This document shows positions 1 to 64,000 of a stretch of DNA of 64,000 nucleotides, in pieces. The notes under the pieces are model-generated. The model had not been told where the DNA came from and made no database searches. It saw only the letters and a program-made list of their open reading frames with translations. Each line of letters starts with the position of its first letter. Position 1 is the first letter of the stretch. The translations under genes and the position numbers were made by a program. The DNA comes from Oscillospiraceae bacterium (GTDB taxonomy: Bacteria; Bacillota; Clostridia; Oscillospirales; Ruminococcaceae): NCBI GenBank assembly GCA_017550285.1, contig JAFZPP010000028.1:1-64000 (forward strand), read 5' to 3'.

Positions 1-360
1 CCATTTACCGTCAGGACAAGTGCCTGTGGTATCGTGCATTGCAAGATAAACGCTTGCTTCACTGCCGTTGCGTTCAGCGGAGATCACCGTCATTTCAATG
101 CCGTTATCCGTACAGGTTTTCTGTACCGGCTTGAATGTCTGCGCTGCGGCAGGCGCAAGCTGATAAAAAATATGATACGCTGTTTCTGCACCGCATACCG
201 TCAGTACCGGCAGCGATGAGAGAATCAGTACGGCAGCCGCCGCAACACAGAAAATACGTTTTATCCGTTTGCGGTGTCTGATATTCCTGCGCGGAATGTC
301 AATATTCAAAAATCTGTCGTCAATCATTCCGACAGCGTTGAGAAATGTATGGGTTTTCAC
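1..360 (-). CDS. Anti-sigma-factor-like membrane protein (DUF4179-like), partial
   Basis: Translation of the minus strand from a GTG at 360 gives 120 codons running out of the window. Residues 1-35 are hydrophilic and basic, followed by one membrane segment at about 35-55, then an extracellular part with the KPVQKTCTDNGIEMTVISAE-like stretch typical of DUF4179 proteins. The GTG overlaps the stop of the upstream sigma factor gene (GTGA, 357-360), so the two are translationally coupled. Such a pair is a standard ECF sigma / membrane-bound anti-sigma unit: the membrane protein would hold the sigma factor until an envelope signal releases it. The role is inferred from the arrangement; the signal is unknown. 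The C-terminal part lies outside the window. Confidence 0.7.
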   Translation of the reverse strand, partial: MKTHTFLNAVGMIDDRFLNIDIPRRNIRHRKRIKRIFCVAAAAVLILSSLPVLTVCGAETAYHIFYQLAPAAAQTFKPVQKTCTDNGIEMTVISAERNGSEASVYLAMHDTTGTCPDGKW

Positions 361-914
361 AGCAGATTCTCCTTTTTCAGTTCGGCATATAATTTCTTGC
401 GTATCCGGAACAGCATGGATTTCACCTTGCTTTCCGAAAAGCCGTATACAGCAGCGATTTCGGATACAGACTGAAAATACCAATAGCGCCGGACAAATAT
501 ACTGCATTCTGTTTCTGGTATCTTTTGCAGAAATGCGTTGATTGCTTCGGTCAGCATGCGCTCTGAAATTTCCTGTTCTACTGTCCTGCTTGATGCAAGC
601 CATTCCTGAATTTCCTCGAGTACAACGGGAACCTCACTTGCTCCGCGTTTCTGTGCATTACCTTCGCGCAGCCGTTTCAGACTGATATTTCGTGTCAGTT
701 TTCCAAGATAAGTCCTGAGATTTTCCGGTTCCTGCGGCGGAATCGAGTTCCAAGCAGCAAGCCATGTATCATTCAGCACTTCTTCCGCGTCTTCGGCAGA
801 ACGCAGAAAGTGCATGGCAACAGTTTTACAGTATCCGGAAAACAAATCTGCGCTGATCGTCAGCGCATCTTCATCTCGCTGTAAATACAGTTCGACGATT
901 TGCCGGTCGGTCAT
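357..914 (-). CDS. ECF-type RNA polymerase sigma factor
   Basis: A 185-residue protein of the usual ECF length. Region 2 is at about residues 25-90 (YCKTVAMHFLRSAEDAEEVL and WLAAW, the conserved core-binding and -10 recognition helices), and region 4 at about 120-180 ends in a helix-turn-helix (VSEIAAVYGFSESKVKSML) for -35 recognition. Start chosen at 914 because AAAGGAGG lies 7-8 bases upstream. It overlaps the downstream anti-sigma-like gene by GTGA. It would direct polymerase to a small envelope or stress regulon and probably its own operon. Family assignment is firm; the regulon is unknown. Confidence 0.9.
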   Translation of the reverse strand: MTDRQIVELYLQRDEDALTISADLFSGYCKTVAMHFLRSAEDAEEVLNDTWLAAWNSIPPQEPENLRTYLGKLTRNISLKRLREGNAQKRGASEVPVVLEEIQEWLASSRTVEQEISERMLTEAINAFLQKIPETECSIFVRRYWYFQSVSEIAAVYGFSESKVKSMLFRIRKKLYAELKKENLL

Positions 915-1062
915 GTTGTTCCTCCTTTCCGGCTGATTTCGGAGCTCCTATAATAATACTACCATTTTACAGTTGTTTCGTTGCAGAATAATCATGTTAA
1001 ATAATCAAAAAATATGGTTTGAAGAAAGAGTATTTCAAAATAAATCGGGCATACTACATCTG

Positions 1063-1103
1063 CCCCTGTATATATTACAGGGGACTATGGCGGTTATTCC
1101 GCC
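1063..1103 (+). other. Two tandem hairpins in the leader of the small lipoprotein gene
   Basis: CCCCTGTA (1063-1070) pairs perfectly with TACAGGGG (1076-1083), and GGCGG (1089-1093) with CCGCC (1099-1103). The second hairpin ends directly against the ribosome binding site GGAAAGG of the gene at 1116. There is no T-run, so these are not terminators; they could stabilise the mRNA or limit translation. Confidence 0.4.
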
Positions 1104-1115
1104 GGAAAGGAACAG

Positions 1116-1469
1116 ATGCCTTCTATGAAGAAACGTGAAACAGCCGTTTGTCTGAGTGCACTGTGCTGCGGAATTCTGCTGACAGGCTGCGGCGGCGATG
1201 ATCATATGCGCCGTGCAGAACATCCCGCTTCCGAGACGACATCCACAGTAAAGCGCGAAACAACATTTACAGTCACAGATGATACCAGACCTGAAACAGA
1301 CCGCGATAATTCTCTCTATGAAGAGGATGATGTTCACCGTAAGACAGACGAAAGTGAACCGGATATTCTCGACCGCGCCGAATCGGCAATGGATTCGGTC
1401 GAATCAGTTCTGACAGATGCAATGACCGATGCACGCGAAAAGCTCGATGAGATGGACTCGAATCGTTAA
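1116..1469 (+). CDS. Small secreted lipoprotein, function unknown
   Basis: 117 residues. A basic N-terminus and hydrophobic stretch lead to the lipobox LLTGC (Cys near residue 25), so the mature protein should be lipid-anchored on the outer face of the membrane. The mature part is short, hydrophilic and acidic, with many Thr, Asp and Glu, and ends in an amphipathic segment (about 85-115). No known domain was recognised. Start at 1116 is preceded by GGAAAGG with 5 bases spacing; a second ATG at 1125 is possible. It stands alone between the divergent sigma gene and a hairpin terminator. Confidence 0.65.
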   Translation: MPSMKKRETAVCLSALCCGILLTGCGGDDHMRRAEHPASETTSTVKRETTFTVTDDTRPETDRDNSLYEEDDVHRKTDESEPDILDRAESAMDSVESVLTDAMTDAREKLDEMDSNR

Positions 1470-1475
1470 ATGAAA

Positions 1476-1509
1476 ATACACCGGCTGTGATTTCGTTCAG
1501 CCGGTGTAT
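1476..1509 (+). terminator. Hairpin terminator after the small lipoprotein gene
   Basis: A perfect 12-bp stem, ATACACCGGCTG with CAGCCGGTGTAT, 7 bases after the stop codon. The T-run behind it is weak. Confidence 0.6.
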
Positions 1510-1646
1510 TACTTAATCGGTATGTACAGTCTTCCGGCACATTTTTGCCGTCCGGCGTCATAGACGGTTTATAAGGGCGTTCATCGCTCTCAGCGCATGA
1601 TATTCTCGTATGCAATTTTCTATTGTATCAGGTCAGACAATAAACG

Positions 1647-1686
1647 AAACACGCTATTTCCATTATCTTTTGGAAATAGCGTGTTT
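1647..1686 (-). terminator. Terminator of the tRNA-Ser/tRNA-Ala transcript
   Basis: A perfect 16-bp stem, AAACACGCTATTTCCA with its complement, 8-base loop, A/T-rich on both sides. It lies just after the 3' end of tRNA-Ala on the minus strand. Confidence 0.75.
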
Positions 1687-1703
1687 TCGTGAATTTTATT
1701 GAA

Positions 1704-1776
1704 TGGAGCATACGGGATTCGAACCCGTGACCCCCACACTGCCAGTGTGGTGCGCTCCCAGCTGCGCTAATGCCCC
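1704..1776 (-). tRNA. tRNA-Ala (GGC)
   Basis: Cloverleaf of 73 nt: acceptor stem GGGGCAT/ATGCTCC, anticodon stem CCACA/TGTGG around loop CTGGCAG (anticodon GGC), and T-loop GGTTCGAATCC. Discriminator A at 1704. CCA is not encoded. Only 3 bases separate it from the preceding tRNA-Ser, so both are processed from one transcript. Confidence 0.95.
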
Positions 1777-1779
1777 ATA

Positions 1780-1870
1780 TGGCGGAGATGGTGGGATTCG
1801 AACCCACGGAGCGTTTTACCGCTCAAACGATTTCGAGTCGTTCTCGTTATGACCACTTCGATACATCTCC
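1780..1870 (-). tRNA. tRNA-Ser (CGA)
   Basis: Long-variable-arm tRNA: acceptor GGAGATG/CATCTCC, anticodon loop CTCGAAA (anticodon CGA), variable arm GAGCGGTAAAACGCTC and T-loop GGTTCGAATCC. Discriminator G at 1783, then CCA encoded at 1782-1780, unlike the neighbouring tRNA-Ala. Confidence 0.95.
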
Positions 1871-1971
1871 GTGTGGCTCGCAGGTCTGTAAACCTGACTT
1901 TGCTATTATATCACACTTCATGAGAAAAATCAAGCCTTTTTTGAAAAAAATCCTTAATTTCTATTTTAGGC

Positions 1972-2000
1972 TTGTATTTTCTGAAAAAGTATGATATAAT
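1972..2000 (+). promoter_or_regulatory. Sigma-A promoter of the GH9 cellulase gene
   Basis: TTGTAT (1972-1977), 17-bp spacer, perfect TATAAT (1995-2000), 50 bases before the start codon. Confidence 0.8.
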
Positions 2001-2049
2001 ACAGATAAGAATGCCCAAAATAGGGCATCAAATTTTGGGAGGGATTTCT

Positions 2050-4662
2050 ATGGGATTCAAAAAGACAAGAATCCGGAAGGTCTGTGCAGGTGTTTTATCT
2101 GTACTGATCACTGCTGTAAGTGTACCGTTTACAGCATCGTTGAACGCGGGCGCACTTGTCACGGATCCGGCAGGAGACTATGACAATTTCGCCAAAGCAC
2201 TCCAGTATTCGCTCCATTTCTATGATGCGAATATGTGCGGTCCTGAGGTAGAAGACCACAGTATGTTCAAGTGGCGCGCCAACTGTCATGTTTATGACGC
2301 TGAGGTCCCGCTGAAAACAATGGAGTCTTTTACGACACCCAGCGGTGAGATCGGTACGAATCTTTCCGAGGAATTTATTAAGGAAAATTACGATATTCTC
2401 AATACAGGTAAAAAAGACGGTACTGTCGATGTTTCCGGCGGTTATCATGATGCCGGTGACCATGTGAAATTCGGTCTGCCGGAGGCGTATTCCGGTACAA
2501 CGGTCTCATGGGGTTATCTGGAGTTCCGCGATGCTTACATCGAATGTGAACAGCAGAAGCATGTTGAAACGATCATCAAGCATTTCTGCGATTACTTCAT
2601 GCGCTGCACCTTCCGCGATGATAAGGGCGAGGTCAAGTGCTTCTGCTATCAGGTCGGCGACGGTGATATCGACCATGCTTACTGGCAGCTCCCGCAGAAC
2701 GACGAGATGAACCGTCCTGCATGGTTTGCGACGCCGGATAACCCGACAACCTGCAATATCTGCAATACTGCTGCATGTCTGGTCATCAATTATCTGAACT
2801 TTAAGGATACCGAGCCGGAATATGCGGAAAAATGCTTGGATTACGGCAAGGCACTCTATGAATTTGCCAAGAAGAATGACAAGCAGAAGGCTGTCAACGA
2901 TCAGGGTCCGGATCAGTATTATACCTCCGAAAAGTGGGAGGATGACTATTGCTTCGCTGCCTGCTGGCTCTATCTGGTTACCGGTGATGATACCTATATC
3001 AATGATATGCTTCCTTACTATGATTTCTATGCTCCGTCCGGATACTGCTATTGCTGGAATGATATGTGGAACGGTGTCGGCATTCTGATGGGTCGCATTT
3101 CGGAAACCTATAAGTCCGGCAAGACCTATACCGAAGCAGAGAATCCGCTCGGTCAGTGCGATCTTGCGATTGAGTATATGAAGGCTGCGGACAAGAATCC
3201 TTATGAAGCAATCGACTTCTGGGGTCAGTGCGCAAAGGCATATCACGGTTATATGTCCGGTTCTCCCGGAACCATTACACCGCAGGGCTACTGGTGGCTC
3301 AATACATGGGGTTCCTGCCGTTACAATACCGCAGCACAGCTCATGATGCTCATTTATGATAAGTATACCAACGGCAAGGATTATAATGAGCGCGAAAAGC
3401 TCGAGGACTACGGCTTCACCGAATGGGCGAAGGGTCAGATGGAATACATCCTCGGCAATAATGATATTACATATCTTGAAAAGGGCGACAAATCTCACGG
3501 ACCGCGCTGCTTCCTGACCGGTTTTGATGAGAATTCCGCCGCATATCCGCATCACCGCGCTGCTTCCGGTCTGACGAAGTGCGAGGATGAGGATCAGCAG
3601 CTTTATGTTCTCTTCGGCGCACTCTGCGGCGGTCCGGATGCTGATGACTGCCACAATGACGTTACGAAAGACTGGATTTACAACGAGGTTACAATCGACT
3701 ATAATGCAGCATGCCCCGGTGCGGCTGCCGGTCTCTATCTCGCATACAAGGACAAGTATAAGCAGTCGATTACACCGAATTTCCCGCCTGAGGATGACGG
3801 CGGCAGAGGTGCATCTGATGTCGGTCAGGAAGGCGGCGGCAAGGGTACATGGGTTGAAGCCTGCGGTATTGATGACATCAATGCAGAAGGTGCCGGCGTG
3901 ACCAAGGTTTCGTTCATGGTCAAGAGCAACGAAGCGAAAGCACCGGAGAATATGACCGTCCGTTACTACATCAATACCAGTGAAATCAGCGATTTTGCGA
4001 AAATTGAAGCGTCGATTCTCTATGATCAGGTCAGTGCAGAGGCTGAGCCGAATAAGGCTGAAATCTCAAAGGTTACCAAGTGGGACCGCGATGATAAGTA
4101 CGCATATGTCGAGTTCAACTGGGGCAAATACAACTTTGTGAACTGCGGCAAGAAACTGCAATTCAAGGTCGGTTTCTATTACGGCGACAAGTGGGATCCG
4201 ACAAACGATCCGAGCTACACCGATCTCAAGATTTACAAGGAAGACGATGCATTCTTCGGCACCGGCAACGAGGTTCGCACGGATAATATTTGTGTCTACG
4301 CTGACGGTAAGCTGATCGGCGGCGTTGAGCCGGACGGTTCTGTTCCGGATGTCGGCAGTGCAAGTACCGAAACAACCAAGGCTTCCGGTACAACGACCAC
4401 CGCATCGAATGTCAAGAATAGTGATAAGACCACGCAGACAACGGCGAAGGCTGTTAAAACACGCGGCGATGTCAACTGCGACAAGGAAGTCGATGTTTCG
4501 GATGCAGTTCTGCTTGCACGCCTGCTCTCTGAGGACAAGGAAGCAAATATCACGGCACAGGGCAAAATCAATGCTGACTGTGACGATGACGGTGAACTGA
4601 GTCCGCAGGATACGCTCAAGATTCTGCGGCATATTGCAAAGATTGAAGAATTCAAAGACTGA
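2050..4662 (+). CDS. Cellulosomal GH9 cellulase (GH9-CBM3c-dockerin)
   Basis: 870 residues, secreted: signal peptide about 1-35, GH9 (alpha/alpha)6 catalytic domain about 40-570, CBM3c-like module about 597-757, Thr/Lys-rich linker about 770-803, dockerin 805-870. The catalytic residues are intact: DAGD gives Asp134 and Asp137 (water binding and general base), Glu546 in IYNEVTIDYN is the acid, and PHHR is present. GH9 with an adjoining CBM3c is the classic processive endoglucanase layout, the CBM3c feeding a cellulose chain to the active site. The dockerin (two Ca-binding repeats, GDVNCDKEVDVSDA and ADCDDDGELSPQ) would attach it to a cohesin. Start at 2050 follows TTGGGAGGG; the frame is open further upstream, but that part overlaps the promoter. 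Single-gene transcript with its own promoter and terminator. Confidence 0.93.
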   Translation: MGFKKTRIRKVCAGVLSVLITAVSVPFTASLNAGALVTDPAGDYDNFAKALQYSLHFYDANMCGPEVEDHSMFKWRANCHVYDAEVPLKTMESFTTPSGEIGTNLSEEFIKENYDILNTGKKDGTVDVSGGYHDAGDHVKFGLPEAYSGTTVSWGYLEFRDAYIECEQQKHVETIIKHFCDYFMRCTFRDDKGEVKCFCYQVGDGDIDHAYWQLPQNDEMNRPAWFATPDNPTTCNICNTAACLVINYLNFKDTEPEYAEKCLDYGKALYEFAKKNDKQKAVNDQGPDQYYTSEKWEDDYCFAACWLYLVTGDDTYINDMLPYYDFYAPSGYCYCWNDMWNGVGILMGRISETYKSGKTYTEAENPLGQCDLAIEYMKAADKNPYEAIDFWGQCAKAYHGYMSGSPGTITPQGYWWLNTWGSCRYNTAAQLMMLIYDKYTNGKDYNEREKLEDYGFTEWAKGQMEYILGNNDITYLEKGDKSHGPRCFLTGFDENSAAYPHHRAASGLTKCEDEDQQLYVLFGALCGGPDADDCHNDVTKDWIYNEVTIDYNAACPGAAAGLYLAYKDKYKQSITPNFPPEDDGGRGASDVGQEGGGKGTWVEACGIDDINAEGAGVTKVSFMVKSNEAKAPENMTVRYYINTSEISDFAKIEASILYDQVSAEAEPNKAEISKVTKWDRDDKYAYVEFNWGKYNFVNCGKKLQFKVGFYYGDKWDPTNDPSYTDLKIYKEDDAFFGTGNEVRTDNICVYADGKLIGGVEPDGSVPDVGSASTETTKASGTTTTASNVKNSDKTTQTTAKAVKTRGDVNCDKEVDVSDAVLLARLLSEDKEANITAQGKINADCDDDGELSPQDTLKILRHIAKIEEFKD

Positions 4663-4677
4663 TCCATAATCGGAACT

Positions 4678-4720
4678 GCCTGCTGCCGGCAAACGGTGCC
4701 GACGGCAGGCTTCCGTTTTT
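4678..4720 (+). terminator. Terminator after the GH9 gene
   Basis: GCCTGCTGCCGGC pairs with GCCGACGGCAGGC (one mismatch, one G-T), followed by TTCCGTTTTT. Confidence 0.75.
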
Positions 4721-4739
4721 CACAGAAGGAGGTATCATA

Positions 4740-5828
4740 ATGGAAATCGAAACACTGATTGAAGAACTGCGCGACGAAGCATCCGATGTAGGGCTGTTTT
4801 TTCCGATGCTCTATGAAACCGATGCACTGGAAACGGCAGGGGAACTGCACGGTCATAAGCTCAGCAACCGCCGCATATTGCAGATGCAGCGCGGGAACGA
4901 TGCAACACCCGAAGGTGCGCCCTCTGATCTGACGGTTCAGCGCTATTCAGATGCAATCAGAAAACAGGCTTACAGCATTGTTGTGCTGGAACCCGCTGCA
5001 ATCAGCAAGGATGCGCGCGAATCAGAATCCGATCTTGCATTGATTGCGGAAAATGAGGCTTCCTTCCGTTCTCTGACGGACGCGATCAGACAGACCTCGA
5101 AAGAAGTTCACGGCTTTGCGCCGGTCATTGTGGTACTGCTCGATCATGCAGGACATCATGCGCTGAAGCCCTGCGCGTTTGATCACAGTGCAAGCCTGCC
5201 GACCGATGTTCCGCTGATCGAAGATGATGCACTGACTGCACTTCTGATCGAATGCAGCGAGGCAGCGAAGCTCTCTGAAAAGCTCGGGATTGACGGGATC
5301 GGTCTGAATGCAGCGGACAGAAATCTGTTCGGCGAAAGCCTTGCCGCATTCCATCGGGACGGTAAATTCGGCGGCGATTTCGATGACCGCACGCGATTTG
5401 CCCGTGACTGCTATACAGCAATGAAAATGGTCATATCTGAGAAAGTCTTTTTCACGATCCGACTTTGCCTGAGCGACGGCATCCCGCAGCCGGACGGCTG
5501 GGGTATGGCGTTTGAAGATCACAGCGCACCGGACCTTTACGAACCTGCGCTGCTGCTGAAAATACTTCGCGCGCTTTATAATGTTGAGCTTGTGATCTGC
5601 ACAATCGGTATTCCGGATATTCACTGGATGTGCGAGCCGCAGCCGGAATCTGATCTGATTCGCTACAGCCGTCTTTGTACTTGTGTTGCAATGCTGGACA
5701 GCGATTTGCAGCAGAATGTGCAGCTTGTGATTCCGGAGCTTGATTCCGAAGATATTCCGTTTGATTATCTTGCTGCTGGAATGATTACCGGAGAATTCGC
5801 ATCCTTTGGCGGATTTACGCAGCTTTGA
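4740..5828 (+). CDS. Old-yellow-enzyme-like protein, divergent and probably FMN-site-deficient
   Basis: 362 residues. The order of segments follows the OYE / 2,4-dienoyl-CoA reductase TIM barrel: an N-terminal LSNRRILQMQRGNDATPEGA (compare LKNRIVMAPM in the family), AISKDARE, a DHAGHH segment where HxGR is usual, and KLGIDGIGLNAADRNLFG...GGDFDDRTRFARD where the family has GxDGVEIHxAHGYLL...YGGSxxNRxRF. The substrate-binding His pair is changed to Asn-Ala-Ala-Asp, and the usual C-terminal FMN-phosphate motif (GRxxxADP) is missing; the protein stops at LAAGMITGEFASFGGFTQL. It may therefore not be a redox enzyme. Strong AAGGAGG binding site; 28 bases before rqcH, so probably one operon. No secretion signal. 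Confidence 0.6.
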   Translation: MEIETLIEELRDEASDVGLFFPMLYETDALETAGELHGHKLSNRRILQMQRGNDATPEGAPSDLTVQRYSDAIRKQAYSIVVLEPAAISKDARESESDLALIAENEASFRSLTDAIRQTSKEVHGFAPVIVVLLDHAGHHALKPCAFDHSASLPTDVPLIEDDALTALLIECSEAAKLSEKLGIDGIGLNAADRNLFGESLAAFHRDGKFGGDFDDRTRFARDCYTAMKMVISEKVFFTIRLCLSDGIPQPDGWGMAFEDHSAPDLYEPALLLKILRALYNVELVICTIGIPDIHWMCEPQPESDLIRYSRLCTCVAMLDSDLQQNVQLVIPELDSEDIPFDYLAAGMITGEFASFGGFTQL

Positions 5829-5856
5829 ATTATTTTTTGTATGAAAGGAGCGGCAT

Positions 5857-7614
5857 ATGGCACTCGACGGCGCATTCCTGCACTGTATCCGTGAAGAACT
5901 GCTGACGCTTGTCGGTACGCGGATTGATAAAATTTATCAGCCCTCGCGCGATGAGCTGGTGCTTTCTTTTCGCGGAAAGGGCGGTGCCGTTAAGGTGCTG
6001 TTTTCTGCCTCCGCAGATGCTGCGCGTGTTCATATTACGCACTCTGTTCCGGAAAATCCGGCTCAGCCTCCGATGTTCTGCATGCTGCTGCGCAAGCATC
6101 TGAGCGGCGGAAAGCTCGAAGATATTGAGCAGGACGGTTTGGAGCGCATTCTTCGGTTCCGTATTCGTGCAAATAACGAAATGGGAGATTCGGTTCTGCT
6201 GACGCTGATCTGCGAGATCATGGGCAAATTCTCCAATGTGATGCTTGTCAACGAAACCGGCAGAATCGTGGACAGTCTGCGCAGAGTAGATGAGGAGATT
6301 TCGCGTGTACGTCTGGTTTTGCCGGGTATGGAGTATCTAGCTCCGCCGCGGGAAGATCGTCTCTGCATGACCGAATGCTCTGATGATGCAATCAGGGAAA
6401 GACTGTCCGGCGGAATGCAGCAATCTTTGTCTAAGGCTTTGATCCGCGCGTTCGAGGGCGTTTCACCGATTGTTGCGCGGGAATGGGAGTTCTACGTCGG
6501 AAAAGGAGAGCTAGTTCTGCTGCCGCTCAATGATGAACTGATAGCGCGTTTTCTGTTTGTTGTACATCAGACACAGGAAATGCTCGCAGAATCGCAGAAA
6601 CGCTGCTTTACAACGGTACGCACAAAGGAAGGCATTCTAAAAGATTTTTCCTATATGCGAATTGCACAGTACGGTGCATTCATGGTAACATCCGTGTATC
6701 CGAGTGCGAGCGAATTGCTGGATGCGTTTTTTTCGCAGCGTGATCATGACTCCCGTATGCGGCAGCGTGCAAATGATTTGTTCCGTTTTCTTGCGAATAC
6801 ATCTGAGCGTATCGGCAAACGTGTTGCAAATCAGAAGCAGGAGCTGATTGCCTGCGAATCCATGGAGACAGACCGCCGCCGCGGCGACCTGATCTCTGCA
6901 AACCTGTACCGGATTCAGCGCGGAGACAGCGTTGCGCGTGTTGAGGATTTTTATGAAGAATCCTGTCCGACGGTTGAGATTCCGCTGGATGTTCGCTTAA
7001 CACCGGCACAAAACGCACAGAATTACTATAAAAAGTACCGCAAGGCATGCAACGCGCGAAAGAAACTCACGGCACTCATTGCAGACGGTGAGCAGGAACA
7101 AATGTATATCGACAGCGTGTTTGATGCGCTGACAAGAGCGGAGTGTGAATCCGATCTGGCGCAGCTTCGTCTGGAACTGACCGAGCAGGGCTATCTGCGG
7201 CAGAACCGGAAAAACGGTAAACCGCCGAAGCCGATGCAGCCGCTGCATTTTCGTTCCAGCGACGGGTTTGATATTTTTGTAGGAAGAAATAATAAACAAA
7301 ACGATCAGCTCACGCTGAAATTCGCAGAAAAATCCGATATCTGGCTGCATACGCAGCTTGTCCACGGTGCACATGTCATTCTTGTTACTGACGGACAGAC
7401 TCCGCCGGATCAATCCCTGGAGGAGGCTGCAATGCTTGCTGCATATTACAGCAAGGGCAGGGATTCTGCACAGGTCAAAGTGGATTACTGTCCGGCGAAA
7501 TTTGTCAAGAAACCCTCCGGCGCGCGTCCGGGTATGGTGATCTATACAAATTATCAGACCGCGTTTGTGACGCCTGATTCTGAAACAGCAGAAAAGCTGC
7601 GGGTCAGCGAATAA
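5857..7614 (+). CDS. rqcH: Ribosome quality control protein RqcH (NFACT family)
   Basis: 585 residues, the normal size for RqcH/FbpA. The NFACT-N domain starts at MALDGAFLHCIREEL and includes the GRIDKIYQP-like segment; it is followed by helix-hairpin-helix and coiled-coil parts (about 270-440) and the NFACT-R domain (about 450-560), with the conserved GFDIFVGRNNKQNDQLT and DIWLHTQ...GAHVIL segments. RqcH binds stalled 50S subunits carrying peptidyl-tRNA and recruits tRNA-Ala to add C-terminal Ala tails for degradation. Homologues were earlier called fibronectin-binding proteins. Start follows GAAAGGAG. A second ribosome-rescue system (ssrA/smpB) is also in this window. Confidence 0.93.
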   Translation: MALDGAFLHCIREELLTLVGTRIDKIYQPSRDELVLSFRGKGGAVKVLFSASADAARVHITHSVPENPAQPPMFCMLLRKHLSGGKLEDIEQDGLERILRFRIRANNEMGDSVLLTLICEIMGKFSNVMLVNETGRIVDSLRRVDEEISRVRLVLPGMEYLAPPREDRLCMTECSDDAIRERLSGGMQQSLSKALIRAFEGVSPIVAREWEFYVGKGELVLLPLNDELIARFLFVVHQTQEMLAESQKRCFTTVRTKEGILKDFSYMRIAQYGAFMVTSVYPSASELLDAFFSQRDHDSRMRQRANDLFRFLANTSERIGKRVANQKQELIACESMETDRRRGDLISANLYRIQRGDSVARVEDFYEESCPTVEIPLDVRLTPAQNAQNYYKKYRKACNARKKLTALIADGEQEQMYIDSVFDALTRAECESDLAQLRLELTEQGYLRQNRKNGKPPKPMQPLHFRSSDGFDIFVGRNNKQNDQLTLKFAEKSDIWLHTQLVHGAHVILVTDGQTPPDQSLEEAAMLAAYYSKGRDSAQVKVDYCPAKFVKKPSGARPGMVIYTNYQTAFVTPDSETAEKLRVSE

Positions 7615-7618
7615 CAAT

Positions 7619-7646
7619 CAGCGCTCACGAGGAACCGTGGGCGCTG
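7619..7646. terminator. Hairpin between convergent rqcH and a small ORF
   Basis: CAGCGCTCACG pairs with CGTGGGCGCTG (one G-T pair). Tails are only mildly T-rich, so its efficiency is uncertain. Confidence 0.45.
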
Positions 7647-7653
7647 TGCTGTA

Positions 7654-7824
7654 TTACATATCATGAATCTCGGTTGCAGGGATTTCCTTTGCGAGCGTAA
7701 TCACCGGCAATTCACCGGTATCCGGAAGATCGTCCGCTGTTTTTTCATGCCGTTTCCGAAACTGAATTTCCCTGTCAGGCAGCGGCTGCTTCTGTGCATC
7801 TGCTTTCTGATTTCTGTCACGCAT
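7654..7824 (-). CDS. Small hydrophilic protein, unknown
   Basis: 56 residues, highly charged, starting MRDRNQKADAQKQ and ending in PATEIHDM. The start at 7824 is backed by a very good ribosome binding site, GGAGGTGA, with 4 bases spacing; this is the main reason to accept it. No domain or membrane segment was recognised. It is divergent from the DUF2974 gene at 7893, with only 68 bases between the start codons. It may be a conserved small soluble protein or a chance ORF. Confidence 0.5.
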   Translation of the reverse strand: MRDRNQKADAQKQPLPDREIQFRKRHEKTADDLPDTGELPVITLAKEIPATEIHDM

Positions 7825-7892
7825 CGAATCACCTCCGTGATTATTATAAACACAGTGCGCTTGATTATGCATCATGTGAGAAGGAGGCTGTT

Positions 7893-9026
7893 ATGGCAAA
7901 TATTCTGGATTACCTTGACTGGCGCGGCGATATCACCTTTGATACAGACCCGTTTCATCCGGTAGACGCGCTGATTCTTGCTCAGCTCAGCTATCTGCCG
8001 TGTGACGGGATCGTGCCGAAAAAATATAACGAATCCGTCACAATCGCAGATGTTGCCGCAGAATTTGATCCGAAAAATGTCGATGAAAAACAAATTAGCT
8101 TCTGTTTTTTACAGGATCAGGAACTGCTAAGCAAACTCGCGAAATCCGAACGATTCAAAAACATCCGACTGACCGGCTATGTCAGCAGAACAAGCGATGA
8201 AGATGCATCACAGTTTTCGGCTGTGACATGTCTTCTGCCAGACGGAAGGAGCTTTTTGTCCTTTCGCGGGACTGACGGCAGTATTGTCGGCTGGAAGGAG
8301 GATTTCAATTTCAGCTTCAAAACGGAAACACCCGGGCAGCATTATGCCGTAGAATATATCAACGCATATGCATCGCTAAGTCAGAATGATCTGCTGCTCG
8401 GCGGGCATTCTAAGGGCGGAAATTTCGCAGTATATGCGGCAGTTTTCTGCCATCAGAAGTACCGCAGCCGGATTCAGCGGATTTACGATTTTGACGGTCC
8501 CGGATTTCGGGATGAGATTGCTGACTCAGAAGAATATGCAGCCGTGATTCCGAAGATCCTCAGTGTGATTCCGCAGTCATCGCTTGTCGGGCAGCTTCTG
8601 ACAAGCAACACCGAGCATAAAATTGTGATGAGTAAGGCTGCCGGTGTTGCGCAGCATCTGGCGTATTCTTGGGAAATCCTGCGGCATGATTTTGTCTATG
8701 CGGAGGAGCTGTCAAAGTTCGGAATGTTCATAAACCGCACAATGACAGAATGGCTTGACGATATGGACGATGATACGCGGCAGACCCTGACTGATGCAAT
8801 TTTTGATATCATACAGGCTTCTGATCAGGAAACTTTTTATGAGATGCAGCAGCACAAGCTGCATTCTGCGCGAGCAATTATCAAGGCTATGCGCGCACTC
8901 GAACCGGAACAGCAGGCAGTTCTGAAACAGGCGATTGCAAAGCTGGCTGCAATCAGCAAGGAAGTGCTGTTCCCTGAGAAAACAACGGACAAAAAGCAGA
9001 AACAGATACCGAAAAAATCAAGCTGA
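7893..9026 (+). CDS. DUF2974 (Mbeg1-like) alpha/beta hydrolase
   Basis: 377 residues, cytoplasmic (no signal peptide). Begins MANILDYLDWRGDITFD, the usual start of DUF2974 proteins. LLPDGRSFLSFRGTD is the lipase-like oxyanion segment, and GGHSKGGNFA carries the nucleophile elbow (Ser173); IYDFDGPGF follows as in class-3-lipase-like folds. The C-terminal third is helical and charged, ending in a Lys-rich tail. The substrate is not known; a lipid or ester hydrolase is expected from the fold. The start at 7893 follows GAAGGAGG; the frame is open upstream to 7794, but that stretch overlaps the divergent small gene. Terminates at a strong bidirectional hairpin. Confidence 0.85.
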   Translation: MANILDYLDWRGDITFDTDPFHPVDALILAQLSYLPCDGIVPKKYNESVTIADVAAEFDPKNVDEKQISFCFLQDQELLSKLAKSERFKNIRLTGYVSRTSDEDASQFSAVTCLLPDGRSFLSFRGTDGSIVGWKEDFNFSFKTETPGQHYAVEYINAYASLSQNDLLLGGHSKGGNFAVYAAVFCHQKYRSRIQRIYDFDGPGFRDEIADSEEYAAVIPKILSVIPQSSLVGQLLTSNTEHKIVMSKAAGVAQHLAYSWEILRHDFVYAEELSKFGMFINRTMTEWLDDMDDDTRQTLTDAIFDIIQASDQETFYEMQQHKLHSARAIIKAMRALEPEQQAVLKQAIAKLAAISKEVLFPEKTTDKKQKQIPKKSS

Positions 9027-9032
9027 TACAAA

Positions 9033-9062
9033 AAAGCCGTGACCGGAAGAGGTCACGGCTTT
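9033..9062. terminator. Bidirectional terminator between the DUF2974 and GH13 genes
   Basis: A perfect 12-bp stem AAAGCCGTGACC/GGTCACGGCTTT with A-rich and T-rich flanks; serves both convergent genes. Confidence 0.85.
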
Positions 9063-9066
9063 GGTT

Positions 9067-10389
9067 TTATTTGCAGCGCCAGATATGGCAGCTCAGCGGT
9101 TCAAGCAGGCTTCCGCCGCCGAAATCATGCGTACCGCCGGTGACAAGATCATCTGCAAGCCCGTACCCGGCATCAAAATGCGCAGTGTACGGCTGGTCAG
9201 ATGCGTTGACCGCGACAAAAACACGTTCTCCGTCACAGTCACGCTGAATAATGCACTGCTGATTTGTCAGAACGGGAACTTTGAGATCGCCGTAGCAGAG
9301 TGCTTTGCATTCGCGGTGTGCGTGTGCCAGTCTGCGGATCAGTTCGGTCAGATCGTTCTCTTCCGGCTTGTCAAAGCAGGGGCGCAGTGCCGGATCACCT
9401 TGATTCTTATGTGCCTGCGCACCCCATTCACTGCCGTAATAGATGCAGGGGATGCCGGGCATACCGAACAGGATTGTATAGACAAGCGGCAGATGTGCAG
9501 GATTACTCAGGATACTTGCAATGCGGGTCACATCATGATTATCTGCAAAACAGAGCAGATGCATGCCGCGGTACTGACACCACTGTTCCGGACCGAACCG
9601 GTTTTTCAGAGAGTGGCAGATTTCAAACATATTCATCGAGTTAAAGCTCGAGTAGAGACCCTTATAGCATTCGTAGTTTGTAGCGGAATGCAGCATTTCC
9701 GGATTCACCCAGCGTGAATAATCGCCATGCAGCAGTTCACCGATCAGGAAGAAATCCGGCTTGAGACCTTCCGTGAAACGGCGCAGATTTTTCAGGAAAT
9801 CAAAATCGAGCGAATACGCAACATCCAGACGGATACCGTCAATGCCGAAATATTCAATCCAGTAGCGTACCGCGTCAAAAATGTGATCGACAACCGCCGG
9901 ATTGCGCAGATTCAGCTTGACAAGGTCATAATGCCCTTCCCAGCCCTCATACCAGAGCCCGTCATTGTAATTGCTGTTGCCGTCAAAGCTGATATGGAAC
10001 CAGTCCTTGAAAGGGGAGTCCCATTTCTTTTCGCATACATCGCGGAACTGCGGAAATCCTCTGCCGACATGATTGAACACGCCGTCGAGTACAACACGGA
10101 TTCCTTTTTTGTGCAGCGCGTCACAAACCTGCTTGAAGTCCTCATTTGTACCGAGTCTGGTATCAATACGCTTGAAGTCACGGGTATTGTAGCCGTGCGT
10201 GTCGGATTCAAATACAGGCGAGAAGTATACTGCATTGCAGCCGAGCGAGGCAATATATTCTGCCCAATCGAGCACCTTCAGGATTCTGTGCTCCGGAATG
10301 CCGTCGTTTTCAAACGGTGCATCGCAGAATCCGAGCGGATAAATCTGATAAAATACCGCTTCATAGCCCCAGTTACGATTGTTGTCCAT
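9067..10389 (-). CDS. Cytoplasmic GH13 alpha-amylase-family glycosidase
   Basis: 440 residues, no signal peptide. The four conserved GH13 regions are present: VVLDGVFNHVG, GIRLDVA (nucleophile Asp189), LIGELLHGD (acid/base Glu218) and FADNHDVTR (Asp286). The N-terminus starts immediately with the barrel (YEAVFYQIYPLGFCDAP), without the N-terminal domain of classical cyclomaltodextrinases, and the C-terminal beta domain is short. Likely acts on imported maltodextrins or other alpha-glucans in the cytoplasm; exact specificity cannot be read from the sequence. Start at 10389 follows GAAAGGATGA. Stands alone between a terminator and its promoter region. Confidence 0.88.
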   Translation of the reverse strand: MDNNRNWGYEAVFYQIYPLGFCDAPFENDGIPEHRILKVLDWAEYIASLGCNAVYFSPVFESDTHGYNTRDFKRIDTRLGTNEDFKQVCDALHKKGIRVVLDGVFNHVGRGFPQFRDVCEKKWDSPFKDWFHISFDGNSNYNDGLWYEGWEGHYDLVKLNLRNPAVVDHIFDAVRYWIEYFGIDGIRLDVAYSLDFDFLKNLRRFTEGLKPDFFLIGELLHGDYSRWVNPEMLHSATNYECYKGLYSSFNSMNMFEICHSLKNRFGPEQWCQYRGMHLLCFADNHDVTRIASILSNPAHLPLVYTILFGMPGIPCIYYGSEWGAQAHKNQGDPALRPCFDKPEENDLTELIRRLAHAHRECKALCYGDLKVPVLTNQQCIIQRDCDGERVFVAVNASDQPYTAHFDAGYGLADDLVTGGTHDFGGGSLLEPLSCHIWRCK

Positions 10390-10515
10390 GTGAACGTCAT
10401 CCTTTCAGGTTTGATAATACCAATAGTATAACACAACTTTATGAATAATTCTATGTCTGCGATGAGAGATTTTGCAAGGAATAAAGGAATGTTTCACAAA
10501 AAATCCGTTCGCAGC

Positions 10516-10544
10516 TTGACAAAACTGACAAAATATCGTATAAT
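10516..10544 (+). promoter_or_regulatory. Sigma-A promoter of the Csm6-like gene
   Basis: Perfect TTGACA (10516-10521), 17 bp, perfect TATAAT (10539-10544), about 55 bases before the start codon. Confidence 0.85.
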
Positions 10545-10598
10545 ACAAATGGATTTCATACACAGACTTTCAATCTTTCGTCAACAAAGGAGTATACT

Positions 10599-11966
10599 AT
10601 GAAAATTCTGTTTTCACCGTTTTCCGATCCCGTTACCGAATCTGAAATTTCCGGTTTTCGTGAAATTTGTCAGAGTCTTGCGCCGGACAGCATTTGTCTT
10701 TGTTTTCCGCAGGATTTTACGCCGGACAGCCTGACGGATGATCAGAAGCGAGTCTTCCTTGCAATCAGCAATACCTATGATTCTGCGATTTTCTATTATG
10801 ATGTGAATGATCCGGATACAATCGCCTCGCTTCTCAAAGCACAGTGTGCTGCACAGCCGGACGCTGATTTTGTGATCAATCAGTTCGGCGGGTCTGAGGC
10901 AGTACAGTCAGCATTGCAGCCGTTGATTGAAGACCCTGCATATAATACGGTTTATGCCTCAGTGGATGCTGCTGAGCCGGCTCTTGTTTCAGAAGATGCA
11001 GACGATGCGCCTGAAACAGAGATTCCGGAAGAGGCGATTGAGGATTTTTCCGCTTCGGAAGAATTCACATCCGATGAAGATATATCGGTTCCTGAGACAG
11101 CGGTTCCGGCAGATGAGGAAGAAACACCTGCTGTATCGTCCGAAGCACCGGCTGCTGCACAGGATACAGATCAGATCAAAAATGATGCTGTCAGCGATTT
11201 CGGCAAAGCAATGCTTGCAGAACTGGTCGATTCGCATGATTATCACGCTGCACTGGTACTCAGCAGAAAGCTCGAGGGTCAGATTCCGGAGATTGTTCCG
11301 TTTTTGCTTGAAGCAGCCGATATGCGTTCCGACGGCAGATTTGCGGATGCGAATCAGATGTTCCGGAAATGCAGCCTTGAAGGCATTATGACAGGGCAGC
11401 AGTCGGTTGTTGAGTATTATCTGCTGCTTGATCTTTATATAAAAGAAGAACGCTATATTGATTTTCTGCGTGCGGTCAAGCCGTTCCTGCTTGAAATCAT
11501 GATCGCTGCGATCCGCAAGGAATTCAATATGGATATCACACGGTATATGATCTACGGTTCGCGCCGCTGGGATGAGAATAAGCTCGTGCTGGAGCAAATG
11601 ACAGGCAAATTCAACGAAACATTTGCGTATCACACCAAACCGAAGCCATGCAAGGCAGGCGGCTATGTGACAACCGCACATCTCTCGAATCTCATGGAAA
11701 ATCTTTCTGTCCAGCGTCAGCACGCAGGTCTGATTCTTGATACCATGAAGCTGCGGCTGAACTGCGAGGAGCGCGTCAAGACACTCGCGTTCTATAACAT
11801 GCAGGGTGTCACCGCACAGGATATCGAAAAGACCTGTGCATGCCGTCCGGAAGATTTGCTGCTGAGCATTCTGAATTATCTGCGAAATCATACCGATTTC
11901 ACGGTGACAGATGAAATGCTGAATTCCTACCAGCAGATGAATGAGATGATCAAATCCTATCTTTGA
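10599..11966 (+). CDS. Csm6-like (CARF-HEPN-like) protein, solitary, HEPN motif apparently lost
   Basis: 455 residues, no secretion signal. Residues 1-125 resemble a Csm6 CARF domain: MKILFSPFSDPVTE (compare MKILxSPxGTTDP), LAPDSICLCFP and FVINQFGGSEAVQSALQ where CARF proteins have NISSGTPAMQxAL. Residues about 128-190 are a Glu/Ala/Pro-rich acidic linker. The helical C-terminal half (FGKAMLAELVDSHDYHAALVL, FLRAVKPFLLEIMI) follows the Csm6 HEPN layout, but where the RNase motif RNxxAH should be the sequence reads KTLAFY (Lys394-Tyr399), so both Arg and His are changed. If correct, this is a cyclic-oligoadenylate-binding-like protein without its usual RNase site. No cas gene or CRISPR array lies in the window. 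The assignment rests on my own motif alignment. Own promoter and terminator. Confidence 0.45.
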   Translation: MKILFSPFSDPVTESEISGFREICQSLAPDSICLCFPQDFTPDSLTDDQKRVFLAISNTYDSAIFYYDVNDPDTIASLLKAQCAAQPDADFVINQFGGSEAVQSALQPLIEDPAYNTVYASVDAAEPALVSEDADDAPETEIPEEAIEDFSASEEFTSDEDISVPETAVPADEEETPAVSSEAPAAAQDTDQIKNDAVSDFGKAMLAELVDSHDYHAALVLSRKLEGQIPEIVPFLLEAADMRSDGRFADANQMFRKCSLEGIMTGQQSVVEYYLLLDLYIKEERYIDFLRAVKPFLLEIMIAAIRKEFNMDITRYMIYGSRRWDENKLVLEQMTGKFNETFAYHTKPKPCKAGGYVTTAHLSNLMENLSVQRQHAGLILDTMKLRLNCEERVKTLAFYNMQGVTAQDIEKTCACRPEDLLLSILNYLRNHTDFTVTDEMLNSYQQMNEMIKSYL

Positions 11967-11977
11967 TGAAAAACAAG

Positions 11978-12010
11978 AAACAGGACACGGATTCGCTCCG
12001 TGTCCTGTTT
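11978..12010. terminator. Bidirectional terminator after the Csm6-like gene
   Basis: A perfect 14-bp stem AAACAGGACACGGA/TCCGTGTCCTGTTT, 5-base loop. The right arm touches the stop codon of the convergent gene at 12010. Confidence 0.85.
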
Positions 12011-12441
12011 TATTCTGCCTGAGATTTCAGCAGCCTGATGATATTCTTCTGTACCGGCAGACGTTCCCAACGGCGGTAGGTTTTGCTGTATGTTTCGAGA
12101 AGCGCGGCGGCATCATCTTTCGAGAGCAGAGGAATCAGTCCGTTCGTCAGTCCGTGCACGGCAATCAGCATCCAGTAAGCGCTCTGGGGCTCCGGATGCT
12201 CGGCAGGGGAGACATAGATATATGAAAGAATCTCCTGAATATGCTTTGAATCCGGCTTTTCGTGTGTTTCACTAGTCAGTATGCTCCGGAGCGTTTCCAG
12301 AAATTCCGTATGACAAGGATCGTCGGCTGGCTTTTTGCCGAATCCAAACATTCCGTCAGTGATTTTTCGGTTTTGCTCAGCCTTCTGCACTGCGTCAAAA
12401 TACCCCTGATAGATATTTTGAATCTCCTGCAAACTAATCAT
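12010..12441 (-). CDS. Hypothetical helical protein
   Basis: 143 residues, soluble, mostly alpha-helical by composition, with two Trp-containing helices near the end (SAYWMLIAVHGLTNGLIPLL and KTYRRWERLPVQ). No family recognised. Its ATG overlaps the stop of the small membrane protein gene upstream (ATGA, 12438-12441), so the two are translated as a coupled pair. A ribosome binding site GGAAGG precedes the start. The pair is separated from the sugar transporter by a hairpin. Confidence 0.65.
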   Translation of the reverse strand: MISLQEIQNIYQGYFDAVQKAEQNRKITDGMFGFGKKPADDPCHTEFLETLRSILTSETHEKPDSKHIQEILSYIYVSPAEHPEPQSAYWMLIAVHGLTNGLIPLLSKDDAAALLETYSKTYRRWERLPVQKNIIRLLKSQAE

Positions 12442-12671
12442 TTTTTCGTGCCTTCCTGTTGATGATCCGTCCTAAGATCGCTTTTCAGCCGGATTATAAT
12501 GTATACCGCAAAGGCAGCCGCAGCTGCGATCATGATTCCGCCGAGAATACGAGCCGTCGATGCAGCCATTTCCGTATCCTGATTGGTGATGATCTGATAC
12601 CCCAGAAAACCGAGATACGCAGCAACGGCGCCGCGCAATACTGCGGCGGTCCATGCCTTGTTATTCTGCAT
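12438..12671 (-). CDS. Small membrane protein with two predicted helices
   Basis: 77 residues. Two hydrophobic segments at about 8-28 and 38-62 with a short polar turn (TNQDTEMAAST), then a charged C-terminal tail (RLKSDLRTDHQQEGTKK). No known family. Start at 12671 follows GAAAGGATGA. Coupled to the gene at 12010-12441 by a 4-base overlap; function unknown. Confidence 0.65.
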   Translation of the reverse strand: MQNNKAWTAAVLRGAVAAYLGFLGYQIITNQDTEMAASTARILGGIMIAAAAAFAVYIIIRLKSDLRTDHQQEGTKK

Positions 12672-12725
12672 GATTTATCATCCTTTCAGAATCGACCTCT
12701 CGGTCGGTTCGGTTACAGCAAGATA

Positions 12726-12760
12726 CTCCGGCACAATCCGGATTCGGAAATGTGCCGGAG
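12726..12760 (-). terminator. Terminator of the chvE-gguA-gguB operon
   Basis: CTCCGGCACA pairs perfectly with TGTGCCGGAG around a 15-base loop, 13 bases after the gguB stop. The tail TATCTTGCT is only moderately T-rich. Confidence 0.6.
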
Positions 12761-12772
12761 TGAATCGTCCGA

Positions 12773-13933
12773 TCAGCCTGCCTTACCTGTCTTCTTATTG
12801 GATACAACATCAAAGATAACAGCGACGAGCAGCACGGCGCCTTTCACGACATACTGCCAGTTGTTATCGAGACCGATAATCGACATGCCCTGATTGATGA
12901 CGCCGAGCAGGATTGCACCGACAATAATGCCGGGAACCGTACCGCTTCCGCCATATGCAGATGCGCCGCCGATAAAACAGGAGCCGATTGCGTCCATTTC
13001 AAACGAGTTACCGGTATCGCCGTTGACGGAGCCGATTCTCGCAGCCATCAGCAGACCGGAAAGACCTGCAAGCAGCGACATCGAGGTATATGCCATAAAG
13101 TAAACCTTCTCGGTATTGATACCGGAGAGCTTCGTTGCCTTCTCATTGCCGCCGACAGCATAGAAGTATCTGCCGAACGCGGTCTTGGAAGTAATGAACG
13201 CATAGATCAGGCAAACAGCGACAACCCACAGCGCCATGACCGGAATGCCCTTGTAATGCGCGAGCTTCCAGGTATAAAACAGAATCAGCGCATCAATCAC
13301 AGCAATCTTTGCAAATTCGGAAGCAGCAGCCGACTGCTTATAGCCCTTTTTCGCTTTCTGCGCACGGGCTCTGAACGTATTGGCAATCAGCAGAGCCGAA
13401 ATGACAATGCCTACGATAAATGCCGACCATTTCACCTGATCGTCAAGTCCCGGTACATTGATATAGGATGCAAAAATATTCAGGAACGTCTTATTTGCAA
13501 TCGAAACAGTCTTGGAACCAAGAATCGCACGGCCGAGACCGCGGAACAGGAACATGCCCGCCAATGTACAAATGAACGGGGGAATATGGACATTACCGAT
13601 CCAGAAGCCCTGCCAGATACCGATCACAATGGAAAGCAACAGGCAGATCAGTATGACAAATACCGGATGCAGACCGGTATTCGCAAGCAGCTGTGCCGCG
13701 ATTGCACCGACCAGACAAACGGTCGAACCGACCGAAAGGTCGATATTGCCGCCCGTCAGGATGCAGAGCAGCATGCCGCATGCCATAACAAGCACATATG
13801 CATTTTGCAGAAGCAGATTCGAGAGGTTCTGCGGATAGAGCAGACGCCCCTGCGTCAGGACTGCAAAAAGGATGAAGACAACACCCAGCGCAATGACCAT
13901 GGTGTACTTCTTGATGAAAGTCTTTGTGTTCAT
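12773..13933 (-). CDS. gguB: Sugar ABC transporter permease (GguB/XylH type)
   Basis: 386 residues with about ten hydrophobic segments and the family signature around TGGNIDLSVGSTVCLVGAI and GSCFIGGASAYGGSGTVPG, typical of the RbsC/XylH/GguB permease family. The long form with an additional cytosolic stretch (about 195-215, RARAQKAKKGYKQSAA) matches GguB/MglC-type permeases of multiple-monosaccharide importers. It forms the membrane channel for the ATPase encoded 14 bases upstream and the binding protein before that. Ribosome binding site GCGAGG. Confidence 0.9.
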   Translation of the reverse strand: MNTKTFIKKYTMVIALGVVFILFAVLTQGRLLYPQNLSNLLLQNAYVLVMACGMLLCILTGGNIDLSVGSTVCLVGAIAAQLLANTGLHPVFVILICLLLSIVIGIWQGFWIGNVHIPPFICTLAGMFLFRGLGRAILGSKTVSIANKTFLNIFASYINVPGLDDQVKWSAFIVGIVISALLIANTFRARAQKAKKGYKQSAAASEFAKIAVIDALILFYTWKLAHYKGIPVMALWVVAVCLIYAFITSKTAFGRYFYAVGGNEKATKLSGINTEKVYFMAYTSMSLLAGLSGLLMAARIGSVNGDTGNSFEMDAIGSCFIGGASAYGGSGTVPGIIVGAILLGVINQGMSIIGLDNNWQYVVKGAVLLVAVIFDVVSNKKTGKAG

Positions 13934-13947
13934 ATTGCATTCCTCGC

Positions 13948-15483
13948 TTATTGTTTATCAGATTGGAGAATCGCAGCCATGATTTTTTCCTGCGTGGCTT
14001 CCGCAGCAGGCATCTCCGCAACCATTCTACCTTCATTCATAACATAAATGCGGTCGCACATGCCGAGCAGCTCAGGCATCTCCGAAGAGATCATAATGAC
14101 AGATTTGCCCTGCGCAACAAGGTCATTCATAATGCAGTAGATTTCATACTTTGCGCCGACGTCAATACCGCGTGTCGGCTCATCCAGAATCAGAACCTCC
14201 GGATCAGCGAACATCCACTTGGAGAGCAGTACCTTCTGCTGATTGCCGCCTGAAAGATTACCGACATTCTGCTGAACAGACGGTGTTTTCGTCCGCAGCT
14301 TTTCTTTGTATTCCTCTGCAACGGCATTTTCCTTGTCGGTATCAATGACGCCTTTGCTGCACACCTTGTCCAGCTTCGACATCGTGATATTTTTTGCGAT
14401 GCTTTCCGTGAGGATCAGACCGTTGCCTTTGCGATCTTCCGTGACATACGCAAGACCCGCTTCAATCGCGTCACGAACTGTTTTCAGCGTGCGCGATTTG
14501 CCGTCAATCGTCAGTTCACCGGAAATATCCGTGCCGTATGATCTGCCGAAAATAGACATCGCAAGCTCTGTTCTGCCTGCACCCTGCAAGCCGGAAAAGC
14601 CGACGATCTCGCCGCGGTGCACATTGAACGATACATTGTCCACAACCTTTTTTTCCGGATAGAGCGGATGATGCACGCTCCAGTTTTTGACCGCCATACC
14701 AACCGTATCGCTGACATGATGTTCGCGTTTCGGATAACGGTCACTCAGTTCTCTACCGACCATTCCCTGAATAATACGGTCCTCATTGATATTACGGTCT
14801 GCATTATCAATCGTTTCAATCGTGGAGCCGTCGCGGATCACTGTGATTTTATCCGCAACATAGGAAATCTCATTGAGTTTATGAGATATAATAATCGAGG
14901 TCATGCCTTCCTGCTTGAAATGCAGAAGGAGGTCGAGGAGCATTTTTGCATCCTCCTCGTTCAGTGAGGATGTCGGTTCATCAAGAATCAGCAGCTTGAC
15001 CTGTTTGCTCAGAGCCTTTGCGATTTCAACAAGCTGCTGTTTGCCGGTACCGATATCCTTGATCAGCGTTGTCGATTCCTCTTTCAATCCGACCTGACGC
15101 ATATGCTCCTCGGCTTCATGGTAGGTTCTGTCCCAGTCAATTCCGAATCTGCCCTTCCGCTCGTTTCCGAGAAACATGTTTTCGCCGATTGATAATTCCG
15201 GAATCAGCGCCAGTTCCTGATGTATGATAACGATACCGCGCTCCTCGCTGTCACGCAGCGTTTTGAACTGACAAACCTCTCCGTTATATACAATATCACC
15301 GGTATAGGAGCCGAACGGATATGTACCGCTGAGAACATTCATCAGCGTTGATTTTCCGGCTCCGTTTTCTCCGACCAGCGCATGAATCTCGCCGCGTTCA
15401 ACCTTGAGATTGACCTGATCGAGCGCCTTGACACCGGGGAATTCCTTTGTGATATTTTTCATTTCAAGGATTAAATCCGCCAA
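13948..15483 (-). CDS. gguA: Sugar ABC transporter ATPase, two nucleotide-binding domains (GguA/XylG type)
   Basis: 511 residues, the normal length for tandem-domain sugar ATPases. N-terminal domain: Walker [10 protein letters not shown] at about 37-45, signature region, Walker [13 protein letters not shown]-terminal domain: degenerate P-loop GLQGAGRTE, signature LSGGNQQK and Walker [13 protein letters not shown]; a degenerate second P-loop is normal in this family. Begins with a TTG codon (15481-15483) preceded by GGAGG at 7 bases. Energises uptake with GguB and ChvE. A hairpin between chvE and this gene probably lowers its expression relative to the binding protein. Confidence 0.92.
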
Positions 15484-15553
15484 AGTGATTCCTCCCTATT
15501 TTTCTGATTTGCCGGAGTGATATTCAGCAGCATAATACGGCTGAATATGAGAA

Positions 15554-15582
15554 CAGCAGGGCAGGCATTGCCCGCCCTGCTG
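15554..15582 (-). promoter_or_regulatory. Intercistronic hairpin between chvE and gguA
   Basis: CAGCAGGGCGGGC pairs with GCCTGCCCTGCTG (one G-T) with a 3-base loop. No T-run follows, so it fits an mRNA-stabilising 3' hairpin that favours the binding-protein message over the membrane genes, a common arrangement in ABC operons. Confidence 0.6.
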
Positions 15583-15607
15583 CCGAATTGTTCTGTTTAA
15601 CCTGTAA

Positions 15608-16816
15608 TCAGGTCGTAGAAGCAGTAGATTCGAGGTACTTGTTTTCGCTGTCCCACTTGTACAGACCGGTATCAACAAGTCTCTGGAGGCTGTCCTTGGT
15701 AATGACATACGGTACGAGCAGATAGGACGGAACATTCTTGACACCGTTGTTGTAGGACTCAGTATCATAGGATGCCTCTGCGGAGAGAGAGCTCAGCAGA
15801 CCTGCATCCGGCGTATTGCCGGCGAGGATCGCCTTGGAAACTTCGAGGGTAACGGATGCTTCGTCGCTGACATTCTTGTAAACGGTCATCGTCTGGATGC
15901 CGTCAACGATGTTGCGGAGGTTTGCGATATCGCCGTCCTGACCGGTAACAATCGGGGTATTGGTGCCGGCGTAGTCAGAGGTGATTGCCTGTGCAACACC
16001 GAGTGCGGTGGAGTCATTGGAGCAGAGTGCAACATCCAGCACAGTGCCGTCAGAGTAGTAGGAAGCAAGGGTGTTCTGCATATTTTCCAGAGCCTTATCG
16101 GTAGACCAGCCCTCGGTTGCGACCTGCTCAAAGGTCTTCTTGCCGGACGGGATGACGAGCTTTTCGCTGTCGATGTATTCCTTCAGCGTGTCGTAAGCGC
16201 CGTTGAAGAAGTAACCTGCATTGTTATCAGCCGGATCACCTGCGGTGAACTCGATATTGAACGGACCTGCTTCGCTGTCGAGCTTGAGCTGATCTCTGAC
16301 GAATTCGCCCTGGAGCTTACCGACAGTATAGTTATCGAAGGAAACATAGTAGCTGACAGCATCGCTGTTCATGATCAGACGGTCATATGCGATAACCGGA
16401 ATGTTTGCACCCTTTGCATCATCCAGCGTCTGGGTCAGTGCGTTGCCGTCGATTGCAACGATCAGGAGAAGATCAACGCCGTCGGCGATCATACCCTGAA
16501 TATCATTGTTCTGCTGATTGGTATCATTATCAGAGTATTTCAGCTCAACCTGATAACCAGCATCTTCAAACTGCTGCTTCAGATATTCGCCGTCACGGTT
16601 CCAGCGCTCGAGAGACTTGGTCGGCATAGCGATACCGACGGTTTTGGCTTCGTCCTTCGCTTCTTCCTTCGGTGCTTCTTCGTTCTTGGATTCTGCTGTG
16701 GGTGTGCTGTCAGGTGTTGTTGCTGCCGGTTCGCTGTAGTCACCGCAGCCTGCAAAAGCGGCTGCCATTGTCATACAAAGAAGTGCGGCTGTGATCTTTT
16801 TCGCTGATTGTTTCAT
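15608..16816 (-). CDS. chvE: Sugar-binding lipoprotein of a multiple-monosaccharide ABC transporter (ChvE type)
   Basis: 402 residues. Signal peptide with lipobox FAGC (Cys at about 24), then an acidic Glu/Ala/Lys linker (about 30-58) and a two-lobed periplasmic-binding-protein fold typical of the RbsB/XylF/ChvE class: VGIAMPTKSLERWNRDG, DLLLIVAIDGNAL, IAYDRLI, VTGQDGD and NVPSYLLVPYVIT. These segments match ChvE of the glucose/galactose/xylose/arabinose importers. Lipid-anchored outside, it delivers sugar to GguAB. RBS AGGAGGAA; own TTGACA-TAGAAT promoter. In this fibre-degrading host it may take up xylose, arabinose or glucose released by the secreted enzymes; that link is inference. Confidence 0.9.
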   Translation of the reverse strand: MKQSAKKITAALLCMTMAAAFAGCGDYSEPAATTPDSTPTAESKNEEAPKEEAKDEAKTVGIAMPTKSLERWNRDGEYLKQQFEDAGYQVELKYSDNDTNQQNNDIQGMIADGVDLLLIVAIDGNALTQTLDDAKGANIPVIAYDRLIMNSDAVSYYVSFDNYTVGKLQGEFVRDQLKLDSEAGPFNIEFTAGDPADNNAGYFFNGAYDTLKEYIDSEKLVIPSGKKTFEQVATEGWSTDKALENMQNTLASYYSDGTVLDVALCSNDSTALGVAQAITSDYAGTNTPIVTGQDGDIANLRNIVDGIQTMTVYKNVSDEASVTLEVSKAILAGNTPDAGLLSSLSAEASYDTESYNNGVKNVPSYLLVPYVITKDSLQRLVDTGLYKWDSENKYLESTASTT

Positions 16817-16880
16817 GGGTATTCCTCCTGTTTCAATTTTAATAACAATTTAGAAGCAAAATTGCAGCTTCTGTAAGTTC

Positions 16881-16909
16881 ATTCTACTCATTTCAGGCTG
16901 GAATGTCAA
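16881..16909 (-). promoter_or_regulatory. Promoter of chvE-gguA-gguB
   Basis: TTGACA (16909-16904), 17 bp, TAGAAT (16886-16881) on the minus strand, 65 bases before the chvE start. The rest of the 16817-17111 interval shows nothing else clear. Confidence 0.75.
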
Positions 16910-17111
16910 TACAAAAAGTTGATATTTGGCTGAATTATACAATCAGAGTTATTTTTCTTGTGCAATATGACAGATTAACTTGTATTGAATTTATGCAATT
17001 TGTTCGCTCAGAATGATGCAGCACCGTACAAATTATGTTGTCAGTCAAAGCGCTGCCGCTGTATCAGCTTGTACGCACTTATATGAAATTACCTCATGCC
17101 TGTCAGTTTTA

Positions 17112-17294
17112 TCAAAACAGCAGCGAGGAATCATCCCCGCCGCTGTTTTTATGTTTTACCTTTCTTGTATAGTGTTTTTTGTCGGTTTCGGCAATGCGTG
17201 TAACAGGCGAAAGCTGCCATGTGCCGCGCTTTCTGCGATCCTGTTCGCGCTTTTGCTTTTTGCTCATTTTCTCATACGGCACAAAATTCTTCAT
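17112..17294 (-). CDS. Small basic protein coupled to rtcB
   Basis: 60 residues, rich in Lys and Arg (MKNFVPYEKMSKKQKREQDR at the N-terminus, then RGTWQLSPVTR). I recognise this as a widespread uncharacterised small Firmicutes protein whose members share the MKNFxPYEKLSKK and RGTWxxxxPVTR segments. Its ATG overlaps the stop codon of rtcB (ATGA, 17291-17294), so it is translated by coupling. The composition suggests binding to nucleic acid or ribosome; that is inference. The stop lies in the terminator stem. Confidence 0.75.
   Translation of the reverse strand: MKNFVPYEKMSKKQKREQDRRKRGTWQLSPVTRIAETDKKHYTRKVKHKNSGGDDSSLLF
17114..17150 (-). terminator. Terminator of the rtcB operon
   Basis: AAAACAGC pairs with GCTGTTTT, extended inward by GCG/CGC with small bulges; T-run on both strands. 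Confidence 0.75.
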
Positions 17295-18499
17295 GCTTCT
17301 TCACCTGCCTTGAAGTTGTAGATCGGGCGAATGATCTCGTCGATTGTCACCGTTTCGCCGATACAGCTTGTAATCGCCTCCATCGGCTTGTAAGCCATGG
17401 GGCACTCATCCAGCGTGCCGCTGCTGACAGAGGTTGTATAGATACCGGACATCTGCTTTTTGAATTCAGATACCGTAAAAGAAGCCTTCGCGGCAGAACG
17501 GGACATCAACCGTCCGGCACCGTGCGGCGCAGACTGATTCCAGTCATCATTGCCTTTGCCGGTACAGATCAGACTGCCGTCGCGCATATTCATCGGAATC
17601 AGCAGCTTTTCACCTCTGCGCGCCGAGACTGCACCTTTCCGCAGTATCATATAATCCGTATCAATATAATTGTGGATTGTCGTGAACTGCTCAGCGATAT
17701 GCAGACCCATGCCGCGGATCAGCTCATCCATCATTGCCTTCCGGTTGAGCATGGCAAACATCTGCGTCAGCTTCATATCATGGATATACTGTTCAAACAG
17801 CGTTCCGGCAGTATATGCAAGATGCTTCGGAACATCGGTCTGCTTGCTGTTTTTCAGCTTCTTCAATTCCTTTTGAATCTGCTTTTCTTTGCCCTCCGCT
17901 TTCAGCTTGGAGATCAGTGCCTGAACATCATCCTTCGATGTGTGGTTTAATTGACGGTATGCCTCCTCCTGATAATACTTTGCAACCTCGACGCCGAGAT
18001 GCCGTGAGCCGGAATGAATTACCAGATAGATGCTGCCGTCCTCGCCCTGATCCGCTTCGATAAAGTGATTGCCGCCGCCGAGTGTTCCGATGCTCTGCAT
18101 AAGCCGGCGTGCATGAATCTGTTCTGCGCAGTAAAGCGCTTCACGCGTAAACTGCTCTGCAAAACGGTGCGGTATTTCCCGAACAGAGAATCCGGACGGA
18201 ATCTTGCTGTAGATCAGCTTGTCGAGCTTTTGCAGTTCAATATGGGTTTCTTTCAGCTTTACGGTCTCCATACCGCAGCCGATATCGACACCGACCAGAT
18301 TCGGAATCGCGGTATCTGTCACGGTCATGGTTGTTCCGATTGTGCAGCCTGCGCCGGTATGGACATCCGGCATGATGCGGATTTTTGCGCCCGCGCTGAC
18401 AGGCTGATTGCATAAAGTCAATATTTGTGCGACGGCGCTCTCCTCTGCGATTTCCGCAAAAATCTTCGCAGAGGCGTATTTTCCTTTTACTTCAAACAT
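17291..18499 (-). CDS. rtcB: RNA ligase RtcB
   Basis: 402 residues, within the compact RtcB range. RtcB joins 2',3'-cyclic phosphate or 3'-phosphate ends to 5'-OH ends using GTP and Mn. Metal- and GTP-binding segments are visible: IMPDVHTGAGCTIG, VGVDIGCGM (Mn-binding Asp and Cys), GTLGGGNHFIE, VIHSGSRHLG and the APHGAGRLMSRSAAK guanylate-pocket segment. Start at 18499 follows GGAAAGGAAG; an upstream in-frame ATG at 18526 lies next to the leader terminator and has no good binding site. A promoter, a 27-codon leader ORF and a T-run terminator lie directly upstream, suggesting read-through control. The small gene at 17112 is coupled to it. Confidence 0.93.
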   Translation of the reverse strand: MFEVKGKYASAKIFAEIAEESAVAQILTLCNQPVSAGAKIRIMPDVHTGAGCTIGTTMTVTDTAIPNLVGVDIGCGMETVKLKETHIELQKLDKLIYSKIPSGFSVREIPHRFAEQFTREALYCAEQIHARRLMQSIGTLGGGNHFIEADQGEDGSIYLVIHSGSRHLGVEVAKYYQEEAYRQLNHTSKDDVQALISKLKAEGKEKQIQKELKKLKNSKQTDVPKHLAYTAGTLFEQYIHDMKLTQMFAMLNRKAMMDELIRGMGLHIAEQFTTIHNYIDTDYMILRKGAVSARRGEKLLIPMNMRDGSLICTGKGNDDWNQSAPHGAGRLMSRSAAKASFTVSEFKKQMSGIYTTSVSSGTLDECPMAYKPMEAITSCIGETVTIDEIIRPIYNFKAGEEA

Positions 18500-18524
18500 A
18501 ATGCTTCCTTTCCGGAGCGCCCGC

Positions 18525-18555
18525 AAAAAAGCACCCCTGCAAATGCAGAGGTGCT
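18525..18555 (-). terminator. Terminator in the leader region, just upstream of rtcB
   Basis: On the minus strand AGCACC..TGCA pairs with TGCA..GGTGCT, followed by six T (18530-18525). It lies 26 bases before the rtcB start and downstream of the leader ORF, so rtcB must be reached by read-through from 18708-18736 or by an unseen promoter. Confidence 0.7.
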
Positions 18556-18590
18556 CGGAATCATGACAATATACGGCTGTGCCGCATCCG

Positions 18591-18674
18591 TTAGTCAGTC
18601 CAAACGGGCGAACTCCATGTGCAGATAATCTGATATTGAATTGTACTTGTTTGTTTCCTGCTTGCCTGTTTCAT
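18591..18674 (-). CDS. Short leader ORF upstream of rtcB (27 aa)
   Basis: ATG at 18674 with ribosome binding site AAGGAAGG, 27 codons, stop TAA at 18593-18591. The product begins MKQASRKQTSTIQYQ and ends in WSSPVWTD. It sits between a consensus promoter and a T-run terminator, so it is either a tiny independent gene or a leader peptide whose translation influences the terminator. No run of identical regulatory codons is evident. Not matched to any known peptide. Confidence 0.5.
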   Translation of the reverse strand: MKQASRKQTSTIQYQIICTWSSPVWTD

Positions 18675-18707
18675 GGTGTTCACCTTCCTTTCTCAGAATT
18701 TGAGACT

Positions 18708-18736
18708 ATTATATTCGCTTTCGGTTTGTTTGTCAA
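18708..18736 (-). promoter_or_regulatory. Promoter of the rtcB leader transcript
   Basis: Perfect TTGACA (18736-18731), 17 bp, perfect TATAAT (18713-18708) on the minus strand. Confidence 0.9.
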
Positions 18737-18756
18737 GCGATTTCATCATTTTGTAA

Positions 18757-18777
18757 CCGGTTTGTATCTGAAACCGG
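18757..18777 (-). terminator. Possible terminator of the carbonic anhydrase gene
   Basis: CCGGTTT pairs with AAACCGG around a 7-base loop right after the stop codon. Short stem and poor T-run; weak. Confidence 0.35.
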
Positions 18778-18778
18778 C

Positions 18779-19351
18779 TCAGATATCAAATTCGACTGCA
18801 CCGCTTTCCAAGCGGTAAAGCGCACCGATCACTTTCAGTCCGTGCTGTTCCTCGCGCTGAATCTCAAAACTGTTTTCAATCATGGCAACGCTCTGGCGGA
18901 CATTCATACAGCATGCCTTGTAATCATCTGTTTCGTTGCCGATTGCCAGTTTGATCTCATCGGTAATAAATTTGATATAACCGGACGGATCATGGTTGAT
19001 TGCTGCATCGACGGCACCGCAGTGATCATGACCGAGAACGACAACCAGCCGGATACCGAGATGCTCTGCTGCATATTCGACCGAGCCAAGCTGATGATCG
19101 TCGATTACATTGCCTGCAACACGGATGATAAACAAATCGCCGATATCCGCGCTGAAAATGTATTCCGGAATGACTCTTGAATCCGAGCAGGTAATAATCA
19201 CGGCATACGGATGCTGCCCCTCATGCAGTGTCCCTGTCCGTTTCGCCGGCGAAATATTGCCGCATCCGGTTGCTGCACGCAGATAGTTCTGATTGCCGTC
19301 TTTCAGCTTTTGCAAGGCTTCATTTGCAGGAATGATTGCGTTGATATGCAT
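18779..19351 (-). CDS. Beta-class carbonic anhydrase
   Basis: 190 residues. Zinc ligands of the beta class are visible: CSDSR gives Cys55 with Asp57 and Arg59, and GHDHCGA gives His108 and Cys111. It interconverts CO2 and bicarbonate in the cytoplasm, useful to a CO2-dependent rumen or gut anaerobe that carboxylates PEP or pyruvate. The start lies 3 bases after the stop of the upstream hydrolase gene, whose last codons contain the ribosome binding site GAGGTG, so the two form an operon. Confidence 0.93.
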   Translation of the reverse strand: MHINAIIPANEALQKLKDGNQNYLRAATGCGNISPAKRTGTLHEGQHPYAVIITCSDSRVIPEYIFSADIGDLFIIRVAGNVIDDHQLGSVEYAAEHLGIRLVVVLGHDHCGAVDAAINHDPSGYIKFITDEIKLAIGNETDDYKACCMNVRQSVAMIENSFEIQREEQHGLKVIGALYRLESGAVEFDI

Positions 19352-19354
19352 TTT

Positions 19355-19945
19355 TTACACCTCATCTGCAATATTTCTAATCTGATGTCTGATAAACTGC
19401 GACGAAATCTGCATCACATTGTACAGATTCTCAAGATTACGAAGCATATCACCGCATTCCAGCGAGTGATTGCACTGCGGATAAAGAAACAGCGGGATAT
19501 TGTGTGCCGCAGCAGCCTGCTGAATCTGCGTCAGATCAGACCACGGATCCGCATCTCCGATGAAAGCAATGCAGTCATATGCTGACGGCGCAAACGAGAA
19601 TGTTTCAAGCAGGGGCGTATACCAGAGCTGCCGGGCAGGAATGGCATGCGCAGTAGCATATTTCGCCGCGGCGATTGTACCGATGCTCTTTCCGATCAGC
19701 AATATTTCTTCATATGTATCCCAGCGGACAGATTGCAGTTGTTCCTCCGTCTGCTGAAATGCCAGCGCAGCCGCCTGTGCGATCAAATCAGAATTCCCTA
19801 TGATTTTGCGCGGCATATCGTGAAAAGCAACATCCAGAAGCTCATATCCCGCTTCCTGCGCAAATCGTGCAGAATAATACAGCAGCGGTTTATCCTTATG
19901 ATACCCGATGCCCGGGCAGATGACAGCAATTCTTTTCTGCATCAT
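19355..19945 (-). CDS. Alpha/beta-hydrolase-fold protein
   Basis: 196 residues, cytoplasmic. Begins MMQKRIAVICPGIGYHKDKP; the nucleophile elbow is GKSIGTIAAAKYA, an acid residue lies in FIGDADPWSD and the His in PQCNHSLE, together a plausible Ser-Asp-His triad. Small size and lack of a lid domain suggest a short-chain esterase or a dienelactone-hydrolase-like protein; substrate unknown. Start at 19945 is preceded by GGAG at 5 bases; the longer open frame to 20011 has no good binding site. Cotranscribed with carbonic anhydrase. Confidence 0.7.
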   Translation of the reverse strand: MMQKRIAVICPGIGYHKDKPLLYYSARFAQEAGYELLDVAFHDMPRKIIGNSDLIAQAAALAFQQTEEQLQSVRWDTYEEILLIGKSIGTIAAAKYATAHAIPARQLWYTPLLETFSFAPSAYDCIAFIGDADPWSDLTQIQQAAAAHNIPLFLYPQCNHSLECGDMLRNLENLYNVMQISSQFIRHQIRNIADEV

Positions 19946-20131
19946 AACTGCTCCGTGCGCCGGCAATATTTCTTGTTTTTCATGAAAATCCGTTCCTTCC
20001 GATGTATTCAAAATATGCTCGGATAATATGATACCATTCTATCATATTATCAAACGAAAGTCAATACTGAGATATACCGCTGTCTGAATCAAGAGATACA
20101 CGGCTTATACATATGAAATTTGCTATAACCA

Positions 20132-20160
20132 TTGCATTTCTGTGCTTCCTGTGCTATAAT
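20132..20160 (+). promoter_or_regulatory. Promoter of the dockerin GH9-like gene
   Basis: TTGCAT (20132-20137), 17 bp, perfect TATAAT (20155-20160), 60 bases before the start codon. Confidence 0.8.
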
Positions 20161-20219
20161 GAAATTACTGCCGGAATTGTACCGAACCGGCTGTACACTG
20201 TAAAAAGGGAGGGACTTAT

Positions 20220-23147
20220 ATGCAGAAACATTTTACAAAAAGAATCGTTGCAGGATTGCTGACTGCTGCAATGATCGTACCGCTGACTGTCAGCTTTGCT
20301 GAGCCGCAAGGGGTATCGGCTGAGAATGGAAGTAACGAGTTACTGGGCGAAACAACCTTTGATTACAAGATCGTCCCGTGGATGCCGGTTGAAGCCAGTC
20401 CGGCAAAACAGAATTTCATGATCGAGGACGGCGCTGTTCACCTGACAATCCTGAGGGGAAAGGGCGCATCATTGTCGAATTACGATCTGCAATTCCGCCA
20501 CAGAAATCTGGAATTTCGGAAAGATCACAAGTACATGGTCAGCTTCAAGGCAAAAGCCGCTCGGAACGGCATGGAGCTTTGCAGCCGGATCGACAGGAAC
20601 AGCTTAGAAGATCCGCTGTTTATGCTCGACGGTCAATCGGGAGAAATGATCATGGGACCGGCATTCGGCGGCATGTGGGGCACTCCGCTCAAGCTGACAA
20701 CGGAATTCAAGGAATACTCCGGCTTGTTCACTCCGACTGAGGATATTGAGGGCGCGGAATGGATATTTACTTACGCATACGACGATACCTACAGCGGAAA
20801 TGCACAGGACGGCGATGAGCTCTGGTTTGATGACATGTCCATTAAAGATATCACATGGAACGAAGAGATTCCGCAATCCAGCTACGGCTATACCGCGCGC
20901 GGATACAGCGGGCTGGAAAACAATTTTATCTCTGTCAATCAGCTCGGATACCTGCCGGGGCTTGCAAAGATTGCAACGCTGAGCGATAACAGCGGCGATG
21001 TTCTTTACGAAGCAGAAACACTGAATCTCGACAGCAGCTATGACTATGAGATCATAAATGTTTCGGATGATACCGTCGCATATACGGGCAAAACCGAGAA
21101 AAAGACCTTCGATGCCGATTCCGGTGACTATGTCTGCAAAATTGACTTTACAAAATTCAATACGGAAGGTGAATACTATATCCGGATCAAGGGCAGGGAG
21201 TGGCGTTCGTTCCCGTTCCGGATCGGTTCGGATGTTTATCAGGAAAAAGATCATGATCTGCTGACAAATGCGCTGAATTATTTTTATCAGAACCGAGCCG
21301 GCATAGATATCGAAGAAAAATATATCACTTCCGGTGAGAAAGAAAAGCTCGCACACGCGGGACAGCATAATACAGAATCCGGATTTGTGCAGACGCGCTG
21401 GCGGAATGAATACCTGACATATGAAGAGGCGTCCAGAACCTATGCATCCTCTGAGATTGATGTAAAGGGCGGCTGGTATGCCTCCGGCAATCAGGGTAAA
21501 TATATGCCGGAAGGCGGAATGACTGTCTGGACGCTCCAGAATATGTATGAGCGTGCATTGCAGACAGCATCCGGAAGGGATAAATTCGCTGACGGCTCCG
21601 GAACGGTTGTGATTCCGGAAGCAGGCAACAAGATTCCGGATATCCTTGATGAATGCAAACATGAACTGGACTTCATGGCAAAGATGAAGGTTTCATCCAA
21701 TGAACCTACATGGGGCAAATATGCCGGTCTGTATTATCACAAGGTTCAGGATCATAAATGGATCGAGATTGCGACCAAGCCGTGGGATTATGTCGAGGGC
21801 TATGAAATTGCCCGCATTGTCAAGCCGCCGACATATGCAGCGACGCTCAATTTCGCCGCATGCGCAGCACAGGCTGCAAGACTCTGGCAGGATTATGATG
21901 CGGATCAGGCAGCAGTTTATCTAAAACAGGCAAAAGAAGCATATGCTGCTTTTCTGCGTGTATATCAGGAGCCGGATCTGATTATGACTGCGCATCCTGA
22001 ATACTGGACTGATTGCCCGAAGGAGGAGCTGAACGAAGTATCGCTCTTTGCGCCGATGTATCAGGCAAAGGGCGGTGAGCCATACGGCGATTTTCAGCTC
22101 AGCGATGATGCTTACTGGGCAGTCTGTGAGCTTTATATCTCCGCAAAGGAAATGAATGACAGCGATGCAGAATCGTATTATGAGGAACTCAAAAAATATA
22201 ATGATGAAGGTTCATTCATTTACAATTACAAGGATGCATTTCGTTTTCAGCCGCGAATTAACGGCGGCGAAAATTTAACCAACGACGGCTCATATACAGT
22301 ATTTAACTGGGGCAATACCGGTGCGGCAGGCTGCATGTCACTGATGCTGCACAAAGACCTGCTTTCTCCGGCGGAGGCGCTCACGCTGGAGCAGTCGTTG
22401 CTTGATACTGCCGATACCTACCTGATAATTGAAAATGAGCAGGGCTACGGCATACCGTATAAGTATGAGCCGGACTATAGTGAACCGATCGGGTCGCCGA
22501 CAATCGTCATTCAGGGCTTTGAGTACGGCTCCAATGAACGGGTGCTGAATAATACCATTGCGCTGGCATATGCCTATGATCTGACCGGCGATACAAAGTA
22601 CATGAACGGCGTTGTCTCCGGAATGGACTATCTGCTCGGCAACAATCCGCTTGCATACTCCTATATTACCGGCTACGGCTCCTATCATGTCAAGAATCCG
22701 ACACACAGATACTGGTGTGCAGAGCTTGATAAGACGTTTCCCTCTGCGCCGGACGGCGTTCTTTCGCTTGGTCCGAATGCAGGTTTACAGGATCAGTATG
22801 TGCGTGCACTCGGTTTTGTCCCCGGAAAAAAGGATTCGGTTTCCGAACGCTGCTATGCCGATTCGGTTGAATCGTGGGCGACAAATGCAGTTTCTCTTAC
22901 CTCAAATGCATCGCTTGCATGGGTTGTTTCGTACTTGCAGGATTATGAAACACCGATGCCTGCCGGTGTCATTGTACCCGGCGATGCGGACGGGAACGGG
23001 AAAGCGAATATTGCCGATGCTGTCATGCTGACGAAATACCTGCTCGGCTCCGGCTGGATCAGAAATCCGAAAGCAGTCGATATGAATGCGGACAATAAGC
23101 TGACAGCCGCCGATCTGACACTGCTCAAGCGTGAATTGCTCAAATAA
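20220..23147 (+). CDS. CBM4-Ig-GH9-dockerin protein lacking the GH9 catalytic residues
   Basis: 975 residues, secreted. Signal peptide about 1-35; CBM4/9-like module about 40-200; Ig-like CelD_N domain about 238-335 (NFISVNQLGYLPG start); GH9-type domain about 345-905; dockerin about 917-975 (GDADGNGKANIADA, VDMNADNKLTAADL). This is the layout of theme-D GH9 enzymes such as CelD or CbhA. Yet the segment GGWYDAGDxGKY of the family reads GGWYASGNQGKY, so the two catalytic Asp are Ala421 and Asn424, and the C-terminal STNEVAIN reads ATNAVSLT, so the acid Glu is Ala890. Other conserved parts (ITGYGS, LGPNAGLQD, SLAWVVSYL) are kept. It is therefore probably non-hydrolytic, perhaps a glycan-binding cellulosome component. 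Good RBS (AAGGGAGGG), own promoter and terminator. Confidence 0.88.
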   Translation: MQKHFTKRIVAGLLTAAMIVPLTVSFAEPQGVSAENGSNELLGETTFDYKIVPWMPVEASPAKQNFMIEDGAVHLTILRGKGASLSNYDLQFRHRNLEFRKDHKYMVSFKAKAARNGMELCSRIDRNSLEDPLFMLDGQSGEMIMGPAFGGMWGTPLKLTTEFKEYSGLFTPTEDIEGAEWIFTYAYDDTYSGNAQDGDELWFDDMSIKDITWNEEIPQSSYGYTARGYSGLENNFISVNQLGYLPGLAKIATLSDNSGDVLYEAETLNLDSSYDYEIINVSDDTVAYTGKTEKKTFDADSGDYVCKIDFTKFNTEGEYYIRIKGREWRSFPFRIGSDVYQEKDHDLLTNALNYFYQNRAGIDIEEKYITSGEKEKLAHAGQHNTESGFVQTRWRNEYLTYEEASRTYASSEIDVKGGWYASGNQGKYMPEGGMTVWTLQNMYERALQTASGRDKFADGSGTVVIPEAGNKIPDILDECKHELDFMAKMKVSSNEPTWGKYAGLYYHKVQDHKWIEIATKPWDYVEGYEIARIVKPPTYAATLNFAACAAQAARLWQDYDADQAAVYLKQAKEAYAAFLRVYQEPDLIMTAHPEYWTDCPKEELNEVSLFAPMYQAKGGEPYGDFQLSDDAYWAVCELYISAKEMNDSDAESYYEELKKYNDEGSFIYNYKDAFRFQPRINGGENLTNDGSYTVFNWGNTGAAGCMSLMLHKDLLSPAEALTLEQSLLDTADTYLIIENEQGYGIPYKYEPDYSEPIGSPTIVIQGFEYGSNERVLNNTIALAYAYDLTGDTKYMNGVVSGMDYLLGNNPLAYSYITGYGSYHVKNPTHRYWCAELDKTFPSAPDGVLSLGPNAGLQDQYVRALGFVPGKKDSVSERCYADSVESWATNAVSLTSNASLAWVVSYLQDYETPMPAGVIVPGDADGNGKANIADAVMLTKYLLGSGWIRNPKAVDMNADNKLTAADLTLLKRELLK

Positions 23148-23157
23148 TACTGCACAG

Positions 23158-23200
23158 AACAGCCGGCATCCGCGTGATACCGGCTGTTTCTCTGTATTTT
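23158..23200 (+). terminator. Terminator after the GH9-like gene
   Basis: AACAGCCGG pairs with CCGGCTGTT, followed by TCTCTGTATTTTT. Confidence 0.75.
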
Positions 23201-25907
<2,707 letters not shown>

Positions 25908-25912
25908 TATCA

Positions 25913-25952
25913 AAAAAGCAGCGGCAGGGGAGCATCCTTGCCGCTGCTTTTT
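25913..25952 (+). terminator. Terminator after the CE1 esterase gene
   Basis: A 17-bp stem AAAAAGCAGCGGCAGGG with CCTTGCCGCTGCTTTTT (one G-T pair). Confidence 0.85.
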
Positions 25953-26008
25953 GCTGTTACAAATGTCACATATGACATGACAGTCAACATCTTCCGTTTT
26001 TTCTTGAT

Positions 26009-26020
26009 TTATGGTATAAT
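26009..26020 (+). promoter_or_regulatory. Extended -10 promoter element
   Basis: TATGGTATAAT: a perfect TATAAT (26015-26020) preceded by TG in extended -10 position; no clear -35. Drives the CmpB-like membrane protein gene. Confidence 0.5.
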
Positions 26021-26073
26021 GAGCACAGTAGGAAAGAAAATGCACCGATCTTATGAAACGGAGGAACGAAAAA

Positions 26074-26613
26074 ATGAAAAAGAGATGGCTTGCAGAACAT
26101 ATTATGTTCTTTTGGATTTACGCTGTGATCGGCTGGTTCTATGAGGTCACGCTGGAAACCGTAATCTACCGCTGGGGATTCAGCAACAGAGGCGTTCTGT
26201 TCGGACCGTGGCTGCCGGTATACGGCTTCGGCGCGACAGTTTTTCTGATTCTGTGGTACCGTCTGATTATAGGGAAGACGCTGAAACGGAAAATCCTGAT
26301 GATTCCGGTCATATTTCTGCTGACAATGGCAACCGCGACGCTGATCGAGCTGATAACGAGCTATCTGTGCGAGTGGACAATCGGTTCATGGCCGTGGCAG
26401 ACCTATGCAGATTATGCAATCAACTTTCAGGCACGCATTGCACTGAGCCCGAGTATTCGCTTCGGCATCGGCGGCGTGATATTCCTCTATGTGATCCAGC
26501 CGCTTCTGGATCGTCTGGCATGCAAAATGAAAGACAAAACGCTGTATATTACGGCTGCCGTAATCGTCGTTGTTCTCTCAGCTGATCTTGCGTATACTGT
26601 TTTCCTTCGATGA
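26074..26613 (+). CDS. Polytopic membrane protein of the putative ABC-transporter type IV (CmpB-like) family
   Basis: 179 residues with about five membrane segments. The motif IYAVIGWFYEVTLETV near the N-terminus and NRGVLFGPWLPVYGFGA are the hallmark of this Firmicutes membrane family (annotated as putative ABC transporter type IV, CmpB). The function is not established. Start at 26074 follows CGGAGGAACG; an upstream in-frame ATG at 26053 has no binding site. Monocistronic, between two strong terminators. Confidence 0.75.
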   Translation: MKKRWLAEHIMFFWIYAVIGWFYEVTLETVIYRWGFSNRGVLFGPWLPVYGFGATVFLILWYRLIIGKTLKRKILMIPVIFLLTMATATLIELITSYLCEWTIGSWPWQTYADYAINFQARIALSPSIRFGIGGVIFLYVIQPLLDRLACKMKDKTLYITAAVIVVVLSADLAYTVFLR

Positions 26614-26617
26614 ATCA

Positions 26618-26648
26618 AAAGAAGCCGCTCGGAATGAGCGGCTTCTTT
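26618..26648. terminator. Bidirectional terminator
   Basis: A perfect 13-bp stem AAAGAAGCCGCTC/GAGCGGCTTCTTT, shared by the convergent genes ending at 26613 and 26665. Confidence 0.85.
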
Positions 26649-26664
26649 ACATGGAAAGATTCGA

Positions 26665-27408
26665 TTATTTGATGCTGCTGATCAGGTACTCCCCGTCAAT
26701 CCGTACAACAGTCGCGGTGTGATCTGTCAGTTCGCCGCCTAATTCTTCATTCTTGAATGTTGCTGTGTAATCGTCCTTGGTAATATTGGAGACTTTGATC
26801 GTATCCATTACATAATTCATATTGGAGCCGCGGCCGCCGTTTGCCATATAGAGCTTGCCTTCATGTTCAATATAAATGGGAATCTCGCAGCCGAATACAC
26901 TGTTCTCGATTTTTTCCTTTTCATCGCCTGTCAGTGTCTGCGCGAAATAGCGCTTAAGATCATCAATCGACTCAAACTCGCCTGTCACACGCTGATAGAC
27001 AGCATCGGAGCCTTCCGGCTGATAGGTATCGTTTGAATCTGTAGCCAGACCGAATGCACAGACGCTGTCAATTTCCTGATACTCCAGCAGGAGCTTTTTG
27101 GTCAGTGCAATCAGCGGAGCTTCATCGGTGACCGGTGTGACCTGATCGCCGTTTTCAGCAGTCGTTTCCGTGAGAGCTGTTGTTTCAGCAGTAGAATCGG
27201 CAGTGGTTTCATCGGATGTCTCAGCAGATGTTTCAGCTTCGGTGACGGTTTCAGTCAGTGTTTCCTCTGTAGCAGCAGTTGTATCTTCCGTCGTCGCAGA
27301 AACAGTGGTTTCGATCGCAGAATCGGAATTCTGTGTGCCGGAGCCAGCGCATCCGGACAGTATCAGAACGAGCGTGAATGCAGTGAGTGCAATGATTGTT
27401 TTTTTCAT
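26665..27408 (-). CDS. Lipoprotein with Thr/Glu-rich stalk
   Basis: 247 residues. Lipobox LSGC (Cys at about 20), then a long low-complexity stalk (about 25-95) of Thr, Glu, Ala and Ser, and a globular domain about 100-247 containing an ESIDDLKRYFAQTL helix and beta-rich end (EELGGELTDHTATVVRID). The domain resembles small extracellular IseA/DL-endopeptidase-inhibitor-like or NTF2-like domains seen in Firmicutes lipoproteins, but I cannot assign it. It would be anchored outside the membrane, the stalk crossing the wall. RBS AAGGAGAA. A TATAAT on the minus strand at 27489-27484 is the likely -10. Confidence 0.7.
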   Translation of the reverse strand: MKKTIIALTAFTLVLILSGCAGSGTQNSDSAIETTVSATTEDTTAATEETLTETVTEAETSAETSDETTADSTAETTALTETTAENGDQVTPVTDEAPLIALTKKLLLEYQEIDSVCAFGLATDSNDTYQPEGSDAVYQRVTGEFESIDDLKRYFAQTLTGDEKEKIENSVFGCEIPIYIEHEGKLYMANGGRGSNMNYVMDTIKVSNITKDDYTATFKNEELGGELTDHTATVVRIDGEYLISSIK

Positions 27409-27736
27409 GGTGATTCTCCTTTTTCAAATCAATATGTATTCCTGTAAAATGTCAAATTTACGGTCTTTCCCGTTGACGCATAGATTATAGCACAATTCAT
27501 CCGGAATGTATAGTCATTTCACCGAATTGTAATCCGTTTTTGCAAATTGTATACTGTTCTGTACAACTTAATTTATGATTTTTATTGTTTTACATGGGAA
27601 CAGGCGTTCATTTTGTCATATTTCAGTAACCACGGCTGGAAACAGGCAGCATAAAAAATAGTTCTCTCAGCTTGCTTTTTGCAAACTAATATGATATAAT
27701 AAAAGAGTTCAAACTCAGGTTCAGGGAGGTACCGAA
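27409..27736. other. Intergenic region between divergent lipoprotein and tex genes
   Basis: About 330 bases, A/T-rich. Contains the lipoprotein leader and -10 (27484-27489, minus) and the tex promoter (27672-27700, plus). The 180 bases between show no ORF with a binding site, repeat or hairpin that I can defend. Confidence 0.4.
27672..27700 (+). promoter_or_regulatory. Promoter of the tex operon
   Basis: TTGCTT (27672-27677), 17 bp, perfect TATAAT (27695-27700), 37 bases before the start codon. Confidence 0.8.
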
Positions 27737-29911
27737 ATGGATATATTAGAACAACTCGCTGCGGAATTCAAGCTGCGCAAGGAACAGGTCACACATGCTG
27801 TTGCACTGCTGGATGACGGCAAGACCGTCCCGTTTATTGCACGATACAGAAAAGAGCAGACAGGCTCGCTGGATGACCAGACGCTGCACGCATTGAATGA
27901 CCGCCTGAATTATCTGCGAAAACTCGAGGAGCGCAAGCAGGAAATCACCGACGCAATCACTGCGCTTGAAAAAATGACCCCTGAGCTCGCGGAAGCGATC
28001 TCTAATGCCAAAACGCTTGTCGAGGTTGAGGATCTGTACCGACCGTACAAACAGAAGCGCAAGACTAAGGCATCTGTCGCAAAAGCGCGCGGATTACAGC
28101 CGCTTGCCGATCTGATTATGGCACAGGATTATAAAACCGATCCGGCTGCCGAAGCTGCTGCATTTGTCAATCCTGAGCTCGAAGTACCGGATATCGAAGC
28201 CGCACTCTCGTGTGCATCTGATATTCTCGCGGAAACTGTTTCCGATGATGCAGAACTGCGTAAGCGTCTGCGCAATCTGCTTTCGCTGCGCGGCTCGCTT
28301 GCTGTCAAAGCAACGGATCCGGAGGAAGACAGCGTCTACCGCAACTATTACGATTATACAGAGCTGATTACCAAAGCTGCAAAGCATCGCATTCTTGCCA
28401 TCAACCGCGGTGAAAAGGAAGGCTATCTCAAGGTCAACCTAACGATGCCGGAGGGTCTCGGTGAACAGAATGTCACAAAAGCGTATGTGAAAAACGAGAG
28501 CGCTGCCGGTCAAATGGTCGAAGCTGCTGCAATCGAAGCATATAAGAAATCGCTGCTCCCTGCTGTGCAGCGTGAAGTCAGGGCAACTCTGACCGATGAT
28601 GCATCTGAGCAGGCGATTACGGTCTTTGCATCGAATCTGCGTCAGCTTCTGCTGCAGCCGCCGATGAAGGGCATGATCACGCTCGGTCTCGACCCCGGGT
28701 TCCGGACAGGCTGCAAGGTTGCAGTCGTCGATCCGACCGGCAAGGTGCTTGCAACTGATGTTGTATACATTACCGCGAACTCTGCGCAGGCGGTCGCAGG
28801 CGGAAAGATCAAGCTGAAAAAGCTCATTCAGCAGTATCATGTCGCTGCGATTGCAATCGGCAATGGCACCGCATCCAGAGAATCTGAGCAGATTGTCGCG
28901 GAGATTCTGCGTGAACTTCCGGATCAGCATACGGCATATATGGTCGTCAGCGAAGCGGGTGCATCGGTTTATTCCGCATCGAAACTTGCGGCAGAGGAGT
29001 TCCCGGATTATGATGTTGCACTCCGCAGTGCAGTTTCCATTGCAAGAAGATTGCAGGACCCGCTTGCCGAATTGGTCAAGATCGAGCCGAAGGCAATCGG
29101 TGTCGGCGAATATCAGCATGATATGCCGCCTGCCCGTCTGTCTGAATCGCTGACCGGCGTTGTCGAGGACTGTGTCAATGCGGTCGGCGTGGATCTGAAT
29201 ACAGCATCCGGTTCACTGCTCTCCTACATCTCCGGTATCCACAGCGGCATTGCCCACAATATCGTAACATACCGCGAAGAAAACGGCGCATTTACGAGCC
29301 GCAAAGCACTGCTCAAGGTTCCGAAGCTCGGTGCAAAGGCATATGAGCTCTGTGCCGGATTTCTGCGTGTTCGGGACGGAAAGAATCCGCTCGACAATAC
29401 CGGCGTACATCCGGAAAGCTATGCTGCAGCCGAAGCCCTGCTGAAACTCTGCGGACTCTCTCTGAACGATATCGGCGGCAATCTGCAAAAGCTCTCTGAT
29501 ACTGTCGAGCAGCGCGGTTATGCTTCATTGAGCAAAGAACTTGAAATCGGTGAACCGACACTCCGCGACATCGTCAAGGAATTACAGAAGCCCGGCAGAG
29601 ATCCGCGTGACGAGCTGCCGAAGCCGCTCATGCGCAGCGGTGATATCATGACCGCCGAAGACTTAAAGCCCGGCATGGAGCTAATCGGCACAGTCAGAAA
29701 TATTATTGATTTCGGTGCATTTGTCGATATCGGTGTACATGAAGACGGTCTGGTGCATGTTTCGCAGCTGGCAAATAAATTTGTCAAACATCCGCTGGAT
29801 GTTGTCAAGGTCGGACAGATCGTGCGCGTCCGCGTGCTGGAATCCGATGCAAAGCGCAAGCGCATCAGCCTGACGATGAAGGGTGTTTCGCAGGACAATC
29901 TGGAATCATAA
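27737..29911 (+). CDS. tex: Tex family RNA-binding transcription accessory protein
   Basis: 724 residues, the usual Tex size. N-terminal helical region with VPFIARYRKEQTGSLDDQ; YqgF-like RNase-H-fold domain about 315-440 (LGLDPGFRTGCKVAVVD, AIGNGTASRESE); helix-hairpin-helix region about 480-560 (LNTASGSLLSYISGI); C-terminal S1 RNA-binding domain about 640-715 (GTVRNIIDFGAFVDIGVHEDGLVH). Tex binds nucleic acids and is associated with transcription; its precise role is still unclear. First gene of a likely operon with the phosphoesterase (36 bases on) and MscS. RBS GGGAGG. Confidence 0.93.
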   Translation: MDILEQLAAEFKLRKEQVTHAVALLDDGKTVPFIARYRKEQTGSLDDQTLHALNDRLNYLRKLEERKQEITDAITALEKMTPELAEAISNAKTLVEVEDLYRPYKQKRKTKASVAKARGLQPLADLIMAQDYKTDPAAEAAAFVNPELEVPDIEAALSCASDILAETVSDDAELRKRLRNLLSLRGSLAVKATDPEEDSVYRNYYDYTELITKAAKHRILAINRGEKEGYLKVNLTMPEGLGEQNVTKAYVKNESAAGQMVEAAAIEAYKKSLLPAVQREVRATLTDDASEQAITVFASNLRQLLLQPPMKGMITLGLDPGFRTGCKVAVVDPTGKVLATDVVYITANSAQAVAGGKIKLKKLIQQYHVAAIAIGNGTASRESEQIVAEILRELPDQHTAYMVVSEAGASVYSASKLAAEEFPDYDVALRSAVSIARRLQDPLAELVKIEPKAIGVGEYQHDMPPARLSESLTGVVEDCVNAVGVDLNTASGSLLSYISGIHSGIAHNIVTYREENGAFTSRKALLKVPKLGAKAYELCAGFLRVRDGKNPLDNTGVHPESYAAAEALLKLCGLSLNDIGGNLQKLSDTVEQRGYASLSKELEIGEPTLRDIVKELQKPGRDPRDELPKPLMRSGDIMTAEDLKPGMELIGTVRNIIDFGAFVDIGVHEDGLVHVSQLANKFVKHPLDVVKVGQIVRVRVLESDAKRKRISLTMKGVSQDNLES

Positions 29912-29947
29912 TCCGATAATTCTAATACGAAAGGGGACTATACTGTT

Positions 29948-30703
29948 ATGGTATATGTGACCGGAGATACACACGGCGACTTTTCCAGATTTCAGAATTC
30001 CATACTGAAAAAGGCGGATGCAAACGATATCGTAATCGTCTGCGGAGATTTCGGCTTCTTCTGGGACGATTCCAAAAAGGAGCAGAAATTCCGCAAAAAA
30101 CTCACAGACCTGAAGTATACGGTCGCGTTTGTGGACGGATGCCACGAGAATTATGATATGCTCGAAAAATATCCGACACAGGAATGGAACGGCGGAACCG
30201 CGCGCGTCATTGCACCGAATCTGGTACATCTGCTGCGGGGTGAGGTTTATACAATATGCGGCAAGCGTTTCTTCACGTTCGGCGGGGGACACAGTCAGGA
30301 TTTTGAATACCGGACTGCTGAAAACTGGTGGGAACAGGAACAGCCGACCTATGACGAGATCATTCATGCGGCAGAAAACCTCAAATCCTATGACAATACC
30401 GTCGATTATATTATCACGCATGAACCGCCTGCCTCCCTGAAGGACTGCCTGCGCGTAGATACGATGCAGCGTCTGGAGGTACATGCCTTCTTTGAAGATT
30501 TAACGCAGATGTGCAGTTTTCATCAGTGGTATTTCGGTAAATGTCATCTGAATCGCTATGTGCCGCTCAAATACTATGCGGTATTTGATGAGATTCATCC
30601 GTTGAACAATACATTCGGCAAGGCGATTTCTGCGCAGTATGAAGCGTCTGTACCGGAAGAATTCCTGCCGGAAGAACCGGAGGAAACCGAGGAGGAAGCA
30701 TAA
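29948..30703 (+). CDS. Calcineurin-like metallophosphoesterase
   Basis: 251 residues. Metal-binding motifs in order: GDTHGD (residues 6-11), VCGDFGFF (about 37-44), DGCHENYD (where GNHE is usual), and THEPP (about 155-159), ending in an acidic tail (PEEFLPEEPEETEEEA). Cytoplasmic. Substrate unknown; the family includes protein phosphatases, nucleases and nucleotide hydrolases. The stop codon overlaps the start of the MscS gene (TAATG at 30701-30705), so translation is coupled. RBS AAAGGGG. Confidence 0.85.
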   Translation: MVYVTGDTHGDFSRFQNSILKKADANDIVIVCGDFGFFWDDSKKEQKFRKKLTDLKYTVAFVDGCHENYDMLEKYPTQEWNGGTARVIAPNLVHLLRGEVYTICGKRFFTFGGGHSQDFEYRTAENWWEQEQPTYDEIIHAAENLKSYDNTVDYIITHEPPASLKDCLRVDTMQRLEVHAFFEDLTQMCSFHQWYFGKCHLNRYVPLKYYAVFDEIHPLNNTFGKAISAQYEASVPEEFLPEEPEETEEEA

Positions 30704-31548
30704 TGGAAGCGCAGCTTGAAGCCGGACAGGAGGCAATTCAGCAGACAACAGGACTGCTTACCGATATGTGGAAACGGCTGGTCGATTATTTTCCGACAAT
30801 GATCGTTGCGCTGATTGTATTTCTGATCGGCATGCTGCTCGCCGGCTGCGTTAATAAAATCATCAGCCGCGGTATGAAGAAGGCTCAGTTCAATGCAACC
30901 GCAGCAGGATTCGGCAAATCGCTGATCCGCATTTTGCTGTATACTTTTTTAATTATTATCTGTCTCTCAATTCTCGGTGTCCCAATGGCATCCATCGTTG
31001 CAGTTGTCGGTGCGGCAGGACTTGCTGTCGGACTCGCACTGCAAAACAGTCTTTCTAATCTGGCAGGCGGCTTCATTATTCTGTTTGCCAAACCGTTTCA
31101 GCGCGGAGATTATATTGAAACAGCAGGAGAATCCGGCTTTGTTGAATCCGTAACGATTCTGTATACGCAGCTGATTACGCGCGATAACCGCAGCATCTAT
31201 CTGCCGAACAGTATCGTATCCTCCGGCGCGGTACAGAATCTTTCGCAAAACGGCACACTTCGCATCAGCGTTCCAGTTTCTGTATCCTATCAGACCGATC
31301 TGAAAAACGCAAAAGATACATTGCTGGAAACGGTCAAATCACTTTCGATCTCGCGAAAAGAGCCTGAACCGAGTGTTGCCGTTACGGAGCTCGGTACGCA
31401 CGGCATCACGCTGACAGTGTACTACTGGGTCGGCAAAAACGATTCCTTCATCGCACCTTCTAAGCTGCTCGAGGCTGTCAAATATGCATTTGATGAGGCT
31501 GGGATTGAGATTCCGTATCCGCAGATTGATGTACATACAAAATCCTGA
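30703..31548 (+). CDS. mscS: Small-conductance mechanosensitive channel (MscS family)
   Basis: 281 residues, the size of E. coli MscS. Three membrane segments at about 25-50, 68-90 and 92-125; the pore helix is VAVVGAAGLAVGLALQNSLSNLAGGFIIL with its Gly/Ala packing, followed by KPFQRGDYIE and the cytoplasmic beta domain (VESVTILYTQLITRDNRSIYLPNSIV). It opens under membrane tension and releases solutes on osmotic downshift. Coupled to the phosphoesterase gene by overlap and followed 14 bases later by a small hypothetical gene. Confidence 0.93.
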   Translation: MEAQLEAGQEAIQQTTGLLTDMWKRLVDYFPTMIVALIVFLIGMLLAGCVNKIISRGMKKAQFNATAAGFGKSLIRILLYTFLIIICLSILGVPMASIVAVVGAAGLAVGLALQNSLSNLAGGFIILFAKPFQRGDYIETAGESGFVESVTILYTQLITRDNRSIYLPNSIVSSGAVQNLSQNGTLRISVPVSVSYQTDLKNAKDTLLETVKSLSISRKEPEPSVAVTELGTHGITLTVYYWVGKNDSFIAPSKLLEAVKYAFDEAGIEIPYPQIDVHTKS

Positions 31549-31562
31549 GAGGGGCGCGCTTC

Positions 31563-31886
31563 ATGAAAATCACCGACGAGATGATAAACCGTTACGCAGA
31601 GAAATACTGCAACAAATACGGCGCAATCAAACTGATTATCACAAGTGAAGAGGTTGCATATCATTTCTTTCGTGAACAGGAGACAGAGGATATCCTCAAT
31701 TATGTGAACAGCAGAAAGCCGCTTGATGAGGTCTATCTGACACAGGCGATGATCGAATGTGCCGACCGCGCCGGATTTGTCGAGGAGTGGATGAACACCT
31801 TTGATCCGGACGATCAGCTCTGGCATTTGATCTCAAGAACGCTTCGCAAGCAGATCCGAGAGCAAAAGCAAGCGATATCGCAATGA
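31563..31886 (+). CDS. Hypothetical protein
   Basis: 107 residues, soluble, helical, acidic in the middle and basic at the end (RTLRKQIREQKQAISQ). Starts MKITDEMINRYAEKYCNKYG. No family recognised. RBS GAGGGG upstream; last gene of the tex operon. No terminator is obvious between it and the next promoter at 31923. Confidence 0.65.
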   Translation: MKITDEMINRYAEKYCNKYGAIKLIITSEEVAYHFFREQETEDILNYVNSRKPLDEVYLTQAMIECADRAGFVEEWMNTFDPDDQLWHLISRTLRKQIREQKQAISQ

Positions 31887-31922
31887 CAGTTTTGTGCAAT
31901 CTGCCGGAATCACATACGATTC

Positions 31923-31952
31923 TTGACAATCGCAAAACGGTTATGCTATAAT
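31923..31952 (+). promoter_or_regulatory. Promoter of the HTH-cupin / acyl-CoA synthetase operon
   Basis: Perfect TTGACA (31923-31928), 18 bp, perfect TATAAT (31947-31952). Confidence 0.85.
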
Positions 31953-31983
31953 AAAAGGTGCAATTAAACGGCACGGTAACATG

Positions 31984-32020
31984 CGCGGTGAGATGCAGTT
32001 ATTCTCTCCGCGTTTGTTTT
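31984..32020 (+). promoter_or_regulatory. Terminator-like hairpin in the operon leader
   Basis: CGCGG-T-GAGA pairs with TCTC-T-CCGCG (one T-T mismatch), followed by TTTGTTTT. It lies between the promoter and the first gene (start 32049), so transcription would have to pass it; it may be an attenuator. No known riboswitch class was recognised in the 95-base leader. Confidence 0.5.
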
Positions 32021-32048
32021 GGTATCATATTCTAACGGAGGTAACGCA

Positions 32049-32594
32049 ATGGAACCGATCAATGAAATTGCGGCACGCATCCGCGAGCTGCGTGAAGTAT
32101 GTGATTATACAGTCGAACAGCTTGCATCCGAGCTCGGTCTCAGCGCAGAGCAGTATGCAGCTTATGAGCAGAACGGAGATTTTCCGATCAGCGTCATCTA
32201 TGAGATCGCAAATAAATTCAATGTAGATTTCAACGAACTGATTACCGGCGAGCCGAGCCGTATTGATACGTTTCAGGTTGTACGCCGCGGTCAGGGCAGA
32301 AGCATCAGCCGTTTTCCGGGCTACCGCTTCAAGGATCTTGCATTCCGATATGCAGATAAAATCATGCAGCCGCTGCTCGTTACGCTGGAGCCTTCCGATG
32401 AACCGGCGAAGCTCGTCACACACAGCGGTCAGGAGTTCAATCTCGTACTGAAAGGAACCGTCGCTGTTGTTTTTGAGGATAAGGAGATTATTCTGAACGA
32501 GGGCGATTCCATTTATTTCAATCCGACTTATCCGCACGGACAGCGCTGTGCAGGCAACACCAAAGCAAGATTTCTGACGATGATTGCGGAATAA
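32049..32594 (+). CDS. XRE-type regulator with C-terminal cupin domain
   Basis: 181 residues. N-terminal helix-turn-helix of the XRE class about 5-65 (AARIRELREVCDYTVEQLASELGLSAEQYAAYE-type order), then a cupin about 105-180 (HSGQEFNLVLKGTVAVVFEDKE and FNPTYPHGQRC). This fold senses a small ligand and regulates adjacent metabolic genes. It lies 37 bases upstream of an acyl-CoA synthetase-like gene; the same pairing is common in gut Firmicutes. It probably controls this operon. Start at 32049 follows CGGAGGT; an upstream in-frame codon at 32019 lies in the leader T-run. Confidence 0.85.
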   Translation: MEPINEIAARIRELREVCDYTVEQLASELGLSAEQYAAYEQNGDFPISVIYEIANKFNVDFNELITGEPSRIDTFQVVRRGQGRSISRFPGYRFKDLAFRYADKIMQPLLVTLEPSDEPAKLVTHSGQEFNLVLKGTVAVVFEDKEIILNEGDSIYFNPTYPHGQRCAGNTKARFLTMIAE

Positions 32595-32631
32595 TCCGCA
32601 GCACCGCTGATATAAAGGAGTAAAGAAGATC

Positions 32632-34308
32632 ATGCTGTTAGACCGCTATCTGCCCCGCATCGAATTCGATTCCTACGAAGATTTCAGGGATAATTATCGG
32701 GTAAATGTTCCGGATAATTTCAACTTCGGCTGGGATATCGTTGATGAGTGGGCAAAGCAGGAGCCGGAGAAAAAAGCGCTGCTCTGGCTCAGTCAAGAAA
32801 AAGAAGAGCGCACCTTTACATTTACCGATATTTCCAAGCTGTCCAATCAAACCTGTCATTATTTCAAAAGCCTCGGGCTGAAAAAAGGCGATGTTGTTCT
32901 GCTGATTCTTCGCCGCCGCTGGGAATACTGGGTCATTGCAACAGCACTGCATAAGCTCGGCATTATTCTGATTCCGGGCAATCTGCTTTTCACCACGCAC
33001 GATATTGCATACCGCGGCAATATGGCTGAAATTTCTGCAATCATTGCCTGCGATGACGAATATATCCGCGGTCAGATCGACGGTGCAGCACCGCAGATCA
33101 AGACGCTGCGCAAGAAAATTGCCGTCGCTGAGCCGCGTGAAGGCTGGGATTTCTTCACGGATGAAATCGCAAAATATCCGGATACCTTTGAGCGCCCGAC
33201 CGGTGATGAGGCAACCAAGGCAACCGATACGATGCTGATTTACTTCACATCCGGTTCGACCGGTATGCCGAAAATGGTCTGCCATAATTTCGCACATCCG
33301 CTCGGTCATATTGTGACAGCCAAATACTGGCATCAGGTGCAGGAAAACAAGCTGCATATGTCAATTTCCGACTCCGGCTGGGCGAAATTCGGCTGGGGCA
33401 AAATCTACGGTCAGTGGATTTGCGGCGCGATTCAGTTTGTTTACGATTTTACCGGCAGATTCAATGCAAAGGACATGCTGGAGGTCATCAGCAATCATAA
33501 GCTGACGACATTCTGTGCTCCGCCGACCATGTATCGCTTCATGCTTCAGGAGGATATGACGCAGTATGATCTCTCGACAATCCAGAATTTCTGCAATGCA
33601 GGCGAACCGCTGAATCCTGAGGTGTTCAACCGTATCTATGAGCTGACCGGCAAAAAGATGCGTGAAGGCTTCGGTCAGACCGAGGGTACCGTTCTCGTTG
33701 CGAATTTCCCGTGGATTGACCCGAAGCCGGGCTCTATGGGCAAACCCTCCCCGCTCTATAACATTCATCTGCTCCGACCGGACGGCACGGAATGCGAAGA
33801 CGGTGAGGAAGGCAGCATCATGGCATGCGGAATTGATAAACAGCATCCGACCGGTTTGTTCTGCGGATACTACAAGAATCCGGAACTCACCGAGGCTGTG
33901 CTCGGCGGAGAGAATTATGATACCGGTGACGTTGCATGGCGAGATTCCCGCGGCTATTTCTGGTTCGTCGGCAGAAACGATGATGTCATCAAGTGCTCCG
34001 GCTACCGCATCGGACCGTTCGAGGTCGAGAGTGCACTGCTGACACATCCGGCGGTTGTGGAATCCGCAATCACCGGTGCACCGGACCCGATCCGCGGACA
34101 GGTCGTCAAGGCGACGGTTGTGCTGGCTAAGGGGTATACGCCTTCTCCGGAGCTGACGAAGGAATTGCAGGATCACGTAAAAAAGGAAACTGCACCGTAT
34201 AAGTATCCGCGTGTCATTGAATACGTGGATGAGCTGCCGAAGACACTCGGCGGCAAGATCAAGCGCGCACAGATTCGTCATACCGACGAGGAAAACTTCA
34301 ATAAATAA
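32632..34308 (+). CDS. AMP-dependent synthetase, acyl-CoA synthetase-like
   Basis: 558 residues. ANL-superfamily enzyme: ATP-binding P-loop YFTSGSTGMPK starting at Tyr204, adenine motif GFGQTEGT, hinge DVAWRDSRGYFWFVGRNDDVIKCSGYRIGP-type A8 region and the C-terminal catalytic Lys in GGKIKR. Closest by motif to medium-chain acyl-CoA synthetases; it would activate a carboxylic acid to acyl-AMP and then a thioester. The acid is unknown. Operon partner of the HTH-cupin regulator. Ends at a strong terminator. Confidence 0.85.
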   Translation: MLLDRYLPRIEFDSYEDFRDNYRVNVPDNFNFGWDIVDEWAKQEPEKKALLWLSQEKEERTFTFTDISKLSNQTCHYFKSLGLKKGDVVLLILRRRWEYWVIATALHKLGIILIPGNLLFTTHDIAYRGNMAEISAIIACDDEYIRGQIDGAAPQIKTLRKKIAVAEPREGWDFFTDEIAKYPDTFERPTGDEATKATDTMLIYFTSGSTGMPKMVCHNFAHPLGHIVTAKYWHQVQENKLHMSISDSGWAKFGWGKIYGQWICGAIQFVYDFTGRFNAKDMLEVISNHKLTTFCAPPTMYRFMLQEDMTQYDLSTIQNFCNAGEPLNPEVFNRIYELTGKKMREGFGQTEGTVLVANFPWIDPKPGSMGKPSPLYNIHLLRPDGTECEDGEEGSIMACGIDKQHPTGLFCGYYKNPELTEAVLGGENYDTGDVAWRDSRGYFWFVGRNDDVIKCSGYRIGPFEVESALLTHPAVVESAITGAPDPIRGQVVKATVVLAKGYTPSPELTKELQDHVKKETAPYKYPRVIEYVDELPKTLGGKIKRAQIRHTDEENFNK

Positions 34309-34313
34309 GATTC

Positions 34314-34350
34314 AAAGCACCGCTGCATATTTCGTGCAGCGGTGCTTTTT
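34314..34350 (+). terminator. Terminator of the acyl-CoA synthetase operon
   Basis: A perfect 14-bp stem AAAGCACCGCTGCA/TGCAGCGGTGCTTT followed by TT. Confidence 0.9.
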
Positions 34351-34396
34351 CATTATGAAAATGAAGCGCTGATGCGGACTGTAAATCGGGTAACAA

Positions 34397-34438
34397 AAAA
34401 GCAACGCATCTGCAAATCCATGCAAATGCGTTGCTTTT
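34397..34438 (-). terminator. Terminator of ssrA
   Basis: Minus strand: AAAAGCAACGCAT pairs with ATGCGTTGCTTTT, plus an inner TGCA/TGCA, immediately 3' of the tmRNA, with a T-run on the minus strand. Confidence 0.85.
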
Positions 34439-34441
34439 GAA

Positions 34442-34784
34442 TGGAGGCGAGGGGAATTGAACCCCTGTCCGAAAACCGTTTCATCCGATCATCTACGAGC
34501 GTAGTTTGTCTATTGCATTCCCGATCCGCAGCGCCGGCAAACAGGCTATACGAAAAGGTAGCACATTGTGCGACTGCTGATTATGTGCGTCCTCAGCAGA
34601 CGTTCACCGCGTCATGACGCCAGACACCGGATACGCGGTAATCTCCGGGCTGACGGAGGCCTTAAGCGGCCATCAAAACGGAATCGTTGTTCTCGTTTAA
34701 ATTTAGAAAGTTGCACATTTTACGGGTTATGCGCCCGGCTCGCCAATCAAACTTCCCAGCCCCCGTCGAAACCTTTACGCCCCC
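34442..34784 (-). ncRNA. ssrA: Transfer-messenger RNA (tmRNA)
   Basis: 343 nt. 5' end GGGGGCG pairs with 3' end CGCCTCC to form the tRNA-like acceptor stem; GTTTCGACGGGGG follows at the 5' side and GGTTCAATTCCCC (T-arm) at the 3' side. CCA is not encoded; the discriminator A is at 34442. The tag reading frame ends in NENNDSVLMAA and a TAA. tmRNA with SmpB rescues ribosomes on broken mRNA and tags the product for proteolysis. The first tag codon cannot be fixed from sequence alone. Own perfect promoter and terminator; smpB is 1.2 kb upstream on the same strand. Confidence 0.95.
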
Positions 34785-34819
34785 GTATACGAGAGATTGA
34801 AAGCCCAATCGCTTTATAC

Positions 34820-34848
34820 ATTATACCTTATCCCGTTTATTTTGTCAA
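34820..34848 (-). promoter_or_regulatory. Promoter of ssrA
   Basis: Perfect TTGACA (34848-34843), 17 bp, perfect TATAAT (34825-34820) on the minus strand, lying just before the 3' end of the LD-carboxypeptidase gene. Confidence 0.9.
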
Positions 34849-34856
34849 CTCCTATC

Positions 34857-35969
34857 TCAGAGCAGCAGGATTTCCTGCTTTTCCGCATTCACACGCGCCA
34901 ATGCGCCGTAGGGCAGAATCGCACGCGGCGCCGCATGTCCGAAATTGATATTATAGAGAATCGGCAGTGACGGATTGCCGACCGCTTCGCGCCAGATATC
35001 TTTATATTCTTCATAATACTGTTCATTCAGCGGCTTGCCGACCAGTATTCCGCTGATATTTTCAAATACACCTTCGGATTTCAGTGCACCGAGAATCTGA
35101 CGCAGCCGTTCCGGTTCAGGAGTTTCTTCACTGGTCTCCGCAAACAGGATTTTCCCCTTCCATTCCTCGGCGGTCGGAAAAATATTGTATTTGCGCGAGA
35201 TTTCTCCCTGCTGACGGAACAGTTCTGTATCGGGAACACCTGCACTGATCAATTTCTCCACCTGATATACCGCACGGTCAGAGAGCAGCATCTCCCCGAG
35301 ACTGTCAATGCAGCCGCCGAGCAGTTCGCCCTCAAACACGGCAGCCCCCTGCAACAATTCATAGCCGTGCTGTTCCGGACGGGATACCGGCTCAGTCCCA
35401 ACTGCCGCAGGAGAAAAATCTGACCGTTCCTCATACCAGACGGGTGCGGGCGTGATTTTCCGACCGTGATATGACGCAAAGCAGCTCAGAAACTGCGCCT
35501 TCGAGTAGGGGAGCATATCATCCGCAAGCTCTCCCAGATCGCAGATAAAGCTCTGACCGTAAAAAGTTTGCAGTCCGAGCCGGTGAAACATCAGATGATT
35601 ATTTGTCGTATCAGAAAACCCGAGAAAGAATTTCGGATGCTCGCGCACAGATCGCAGAAACGCTGCATCTTCCATAAGATACGGAAATGTACGGAATGTA
35701 TCAATCCCGCCGATTGCGCAGATGATTCCGCGGATGCTGTCATCGAGAAAAGCCGCTTTCAAATCCGCTGCACGATACGCCGGATGTTGCCATATTTCAG
35801 CAATGCCGTCCAGCGCATGTTCCGTAAAAACAGGCTCCAGACCAAACTCGCGCAGTCTGCGGAGACCGCGTTCCTTTTCATGTGCACACCATGACTCTCC
35901 GAGCATACCGGAAGACAGACTGATAATTGCGACACGGTCATCTTTTTTCAGCGGTTCCGGACAAATCAT
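34857..35969 (-). CDS. LD-carboxypeptidase-like peptidase (family S66)
   Basis: 370 residues, no signal peptide. Family S66 (LdcA/MccF) segments: RVAIISLSSG at the N-terminus, GIICAIGGIDTFRTFPYL (where LdcA has R-GGYG) and PKFFLGFSDTTNNHLMFH around the nucleophile region, VFEGELLGGCIDSLGEML and a late NINFGHAAPRAILPYG with the catalytic His. MccF-type members release amino acids from peptide antibiotics or murein fragments; LdcA trims the terminal D-Ala of tetrapeptides. The motif spacing looks closer to the MccF branch, so the substrate is open. The start at 35969 follows GAAAGGAG. It lies between smpB and ssrA, 16 bases after smpB. Confidence 0.8.
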   Translation of the reverse strand: MICPEPLKKDDRVAIISLSSGMLGESWCAHEKERGLRRLREFGLEPVFTEHALDGIAEIWQHPAYRAADLKAAFLDDSIRGIICAIGGIDTFRTFPYLMEDAAFLRSVREHPKFFLGFSDTTNNHLMFHRLGLQTFYGQSFICDLGELADDMLPYSKAQFLSCFASYHGRKITPAPVWYEERSDFSPAAVGTEPVSRPEQHGYELLQGAAVFEGELLGGCIDSLGEMLLSDRAVYQVEKLISAGVPDTELFRQQGEISRKYNIFPTAEEWKGKILFAETSEETPEPERLRQILGALKSEGVFENISGILVGKPLNEQYYEEYKDIWREAVGNPSLPILYNINFGHAAPRAILPYGALARVNAEKQEILLL

Positions 35970-35985
35970 GGCGTACTCCTTTCGG

Positions 35986-36450
35986 TTACTGATTTCTGGA
36001 TTTGACAGCGCGGTCAATATCGCGGTTTGCCGATTTGATTGCAGCATCCTCGCGCTTATCGTAGAGCTTTTTACCCTTGCAGAGCCCAAGCTGAACCTTC
36101 ACTCTGCCGTCTTTGAAATACAGCGAGAGCGGAATCAGCGTCAAGCCCTGTGTTTTGAGCGTACCGAACAGCTTGAGGATTTCGCGCTTGTGCATGAGAA
36201 GCTGCCGCACACGCCGCGGATCCTTATTGAACACATTGCCTTTTTCATATGGCGATACATGCATATCACGAAGCAGCAGCTGACCGTCTTCAATGGAACA
36301 CCAGCTGTCTTTCAGATTGAGATTTCCGTTCCGGATAGATTTGACCTCCGTGCCGACCAGTGCAATGCCTGCTTCATAGGTTTCGAGCACAAAATAATCA
36401 TGCCTTGCCTTCCGGTTCTCGGCAATCTGCTTAATACCTGCCTGTTTCAT
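35986..36450 (-). CDS. smpB: SsrA-binding protein SmpB
   Basis: 154 residues, normal length. The OB-fold core shows [32 protein letters not shown]-type order, [40 protein letters not shown] and the basic C-terminal tail ([20 protein letters not shown]) that enters the mRNA channel. Binds tmRNA and the ribosome. Own promoter; followed by the S66 peptidase and then ssrA. Confidence 0.96.
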
Positions 36451-36477
36451 CTATCAGCCCTCCTTTCGCAGATTTTT

Positions 36478-36506
36478 ATTATACCATGTATACAGTAAAA
36501 AGTCAA
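36478..36506 (-). promoter_or_regulatory. Promoter of smpB
   Basis: TTGACT (36506-36501), 17 bp, perfect TATAAT (36483-36478) on the minus strand. Confidence 0.85.
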
Positions 36507-36554
36507 GCTGTCACGCTGCCGGATTCCGGCAGATTCTGCTGAATTGTGCCGGCA

Positions 36555-36583
36555 TTGACAATCCGGTAAAACTATGATAAACT
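36555..36583 (+). promoter_or_regulatory. Promoter of the radical SAM gene
   Basis: Perfect TTGACA (36555-36560), 17 bp, TAAACT (36578-36583); divergent from the smpB promoter. Confidence 0.7.
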
Positions 36584-36664
36584 AAATCTGTAAAGGCGTA
36601 TGAAATCAAGCTGCTCCACAGTTCCGGAAGCACACAAATCTCATCTGACCGGAGGGAAAACAAT

Positions 36665-37561
36665 ATGCAAAATGCATGTACCCTTTGTCCGCGCAGATGC
36701 GGCATTGACCGCAATGCAAAGCGCGGATACTGCGGCGAATCCGATACACTGCGGATTGCAAGAGCCGCACCGCATATGTGGGAGGAGCCGCCGATCAGCG
36801 GAACGAACGGCTCCGGCACAATCTTTTTCAGCGGCTGCAATCTGCGCTGCATTTACTGCCAGAATCATGAAATCGCCGTTTCACATCTGGGATATGAGAT
36901 TTCAGGCAATGAGCTGCTCCGGATCATGCTGGAGCTACAGTCACAAGGCGTTCACAATATCAATCTTGTCACAGCAGGACATTTTACGCCGCAGCTGATT
37001 CCTGTTTTACAGAAAGCAAAAGCCGGTGAACTGCACATTCCGATTGTATGGAACAGCAGCGGCTACGAATCTGCCGAAATGCTCCGGATGCTGGACGGGC
37101 TGATTGACATCTATCTTCCGGATTTCAAGTATCTCAATCCGCAGACCGCAAAGGAATACTCCAATGCACCGGATTATCCGGAAACTGCAAAAGCTGCACT
37201 TGCCGAAGCATTCCGGCAGTGCGGTACACCGACAATCAATCCGGAAACCGGTCTGATGATGCGCGGCGTACAGGTACGGCATCTGGTATTGCCGGGACAT
37301 GCGCAGGAATCGCGTCAGATTCTATGGTATCTCTATCAGACTTACGGCAACAGGATCGGCTACAGCATCATGAACCAGTACACGCCGATGCCGCAGATGC
37401 ATCTGCATCCGCTGCTTTCGCGTAAAGTCACGCAGCAGGAATATGACAATGTTGTCTGCTATGCGAAACAGATCGGTATCGAAAACGCTTATACACAGGA
37501 AGGAGAAGCTGCATGCAATTCTTTTATTCCGGAATTCTTCGGGCAGCCGTCGGTGATATGA
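36665..37561 (+). CDS. Radical SAM protein, PflA-like (COG1313 type)
   Basis: 298 residues. The CxxxCxxC cluster motif GCNLRCIYCQNH gives Cys58, Cys62 and Cys65. An N-terminal set of Cys (Cys5, Cys8, Cys12, Cys23 in CTLCPRRCGI and GYCGE) is typical of the PflA-related group with an extra metal-binding knuckle. IDIYLPDFKYL and GMxRHL-like VRHLVLPGH segments follow. Members are often annotated as pyruvate-formate-lyase-activating proteins, but this group is mostly uncharacterised; no glycyl radical enzyme lies beside it here. RBS CCGGAGGG. The end overlaps the next gene by 49 bases. Confidence 0.85.
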   Translation: MQNACTLCPRRCGIDRNAKRGYCGESDTLRIARAAPHMWEEPPISGTNGSGTIFFSGCNLRCIYCQNHEIAVSHLGYEISGNELLRIMLELQSQGVHNINLVTAGHFTPQLIPVLQKAKAGELHIPIVWNSSGYESAEMLRMLDGLIDIYLPDFKYLNPQTAKEYSNAPDYPETAKAALAEAFRQCGTPTINPETGLMMRGVQVRHLVLPGHAQESRQILWYLYQTYGNRIGYSIMNQYTPMPQMHLHPLLSRKVTQQEYDNVVCYAKQIGIENAYTQEGEAACNSFIPEFFGQPSVI

Positions 37562-37983
37562 TGCTGCTGATTATCATTCTGATGTTTCTGATCATCGGAG
37601 TCATCTATCTCATTTCCGGTTCAGTCAAAGCAACAGTCAAACTGTTTCGATTAACATTTCACGGTATCCGGACAACCGCAGACGTGCAGGATATTTCCAG
37701 ACAGCGCATCAGACGCTCGACGACTTGGTCATATACATTCTGGTTTCGCGTAAATGATATGCTGTATCACGGAAAAACCACCTCCGCCGGACCGTGGCAG
37801 CGCTATTCTGAGGGGGAAGAAATCCTGATTCAGTATGACCCGAAAGACCCGCACAACTGTCAGCCTGCAAAATCCGTCCTCTCTCTGATAATCAGAATCA
37901 TCGCAACTATTCTCAGTATGTTCATATTACTGCTCACTTTGCTGATGATCTTTGCGTGGATTGTAACGGTTTTGTTTAACTGA
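37513..37983 (+). CDS. DUF3592-like membrane protein
   Basis: 156 residues. Membrane segment at about 16-37, an extracellular or cytosolic beta domain about 45-115 (TADVQDISRQRIRRS, WFRVNDMLYHGKTTSAGPW, GEEILIQYDPKDPHN), and a second membrane segment about 122-150. The order and the YDPxxP motif fit DUF3592. Start at 37513 is supported by GGAAGGAG at good spacing, which makes it overlap the radical SAM gene by 49 bases; a start at 37558 would avoid this but has no binding site. Function unknown. Confidence 0.65.
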   Translation: MQFFYSGILRAAVGDMMLLIIILMFLIIGVIYLISGSVKATVKLFRLTFHGIRTTADVQDISRQRIRRSTTWSYTFWFRVNDMLYHGKTTSAGPWQRYSEGEEILIQYDPKDPHNCQPAKSVLSLIIRIIATILSMFILLLTLLMIFAWIVTVLFN

Positions 37984-38039
37984 TGGGCACGCTCGCGCTC
38001 TGAAAGGTCATTCATATTATAAAAACTCATTTTCTTCGC

Positions 38040-38068
38040 TTGCTTTTTAACTGAGAATATGCTATAAT
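38040..38068 (+). promoter_or_regulatory. Promoter of the malic enzyme gene
   Basis: TTGCTT (38040-38045), 17 bp, perfect TATAAT (38063-38068), 38 bases before the start. Confidence 0.8.
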
Positions 38069-38105
38069 AGTATCGCCAAATATAATTCAAAAGGAGCATG
38101 TTCAA

Positions 38106-39290
38106 ATGGATATCATGGAAAAAGCACTTGCTGCGCATCAGGAATGGGGCGGCAAGCTCGACATTCGCTCAAAGGTTGCAATCAAGGATAAGGAGTCGCT
38201 TTCGGTCGCTTATACACCGGGCGTCGCGCGTCCCTGCCTTGAAATTCAGAAAAATCCGTCGCTGTCCTATGATCTCACCGGACGTCATAACCTTGTCGCG
38301 GTCATCACGGACGGCACTGCCGTTCTCGGTCTCGGCGATATCGGACCGCTTGCCGCTATGCCGGTTATGGAGGGTAAATGCGCACTGTTCTCCGAATTCG
38401 GCGGCGTGGATGCAATTCCGCTTTGCGTCGATACAAAAGAACCGGATGAATTCTGTAAAACAGTTGCCCTGATTGCCGGCAGCTTCGGCGGCATCAATCT
38501 CGAGGATATTTCTGCGCCGCGCTGCTTTGAGATCGAGCGCAAGCTGAAAACAATGGTCGATATTCCCGTCTTCCATGACGATCAGCACGGAACAGCAGTC
38601 GTCGCTTCTGCTGCAATCATGAATGCTTCCAAGCTCGCAGGCAAGCAGATCAGTGACCTGCGCGTTGTGATTAACGGTGCAGGTGCAGCCGGCGTTGCAA
38701 TCGCTGAGATGCTGCTCTCAATCGGCGTACAGGATATCATGATGCTCAATTCCAAGGGCATTGTCTGCGAGGGCGACAAGCTCTCCTCCGAGGCACTGAC
38801 TTCACTCTCCAAGCGCACCAATAAAAACCGTATCCGCGGCGGACTTGCTGATGCAATGAAGGGTGCAGATGTCTTTATCGGCGTTTCCAAACCGAATCTC
38901 GTCACGCCGGAAATGGTCAAATCCATGAACGATAAGCCGTTCATCTTCGCAATGGCAAATCCGACACCGGAAATCATGCCTGACCTCGCAAAAGAAGCAG
39001 GTGCATTTGTTGTAGGCACGGGCAGAAGCGATTTTCCGAACCAGATCAACAATGTTCTTGCGTTCCCGGGCATTTTCAAGGGTGCACTGTCAGTCCGTGC
39101 CTCAGATATTACCGAAGGCATGAAGCATGCTGCCGCAGCGGCAATCGCTGGCTGTGTCTCTGAGGATGCGCTTTCACCGGAATGCGTCATTCCGAATCCG
39201 TTTGATCCGCAGGTCGCAAAGGCTGTCGCTGAGGCAGTCGCTGCTGCTGCGATCAAGGACGGTGTCGCACGCATCTGTGCGGAGAAATAA
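38106..39290 (+). CDS. NAD(P)-dependent malic enzyme
   Basis: 394 residues, the short bacterial form. Conserved parts: SVAYTPGVARPCLEI, VITDGTAVLGLGDIGPLAAMPVMEGK, FGGINLEDISAPRCFEIE, PVFHDDQHGTAVV and the Rossmann motif VINGAGAAGVAIAEML. It decarboxylates malate to pyruvate and CO2, forming NAD(P)H, or runs in reverse in CO2-rich anaerobic fermentation. RBS AAGGAG. The next gene begins 2 bases after its stop. Confidence 0.93.
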   Translation: MDIMEKALAAHQEWGGKLDIRSKVAIKDKESLSVAYTPGVARPCLEIQKNPSLSYDLTGRHNLVAVITDGTAVLGLGDIGPLAAMPVMEGKCALFSEFGGVDAIPLCVDTKEPDEFCKTVALIAGSFGGINLEDISAPRCFEIERKLKTMVDIPVFHDDQHGTAVVASAAIMNASKLAGKQISDLRVVINGAGAAGVAIAEMLLSIGVQDIMMLNSKGIVCEGDKLSSEALTSLSKRTNKNRIRGGLADAMKGADVFIGVSKPNLVTPEMVKSMNDKPFIFAMANPTPEIMPDLAKEAGAFVVGTGRSDFPNQINNVLAFPGIFKGALSVRASDITEGMKHAAAAAIAGCVSEDALSPECVIPNPFDPQVAKAVAEAVAAAAIKDGVARICAEK

Positions 39291-39292
39291 TC

Positions 39293-40078
39293 ATGCTGCG
39301 GATAGACAGCGGTTTTCTGCGTGTGATTCTCATTCTGATCAGTATCTTCTTCATCCTTGAATTCTGGCTCCCGACGACTGTCGGTATCATAAATATCGGA
39401 AATGTCTTCGGCTTGGGATGCAGTATCGTGCTTCTGGTATTCGCAGCTTTTAATAAGCGTGTTTCTGCACTGCTGGATAAAATATACGCTTGCCGCGCCG
39501 GAAAAATCACACTGCGCGTACTTGGAATCCTGATTGTACTCGGCGTCATATACTGTCTGATACTAAGTATTCTGATGCTGCATTCTGCTTACCGAAAGCC
39601 GAAATCTACGCCGCAGGCTGTGATTATACTCGGCTGCAAGGTACGCGGCACAAATCCGACCAGAATGCTCTCCGAACGGATCAAGGCAGCTTATAACGCC
39701 ATGCAGAAGTATCCGGAAATGATCGCAGTGGTGTCCGGCGGCAAAGGCAATGATGAGGATATCTCAGAGGCTGAATGCATGCGCCGTGAGCTGATGAAAA
39801 AGGGGATCGCCGAATCCAGAATTCTGATAGAAGATCAATCGACATCCACCTCGGAAAACCTCCGTTTTTCACATAGTATTCTCGAAGAAAACGGAATCAC
39901 CGGCAATATCATGATCGCAACGGACGGCTACCACGAAATGCGTGCGCAGTATCTTGCAAAGCGCGAAAACCTGCCGGACTGCGATCCGGCACCGGCACAT
40001 ACAACACTTTTGATGTTCCCGACCTACTGGGTACGGGAATGGTTCGGGCTGACGCACGCCTTTATTTTCGGCGATTAA
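39293..40078 (+). CDS. YdcF/ElyC-like DUF218 membrane protein
   Basis: 261 residues. Three N-terminal membrane segments (about 8-25, 30-48, 62-85), then the DUF218 domain about 98-250 with AVIILGCKVRGTNPTRML, VVSGGKGNDEDISEAECM and STSTSENLRFS motifs. Related proteins (SanA, YdcF, ElyC) are linked to envelope processes; the chemistry is unknown. It is translated right behind malic enzyme (start 2 bases after its stop), though no functional link is evident. Followed by a terminator. Confidence 0.85.
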   Translation: MLRIDSGFLRVILILISIFFILEFWLPTTVGIINIGNVFGLGCSIVLLVFAAFNKRVSALLDKIYACRAGKITLRVLGILIVLGVIYCLILSILMLHSAYRKPKSTPQAVIILGCKVRGTNPTRMLSERIKAAYNAMQKYPEMIAVVSGGKGNDEDISEAECMRRELMKKGIAESRILIEDQSTSTSENLRFSHSILEENGITGNIMIATDGYHEMRAQYLAKRENLPDCDPAPAHTTLLMFPTYWVREWFGLTHAFIFGD

Positions 40079-40083
40079 ACTGC

Positions 40084-40112
40084 AAAAACTGCTGCTTTCG
40101 GGCAGCAGTTTT
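40084..40112 (+). terminator. Terminator after the YdcF-like gene
   Basis: AAAACTGCTGC pairs with GCAGCAGTTTT around a 6-base loop, followed by T-rich sequence. Confidence 0.85.
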
Positions 40113-40162
40113 CTGATTTATTTTGCTTTGCCGCATAAAAGCGAAAAAACTTTGTGAAAATA

Positions 40163-40191
40163 TTGACAAGCTCAGCAAAATAGAGTATAAT
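40163..40191 (+). promoter_or_regulatory. Promoter of ddh
   Basis: Perfect TTGACA (40163-40168), 17 bp, perfect TATAAT (40186-40191). Confidence 0.9.
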
Positions 40192-40229
40192 AATAGGCAT
40201 AAACAATCACTTAAGGAGGATTTTATCTC

Positions 40230-41219
40230 ATGAGCAAGATTCGTATTGGTATTGTCGGTTACGGCAACCTCGGCAAAGGCGTTGAGCTCGCAATCCGCAG
40301 CAATCCGGATACTGCGCTTGCATTTGTTGCAACACGCCGCGATCCGTCCGCAGTAACTCTGAAAACCGCAAATGTTCCGGTTTATCAGTATAATGATCTC
40401 GCTGCACATCAGAACGAAGCTGATGTTGTCATCGTCTGCGGCGGCTCCGCAACCGATCTTCCGAAGCAGACACCTGAGCTGGCAAAGCTCTTTACTGTCG
40501 TTGACAGCTTTGATACACATGCAAGAATTCCCGAGCACTTTGCAAACGTCGATGCCGCTGCAAAGGCATCCGGTCATGTTGCAATGATCTCTGTCGGCTG
40601 GGATCCGGGCATGTTCTCGCTCGCAAGACTCTACGGCAACTGCATTCTGCCGGAAGGCAAGGATTACACCTTCTGGGGCAAAGGCGTTTCGCAGGGTCAC
40701 TCCGATGCAATCCGCCGCGTAGAAGGCGTGCAGGACGGCAAGCAGTATACTGTTCCGATTGCATCCGCAATGGAGGCTGTCCGCAGAGGAGAACAGCCGG
40801 AGCTGACGACCCGTCAAAAGCATCTCCGCGAATGCTTTGTTGTTGCAAAGCCGGGTGCCGATCTCGCAAAGATCGAGAATGACATCAAGACAATGCCGAA
40901 CTATTTTGCTGACTATGATACCGTTGTACACTTCATCTCACAGGAGGAGCTGAACCGTGATCACGCAGGCATTCCGCACGGCGGATTTGTCATGCGCAGC
41001 GGTGTCTCCGGTGAGAACAAGGAGCATAAGCATCTGATCGAATACAGCCTCAAGCTCGACTCCAATCCGGAGTTTACAACGAATGTTCTGGTCGCATTTG
41101 CCCGTGCAGCAGCCAGATTTGCAAAGGAGCAGAACTTCGGTTGCAAGACAGTATTTGATGTACCGCCGGCTTATCTTTCGCCGCTTTCGGGCGATGAGAT
41201 TCGCGCACATATGCTCTGA
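40230..41219 (+). CDS. ddh: meso-Diaminopimelate dehydrogenase
   Basis: 329 residues, normal Ddh length. NADP-binding IGIVGYGNLGKGVELAI at the N-terminus; VDSFDTHARIPEHF, SVGWDPGMFSLARLYG, WGKGVSQGHSDAIRRVEGV and PHGGFVMRSG are the characteristic DAP-binding segments. It reductively aminates tetrahydrodipicolinate to meso-DAP in one step, supplying both lysine and peptidoglycan precursor. Own promoter and RBS (AAGGAGG). It also fits with MurD and the wall-synthesis genes elsewhere in the window. Confidence 0.95.
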   Translation: MSKIRIGIVGYGNLGKGVELAIRSNPDTALAFVATRRDPSAVTLKTANVPVYQYNDLAAHQNEADVVIVCGGSATDLPKQTPELAKLFTVVDSFDTHARIPEHFANVDAAAKASGHVAMISVGWDPGMFSLARLYGNCILPEGKDYTFWGKGVSQGHSDAIRRVEGVQDGKQYTVPIASAMEAVRRGEQPELTTRQKHLRECFVVAKPGADLAKIENDIKTMPNYFADYDTVVHFISQEELNRDHAGIPHGGFVMRSGVSGENKEHKHLIEYSLKLDSNPEFTTNVLVAFARAAARFAKEQNFGCKTVFDVPPAYLSPLSGDEIRAHML

Positions 41220-41306
41220 TTTTCGCCTGATACTTGTAATAATCGCCAAGATTTGGCTTTCTTTCGACGGGTTTCTGATTGAAAAGTCCGAATTATCAAT
41301 TTCGAT

Positions 41307-41336
41307 TTGACAAATCACGTATTTTCGTTATATAAT
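41307..41336 (+). promoter_or_regulatory. Promoter of the HU gene
   Basis: TTGACA (41307-41312), 18 bp, TATAAT (41331-41336), 35 bases before the start. Confidence 0.85.
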
Positions 41337-41371
41337 ACATGCATAGACTTTATATACAGGAGGAAATCCCC

Positions 41372-41653
41372 ATGAAGAAAAACGATCTGGTTGCAGCAAT
41401 CGCTGCAAAAGAAAATTGCCCGAAGAAGGAAGCTGACAAGGCTCTGAATCTGGTTCTGGACGCAATCACCGATGCACTTGTTGCAGGTGAAAAGGTTTCC
41501 ATCACCGGGTTCGGTACATTCGAGGTTCGTGAGCGTCCGGCAAAGCAGTGCAAGAATCCGCGTACCGGTGAGATCATGACCACGAAGCCCTGCAAGGCAC
41601 TTGCTTTCAAGGCAGGTAAGACTCTGAAGGATTCTATCAACCCCGAAAAGTAA
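41372..41653 (+). CDS. hup: DNA-binding protein HU
   Basis: 93 residues. MKKNDLVAAIAAKENCPKKE begins the helical body; GEKVSITGFGTFEVRERPAK and RNPxTGE-like KNPRTGEIM form the beta arm that inserts in the DNA minor groove; FKAGKTLKDSIN ends it. Bends and compacts DNA. Start at 41372 behind CAGGAGG. Followed 35 bases later by an Ala/Lys-rich protein gene with no terminator in between, so probably cotranscribed. Confidence 0.95.
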   Translation: MKKNDLVAAIAAKENCPKKEADKALNLVLDAITDALVAGEKVSITGFGTFEVRERPAKQCKNPRTGEIMTTKPCKALAFKAGKTLKDSINPEK

Positions 41654-41688
41654 TCACACTATCGCAACTGGCAGAGGAGGAACCAAAC

Positions 41689-42102
41689 ATGCCGAATACC
41701 AAGAAGGAAGTTGCCGAGGAGGCTGTCAAGAAGGTGAAGGCTGTTGCTGAGGATGCCAAGGCAACCGTGAAAGCAGCCGCTGAGACCGTGACCGAAAAAG
41801 CAGAAGCTACTGTTGTAAAGGCAAAGACTGCTGCGAAGAAGGCAGCCGCCAAGCCGCGTGCTGCTGCAAAGAAGACCGCCGCAAAAAAGGACGCCGAGAA
41901 GATTGAGACAAAGGTTGTTGTTGAACTTCCGAATGTTTCTGAATCGACTGATTCGCTGATCGAGCGTGCGAAGGCAGACTGGACTGCAAAAGGTAATGCG
42001 CTGAGCAATATGAAGCAGCTTACGCTTTATATCAACGCAGTAGAAGGTATGGTTTACTACGTTGTGAACGACGATTACCTCTCCGGTAATTTTGCAATCT
42101 GA
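41689..42102 (+). CDS. Ala/Lys-rich DUF6465 protein
   Basis: 137 residues. Residues 1-68 are almost only Ala, Lys, Val, Glu and Thr (KAEATVVKAKTAAKKAAAK), resembling histone H1-like tails; residues about 74-137 form a small globular domain (VVVELPNVSES...MKQLTLYINAVEGMVYYVVND) that matches the DUF6465 family. The basic tail suggests DNA or RNA binding. The position directly behind HU, with a shared transcript, supports a nucleoid role; the function is not known experimentally to me. RBS GAGGAGG; strong terminator behind. Confidence 0.8.
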   Translation: MPNTKKEVAEEAVKKVKAVAEDAKATVKAAAETVTEKAEATVVKAKTAAKKAAAKPRAAAKKTAAKKDAEKIETKVVVELPNVSESTDSLIERAKADWTAKGNALSNMKQLTLYINAVEGMVYYVVNDDYLSGNFAI

Positions 42103-42111
42103 TTACAGTAA

Positions 42112-42145
42112 AAAGTGTACTGAGGAAACTCAGTACACTTTTTTT
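42112..42145 (+). terminator. Terminator of the HU operon
   Basis: A perfect 13-bp stem AAAGTGTACTGAG/CTCAGTACACTTT followed by seven T in total. Confidence 0.9.
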
Positions 42146-42205
42146 GTATAGAAAAGGAAAAAATGCAGATACTGACCTTGAATCATAGGAAGGGAAGTAT
42201 CGAAC

Positions 42206-43807
42206 ATGCGCAAACGACCGCTCCGGCTGCTGCTGATCTCCGGCATCCTGCTGATTTGTATGGCAGGAATGATTATGCAGCTCTATAACATTATGCATAA
42301 GAAACAGGTCTATGAGGTAAGCGTCCGGCAGGGGCATTATCATTTGCATGTACCGCTGACGGAAGGTACAATCTATGACCGCAGTTTTGCTCCGCTCAAT
42401 CATCCGAAGGATGTCATTATTGCAGTTGTCAATCCGACGCCGGATACAATGGCATCGCTCTTTGCTAAGCTCACGGACCGCGAGACAGTAAGCGAGCAGA
42501 TTCAGCATGTTTCACCGTTCTATTGCTATCTGAATGAAGAAGCGGAACCGAATCAGAATCTTTCCGTGCTCCATGGCGCACGGAAGCCTGACGGTCCGCT
42601 TCCGGCGCAGCATCTGCTCGGATACCGTCAGAACGGAGAAGGCGCAGCAGGGTTGGAATGTGCTTATTCTGACTGGCTTGCAGCATGTGACACCTCTGCG
42701 GATGTGACGTTTTCTGTATCCGGCAGGGGAGAGGTGCTTGTCGGGGCGGACCGCTCACTGATCATCAACGGTCAGGAGGGCGGCGGTGTTGTGACAACAA
42801 TCGACCGGCAGATACAACAAATTACGGAACATGCACTTGCATCGGCAGCACCGTATGCAGGCGCTGCAATCGTTATGCAGGTCGGAACCGGTGAACTCAC
42901 AGCCTGTGCCAGTACGCCGGTTTATGATCCGGACCATCTCGCAGATGCACTCAGGAACGAACAGAAGCCGTTTCTGAACCGTGCGCTCTCTGCATATAAT
43001 GTAGGCTCCGTTTTTAAGCTCGTGACCGCAGCGACAGCACTGGAGCACGGCATTCCGGTGAAATTCATGTATGAATGCAGCGGTGCGATATCTGTTTACG
43101 GACAGCGTTTTCGATGCCATAAACAGATCGGACACGGTTTGCAGGATATGCAGCAGGCACTGATCAATTCATGCAACCCTTATTTTATTCATATCAGCTC
43201 ACTGATGACGCCGGAAAACATGCAAGATACTGCGGATGCACTCGGCTTCGGCAGGAAAACGGTTCTGGCAGACGGGCTGATATCAGACGGCGGATATTTG
43301 CAATCGGTTGAAGAATTGCAGGTCGAGGCAGAGAAGGCGAATATGAGTTTCGGGCAGGGCAAGCTGCTCGCAACACCGTTGCAGGTCTGCGCCATGACAG
43401 CCTGCTTTGCCGACAAAGGCATCTACACCGAGCCGAAGCTCGTGCGCGGTCTGACAACAGACGGCAGCACCCTGCTTGCTGATTCGGTGCCCGTGCAGCA
43501 CCGTGCCGTATCGGAGGAAACGGCTGCAAAAATCCGCCGCATGACAGTATCAGTCATCGAAAAAGCAAAGCAGACAAACGGCAAGCCGGATAATACCAGA
43601 GCCGCAGGCAAAACATCCACTGCACAGACCGGCAGAACCGATGATGACGGAAACGAACTCTGTCACGCTTGGATGACCGGTTTCTTTCCGGTCAATCAGC
43701 CCAAATATGCTGTTACGGTTTTTATCGAGAACGGCGGATCCGGCAATGAAACCGCAGCTCCTGTTTTCCGCGAGATCATAGAACAGATCACAGCCGCCGG
43801 ATTATAA
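42206..43807 (+). CDS. Penicillin-binding protein, class B transpeptidase (SpoVD/FtsI-like)
   Basis: 533 residues. One N-terminal membrane anchor (about 7-25), a shortened non-catalytic dimerisation-type domain (GTIYDRSFAPL, about 50-190), and a transpeptidase domain about 200-530. Active-site motifs: SVFK (Ser268, Lys271), SCN (Ser322-Asn324) and, where KTG is usual, KTS (Lys469-Ser471 in AGKTSTAQTG). It crosslinks peptidoglycan outside the membrane. No PASTA domains. The last 6 bases overlap the convergent amidase gene. Which morphogenetic process it serves cannot be told; the class includes division (FtsI), elongation and spore (SpoVD) enzymes. Confidence 0.88.
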   Translation: MRKRPLRLLLISGILLICMAGMIMQLYNIMHKKQVYEVSVRQGHYHLHVPLTEGTIYDRSFAPLNHPKDVIIAVVNPTPDTMASLFAKLTDRETVSEQIQHVSPFYCYLNEEAEPNQNLSVLHGARKPDGPLPAQHLLGYRQNGEGAAGLECAYSDWLAACDTSADVTFSVSGRGEVLVGADRSLIINGQEGGGVVTTIDRQIQQITEHALASAAPYAGAAIVMQVGTGELTACASTPVYDPDHLADALRNEQKPFLNRALSAYNVGSVFKLVTAATALEHGIPVKFMYECSGAISVYGQRFRCHKQIGHGLQDMQQALINSCNPYFIHISSLMTPENMQDTADALGFGRKTVLADGLISDGGYLQSVEELQVEAEKANMSFGQGKLLATPLQVCAMTACFADKGIYTEPKLVRGLTTDGSTLLADSVPVQHRAVSEETAAKIRRMTVSVIEKAKQTNGKPDNTRAAGKTSTAQTGRTDDDGNELCHAWMTGFFPVNQPKYAVTVFIENGGSGNETAAPVFREIIEQITAAGL

Positions 43808-44542
43808 GCGGAGATATTCGCCGCTGACATACCCAGTTTTCCCGTTATACGTGGTGACAAACCAGCCGTCTGTTTCTCCGTATAGGATGAGCTGCGTTTC
43901 ATCCGGAATCTGTGTCAGAATCGTTCCGGTCAGCGCAGGATAATCCCGAAGATTCAGGCGGCTGCCGTTTGTCTGCACGGTACCGTAAAACGGCTCCTCT
44001 GCATTGATAAACGGAATGCCGAAATAATCTGTCAGCGAAAGCACAAGATTCATTGCGATCTGTTTGAGATTCTTCCGAATCCACGCTGCATCCTCGGGAT
44101 TGTCATGATACCCGATCTCAGCAAGCACAGCAACTGCTTTCGTCCGCAGCACCTCCCCGAGACTGTTCGTCGGACGTGCCGTGACATGATTTTCGACAGG
44201 ATAAATGCGCTGCATGTTGTTTGCAGTGATTGTTGCCAGCAGTTCACTGTCGGAGCTGTTCGACGCAAAGTAGACATCTATGCCGCGGAGCATCCCTGCA
44301 AACTGCGCAGGTGCAGCATTGGAATGCAGCGCCAGATGTACATCAAAGTTTCCGGCATTGGAATCCGCGATTGCGCCGGCTGCATTCCGTTCCGGATCGT
44401 TCCGGACAAATGTGATCCCGCTCGCGCGCAGATACGGCTCCATTTCTGTTGCAAGCAGATTCATCACCATTTCCTCATTGCCTGTGCCGTCAGCATACGG
44501 ATTCCATTCCTGCGTGGAAGGACTTAAAAATACATTCGGCAT
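43802..44542 (-). CDS. N-acetylmuramoyl-L-alanine amidase with SH3 domain
   Basis: 246 residues. Amidase_3 domain about 1-185: MPNVFLSPSTQEWNPYADGTGNEE at the N-terminus, DVHLALHSNA (Zn-ligand His) and VLAEIGYHDNPEDAAW (catalytic Glu). SH3-like domain about 190-246 (SRLNLRDYPALTGTIL, GYVSGEYLRL). It cuts the bond between muramic acid and the stem peptide. The usual first motif GHGG is replaced by SPSTQ, as in a common Clostridia subgroup, so activity is still likely. No signal peptide is seen, as in spore or mother-cell lysins. Start at 44542 follows GAGGTG. Convergent with the PBP gene (6-base overlap). Confidence 0.85.
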   Translation of the reverse strand: MPNVFLSPSTQEWNPYADGTGNEEMVMNLLATEMEPYLRASGITFVRNDPERNAAGAIADSNAGNFDVHLALHSNAAPAQFAGMLRGIDVYFASNSSDSELLATITANNMQRIYPVENHVTARPTNSLGEVLRTKAVAVLAEIGYHDNPEDAAWIRKNLKQIAMNLVLSLTDYFGIPFINAEEPFYGTVQTNGSRLNLRDYPALTGTILTQIPDETQLILYGETDGWFVTTYNGKTGYVSGEYLRL

Positions 44543-44621
44543 TGAACACACCTCTTTCTGAAATATTTCTATATCTTATGCAAAAAATCTGATTTTGTGC
44601 ATCGAAAAGTGATAAAAGGTC

Positions 44622-44650
44622 TTGCATTTCCAAATTTTTTATTGTATAAT
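44622..44650 (+). promoter_or_regulatory. Promoter of the two-component system
   Basis: TTGCAT (44622-44627), 17 bp, perfect TATAAT (44645-44650), 38 bases before the start codon. Confidence 0.85.
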
Positions 44651-44687
44651 TATAGTAGAAAGATATGTACAGAAAGGGGGATTGCTC

Positions 44688-45365
44688 ATGAGAATTCTGC
44701 TTGTCGAGGATGAAGCAGCGCTCTCGGACGCGCTCGTTCAGATATTTCATAAGAATAAATATATTGTAGATGCATGCTATGACGGCGAATCCGGACTGGA
44801 TAATGCCCTTTCCGGTATTTATGATATGATCGTGCTTGACGTCATGCTGCCGAAAATGAACGGACTGGATGTTCTGCGTGAAATCCGCCGGAACAAGCTG
44901 ACGACGCCCGTTCTGCTCCTGACCGCAAAGGACAGCATTGCTGACAAGGTCGCGGGACTGGATGTCGGCGCAGATGATTATATGACAAAGCCGTTCTCCT
45001 CGGATGAACTGCTTGCGCGTATCCGTTCACTTTACCGCCGAAATGCGAATGTCATTTTTGAAAATGTACTTACATGGAGCGATCTGACGCTCAATCTTTC
45101 TACATATGAACTGTTCTGCGGCAAAAATTCCTTCAAGCTCGGTCTCAAGGAATTCTCCATGATGGAGCTGTTTCTCAAAAACGGCAGCCGGATTCTCTCC
45201 AAGGAGACGCTGATTGTCAAAATCTGGGGCTATGAATCCGATGCGGAAAATAACAATGTCGAGGTGTATGTCAGCTTCCTTCGCAAGAAGCTCGCACATA
45301 TGAAATCAAAGGTTGCAATCAAAACGGTTCGCGGTGTCGGATATTGTCTCGAAGAAAAGGAATGA
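44688..45365 (+). CDS. OmpR/PhoB-type response regulator
   Basis: 225 residues. Receiver domain about 1-118: acidic pocket VEDEAA, phospho-acceptor Asp51 in IVLDVMLPK, LLTAKDS and the switch Lys in DYMTKPFSSDEL. Winged-helix DNA-binding domain about 128-225 (LKEFSMMELFLKNGSRILSKE, YVSFLRKKL, TVRGVGYCL). Start at 44688 follows AAAGGGGG; an upstream in-frame ATG at 44622 lies inside the promoter. Forms an operon with the sensor kinase 36 bases downstream. Confidence 0.95.
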   Translation: MRILLVEDEAALSDALVQIFHKNKYIVDACYDGESGLDNALSGIYDMIVLDVMLPKMNGLDVLREIRRNKLTTPVLLLTAKDSIADKVAGLDVGADDYMTKPFSSDELLARIRSLYRRNANVIFENVLTWSDLTLNLSTYELFCGKNSFKLGLKEFSMMELFLKNGSRILSKETLIVKIWGYESDAENNNVEVYVSFLRKKLAHMKSKVAIKTVRGVGYCLEEKE

Positions 45366-45401
45366 TGCCGTCTGTACGCATTCTGAGAGGAGGGATGCAG
45401 C

Positions 45402-47510
45402 ATGATCAGAAAACTCAGGCGCAGATATCTGATTACAAACATGGCGCTGCTCAGCAGCACATTGCTCGTCTGCCTTGCTGTGCTGTTCGGATTCCTCTAT
45501 CACTCTGAAATCAGCTCTTCGTATTCCATCATGCAGGAGATGATTCAGGAAACGCAAATGCCGGGAACACAGCAGCAGGAAGAAGCGGAGCCGACTGGAT
45601 ATCAAATTGCGCCGGAAAACATGCCGCTCAGCATGAATGCTTCACCTGACTGTGAGCAGTCGGAAGAGCAGTATGAGTTTGTTCCGGAAATTGATCACAG
45701 AGATCACGGTCCGCAGGAAGCTGATAATAAGGAAACGGAATATCAGGAATATTATCAGGATTATGATCAGGAACGCGGAGACCATATACCCGATGAACAG
45801 ATCAGCCGTAATTACCGCGACGGCAGATCGTCCGCCTTCCAGAATGATTATTGGCAGGATCAGAACGGTCAGCAGCCGAACAGCGGTTATTGGGATCCGA
45901 ACGGAAATAACAATAACGATAATAATAATGATGATAAGGAAAATGATAATCAGAACCAGAATTCCGATCAACACCAGAACCAGAATCAGGAGGGTCAGGG
46001 TTACGCATGGCCGATGTATCCGTCCTGGACAAATCCGTGGATGAATCCGTGGGCAAACCCCTGGGCGAATCCATGGGCAGTTCCCTATAATCCAAACTGG
46101 CAGTGGGATCCGAATTATCAGTGGAATACGGATCAGCAGCAAGCGTCCGAAAACACAGAACAGCAGCAGAACAATACCGACCCGCCTGCTGCACAGGATA
46201 CAGAACCGCAGAGTGAATCGGAGAAGACAGATACTGAGGTACAGGAGCACCACAGTGAGAAACCCGATAAGTCCACCGTGCCGCTGATGACCAAACCGCG
46301 TGATGACAAGCAATGGTACGAAGGCTATATCAACACACATTCTGCAAAGCAGCAGCATACCGAACAAGCCGAAAGCGAAAATTCTTCCTCGGAAACGACA
46401 ACTGTTCCGCTCATTTCTGCGCAGGCACTGATGACCGATGCACAGCCGCTCGTACCGGTTCAGGAAGGACAATATGTTCCGGATGCGTTTATCGCTGAGC
46501 TCGATGACGACGGCAATATTGCTGCCTACAACAGCAATGATACAGGCTCCTCTGAGGATGAACAGTTCAAAACCGTACATCATGCAGTCAACGAGGTCCG
46601 GCGCCGCGGCTCCAAAGCCGGTGTCATTGAAATCGGTGATGCATCTTATCGTTATATGTGGAAGCCGGACGATGCAGGCAAAATGCGGCTGGTGCTGCTT
46701 GACCGCACACTGGAGCTTTCCACGCTGAACCGTCTGCTTTTCATCTTCCTGATGATTACGGTACTCGGTTTGCTTCTGATGTTCGGCATCAGCCTCAAGC
46801 TCGCAAACTGGACGGTCACGCCGATTGCAGTTGCATGGGAAAAACAGAAGCAGTTTGTTGCCGATGCTTCACATGAACTGAAAACACCGCTTGCCGTCAT
46901 CTCCGCAAACACCGAGGTAATTCTTGCAAATCCGCATGAATCGGTCGCGGGACAAAACAAGTGGCTGAGCTATATTCAGTCAGAAACCATGCGTATGTCA
47001 AAGCTGGTTTCCAATCTGCTTTCCGTTGCGCGAATGGACAGCAAGAATAATAAAAAAGAAACCGTAAGTGCAATGTCGCTGTCCGAAGCGGTATCCAATG
47101 TCTGTCTTGTCTTTGAACCGATTATCTATGAGAACGGCAAGACACTCAATACCGTCATTCAGCGAAATGTTACGCTGCATGCAGAAGAAGATAATATTAA
47201 GCAGCTGCTTTCGATTCTGCTGGATAATGCCGTACTGCACTCCGTTCCGAAGGCACAGATTACGGTTTCGCTCTCAAAGGATGTTCAGGGCAAAATCCGG
47301 CTGAGTGTTGCGAATACGGCAAATGACATTCCGAAGGAAAAGCTGGAGCATCTGTTTGACCGCTTCTACCGGCTGGATACCGAAGGCAGCCCGAACGGTT
47401 CCGGTCTCGGACTCAGCATCGCAAGAAGTATCGTCCGTCAGATGGGCGGCACACTGACTGTCACGAGCGAAAACGGCATTGTAACATTTGTAGCTGTTTT
47501 TTCATCGTAA
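45402..47510 (+). CDS. Sensor histidine kinase with a long low-complexity extracellular region
   Basis: 702 residues. Membrane segment about 12-33; extracellular region about 34-443; membrane segment about 444-467; HisKA about 480-550 with His491 in DASHELKTPL; HATPase about 590-702 with LLDNAVLHS (N box) and GSGLGLSIARSI (G box). The extracellular region is largely Gln, Asn, Glu and Asp, with an Asn/Asp-rich block at about 165-196 and a repeated NPW block at about 209-222 (NPWMNPWANPWANPW), followed by NWQW and NYQW. No known sensor domain was recognised. A folded part may exist at about 365-440 (PDAFIAELDDDGNIAAY). It phosphorylates the regulator encoded upstream. Confidence 0.92.
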   Translation: MIRKLRRRYLITNMALLSSTLLVCLAVLFGFLYHSEISSSYSIMQEMIQETQMPGTQQQEEAEPTGYQIAPENMPLSMNASPDCEQSEEQYEFVPEIDHRDHGPQEADNKETEYQEYYQDYDQERGDHIPDEQISRNYRDGRSSAFQNDYWQDQNGQQPNSGYWDPNGNNNNDNNNDDKENDNQNQNSDQHQNQNQEGQGYAWPMYPSWTNPWMNPWANPWANPWAVPYNPNWQWDPNYQWNTDQQQASENTEQQQNNTDPPAAQDTEPQSESEKTDTEVQEHHSEKPDKSTVPLMTKPRDDKQWYEGYINTHSAKQQHTEQAESENSSSETTTVPLISAQALMTDAQPLVPVQEGQYVPDAFIAELDDDGNIAAYNSNDTGSSEDEQFKTVHHAVNEVRRRGSKAGVIEIGDASYRYMWKPDDAGKMRLVLLDRTLELSTLNRLLFIFLMITVLGLLLMFGISLKLANWTVTPIAVAWEKQKQFVADASHELKTPLAVISANTEVILANPHESVAGQNKWLSYIQSETMRMSKLVSNLLSVARMDSKNNKKETVSAMSLSEAVSNVCLVFEPIIYENGKTLNTVIQRNVTLHAEEDNIKQLLSILLDNAVLHSVPKAQITVSLSKDVQGKIRLSVANTANDIPKEKLEHLFDRFYRLDTEGSPNGSGLGLSIARSIVRQMGGTLTVTSENGIVTFVAVFSS

Positions 47511-47514
47511 ATAC

Positions 47515-47552
47515 AAAGAATTCCGCAGATTCTGCCTGCGGAATTCTTTTTT
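47515..47552 (+). terminator. Terminator of the two-component operon
   Basis: A perfect 14-bp stem AAAGAATTCCGCAG/CTGCGGAATTCTTT followed by TTTT. Confidence 0.9.
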
Positions 47553-47589
47553 TCTGTCATGGTGCATATGCTGACTGTGAGGTGAGCCT

Positions 47590-49182
47590 ATGGTACATGC
47601 GCAGAACAGCCGAAAACTGCTGACAGAAACAGTCATTCTGAGCAGCTTTTCCGTCGGATTGCAGGGACTTGGATTGCTGCTGAATATTTTTCTGACGCAT
47701 CAGCTCGGAGCTGCGTCAGTCGGAGAAATCACGCTGATCGGATCATTTTACAGTCTCGCTGCAATTCTCAGCGGCGGCTGCGGATTTATTGCAGCAAGCC
47801 GTTTTATGTCGGAAGAACTCGGCTGCGGCGGCAACCCGCACCGCGTATATCAGTATATCAAGAGCTTCTGCATGACACTCAGTATATTGGCAGCGGCTTT
47901 GCTGTGTATATTTGCATGGCTGCCGGAAAAGCTGCTGCATCAGCCGAATCTGAATGCACAGACGATCCGCCTGTTAAGCGCATCTCTGCCGCTCTCCGCA
48001 TTGTCCGCATGTCTGAAAGGACGCTGCTACGCATATAATCGTGTCTATTTACCTGCCGTTTCGGAATGCATAGAGTTTCTGCTTCGAGCCGGAACGCTTG
48101 CATTTTGCACGCTGTTTCTGATACCGCGCGGAAGTATGAGCGTTTTAACCGCACTTGCGCTGTCAATGATTGCAGGGCAGGTGAGCACGGTATTATTTCT
48201 TAGCTGTATTCGGATGCCGCACCGCGAAAACTGTAATATCTGTTCATTTTCCTTCGGACGTTTCCTGCGGCAGCTTCTGCCGGTCATGGGCAATGCATCG
48301 CTTGTCGCAATTCTCAGTACAACAAACGATGCACTCGTCCCGCTGACGCTGCTGCAATTCGGAAGCAGCCCGACAGAAGCACTCGCGCAGTTCGGCGAAT
48401 TTGAAGCAATCATTATCCCTGCGCTGTTTTTCCCGTCAGTGATGCAGTGTGTCATGTCCGGCTTAATTGTACCGGAATTATCCAAAGCCAAAGCCGCTGA
48501 GGATCATCATACAATCCGGCTGATTACAGAACGTGCACTCGAACAAACAATCGCCTACGCGCTGTTTATTGTAATGTATTTGGTGCAATTCGGAAGACAA
48601 ATCGGGGAGGTGCTCGGGGGAGATACCTTTACAGGTCAGATACTCCGATTTATGGCGCCGGTTGTTCCGTTCATTTATCTGGAAATTATCATGGAAGGTG
48701 TACTGCGCGGTCTCGGCAAGCATAATTTCTCATCGGTCAATTATCTGGCTGAGTATATTGTTCGTATCTCCGTCCTTTTGATATGCGTCCCGATGTTCGG
48801 GTTTTACGGAATTGCAGCATCCTATCTTGCATGCAATCTCAGCGGAAATACTGTCCGTTTGTATTTTGTCTTGCGTTTAACCGGTCTGAAACCCGTCTGG
48901 AAACGAATTCTGCTCCGGCCTGCGATTGCTTTGTTCGGCGCATGGCAGATTATGCTGCTGATGTCAAAGCTCTGTATCACACTGCGCCTTCCGGCATTTG
49001 CGGTTATGATCATATGTGCTGCGGTCAGCGGTTTGTTTTATGCAGGAATCCTTTATCTGATCAATCAGCCGAACATACAATCCCATCGGACAAAAACTGC
49101 ACCGGTCTTTCAGCTTGACCGGTGCAGCAGATTATTGCAGAATCAACGGAAGAAGCAGCATTGCCAGATAAGCCGCAGCTGA
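47590..49182 (+). CDS. SpoVB-like lipid flippase (MVF/MOP superfamily)
   Basis: 530 residues, about fourteen hydrophobic segments. N-terminal SSFSVGLQGLGLLLNIFLTH and GAASVGEITLIGSFYSL follow the MOP-superfamily pattern, with a conserved GFIAAS loop. SpoVB and similar proteins are thought to move lipid-linked oligosaccharides across the membrane, for spore cortex or surface glycans. RBS GTGAGGTGAGC. The last 30 or so residues are polar and Arg-rich (DRCSRLLQNQRKKQHCQISR) and are encoded across the terminator and 3' end of the convergent azlD gene, which makes the C-terminal extension odd. Confidence 0.85.
   Translation: MVHAQNSRKLLTETVILSSFSVGLQGLGLLLNIFLTHQLGAASVGEITLIGSFYSLAAILSGGCGFIAASRFMSEELGCGGNPHRVYQYIKSFCMTLSILAAALLCIFAWLPEKLLHQPNLNAQTIRLLSASLPLSALSACLKGRCYAYNRVYLPAVSECIEFLLRAGTLAFCTLFLIPRGSMSVLTALALSMIAGQVSTVLFLSCIRMPHRENCNICSFSFGRFLRQLLPVMGNASLVAILSTTNDALVPLTLLQFGSSPTEALAQFGEFEAIIIPALFFPSVMQCVMSGLIVPELSKAKAAEDHHTIRLITERALEQTIAYALFIVMYLVQFGRQIGEVLGGDTFTGQILRFMAPVVPFIYLEIIMEGVLRGLGKHNFSSVNYLAEYIVRISVLLICVPMFGFYGIAASYLACNLSGNTVRLYFVLRLTGLKPVWKRILLRPAIALFGAWQIMLLMSKLCITLRLPAFAVMIICAAVSGLFYAGILYLINQPNIQSHRTKTAPVFQLDRCSRLLQNQRKKQHCQISRS
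49097..49127 (-). terminator. Terminator of azlCD inside the end of the flippase gene
   Basis: A perfect 11-bp stem CTGCACCGGTC/GACCGGTGCAG, 9-base loop, followed on the minus strand by TTTTT. Confidence 0.8.
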
Positions 49183-49449
49183 CGCAGAAAGTGCTACGAC
49201 AATCAGCGGGCAGCCGAAATATGCCAGCACAACTGCAACAACTGTACCAGCAATCGCTGACGGCAAATCCTGCGTTGCGTAGAAAATTGACGGAATCGTC
49301 ATTGCACTGAGGACAGCATATGGAATATAATACAAAACACTTTGAATAAAACGGTTTTTGATTTTCTTCCGGACAAATGCAAACGGAACCATACGTATGA
49401 TATAGGTTGTCAGCGCCATGACCGCGATTGCAATGAAAATCCTGCTCAT
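49132..49449 (-). CDS. azlD: Branched-chain amino acid export protein AzlD
   Basis: 105 residues with three to four membrane helices (MSRIFIAIAVMALTTYIIRM start, then RFIQSVLYYIPYAVLSAM and two more). Typical AzlD; with AzlC it forms a two-component exporter of branched-chain amino acids. The ATG overlaps the azlC stop (ATGA, 49446-49449). Its 3' end overlaps the convergent flippase gene by 51 bases. Confidence 0.92.
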   Translation of the reverse strand: MSRIFIAIAVMALTTYIIRMVPFAFVRKKIKNRFIQSVLYYIPYAVLSAMTIPSIFYATQDLPSAIAGTVVAVVLAYFGCPLIVVALSASAAAYLAMLLLPLILQ

Positions 49450-50159
49450 GTCTGCGCCTCCTTTGCTGTTTCATCCGTATCAGGTACCGGAAAGAGGATC
49501 GCACCGATTACGGAAGCTGCAAGCGCTGCAAGAATCATAGCAAATCCGCCGGACATCCATTTTGCAAAATAATGCCACAAAATAGATATCACAGCCGCAA
49601 TCGAAATGACAGCAAAAATTGCACGGGATTTACGGGCAGGCGGCAAAATAATCGCCAGAAACATGCCGTACAGTGCAATGCCCAGCGCATTCGTTGCCTG
49701 AACCGGCAGAATTGTGCCGGCAGCAGCTCCGAGCCATGTTCCGAGCGCCCAACCGCAGAACGGTACAAACGTCAGACCGTACATATATAAGGGCTTGACC
49801 GGTTCCTTCTGAATGGAAGCAACTGCAAAAATCTCGTCCGTAATACCGAAAGACGCAAGGAACCGGTGCGGCAGCCGGAATGATGAATCTGCTTTTTGTG
49901 AAAGCACAAGGCTCATCAGCGCATAGCGAATATTGATCACAACCTCTGCAAGGAACAGCTCCAGCATCGAAGCGTGTGCAGCAATCAGACCGACACCGGC
50001 AACCTGACCGGCAGAAGTCAGATTCGTCAAAGAGATCAGAACTGCCTGCCAGACGGTCAGACCGGACTGCACAGACAGAATTCCAAAGCTGAATGAAACC
50101 GACAAATATCCAAGCGCGATTGAGATACCGTCCCGCATCCCGCGGCGGAACAAATGCAT
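49446..50159 (-). CDS. azlC: Branched-chain amino acid export protein AzlC
   Basis: 237 residues, polytopic. AzlC hallmarks: GISIALGYLSVSFSFGI, NLTSAGQVAGVGLIA, VVINIRYALMSLVLSQK and FLASFGITDEIFAV. Start at 50159 is 6 bases after GGAGGT; another ATG at 50165 sits directly against that sequence and is less likely. Coupled to azlD. Confidence 0.93.
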   Translation of the reverse strand: MHLFRRGMRDGISIALGYLSVSFSFGILSVQSGLTVWQAVLISLTNLTSAGQVAGVGLIAAHASMLELFLAEVVINIRYALMSLVLSQKADSSFRLPHRFLASFGITDEIFAVASIQKEPVKPLYMYGLTFVPFCGWALGTWLGAAAGTILPVQATNALGIALYGMFLAIILPPARKSRAIFAVISIAAVISILWHYFAKWMSGGFAMILAALAASVIGAILFPVPDTDETAKEAQT

Positions 50160-50342
50160 AATCATACCTCCGTTCAATAATCTGACGTAGCTTATTATAG
50201 CAGAAATTCACGTATTTGTCAAACGCCGCCGGAAATATCGGTTTCTGAAAAAAGCATCTTCTAATTGCACCAAATGTGAATTAGATGCAATAATGTAAAT
50301 AGTCACCTGCTTGAAACCGGTTATCAAACGATAATAAAACAA

Positions 50343-50377
50343 TGTGAATCCGATCCCAGACCGGAATCGGATTCACA
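50343..50377 (-). terminator. Terminator of the dockerin glycosidase gene
   Basis: TGTGAATCCGAT pairs perfectly with ATCGGATTCACA around an 11-base loop, just downstream of the stop at 50384 on the minus strand. Confidence 0.65.
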
Positions 50378-50383
50378 GATTAT

Positions 50384-53029
50384 TTATCCAAGCAGATAAC
50401 GTTTCAGGCATGTCAGATCACGCGCATCAAGTATCTGATCGCCGTTGATATTCGCTGCGCGCCAACTGCACGACGTTTCATCCGGAAATGTTCCTTTCAG
50501 CAGATAGGCTTGCAGCGCCGCTGCATCCTTTGCATTACAGATATGATCGCCGTTGACATCATATTTCCAGTGATCCGGAACCGGATATCCGTACAGCGCC
50601 AGCTCGTTCATATCACCGCCGGTATGCTCAATCAGCAGCAGATCGGTACCGGGATACAGCTCCTGCGCCGGAGAAAGATCACGCGCCATATAGCTGCCGA
50701 GATCGGATGACCAGAGAATCCTGTCCGTATATGCATCCTTCACCGTGATACCGCCCGAGCTGTATGTATCGAACACACCGCAGCCTTGCAGAACATACGG
50801 TTCGCTGAGCTTCACGTAGCACGATGCCTTTCCGCTGCCTGCACTTGTTTTCGGTGTTTCCAGATCAGCCGTATCTCCGTAGAAGAATTGCGGCATCGTT
50901 TCCGGTTCATCAAACATCTGATAAAACAGCTTGAGTCCGGCATCCTTTGGTGCAGTTTTCAGATCACATGCTTCCGTACTGAAATCCTTGCTCAGAGAGA
51001 TCGAAGACGGTCTGATATACTGATACGCACCGTTATAAACATCCTCACGCTGCGCGGTCATAGAAACAAAGATCGGTGTTTCGCTGATATCCAGCGTTAC
51101 AATGCCGTCCTTGACAGGAACAATACGGCGTCTTCCTTCGGCAAATTCACCGGGCTCTGTGACGACAACGCTTTTCAGATTCGGCACATGCAGCTGATAA
51201 TCTTTGATAACTTTGCCGGTATCCGTCGGAAGCCAGAGACAGTAAATTGAAGATGCTGCATTGTTTTTCTCAGTCTGACTGCGAATGAAGAAATACTTTT
51301 TCACTTCATCGTCCGTCATATCCGCAGCAAAATAGGAATCCCGCAGCACATCGCGCATACACGCAGTATAATACCATGCGAGTTTTTTGTTCCAGCTGCC
51401 CTTCTGTGTCACAAGTCCGGAATTATAGTACACGCCCTCGCCTTCATCACGCAGCTGAAATTTTGAGATACGGTCTGCTCCGGCAGCGATTGTATTCAGA
51501 TAGGTTCGCGCAACACGCTGTGCATATTTCAGCTGATATGCCTCGTTCTCGTGACTGTCAATGCCTTCCTCTTCACAGTCACTCATCGGCACTTCAAACT
51601 CGGAAATCCATAACTGCGTATGCGGTGCGTTATCTGACATCCATGCACGGATTTCCTTGATGCGGGATGCAAGCTGCGATGTATCGGGATTTGCGACCTC
51701 CGGTCCGAGATGCACATTGATGATATCGGCTGCGAAAAGCCCGTCTTTACGGTTATAATCAAACCATTCCTTCATCTCCGAAAGATAATCCAGCAGCGGC
51801 GCACCGGCAAGCAATCCCCCGACCGCCAGCGCAAAATGCGGATCTGCCTGCTTTACACCGGCATTTGGAATCATGCCTTCGTGACCGTCGAAATCGGCAG
51901 AACACATTGCGGCAAGCTCATACGGCGAAAAATAATTTGCCTTCCCGCTCCATGTTTTATTTGGTTCATTGCAGTTCTCGACACCGTACAGCAGATTCAG
52001 TCCGGTTTTCGGTTCGGAGCCCTCGGCAACATTCAGCGTTTTGCTGTCAATTTCCGGATTGCTGCCGTATCGTGCGGCAATCTGATACATCGCCTGTGCA
52101 TGAATCTTATAGCTTGCGGGATCTGTTGTGCCGGCACCCTCTGCAACCGGTATCTCAGGCGGCTTTGTTCCGCCCGAAATCACGGTACTGCCGCCCTGAA
52201 TACAAGGAATGACGCTGATTCCGAGCTGCTGCATGCGGGAATAATAGAGGTCCATATCCCCCCATGTCCCCTGCGTAAATTTGACCCTCCCCTGCTCATC
52301 CAGCAGCCAGCTGAGATTATGATATTCGCGGACATTGCCGGCTGCCATGATTGCAGACATCGGATCGTCAATAAAGGCATTGAATCCGATTTTCCCGCCT
52401 GCCATGAGGTTTTCCAGTGCATATTCATCGGGACGGTTTTTCGCATCCGTTTTCGCCTTCTGCGTGTCACTGAGCGGAGAATGGAGATAACCGTAAATTG
52501 CCAGTTCACTGACGCCGCTGTCACCGCAGGGCGCGGTAAAACGAAGATATCTGGTTGCACGCGGCTTCTCAAACTGCAAACCCTGCCAGGTCTGATAGGA
52601 ATTTGTTGTAAAATTGCCGATCTGGTTCCACGCAAACGGCGCTCCGTCCTCAATCACCCAATCCTGCACACCGTTCGTATCCAGATAGCAGATTCCCGTT
52701 ATGACATAATTCGCCTGCAAATCTATATAAAAAATGTCGTCCCCGAATTCATCCTGCCAGTTCGGTTTCCAGTTTTTGGAACGGTCTGTCTTTTCCCATG
52801 ATTCCGCGCTGACTTTCAGTTGATCGGGCGATACCGGTACGTATTCCTGATTATCAAAAAGCACGGATGCCGGATTCAGATAATCCGCACCGATATAAAC
52901 CAGATTGACATCCCGAATAATTTTATCCGAAAGATCAATCTGTTCCGAGACAGGCGCTGCGGATACGGCAGGCATACAGCAAGCGGCAAACACCGCCGAT
53001 GAGAGCAGCGCAGCAGTACGCCGAAGCAT
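50384..53029 (-). CDS. Secreted dockerin protein with an unassigned clan-A-like glycosidase domain
   Basis: 881 residues. Signal peptide about 1-25; a beta-sandwich N-terminal region about 35-185 resembling a discoidin/CBM32-type domain (ATRYLRFTAP, GVSELAIYGY); a (beta/alpha)8-like domain about 205-640 with NEP at Asn354-Glu355 (YGVENCNEPNKTW, likely acid/base) and Glu477 in LWISEFEVP (likely nucleophile), the spacing seen in GH clan A; a further beta-rich part with a second GYP-ending discoidin-like module about 690-815; dockerin about 822-881 (YDVNGDHICNAKDA, ANINGDQILDARDL). I cannot place it in a GH family; GH39- or GH5-like enzymes are closest by motif. Start at 53029 follows AAAGGGGG; the longer frame includes the promoter region. 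Consensus promoter upstream. Confidence 0.8.
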   Translation of the reverse strand: MLRRTAALLSSAVFAACCMPAVSAAPVSEQIDLSDKIIRDVNLVYIGADYLNPASVLFDNQEYVPVSPDQLKVSAESWEKTDRSKNWKPNWQDEFGDDIFYIDLQANYVITGICYLDTNGVQDWVIEDGAPFAWNQIGNFTTNSYQTWQGLQFEKPRATRYLRFTAPCGDSGVSELAIYGYLHSPLSDTQKAKTDAKNRPDEYALENLMAGGKIGFNAFIDDPMSAIMAAGNVREYHNLSWLLDEQGRVKFTQGTWGDMDLYYSRMQQLGISVIPCIQGGSTVISGGTKPPEIPVAEGAGTTDPASYKIHAQAMYQIAARYGSNPEIDSKTLNVAEGSEPKTGLNLLYGVENCNEPNKTWSGKANYFSPYELAAMCSADFDGHEGMIPNAGVKQADPHFALAVGGLLAGAPLLDYLSEMKEWFDYNRKDGLFAADIINVHLGPEVANPDTSQLASRIKEIRAWMSDNAPHTQLWISEFEVPMSDCEEEGIDSHENEAYQLKYAQRVARTYLNTIAAGADRISKFQLRDEGEGVYYNSGLVTQKGSWNKKLAWYYTACMRDVLRDSYFAADMTDDEVKKYFFIRSQTEKNNAASSIYCLWLPTDTGKVIKDYQLHVPNLKSVVVTEPGEFAEGRRRIVPVKDGIVTLDISETPIFVSMTAQREDVYNGAYQYIRPSSISLSKDFSTEACDLKTAPKDAGLKLFYQMFDEPETMPQFFYGDTADLETPKTSAGSGKASCYVKLSEPYVLQGCGVFDTYSSGGITVKDAYTDRILWSSDLGSYMARDLSPAQELYPGTDLLLIEHTGGDMNELALYGYPVPDHWKYDVNGDHICNAKDAAALQAYLLKGTFPDETSCSWRAANINGDQILDARDLTCLKRYLLG

Positions 53030-53060
53030 GAAAATTCCCCCTTTACGTTTGTTTTCATAT

Positions 53061-53089
53061 AGTATACCACGTTTTGCACAAAATGTCAA
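53061..53089 (-). promoter_or_regulatory. Promoter of the dockerin glycosidase gene
   Basis: Perfect TTGACA (53089-53084), 17 bp, TATACT (53066-53061) on the minus strand. Confidence 0.85.
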
Positions 53090-53141
53090 CAATTCGCGCC
53101 GGATAGTTGTGTTTTACGATAGAACTGAACAATTTGGATTC

Positions 53142-53170
53142 TTGACAAAATCTGCTTTCCGCGATATAAT
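53142..53170 (+). promoter_or_regulatory. Promoter of degV
   Basis: Perfect TTGACA (53142-53147), 17 bp, perfect TATAAT (53165-53170), 31 bases before the start codon. Confidence 0.9.
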
Positions 53171-53201
53171 AATAGTATCAAAAACAAAGAGGTGTTTGAA
53201 A

Positions 53202-54065
53202 ATGGCGATCCATATTATCGCAGACAGCACCTGTGATCTGAGTGACGATTTAATTCAGCAGTATCAGATCACGATTGTGCCGCTCTATGTCATTCTGGGT
53301 GATAACGAACATAAAGACAGCGTGGATATTCATGCGGAAGATATTTTCCAGCATGTTGCAGAAGGCGGCGCGATGCCGAAAACGGCAGCCGTGACAGTTG
53401 CAGATTATGTCAGCACATTCCGAAAGTTCCTTGCGGAGAATCCCGAGGATGAGATCATTTGCATTACAATCAGTGCAAAATTCTCGAGCTGCTATCAGAA
53501 TGCCTGTATTGCAGCGGAAGAAACAGGTCATGTGACTGTGATCGACTCCATGAATCTCTCGACAGGCTTCGGACATGTTGTGCTCTGTGCATCTGAAATG
53601 GTGCAGGCAGGCAAATCTGTGCAGGAAATCGCAGACACACTGCGCAATGAGATTATTCCGAATGTGGATGCCAGTTTTATCATTGATCGGCTGGACTATC
53701 TTTATAAGGGCGGACGCTGCTCAGCCGTCGCCGCACTCGGCGCGAATCTGCTGAAGCTCAAGCCCTGCATTGAGGTGCACAACGGCGAAATGTCCGTCAG
53801 TAAGAAATACCGCGGCAATTTTGTCCATTGTGTCACCGAATACGCGAAGGATCGGCTATCAGACCGCGATGCCATTGACAATCACAGAATCTTTGTCACG
53901 CATGCATCCGCTCCGAAGGATGCCGTCGGTGCTGCCGAAACCGCAATCCGCGCATCCGGCAGATTTGAAGCAATCGAAGAAACACAGGCAGGCTGTACCG
54001 TTTCCAGCCATTGCGGACCGAATACGCTCGGTATCCTTTTCCTCCGCAAGCCGGATAAGCAGTAA
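53202..54065 (+). CDS. DegV family fatty-acid-binding protein
   Basis: 287 residues, normal DegV length. IIADSTCDLSDDL at the N-terminus, VPLYVILGDNEHKDSVDI, KTAAVTVADY, ISAKFSSCYQNA (Thr/Ser-binding loop), LDYLYKGGRCSAVAAL and SHCGPNTLGI are diagnostic. DegV/FakB proteins hold a fatty acid, in FakAB systems for phosphorylation by FakA; no FakA is nearby, so the partner is unknown. Start at 53202 follows AGAGGTG. Cotranscribed with the AEC transporter 8 bases downstream. Confidence 0.93.
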   Translation: MAIHIIADSTCDLSDDLIQQYQITIVPLYVILGDNEHKDSVDIHAEDIFQHVAEGGAMPKTAAVTVADYVSTFRKFLAENPEDEIICITISAKFSSCYQNACIAAEETGHVTVIDSMNLSTGFGHVVLCASEMVQAGKSVQEIADTLRNEIIPNVDASFIIDRLDYLYKGGRCSAVAALGANLLKLKPCIEVHNGEMSVSKKYRGNFVHCVTEYAKDRLSDRDAIDNHRIFVTHASAPKDAVGAAETAIRASGRFEAIEETQAGCTVSSHCGPNTLGILFLRKPDKQ

Positions 54066-54073
54066 AGCTGTTT

Positions 54074-55045
54074 ATGGATATTTCCGTTATCATCGCACAG
54101 ACCGGCAAGCTCTTTCTTATTCTCTGTCTCGGATTCGCTCTGGCAAGAATCGAGCTGCTTGATCTGCATACCAAACAAAAACTGACGAAAATTCTGCTCT
54201 ATGTCACGACACCGCTCATGATGATTGACGCATTCTATGACCGGATGAAAATGCAGGAGCAGCAGAATACAGGCTCAACGGTTTCTGTCGGAATGCTGTT
54301 TGTTTACGCATTCGCGTTTTATCTGATTCTCATTATATTTTCACTGCTGCTGACGGCACTGATCCGTCCGCCGAAATATGACCGGCGTCTCTATATGTTC
54401 ATGACAATCTTCGGAAATGTCGGTTTCATGGGATTTCCGCTCGTGCAGTCTGTATACGGCACAGAGGGACTCTTTTATGCCGCAATCGTCAACAGCGTAT
54501 TCAATATCTTTGTCTATACTTTCGGCGTCGTTCTCATGGGCGGCGCAGGAGATGCTGAGAATATGCCGCTGACAGAACGGATGCGCACTATTCCGTGGAA
54601 AAAGCTGCTGCTGACGCCGGCTGTCATCGGTACAGCTGTCGGTCTCCTCATATTCATATTCCGGATACACCTGCCGGATATCATTGCAGATACCTGCGGA
54701 ACGCTCGGCGATCTGACGTCGCCGCTTGCGATGCTTGTAGTCGGTGCCAATCTCAGCGGCATGAAAATCAAGGATGTCCTGACAAATATGCGCATGAATG
54801 TTTATGTGCTCCTGCGGCAGATCGCACTCCCGCTGGTTTTCTGGCTGCTGATCAGCCGGCTTGTGCAGCATCCTGTACTTGCACCGACACTGCTGCTGAT
54901 GAGCTGCATGCCCGTTGCAAATACGACTGCACTGTTTGCCACAGAATACAACGGAAACGAAAAGCTCGCGTCACAGGGCATCTTCCTGACGACACTGTTC
55001 TCGCTCGTTTCGTTTCCGCTGATTATATGGATTTGTGTTCGATAG
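54074..55045 (+). CDS. AEC family transporter
   Basis: 323 residues, about ten membrane helices in two halves separated by a short polar loop (about 158-175). LGFALARIELLDLHTKQKLTKILLYVTTPLMM and GNVGFMGFPLVQSVYGTEGL are characteristic of the auxin-efflux-carrier family, which in bacteria exports or takes up organic acids such as malate. The substrate here is unknown. Shares a transcript with degV. Ends at a hairpin that also covers the 3' end of the convergent HD gene. Confidence 0.88.
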   Translation: MDISVIIAQTGKLFLILCLGFALARIELLDLHTKQKLTKILLYVTTPLMMIDAFYDRMKMQEQQNTGSTVSVGMLFVYAFAFYLILIIFSLLLTALIRPPKYDRRLYMFMTIFGNVGFMGFPLVQSVYGTEGLFYAAIVNSVFNIFVYTFGVVLMGGAGDAENMPLTERMRTIPWKKLLLTPAVIGTAVGLLIFIFRIHLPDIIADTCGTLGDLTSPLAMLVVGANLSGMKIKDVLTNMRMNVYVLLRQIALPLVFWLLISRLVQHPVLAPTLLLMSCMPVANTTALFATEYNGNEKLASQGIFLTTLFSLVSFPLIIWICVR

Positions 55046-55046
55046 T

Positions 55047-55613
55047 TTATGTGCCCTCGCAAGCCAGTTTTGCGAGGGTTTCATTTTTGATTTCGTGCCG
55101 GAGCGCCGTCAGCCATTCAGAAAAAACAACCGCATCATAGGCATAGGTCAGGTTCAGCTCACGCTCATGCGCAGACCAGGTATCAAGCGGCGATTCATTA
55201 TGCTGAATCAATGCTTCGAGCTTATCCAGCGCTCGAAACAGCTTTGCCTCCGCAGTCTGCCGCGCCTGCATTTCCGCAAAAAGAGCCGTAAAATCCGCTT
55301 TGATTTCCGGTGGCAGCGTCTGAACCCATTGATTCAGCAAAGCATCCTCATGCGCTCTGTCCGACTCGGTCTTTTCAAAGGTCGGGATATCGCCTGTAAA
55401 GCATTCACCGAGATCATGAATCAGACACATCGCTGTGACCTTGTCCATATCCGTATCCGGAAATTCATGCCGCAGAAGCTGCGCCATAAGTGCAATCCGC
55501 CAGCTGTGTTCCGCTACGCTTTCGACCCTGCGCTGACTTGTCGTACAATGACGCGGCGTATCTTTCAGACGTTCCGCAACATGCAGAATTGAGAGATATG
55601 ATCGTGCATCCAT
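55047..55613 (-). CDS. HD-domain phosphohydrolase (YfbR/HDDC2-like)
   Basis: 188 residues. HD motif: RVESVAEHSWRIALMA (first His), MCLIHDLGECFTGDIP (His-Asp), and a distal Asp in RALDKLEALIQH. This pattern is that of YfbR/HDDC2 5'-deoxynucleotidases, which dephosphorylate deoxynucleoside monophosphates. Begins 8 bases after the rarA stop, RBS GGAG, so both are cotranscribed. Confidence 0.85.
   Translation of the reverse strand: MDARSYLSILHVAERLKDTPRHCTTSQRRVESVAEHSWRIALMAQLLRHEFPDTDMDKVTAMCLIHDLGECFTGDIPTFEKTESDRAHEDALLNQWVQTLPPEIKADFTALFAEMQARQTAEAKLFRALDKLEALIQHNESPLDTWSAHERELNLTYAYDAVVFSEWLTALRHEIKNETLAKLACEGT
55054..55078 (+). terminator. Terminator of the degV-AEC operon
   Basis: CCCTCGCAA pairs with TTGCGAGGG, followed by TTTCATTTTT. 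Lies inside the 3' end of the convergent HD gene. Confidence 0.75.
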
Positions 55614-55621
55614 ATGTGCTC

Positions 55622-56881
55622 CTATTTCTTGATCTTTTCCCAGTATGCCTTTGCAGACTGCTCTGCCTTATTCTCACCGTAATGATAGTAAACACGATCT
55701 TTCAGCGTATCCGGCAGATACTGCTGCTGTACCCAGTGATTCGGGTAATCGTGCGGATACAAATAATGCTGACCCTTATTTTGGACATCTGCGCCATCGA
55801 AATGGACATTTTGCAGCGCACGCGGAAAATCACCCGACAGTCCTGCACGAACATCAGCCGCAGCAGCGTCTATTGCAAGATAGGCGCTGTTTGATTTCGG
55901 CGCGGTTGCAAGCAATATCACTGCATCCGCAAGCGGCAGACGTGCCTCCGGAAGACCGAGCTGCAAGGCTGTATCGACCGCCGCTTTCACAATCGGAATT
56001 GCAAGCGGATAGGCAAGCCCGATGTCCTCAGATGCAATGCAAAGCAGCCGACGGCAGAGCGGAAGCAAATCCCCTGCCTCCATGAGCCGCGCCGCATAAT
56101 GCACCGCAGCATTTTCATCCGAGCCGCGAATCGACTTATGCAGGGCAGAAAGCAGATCGTAATGCTGATCGCCGTCGCGGTCATATCGCATATTACTGCG
56201 CTGCGTCAGTGCCTTGACCGAATCGAGCTCGATTTGCAGCGCCGGCTGCGTATGATCTGCGGCAAGCACAGAGAGCTCTACTGTATTCACTGCCTTCCTG
56301 ACATCCCCGCCGCATCCGGCTGCAATATAGGAAACTACCTCTGGTGAATAATGAATCGCAGTCCCCTGCTCCTCCGCCAGAAATCGGTATGCGCGCTCGA
56401 TTGCCGGACGCATCTGATCCTGTGTCACAGGTTTGAACTCGAATACCGTTGAGCGGCTGATAATTGCATTAAATACTGCAAAATATGGGTTTTCCGTTGT
56501 CGATGCAATCAGCGTCACACTGCCGTTTTCGATATATTCCAGCAGACTCTGCTGCTGCTTCTTATTGAGATACTGAATCTCGTCCAGATACAGCAGGACA
56601 CCGTTTGAGCCGAACAATGATCTGCTCTCCTGCAAAATCTCACGGATATCACCGACAGACGCCGTCGTTCCGTTGAGCTTATGCAGGGACATATCTGTTT
56701 TGTCAGCGATCATGCGTGCAAGTGTGGTCTTGCCGACGCCGGACGGACCGTAGAAGATCATATTCGGCACCTGTCCGGATTCGATAATGCGCCGCATCGG
56801 CATACCGGCAGCAAACAGATGTGGCTGTCCGACCATATCATCAATGCTTTGCGGTCTGAGCCGCTCTGCAAGTGGAATCAT
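55622..56881 (-). CDS. rarA: Replication-associated recombination protein RarA (MgsA)
   Basis: 419 residues. AAA+ ATPase: LAERLRPQSIDDMVGQPHL at the N-terminus, Walker A GPSGVGKT (residues 45-52), Walker B LLYLDEIQYLNKKQQ, sensor region STTENPYFAVFNAI, and the MgsA C-terminal domain (HKSIRGSDENAAVHYAARL, SEDIGLAYPLA, APKSNSAYLAI). Acts at stalled replication forks. RBS CGGAGGAG. Downstream HD gene is in the same operon; a GH9 gene on the same strand begins beyond it upstream, separated by a terminator. Confidence 0.94.
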   Translation of the reverse strand: MIPLAERLRPQSIDDMVGQPHLFAAGMPMRRIIESGQVPNMIFYGPSGVGKTTLARMIADKTDMSLHKLNGTTASVGDIREILQESRSLFGSNGVLLYLDEIQYLNKKQQQSLLEYIENGSVTLIASTTENPYFAVFNAIISRSTVFEFKPVTQDQMRPAIERAYRFLAEEQGTAIHYSPEVVSYIAAGCGGDVRKAVNTVELSVLAADHTQPALQIELDSVKALTQRSNMRYDRDGDQHYDLLSALHKSIRGSDENAAVHYAARLMEAGDLLPLCRRLLCIASEDIGLAYPLAIPIVKAAVDTALQLGLPEARLPLADAVILLATAPKSNSAYLAIDAAAADVRAGLSGDFPRALQNVHFDGADVQNKGQHYLYPHDYPNHWVQQQYLPDTLKDRVYYHYGENKAEQSAKAYWEKIKK

Positions 56882-56903
56882 AATCTCCTCCGATCAAAGA
56901 AGA

Positions 56904-56931
56904 AGCGGTGCACCGTAACTGATGCACCGCT
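56904..56931 (-). terminator. Terminator of the second GH9 cellulase gene
   Basis: A perfect 9-bp stem AGCGGTGCA/TGCACCGCT, followed on the minus strand by TCTTCTTTG. Confidence 0.7.
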
Positions 56932-56938
56932 GTTATCA

Positions 56939-59722
56939 TTATTTTGTGCCAAGCACGGAATAATTTATCAGTTTTGCAACATATTGCAGAATGCGAATGA
57001 CGTCATCACCGTTCAGATTGCCGTCCTTGAGGCAGTCAGCGTTCAGCTTGCCCTGTGCTGTGACATTTGCACCGGCATCCTCAGCGACGAGCCGAGCCAG
57101 CAGAACAGCATCGGAAACGTCAACTTCCTTATCGCAGTTGACATCGCCATAGAAGACATCAGACTTGCCGATATCGCTTACCTTTGTGGTCGAAATCGGC
57201 TCTGTATAGCCCTCGGGTTCCGGACAGCCTTCCGGAGCGGTACCCCAGACATGCTTGCCGTCAACATACAGCGTGATACGGTCGCACTCTTCCGGGCACT
57301 CATTCAGCGATTTGCCGGATTCTTCCTCAGATGCCATGCCCTCGCGGCTGTAGTCATTGGAGGAATCCCAGATTGCAACATGGCGTTCATTCGGATGCTC
57401 TTCATCAGCTGGAAGAATTGCCAGCTTCGGCGCAACAATCGCAAACTGGTAATCCATTTCACCGTAGTATTTGAATCCGGTCCATGTCATTTCAAAGTAG
57501 CAGTCGCCCTTGTCATTATACTGCACGATCTCCGTCTTAACCGTATACTCATTCTGCGAGTTTGCAGCCATTTTATCATACTGCATCTCCGGCTCAAGAT
57601 CATCCACCGTCTGACCTTCCGCAAGCAATTCGGAGATATTGAAGTAGTAACGAGCCTTTGCTTCCTTGAGGTAACGCGGCGGGAGCAGGGTTTCGTTGGT
57701 AAATGCAAGCAGAATCTGTGTGCTGCGGTTGGTGTCCTGACCGACAGCAGCTTTTACAACAAATTCGCGGAGCTCTTCCGGCGTTTTGTAGCTGGATTCC
57801 GGAGGCGGGAAGTTCTCCTGACTCTTCATATCGTCTGTACCGAAGAAGTGATAGAGACCTGCGCATGCGCCGACAACAGCTGCATTATAGTCAACAGCAA
57901 CTTCGTTATAGACATAGTCCTTCGTGATATCACGGTGCCAGTCCTGAGAATCCGGACCGCCGACCAGTGCACCCCAGAGGATATGCACCTGTGTCGGAGG
58001 ATTATCCATGTTCTGATCCTTGGAGCCGTGTGCAGCTCTGTGGTGCGGATGCGATGCCGCTGTCGGAGACCATCCGACAATATACGGACGGTTCATCGGG
58101 TTTTTGCCCATGATGTATTCCATCTGACCCTCAGCCCATTTTGCAAAGCGCAGCGGATCCTGATTCTTCTCATGGTTCTCTGCTTCCTTCGCATAAACGA
58201 GGCAGCAAAGCTGACCTGCTGTATTGTAACGTGCTGAGCCGTACTCATTCAGAACAGCAAATCCGGACGGAGAAGTCGAGAGGAAATCCTTCCAATCCGG
58301 CTTTGCGGGATCCTGATCCCACTCAAACGGCTTGTCATAGATCGTATCAACAAGACCCGGATCAAGATGCGTAATGCCCGACCAGAACTCACAGTTCCAG
58401 CGGAAGATATACCAGTCACGCTCGATATTGGTGACAGGTGCGAGCTTTGCAAACACGCCGCCCCAGACAGTATCCCAGCAGTGAACCCAGATATTGTTCC
58501 AGCAGTTATTCGTATCCTTCATGATTCTTCTGAACCAGCCGTTATACGGATGACCGCCGTTATCAAATGTGGTATCCATGTCAATCGAGATAATCGGGGT
58601 GATGTACTTCTCGTAGGCTTCCTCGTTGCGGACGGAAATATCGCCGTCGCAGGCGCAGTAATACAGCCAGACAGCAGCCCACGAAATTTCATCGTAGTCA
58701 TAGCTGGAGGTATAGAAACCGCCGTCGTATCCGAGGGTCAGAACCTTCATGCCCTCATCCTCTTCGTGCGAATTGACAGCCATTTCATACAGGTCCTTTG
58801 CACCCTTGAGGCACTTTTTCGCATAATCGGGATCGGTATCCTTAAAGTTCAGATAGCTGATTGCGAGTGCCGCAGATGCACCTGCACACATATCGGATGC
58901 ACGGGAATCCGTCTGCTTCGCCTTTGCCTTCGCAGCATTCGTCTCCTGATCATCCAGTTTGGATGCAGCAGCACCGACGGAATCGCCGCCCTTGAACACA
59001 TTGGTCTCGGTGCAAAGATAAGCCGGTCTTGCAAAATCAAGCAGATGCTCACCCTGAAGATCCGGACAGAGCCAGTAGTTATGGTCAATGTTGCCCTCGC
59101 CGACCTGATAGCAGTATGCGAGCAGCTTACCGTCCTTATCATAGTACAATGCTTTCAGGTAAAAATCGCAGAATGCGTGAAGAATATCCTCCATATGCTC
59201 TGCGTTGCCGGTTTTTTCGTATGCATCGCGGAATTCATAGTAACCCCAGCCGAGCGTCGATGCAGCATAGGAACCCGGGAGACCGAATTTAACATGGTCA
59301 CCGGCATCGTGCATGCCGCCCTCGAGATCAAGGCAACCGTCGCCGTCCGGATCAAGTTCGTCAATATGCTCCTGAATCCACGAATCCGGCAGATTGATGC
59401 CCTTGAAATCTTCGCCGTACTGCTTCAGCGGAATTGCCTGATCCTCCATATGGCAGTCCGCGCGCCATTCCAGTCTGCCGGTACGCTTGCCGCACTTGTT
59501 TGCATCATAAAAATGCAGCGTGTACTGAAGACCCTTGGCGAAGTTGACCTCAACATCGTCATAGGAAAAGCTGTCCGGATCAGGAAACTTCTTGTCGGCA
59601 TCGTCAACCGTTCCGGGATCCTCACCTGCTGTCGCATAAGCCGGCAGCGTGCAGGCGCCGAGCATCATTGCCGAAAGGCAGATGCAAAGACCTGACTTGA
59701 GAAAACGCAGTGATTGCTTCAT
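56939..59722 (-). CDS. Cellulosomal GH9 cellulase (GH9-CBM3c-dockerin), second copy type
   Basis: 927 residues, secreted. Signal region about 1-30, ending PAYA (signal peptidase I), though LGAC at residues 21-24 could also act as a lipobox. GH9 domain about 45-630 with intact catalytic residues: Asp139 and Asp142 in HDAGDHVKF, Glu607 in VYNEVAVDYN, and PHHRAAHG. CBM3c-like module about 650-830 (YYFNISELLAEGQTV, DYQFAIVAP, WDSSNDYSREGM, RITLYVDGKHVWG). Dockerin about 862-920 (YGDVNCDKEVDVSDAVLLAR, ADCLKDGNLNGDD). Same layout as the enzyme at 2050, but longer in the catalytic domain (an Ala/Lys-rich insert around residues 255-275). Start at 59722 lies behind GAGGAGGAG; a more upstream ATG at 59737 overlaps that site. 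Confidence 0.93.
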   Translation of the reverse strand: MKQSLRFLKSGLCICLSAMMLGACTLPAYATAGEDPGTVDDADKKFPDPDSFSYDDVEVNFAKGLQYTLHFYDANKCGKRTGRLEWRADCHMEDQAIPLKQYGEDFKGINLPDSWIQEHIDELDPDGDGCLDLEGGMHDAGDHVKFGLPGSYAASTLGWGYYEFRDAYEKTGNAEHMEDILHAFCDFYLKALYYDKDGKLLAYCYQVGEGNIDHNYWLCPDLQGEHLLDFARPAYLCTETNVFKGGDSVGAAASKLDDQETNAAKAKAKQTDSRASDMCAGASAALAISYLNFKDTDPDYAKKCLKGAKDLYEMAVNSHEEDEGMKVLTLGYDGGFYTSSYDYDEISWAAVWLYYCACDGDISVRNEEAYEKYITPIISIDMDTTFDNGGHPYNGWFRRIMKDTNNCWNNIWVHCWDTVWGGVFAKLAPVTNIERDWYIFRWNCEFWSGITHLDPGLVDTIYDKPFEWDQDPAKPDWKDFLSTSPSGFAVLNEYGSARYNTAGQLCCLVYAKEAENHEKNQDPLRFAKWAEGQMEYIMGKNPMNRPYIVGWSPTAASHPHHRAAHGSKDQNMDNPPTQVHILWGALVGGPDSQDWHRDITKDYVYNEVAVDYNAAVVGACAGLYHFFGTDDMKSQENFPPPESSYKTPEELREFVVKAAVGQDTNRSTQILLAFTNETLLPPRYLKEAKARYYFNISELLAEGQTVDDLEPEMQYDKMAANSQNEYTVKTEIVQYNDKGDCYFEMTWTGFKYYGEMDYQFAIVAPKLAILPADEEHPNERHVAIWDSSNDYSREGMASEEESGKSLNECPEECDRITLYVDGKHVWGTAPEGCPEPEGYTEPISTTKVSDIGKSDVFYGDVNCDKEVDVSDAVLLARLVAEDAGANVTAQGKLNADCLKDGNLNGDDVIRILQYVAKLINYSVLGTK

Positions 59723-59874
59723 GAAACTCCTCCTCATTCTTTACCTGTTGATTACTCTCGAAACCCCAAAAGTCACAAAGCATTTGGCTGTTTATAGAAA
59801 AGAATCTGTCTGCTCGGCTTTTGTTTTTATGATTGGCACAGCCGCAGGGATGCAGACAATTCTGTTTCTACCTT

Positions 59875-62622
59875 TTACTGATTCTTCATGCCGCAGCAGA
59901 ATTTATATTTTTTTCCGCTGCCGCAGGGACACGGATCGTTCGGACGCGCCTTCTTCTGGGAGGTCGCCTGACGGGTAAAGCTGCCGTCGCCGGCACCGGC
60001 ATTCGGTGCATCCGGCTTTGCAACCTGCTCGCGCTCAGGTGCCTTGTTCTCTGCCAGCTTGATTGTCAGCAGCAGACGAACCGTATCCTCACGGATTGCC
60101 TCGACCATGGCATCGAACATCTCAAAGCCCTCATAACGATATTCGACAACAGGGTTCTTCTGTGCATATCCGCGGAGACCCATACCGCGCTTGAGCTCGT
60201 CCATATCGTCGATATGTGCCATCCACTTTGTATCGACGACCTTGAGCAGAACAACGCGCTCAAGCTCTCTGAGCTCATCATGACCGATCGAATCCTCACG
60301 CATCTGATAGACCGCAAGGGTACGGTCGGTCAGCATCTTCACGATATCATCGCGTTCGGTTTCGTTGAGCTTCTGATCATCCCACTCGAAATCCTCCGGA
60401 ACCGTAATCCAGTCCATGAAGTATTCGCGCAGTCCGACCAGATTCCAGTTTGCCTTGTCGCCGGCATCTGCAAGATATGTCGTAACCGTCGTGCGGATCA
60501 GATCCTTGATCATATCAACGATGTATGCATGGAGATCCTGACCGTCAAGCACCTGACTGCGCTGACCGTAGATGATCTCTCTCTGCGTGTTCATGACATC
60601 GTCGTAGTTGAGGACGTTCTTACGGGTTGCAAAGTGCATACCCTCTACCTTTTTCTGGCAGGACTCGATGACCTTGGACATCATCTTGCTCTCAATCGGC
60701 ATATCCTCGTCAACATTAAGGCGTGCCATCATGTTTTCAAGACGGTCGCCTGCGAAAATACGCATCAGATCATCCTCAACGGAGAGGAAGAAGCGGCTCT
60801 CACCTTCATCGCCCTGACGGCCGGAACGACCGCGGAGCTGGTTGTCGATACGTCTGGACTCATGACGCTCCGTACCGAGAATGTACAGACCGCCTGCCGC
60901 CTTAACGTCAACAGCCTTTTCCTTGACCTCTTCATTGAATTTATCATAGAGTGAACGATAGACCTCACGCGCTGCGAGAATCTCTTCGTCCTCTGTATCG
61001 GCATAGCCGACAGCCTCCGTGATGATATCCTCCGGAATTTCGCGCTTGCGCATCTCTGCCTTGGCGAGAAATTCCGCATTACCGCCGAGCATGATATCAG
61101 TACCACGGCCGGCCATGTTCGTCGCAATCGTAACTGAACCGTATTTACCTGCCTGTGCGACGATTTCAGCTTCCTTCGCGTGATATTTTGCATTCAGCAC
61201 CTCATGCTTGATACCGCGGCGCTTGAGCATTTCGGACAGCTTTTCGGATTTATCAATCGAAACAGTACCGACCAGAACCGGCTGACCCTTTTCGTGACAT
61301 TCAATGATCTGGTCAATGATTGCCTTGTACTTTGCCTTTTCGGTACGGAAAATCAGGTCAGGCTGATCAATACGGATGACAGGCTTGTTCGTCGGAATCG
61401 AAATAACGTCGAGCTTGTAGATTTCGCGGAACTCGTCCTCCTCCGTCATAGCCGTACCGGTCATACCGGAGAGCTTCTTGTACAGACGGAAATAATTCTG
61501 GAAGGTAACGGTTGCAAGTGTCTTGGACTCATGCTTGACCTTGACGCCTTCCTTTGCCTCGATTGCCTGATGCAGACCGTCATTGTAGCGTCTGCCCATC
61601 ATCATACGGCCGGTGTTCTCATCAACAATGATGATCTCATCGTCCTTGATGACGTAATCGGTATCAAGATGCATAATACCATGCGCCTTGATCGCCTGAT
61701 TGATGTGGTGCAGGAGCGTCATATTCTCCATATCCATGAGGTTTTCCACATGGAAATAGCTTTCAGCTTTCTTCACGCCGCGGCGGGTGATCGTCGCAGT
61801 CTTTGCCTTTTCGTCGATGATATAGTCAGCATCCTCAAAGGCTTCATCCTGGTCTTCCTTGTCATCCGTCTCGACAACCGTAACCGGCGTCAGGGTACGG
61901 GCAAAGCGATCTGCCTGCTCGTACATATCCGTAGACTTGTCACCTCTGCCGGAAATAATCAGCGGCGTTCTTGCCTCGTCGATGAGAATGGAGTCCACCT
62001 CGTCCACGATTGCAAAATTCGGTGCGCGCTGTACACGGTCCTTCTTATAAATGACCATGTTGTCACGCAGATAGTCAAAGCCCATTTCGTTGTTGGTGCC
62101 GTAGGTGACATCGCAGGCATATGCAGCACGGCGCTCGTCATTGTTGAGATCATGAATGATGCAGCCGACCGTCAGACCGAGGAAGCGAAGCACCTTGCCC
62201 ATTTCGTCAGACTGTGTTTTTGCCAGATAGTCGTTAACCGTAACAACATGGACACCGTCGCCGGACAGTCCGTTCAGATAGGAAGCGACACACGCGACCA
62301 GTGTTTTACCTTCACCTGTACGCATCTCGGCAATTCTGCCCTGATGCAGAACAATGGCACCGATGATCTGAACCGGAAACGGCTTTTTACCGAGAATACG
62401 GTCTGCCGCCTCACGGACTGTCGCCAGTGCTTCTACCATAATATCATCAAGCGTTTCGCCGTTGGCAAGGCGCTCACGGAATTCTGCTGTCTTCGCTTTC
62501 AGAGAAGCATCCGACAGACCCTTATACTCCTCATCCAGATCAAGAACCTTCTTCTTGATCGGCTCAATTTTTGCAAGTTCTTTTTCGCTGTAGGATCCGA
62601 AGATCCTGTTAAGTAAACTCAT
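59875..62622 (-). CDS. secA: Preprotein translocase ATPase SecA
   Basis: 915 residues. Helicase-like motor: MRTGEGKTLVACVASYLN (Walker A), VDSILIDEARTPLIISG (DEAD-like), second motor domain TNMAGRGTDIMLGGN and ERHESRRIDNQLRGRSGRQGD; C-terminal zinc finger CPCGSGKKYKFCC. It drives exported proteins, including the dockerin enzymes here, through SecYEG. Start at 62622 (MSLLNRIFGSYSEKE); the open frame upstream to 62643 lacks a better binding site. Promoter upstream; followed by the GH9 gene on the same strand with a 150-base gap in which I see no clear terminator. Confidence 0.96.
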   Translation of the reverse strand: MSLLNRIFGSYSEKELAKIEPIKKKVLDLDEEYKGLSDASLKAKTAEFRERLANGETLDDIMVEALATVREAADRILGKKPFPVQIIGAIVLHQGRIAEMRTGEGKTLVACVASYLNGLSGDGVHVVTVNDYLAKTQSDEMGKVLRFLGLTVGCIIHDLNNDERRAAYACDVTYGTNNEMGFDYLRDNMVIYKKDRVQRAPNFAIVDEVDSILIDEARTPLIISGRGDKSTDMYEQADRFARTLTPVTVVETDDKEDQDEAFEDADYIIDEKAKTATITRRGVKKAESYFHVENLMDMENMTLLHHINQAIKAHGIMHLDTDYVIKDDEIIIVDENTGRMMMGRRYNDGLHQAIEAKEGVKVKHESKTLATVTFQNYFRLYKKLSGMTGTAMTEEDEFREIYKLDVISIPTNKPVIRIDQPDLIFRTEKAKYKAIIDQIIECHEKGQPVLVGTVSIDKSEKLSEMLKRRGIKHEVLNAKYHAKEAEIVAQAGKYGSVTIATNMAGRGTDIMLGGNAEFLAKAEMRKREIPEDIITEAVGYADTEDEEILAAREVYRSLYDKFNEEVKEKAVDVKAAGGLYILGTERHESRRIDNQLRGRSGRQGDEGESRFFLSVEDDLMRIFAGDRLENMMARLNVDEDMPIESKMMSKVIESCQKKVEGMHFATRKNVLNYDDVMNTQREIIYGQRSQVLDGQDLHAYIVDMIKDLIRTTVTTYLADAGDKANWNLVGLREYFMDWITVPEDFEWDDQKLNETERDDIVKMLTDRTLAVYQMREDSIGHDELRELERVVLLKVVDTKWMAHIDDMDELKRGMGLRGYAQKNPVVEYRYEGFEMFDAMVEAIREDTVRLLLTIKLAENKAPEREQVAKPDAPNAGAGDGSFTRQATSQKKARPNDPCPCGSGKKYKFCCGMKNQ

Positions 62623-62699
62623 TGAATAACCGCCTTTACACATAATCCGGAATCATCGTCCGGGCAGACTTCGCCCTTTGCTGTATTCCATACATATTT

Positions 62700-62728
62700 A
62701 GTTTACTATATATTTCATCATTTGTCAA
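62700..62728 (-). promoter_or_regulatory. Promoter of secA
   Basis: Perfect TTGACA (62728-62723), 17 bp, TAAACT (62705-62700) on the minus strand, right behind the murD stop. Confidence 0.7.
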
Positions 62729-62745
62729 TAGGTAAAGGGAAATTT

Positions 62746-64000
62746 TCACTTTTCCGCCACAGAATCCGCCATGGCAAGCGCTTTGAAATGTTCACCGCGC
62801 TTTTCAAAATTCTGATAGACATTGTAGCTTGCCGCCGCCGGTGACATCAGACAGATTTTCCCCTGCTGCGTAATTTTCTTTGCGATTGCGACTGCCTCAG
62901 GCAGATCTGCCGCGTACTGCATCCGGCTGCGGAGCGTCTCCGGATAGGCATCCGCCTCTTGCAGAATGCGTTTACCGGAATCGGACATCAGAATGATATG
63001 CGGCACAGGAGAATGATGCAGATAATCCAGTAGCTGCGTATAACTGATACCTCTGTCCATGCCGCCGATCAGAACGGTATCCGTATCAGGCAGACTGTTA
63101 AGCGCCTGAATGCAGGTCTCACATGCAGTTGAGATCGAATCATCATACCAGCGTATGCCGTGATATATGCCGATCGGCGAAAGACGGTGCGGCAGCGGCT
63201 GAAAGCTGCGGATACCGTCTGTAATCTGCTGATCGGAGAGCCCGAGTCTCTTTGCAAGCGCATAGACAACCGCACAGTTATAGCGGTTATGCTCGCCGGT
63301 CAGCGAGATATCCGCAGGGATTTCACAGGTCGCGCCGCGGTAATACATTGTATTGCCGCCGAGCAGGGATACATCTGCATTCAAGTCGTCTTTGGCAAGG
63401 CGCAGGACCTCCGCCTGACAGTCCCCTTCCGCCGGAAGTGAAGGCTCTCCGCAGATCAGCAGATCACCGGGTTTCTGATTCCGGTAGATATTCTCCTTGC
63501 AGTAGGCATAATATGCAAAGGTGCCGTAGTGATCGAGATGTTCCTCATAGAGGTTCAGGAATACGGCAGTTTTCGGCGATACATGGTTATATTCAAGCTG
63601 ATGCACGCCCGTTTCCATGACGATTACAGTCTCGGGTCCGATCTGCTCATAGAGCTCTGCTGTCGGAATACCGATATTTCCGCCGAGTACAGACGGTACG
63701 CCTGCCTCATGCAGTACATGATACAGCAGCGAAGAGGTTGTCGATTTACCCTTTGTTCCGGTAATACCGATACACTGATCCCGATATGCCGAGAGAAACA
63801 GCTCTGTCAGAGAAGTGACGCGGCAGCTGAGCTTATCCGGCTGATATTCAGGTTTCAGCACGATGCCGGGGCTTTTGAATACGATGTCATATTCCCGCAT
63901 CGCAGCCTGATAATCCGCCCCGATATGCAGCGTCACACCCTCCGGCGCATCCTTGATCTCATTTGCATCGGAAATACCAAGCGAACGGTATCCGCCGACC
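62746..64000 (-). CDS. murD: UDP-N-acetylmuramoylalanine-D-glutamate ligase MurD, partial
   Basis: The frame is open to the window edge, so the N-terminus is missing; about 418 of roughly 450 residues are present. An in-frame GTG at 63936 is internal, because VGGYRSLGISDANEIKD upstream is MurD sequence (N-terminal Rossmann-like domain). ATP-binding GITGTKGKSTTSSLLYHV, ETGVHQLEY, HNRYNCAVVYALAKRLG, RWYDDSISTACETC and LMSPAAASYNVYQNFEKRGEHF are the expected central and C-terminal motifs. It adds D-Glu to UDP-MurNAc-L-Ala in the cytoplasm. Same strand as secA, which starts after its own promoter. Confidence 0.95.
   Translation of the reverse strand, partial: VGGYRSLGISDANEIKDAPEGVTLHIGADYQAAMREYDIVFKSPGIVLKPEYQPDKLSCRVTSLTELFLSAYRDQCIGITGTKGKSTTSSLLYHVLHEAGVPSVLGGNIGIPTAELYEQIGPETVIVMETGVHQLEYNHVSPKTAVFLNLYEEHLDHYGTFAYYAYCKENIYRNQKPGDLLICGEPSLPAEGDCQAEVLRLAKDDLNADVSLLGGNTMYYRGATCEIPADISLTGEHNRYNCAVVYALAKRLGLSDQQITDGIRSFQPLPHRLSPIGIYHGIRWYDDSISTACETCIQALNSLPDTDTVLIGGMDRGISYTQLLDYLHHSPVPHIILMSDSGKRILQEADAYPETLRSRMQYAADLPEAVAIAKKITQQGKICLMSPAAASYNVYQNFEKRGEHFKALAMADSVAEK

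Follow-up and report, generated by a model that had tools for sequence, protein, structure and literature searches.

The DNA analyzed here, referred to below as the window, is a stretch of 64,000 nucleotides from an Oscillospiraceae bacterium (assembly GCA_017550285.1, contig JAFZPP010000028.1). It carries a gene for a protein in which the modules CBM4, CelD_N Ig-like and GH9 follow one another in the order of the CbhA-type enzymes, with a type I dockerin at the C-terminus (Table 1). The frame is open over 975 codons. By fold and descent the protein is a GH9, with a match to Pfam PF00759 above the cut-off and the GH9 fold in a confident structure model (mean pLDDT 88.7), and its CBM4 was assigned by predicted fold, the Pfam score being under the cut-off. 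Since the genome also encodes cohesins, the dockerin marks the protein as cellulosomal. A scan for promoter-like motifs gave 8 hits, which is within chance of the 6.7 expected.

Table 1. Positions in the window of the degenerate GH9 gene, its modules and altered sites, and one neighboring gene.
Feature	Position	Strand	Remarks
Degenerate GH9 gene	20220..23147	+	975 aa; signal peptide-like N-terminus, CBM4, Ig-like, GH9 fold, dockerin
Ribosome-binding-site-like purine-rich stretch aaaaagggaggg, upstream of ATG	20202..20213	+	By eye
Secretion signal-like N-terminal segment, residues 1-37	20220..20330	+	By eye; modelled as disordered, pLDDT <50
CBM4-like module, residues 38-211	20331..20852	+	
CelD_N Ig-like domain, residues 236-330	20925..21209	+	
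GH9 domain without catalytic residues	21210..22934	+	
Ala421 and Asn424, replacing two catalytic Asp (CbhA Asp383, Asp386)	21480..21491	+	
Glu620, Gly in 57/57 intact relatives	22077..22079	+	J30 Gly with main-chain contact to the -1 sugar, by motif mapping
Ala890, replacing the catalytic acid Glu (CbhA Glu795)	22887..22889	+	
Type I dockerin	22974..23144	+	Class not seen on intact GH9s of the same genome
Neighboring dockerin protein, two esterase stretches and CBM6	23520..25907	+	Context only

The preliminary description had placed the gene beside a double esterase, and a dockerin protein with two esterase stretches does adjoin it. It is not a conserved partner, however, as esterase homologs were present near 5 of 45 other loci, many of which have short flanks, and no conserved genomic partner of the degenerate GH9 was found among the loci examined. 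In two loci (L043:5100-7739 and L045:13756-16524), LTD-CotH-dockerin proteins are encoded near the degenerate GH9. Elsewhere in the window, positions 50384-53092 encode a protein of 902 residues in which the dockerin is the sole Pfam domain at E 0.001.

Active GH9 enzymes carry two catalytic Asp and one Glu, in place of which the protein has Ala421, Asn424 and Ala890. These substitutions within a preserved CBM4-Ig-GH9-dockerin layout are as the preliminary description had reported, and the loss of the conserved catalytic motif gives the protein the sequence signature of a pseudoenzyme. Relatives were drawn from 396 genomes of the family, with at most two candidates scored per genome, from 30 genomes of the genus, and from GTDB genomes (the best 80 of 172 relatives, in 79 loci). 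Together with some additional stretches, these loci yielded 134 distinct reading frames, 128 of which were long enough for a tree. The triad was readable in 123 of the 128 and consisted of Asp, Asp and Glu in 76, while at least one residue was replaced in 47 and the acid Glu was absent in 38, figures that describe relatives sampled by similarity to the window protein and not GH9s at large.

In a first tree (FastTree, 128 sequences, without the three triad columns), 49 sequences formed one clade with a support of 99, comprising 45 degenerate sequences, two with an intact triad and two that were incompletely readable. Among the 47 readable members of this degenerate group, three triad positions are replaced in 11, two in 20, one in 14 and none in two; a sequence with one residue replaced may well encode an active enzyme, especially where the change is Asp421 to Glu. 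Members were present in at least 15 of the 30 genomes from the genus, counting two in which the contig does not reach the third position and one (G409) in which the frame has a stop. The genome of the window itself has 11 GH9 matches, namely eight with the DAGD motif, the protein described here, a second degenerate copy with Thr, Asn and Thr (L010/L164), and a short fragment (L011); the acid Glu motif was seen in seven of the eight, the search pattern having missed L005. The preliminary reading as a pseudo-enzyme can be kept, but not as a single-gene oddity of this gut bacterium, since many degenerate relatives exist in rumen Ruminococcus. A search of the open-licence literature turned up no paper describing degenerate GH9s from ruminococci, although an earlier mention elsewhere is possible.

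Several loci hold additional copies. In the R. flavefaciens strain MA2007, another degenerate gene with the CBM4-Ig-GH9-dockerin layout (Thr, Asn, Ser; L047:2747-6064), distantly related to the first, lies some 4 kb upstream of it. Four GH9 genes lie in a row at L086:10001-22581 (one intact, one with Glu-Asp-Glu, one with Glu-Asp-Asp, and a Glu-Gly copy that runs off the stretch), and in both L163 and L097 an intact copy stands in tandem with two that have Asp-Asp-Ser. A GH9 on a contig titled Alistipes (JAMPAJ010000001.1, L065) groups with those of Ruminococcus, and the title may be wrong.

The residues that surround the sugar in the enzyme J30 have been named, with CbhA E795Q as the template (PMC6038386), and we mapped them onto the protein by motif rather than by a residue-by-residue alignment of J30. 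Asp144, Asp147 and Glu523 of J30 thereby correspond to positions 421, 424 and 890, Tyr151 to 428, Trp226 to 514, Gly304 to 620, Tyr306 to 622, Trp352 to 697, Trp408 to 769, His467 and Arg469 to 828 and 830, Tyr519 to 886, and Tyr528 to 895. In the intact group, 56 or 57 readable sequences share the same residue at each of these columns. The window protein retains six of the 13 positions (Tyr428, Trp514, Tyr622, Trp697, Arg830 and Trp886), and besides the triad it has Tyr at 769, Glu for Gly620, Thr for His828 and Ser for Trp895.

In the degenerate group as a whole, retention averages 0.36 at 12 qualifying ligand columns versus 0.71 at the 247 GH9 columns that are invariant in intact enzymes. 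A value as low as this arose in 1 of 20,000 random draws, or 4 of 20,000 without the three catalytic columns, although these are not exact probabilities since the sequences are related and some ligand columns are gappy. The catalytic acids are kept in 15 of 49 (D421), 28 of 49 (D424) and 11 of 47 (E890) sequences. Several acids with a structural role or located elsewhere are nearly invariant (E444 49/49, D474 49/49, E478 48/49, E637 48/48, D881 47/47) and others are less well kept (D337 16/48, E684 18/45). Retention of the intact-invariant columns is 0.81 in the CBM4 and 0.96 in the Ig-like domain. Many of the closest relatives have lost most ligand positions, the paralog L164 in the same genome retains two of 12, and the retained sets vary widely from one sequence to the next; binding in the old groove is apparently not a clade-wide trait.

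We also considered the possibility that the protein is a changed enzyme, which either acts on a different substrate or uses migrated catalytic residues, with Glu620 (next to the -1 site) and Glu431 as examples. At 620, a carboxylate takes the place of the Gly in contact with the -1 sugar, Glu431 is present in 26 of the 32 sequences of the subclade to which the protein belongs, and in the wider group Glu890 is kept as noted above and the full triad in two of 47. Against this, Glu occurs at 620 in just three of 42 sequences, and there is no GH9 column at which 60% or more of the degenerate sequences have gained an acid. We consider this alternative quite improbable.

A single origin of the degenerate group, as suggested by the first tree, was rejected. 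We refer to 97 columns that are invariant in intact enzymes but variable in the degenerate group as released columns. A more careful tree of 72 sequences, from which these columns were excluded, splits the group and needs five changes, at least three of them forced, and a quick tree of 46 sequences needs six, with an AU test rejecting one clade (dlnL 166.85, p 0.0007). The group was defined after the first tree, and dropping the released columns also removes signal that would unite its members. Therefore, we rely only on the 21-sequence degenerate clade in which the careful tree places the window protein (support 99/99; 18 of the sequences nested, 99/97), one member of which, L118, has an intact triad. 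In the same tree, degenerate copies of L163 and L086 are placed beside intact copies of the same contig or close kin, as is a degenerate copy of L149 with less support, which would mean repeated loss following tandem duplication. L162 (Asp, Asp, Ala) falls outside the group in the first and the careful tree alike, and so does the L047 gene at 2725 (Thr, Asn, Ser) in the first tree, the only one that includes it; these two are further losses. We considered and dropped gene conversion between intact copies and their degenerate tandem neighbors, as no compared segment was near identical (highest 0.81). Two degenerate neighbors in L163 (1618-1890 and 4653-4925) have the same dockerin and are identical in the last segment compared, but differ in the rest, which looks like gene conversion.

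A syntenic ortholog (L103/L158, genome G414), with three upstream genes matching in order, covers residues 31-600, the position of the Glu lying past the end of its contig. Between the two genes dN/dS is 0.203 over 566 codons and 0.148 for GH9 residues 331-600; three neighboring genes of the same genome pair gave 0.039, 0.065 and 0.150. These values indicate purifying selection on the gene. The two catalytic Asp are replaced differently in the ortholog, which has Thr and Ser at 421 and 424 where the window protein has Ala and Asn. Among 20 close pairs within the group, dN/dS was 0.165-0.326 in 19 and 0.514 in one, for which dS is only 0.026. Pooled over 10 non-overlapping pairs, one of which consists of tandem paralogs, it was 0.258 for GH9, 0.264 for CBM4 and 0.226 for the Ig-like domain. 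An intact pair, L165 and L157, was dropped as a molecular clock, its dS being about 0.05 versus 0.55-0.98 in three neighboring genes; the near identity of these GH9s across two genomes whose compared neighboring genes diverge points to a recent transfer or a binning error.

That the gene is a decaying pseudogene, or a product of sequencing or assembly error, is so improbable that we give it almost no weight. One relative does have an in-frame TAA (G409, L104/L150), and the degenerate sequences lie on average farther from the common ancestor than the intact ones (0.94 versus 0.42, FastTree), as decay could explain. Against these readings stand the long open frame, the dN/dS values for the ortholog pair and the pooled GH9 domains, and the presence of degenerate members in many genomes, including those of R. 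flavefaciens ATCC 19208, MA2007 and YL228, whose records are not titled as MAGs and which carry Lys, Asp and Gln.

Within the GH9 domain, dN/dS is 0.033 for 169 core columns, 0.313 for ordinary columns and 0.353 (0.286-0.450) for the 97 released columns, the last figure being inflated because these were chosen for varying. The analysis shows that the protein is kept by selection and that the old groove is under average but no special constraint, since the released columns resemble ordinary ones. This resemblance, and the variable ligand sets, are what would be expected if the GH9 barrel were nothing more than a stable spacer separating CBM4 from the dockerin, with a groove that has no role and drifts freely. 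We regard such a spacer function as unlikely, as the released columns still have a dN/dS well below 1, the window protein retains several sugar-stacking aromatics, and a barrel of about 575 residues would be a costly spacer.

The dockerin belongs to a different class from the dockerins carried by the intact GH9s. We counted 19 cohesin matches in the genome, of which 16 exceed the cut-off, and at least 149 dockerin matches (150 scored of 296 candidates), and Dockerin_1 was found at E <=0.001 in 35 of 44 C-termini of the degenerate group. The dockerin of the window protein matches 37 places in its own genome at E <=1e-4, itself included, among them the other degenerate GH9 (L190, the same place as L164), and none of them lies inside the frames of the eight intact GH9s, by coordinates compared by eye. 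Dockerin_1 was present in all 19 scanned places of the 29 others retrieved. The scanned proteins include one each with GH5, GH11, GH44, GH124 and GDSL, and other proteins of this dockerin class have GH30-like, polysaccharide deacetylase, Cthe_2159, CotH, LRR or no further domains.

Dockerins of the relatives were scored against 10 of this class and against those of five of the eight intact GH9s in the genome. All 21 scorable members of the 23-sequence clade to which the window protein belongs in the first tree were closer to the former, although one dockerin exchange may explain all 21, the clade being related, and the window protein is itself no independent test since the reference dockerins were picked via its own matches. 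The intact-GH9 dockerins were the closer match for 52 of 55 intact relatives and for 21 of the 26 remaining group members, one of which has an intact triad. The nearest sequence outside the clade in the first tree, L124, has the same dockerin class as the window protein; because L144 and L151, further out, carry the GH9 class, the exchange apparently followed the first catalytic losses. About 270 residues follow the dockerin in L164 (5275-6300), L043, L045, L046, L047, L048, L060, L092, L118 and L119, with an SH3_3-like part below the cut-off and then a module starting with KPVIYLYPE that had no Pfam match where scanned; the window protein is without this extension.

The ScaC adaptor was the sole partner bound by the group 3 and group 6 dockerins of R. 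flavefaciens FD-1, and these dockerins are described as occurring almost exclusively on hemicellulases and allied enzymes (PMC5301203); those of group 6a have Phe in both repeats (b1, b2) and Trp in c1 and d (PMC2930009). The latter source lists the GH9s of FD-1 with groups 1a-1c only. The R. flavefaciens members of the present clade fit the group 6a description by eye, a comparison made against the published description. The dockerin of the window protein is without the group 6a Phe, and the proteins of its genome that share its class are mixed and extend beyond hemicellulases. We therefore treat a ScaC-like adaptor as a lead for where the window protein may dock.

The preliminary proposal of a pseudo-enzyme retained in the cellulosome gains support from sequence, selection and predicted fold. 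A glycan-binding or substrate-presenting role, also put forward there, is plausible because six of the 13 ligand positions, the CBM4 and the dockerin are kept. CbhA E795Q, with a single change, is described as inactive and was crystallized with cellotetraose (PMC3795549; PMC6038386), and a GH9 groove can thus hold a chain without cutting it. We think it probable, with considerable room for doubt, that the protein is a GH9-derived and catalytically dead cellulosome subunit that docks and holds a beta-glucan or wall surface without hydrolysis. The protein would be secreted, and its dockerin, using another cohesin than those of the intact GH9s, would attach it to the scaffold where other plant-wall proteins that are not GH9s also dock. 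The CBM4 and what is left of the aromatic groove (Trp514, Tyr622, Trp697, Tyr769 and Trp886, with Arg830) would hold the chain or surface, which would not be cut, and neighboring enzymes may then act on the held material. Against binding in the groove stand the carboxylate of Glu620 beside the -1 site, the loss of His828 and Trp895, and Tyr in place of Trp769, and the groove may be closed or altered.

More tentatively, and as a possibility that we would sooner doubt than assume, cellulosomal ruminococci may repeatedly have made a diversified set of non-catalytic groove subunits from duplicated CbhA-type GH9s, as plant-wall lectins, one large lineage of which moved to a different docking site through exchange of its dockerin and serves the non-GH9 branch. 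Part of the cellulosome may be a binding or positioning machine made of retired enzymes. Genome scoring for cellulose breakdown counts GH9 modules as enzymes, in the ruminococcal surveys considered here as well. With the acid Glu absent from 38 of the 123 readable relatives, such counts may overstate catalytic capacity. The family also offers a natural series of partly or wholly disarmed GH9 grooves in which binding, catalysis and dockerin specificity can be separated.

The closest structural counterpart considered is the GH9 of C. thermocellum CbhA (PDB 1ut9 and 1rq5), which has the same Ig-GH9 fold (586 residues, 1.8 A, 37% identity), and the N-terminal module resembles the CBM4 structures of CbhA and CelK. 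In the window protein, Asp383, Asp386, Glu795, His737 and Trp678 of CbhA are replaced, and a Glu corresponds to CbhA Gly553. The intact paralog L008 (L008/L165) of the same genome is 56% identical and has the same module order. Unlike the window protein, the intact CbhA-type GH9s of Ruminococcus keep the triad, all three residues being present in 56 of 56 readable sequences, and the 52 of 55 mentioned above carry another dockerin class. CttA of R. flavefaciens (PMC2721979; PMC5301203), compared here by its description, is described as built of CBMs and not derived from a GH9, but it is, as proposed for the protein studied here, a non-catalytic dockerin protein with binding modules, and it belongs to a complex of the same kind.
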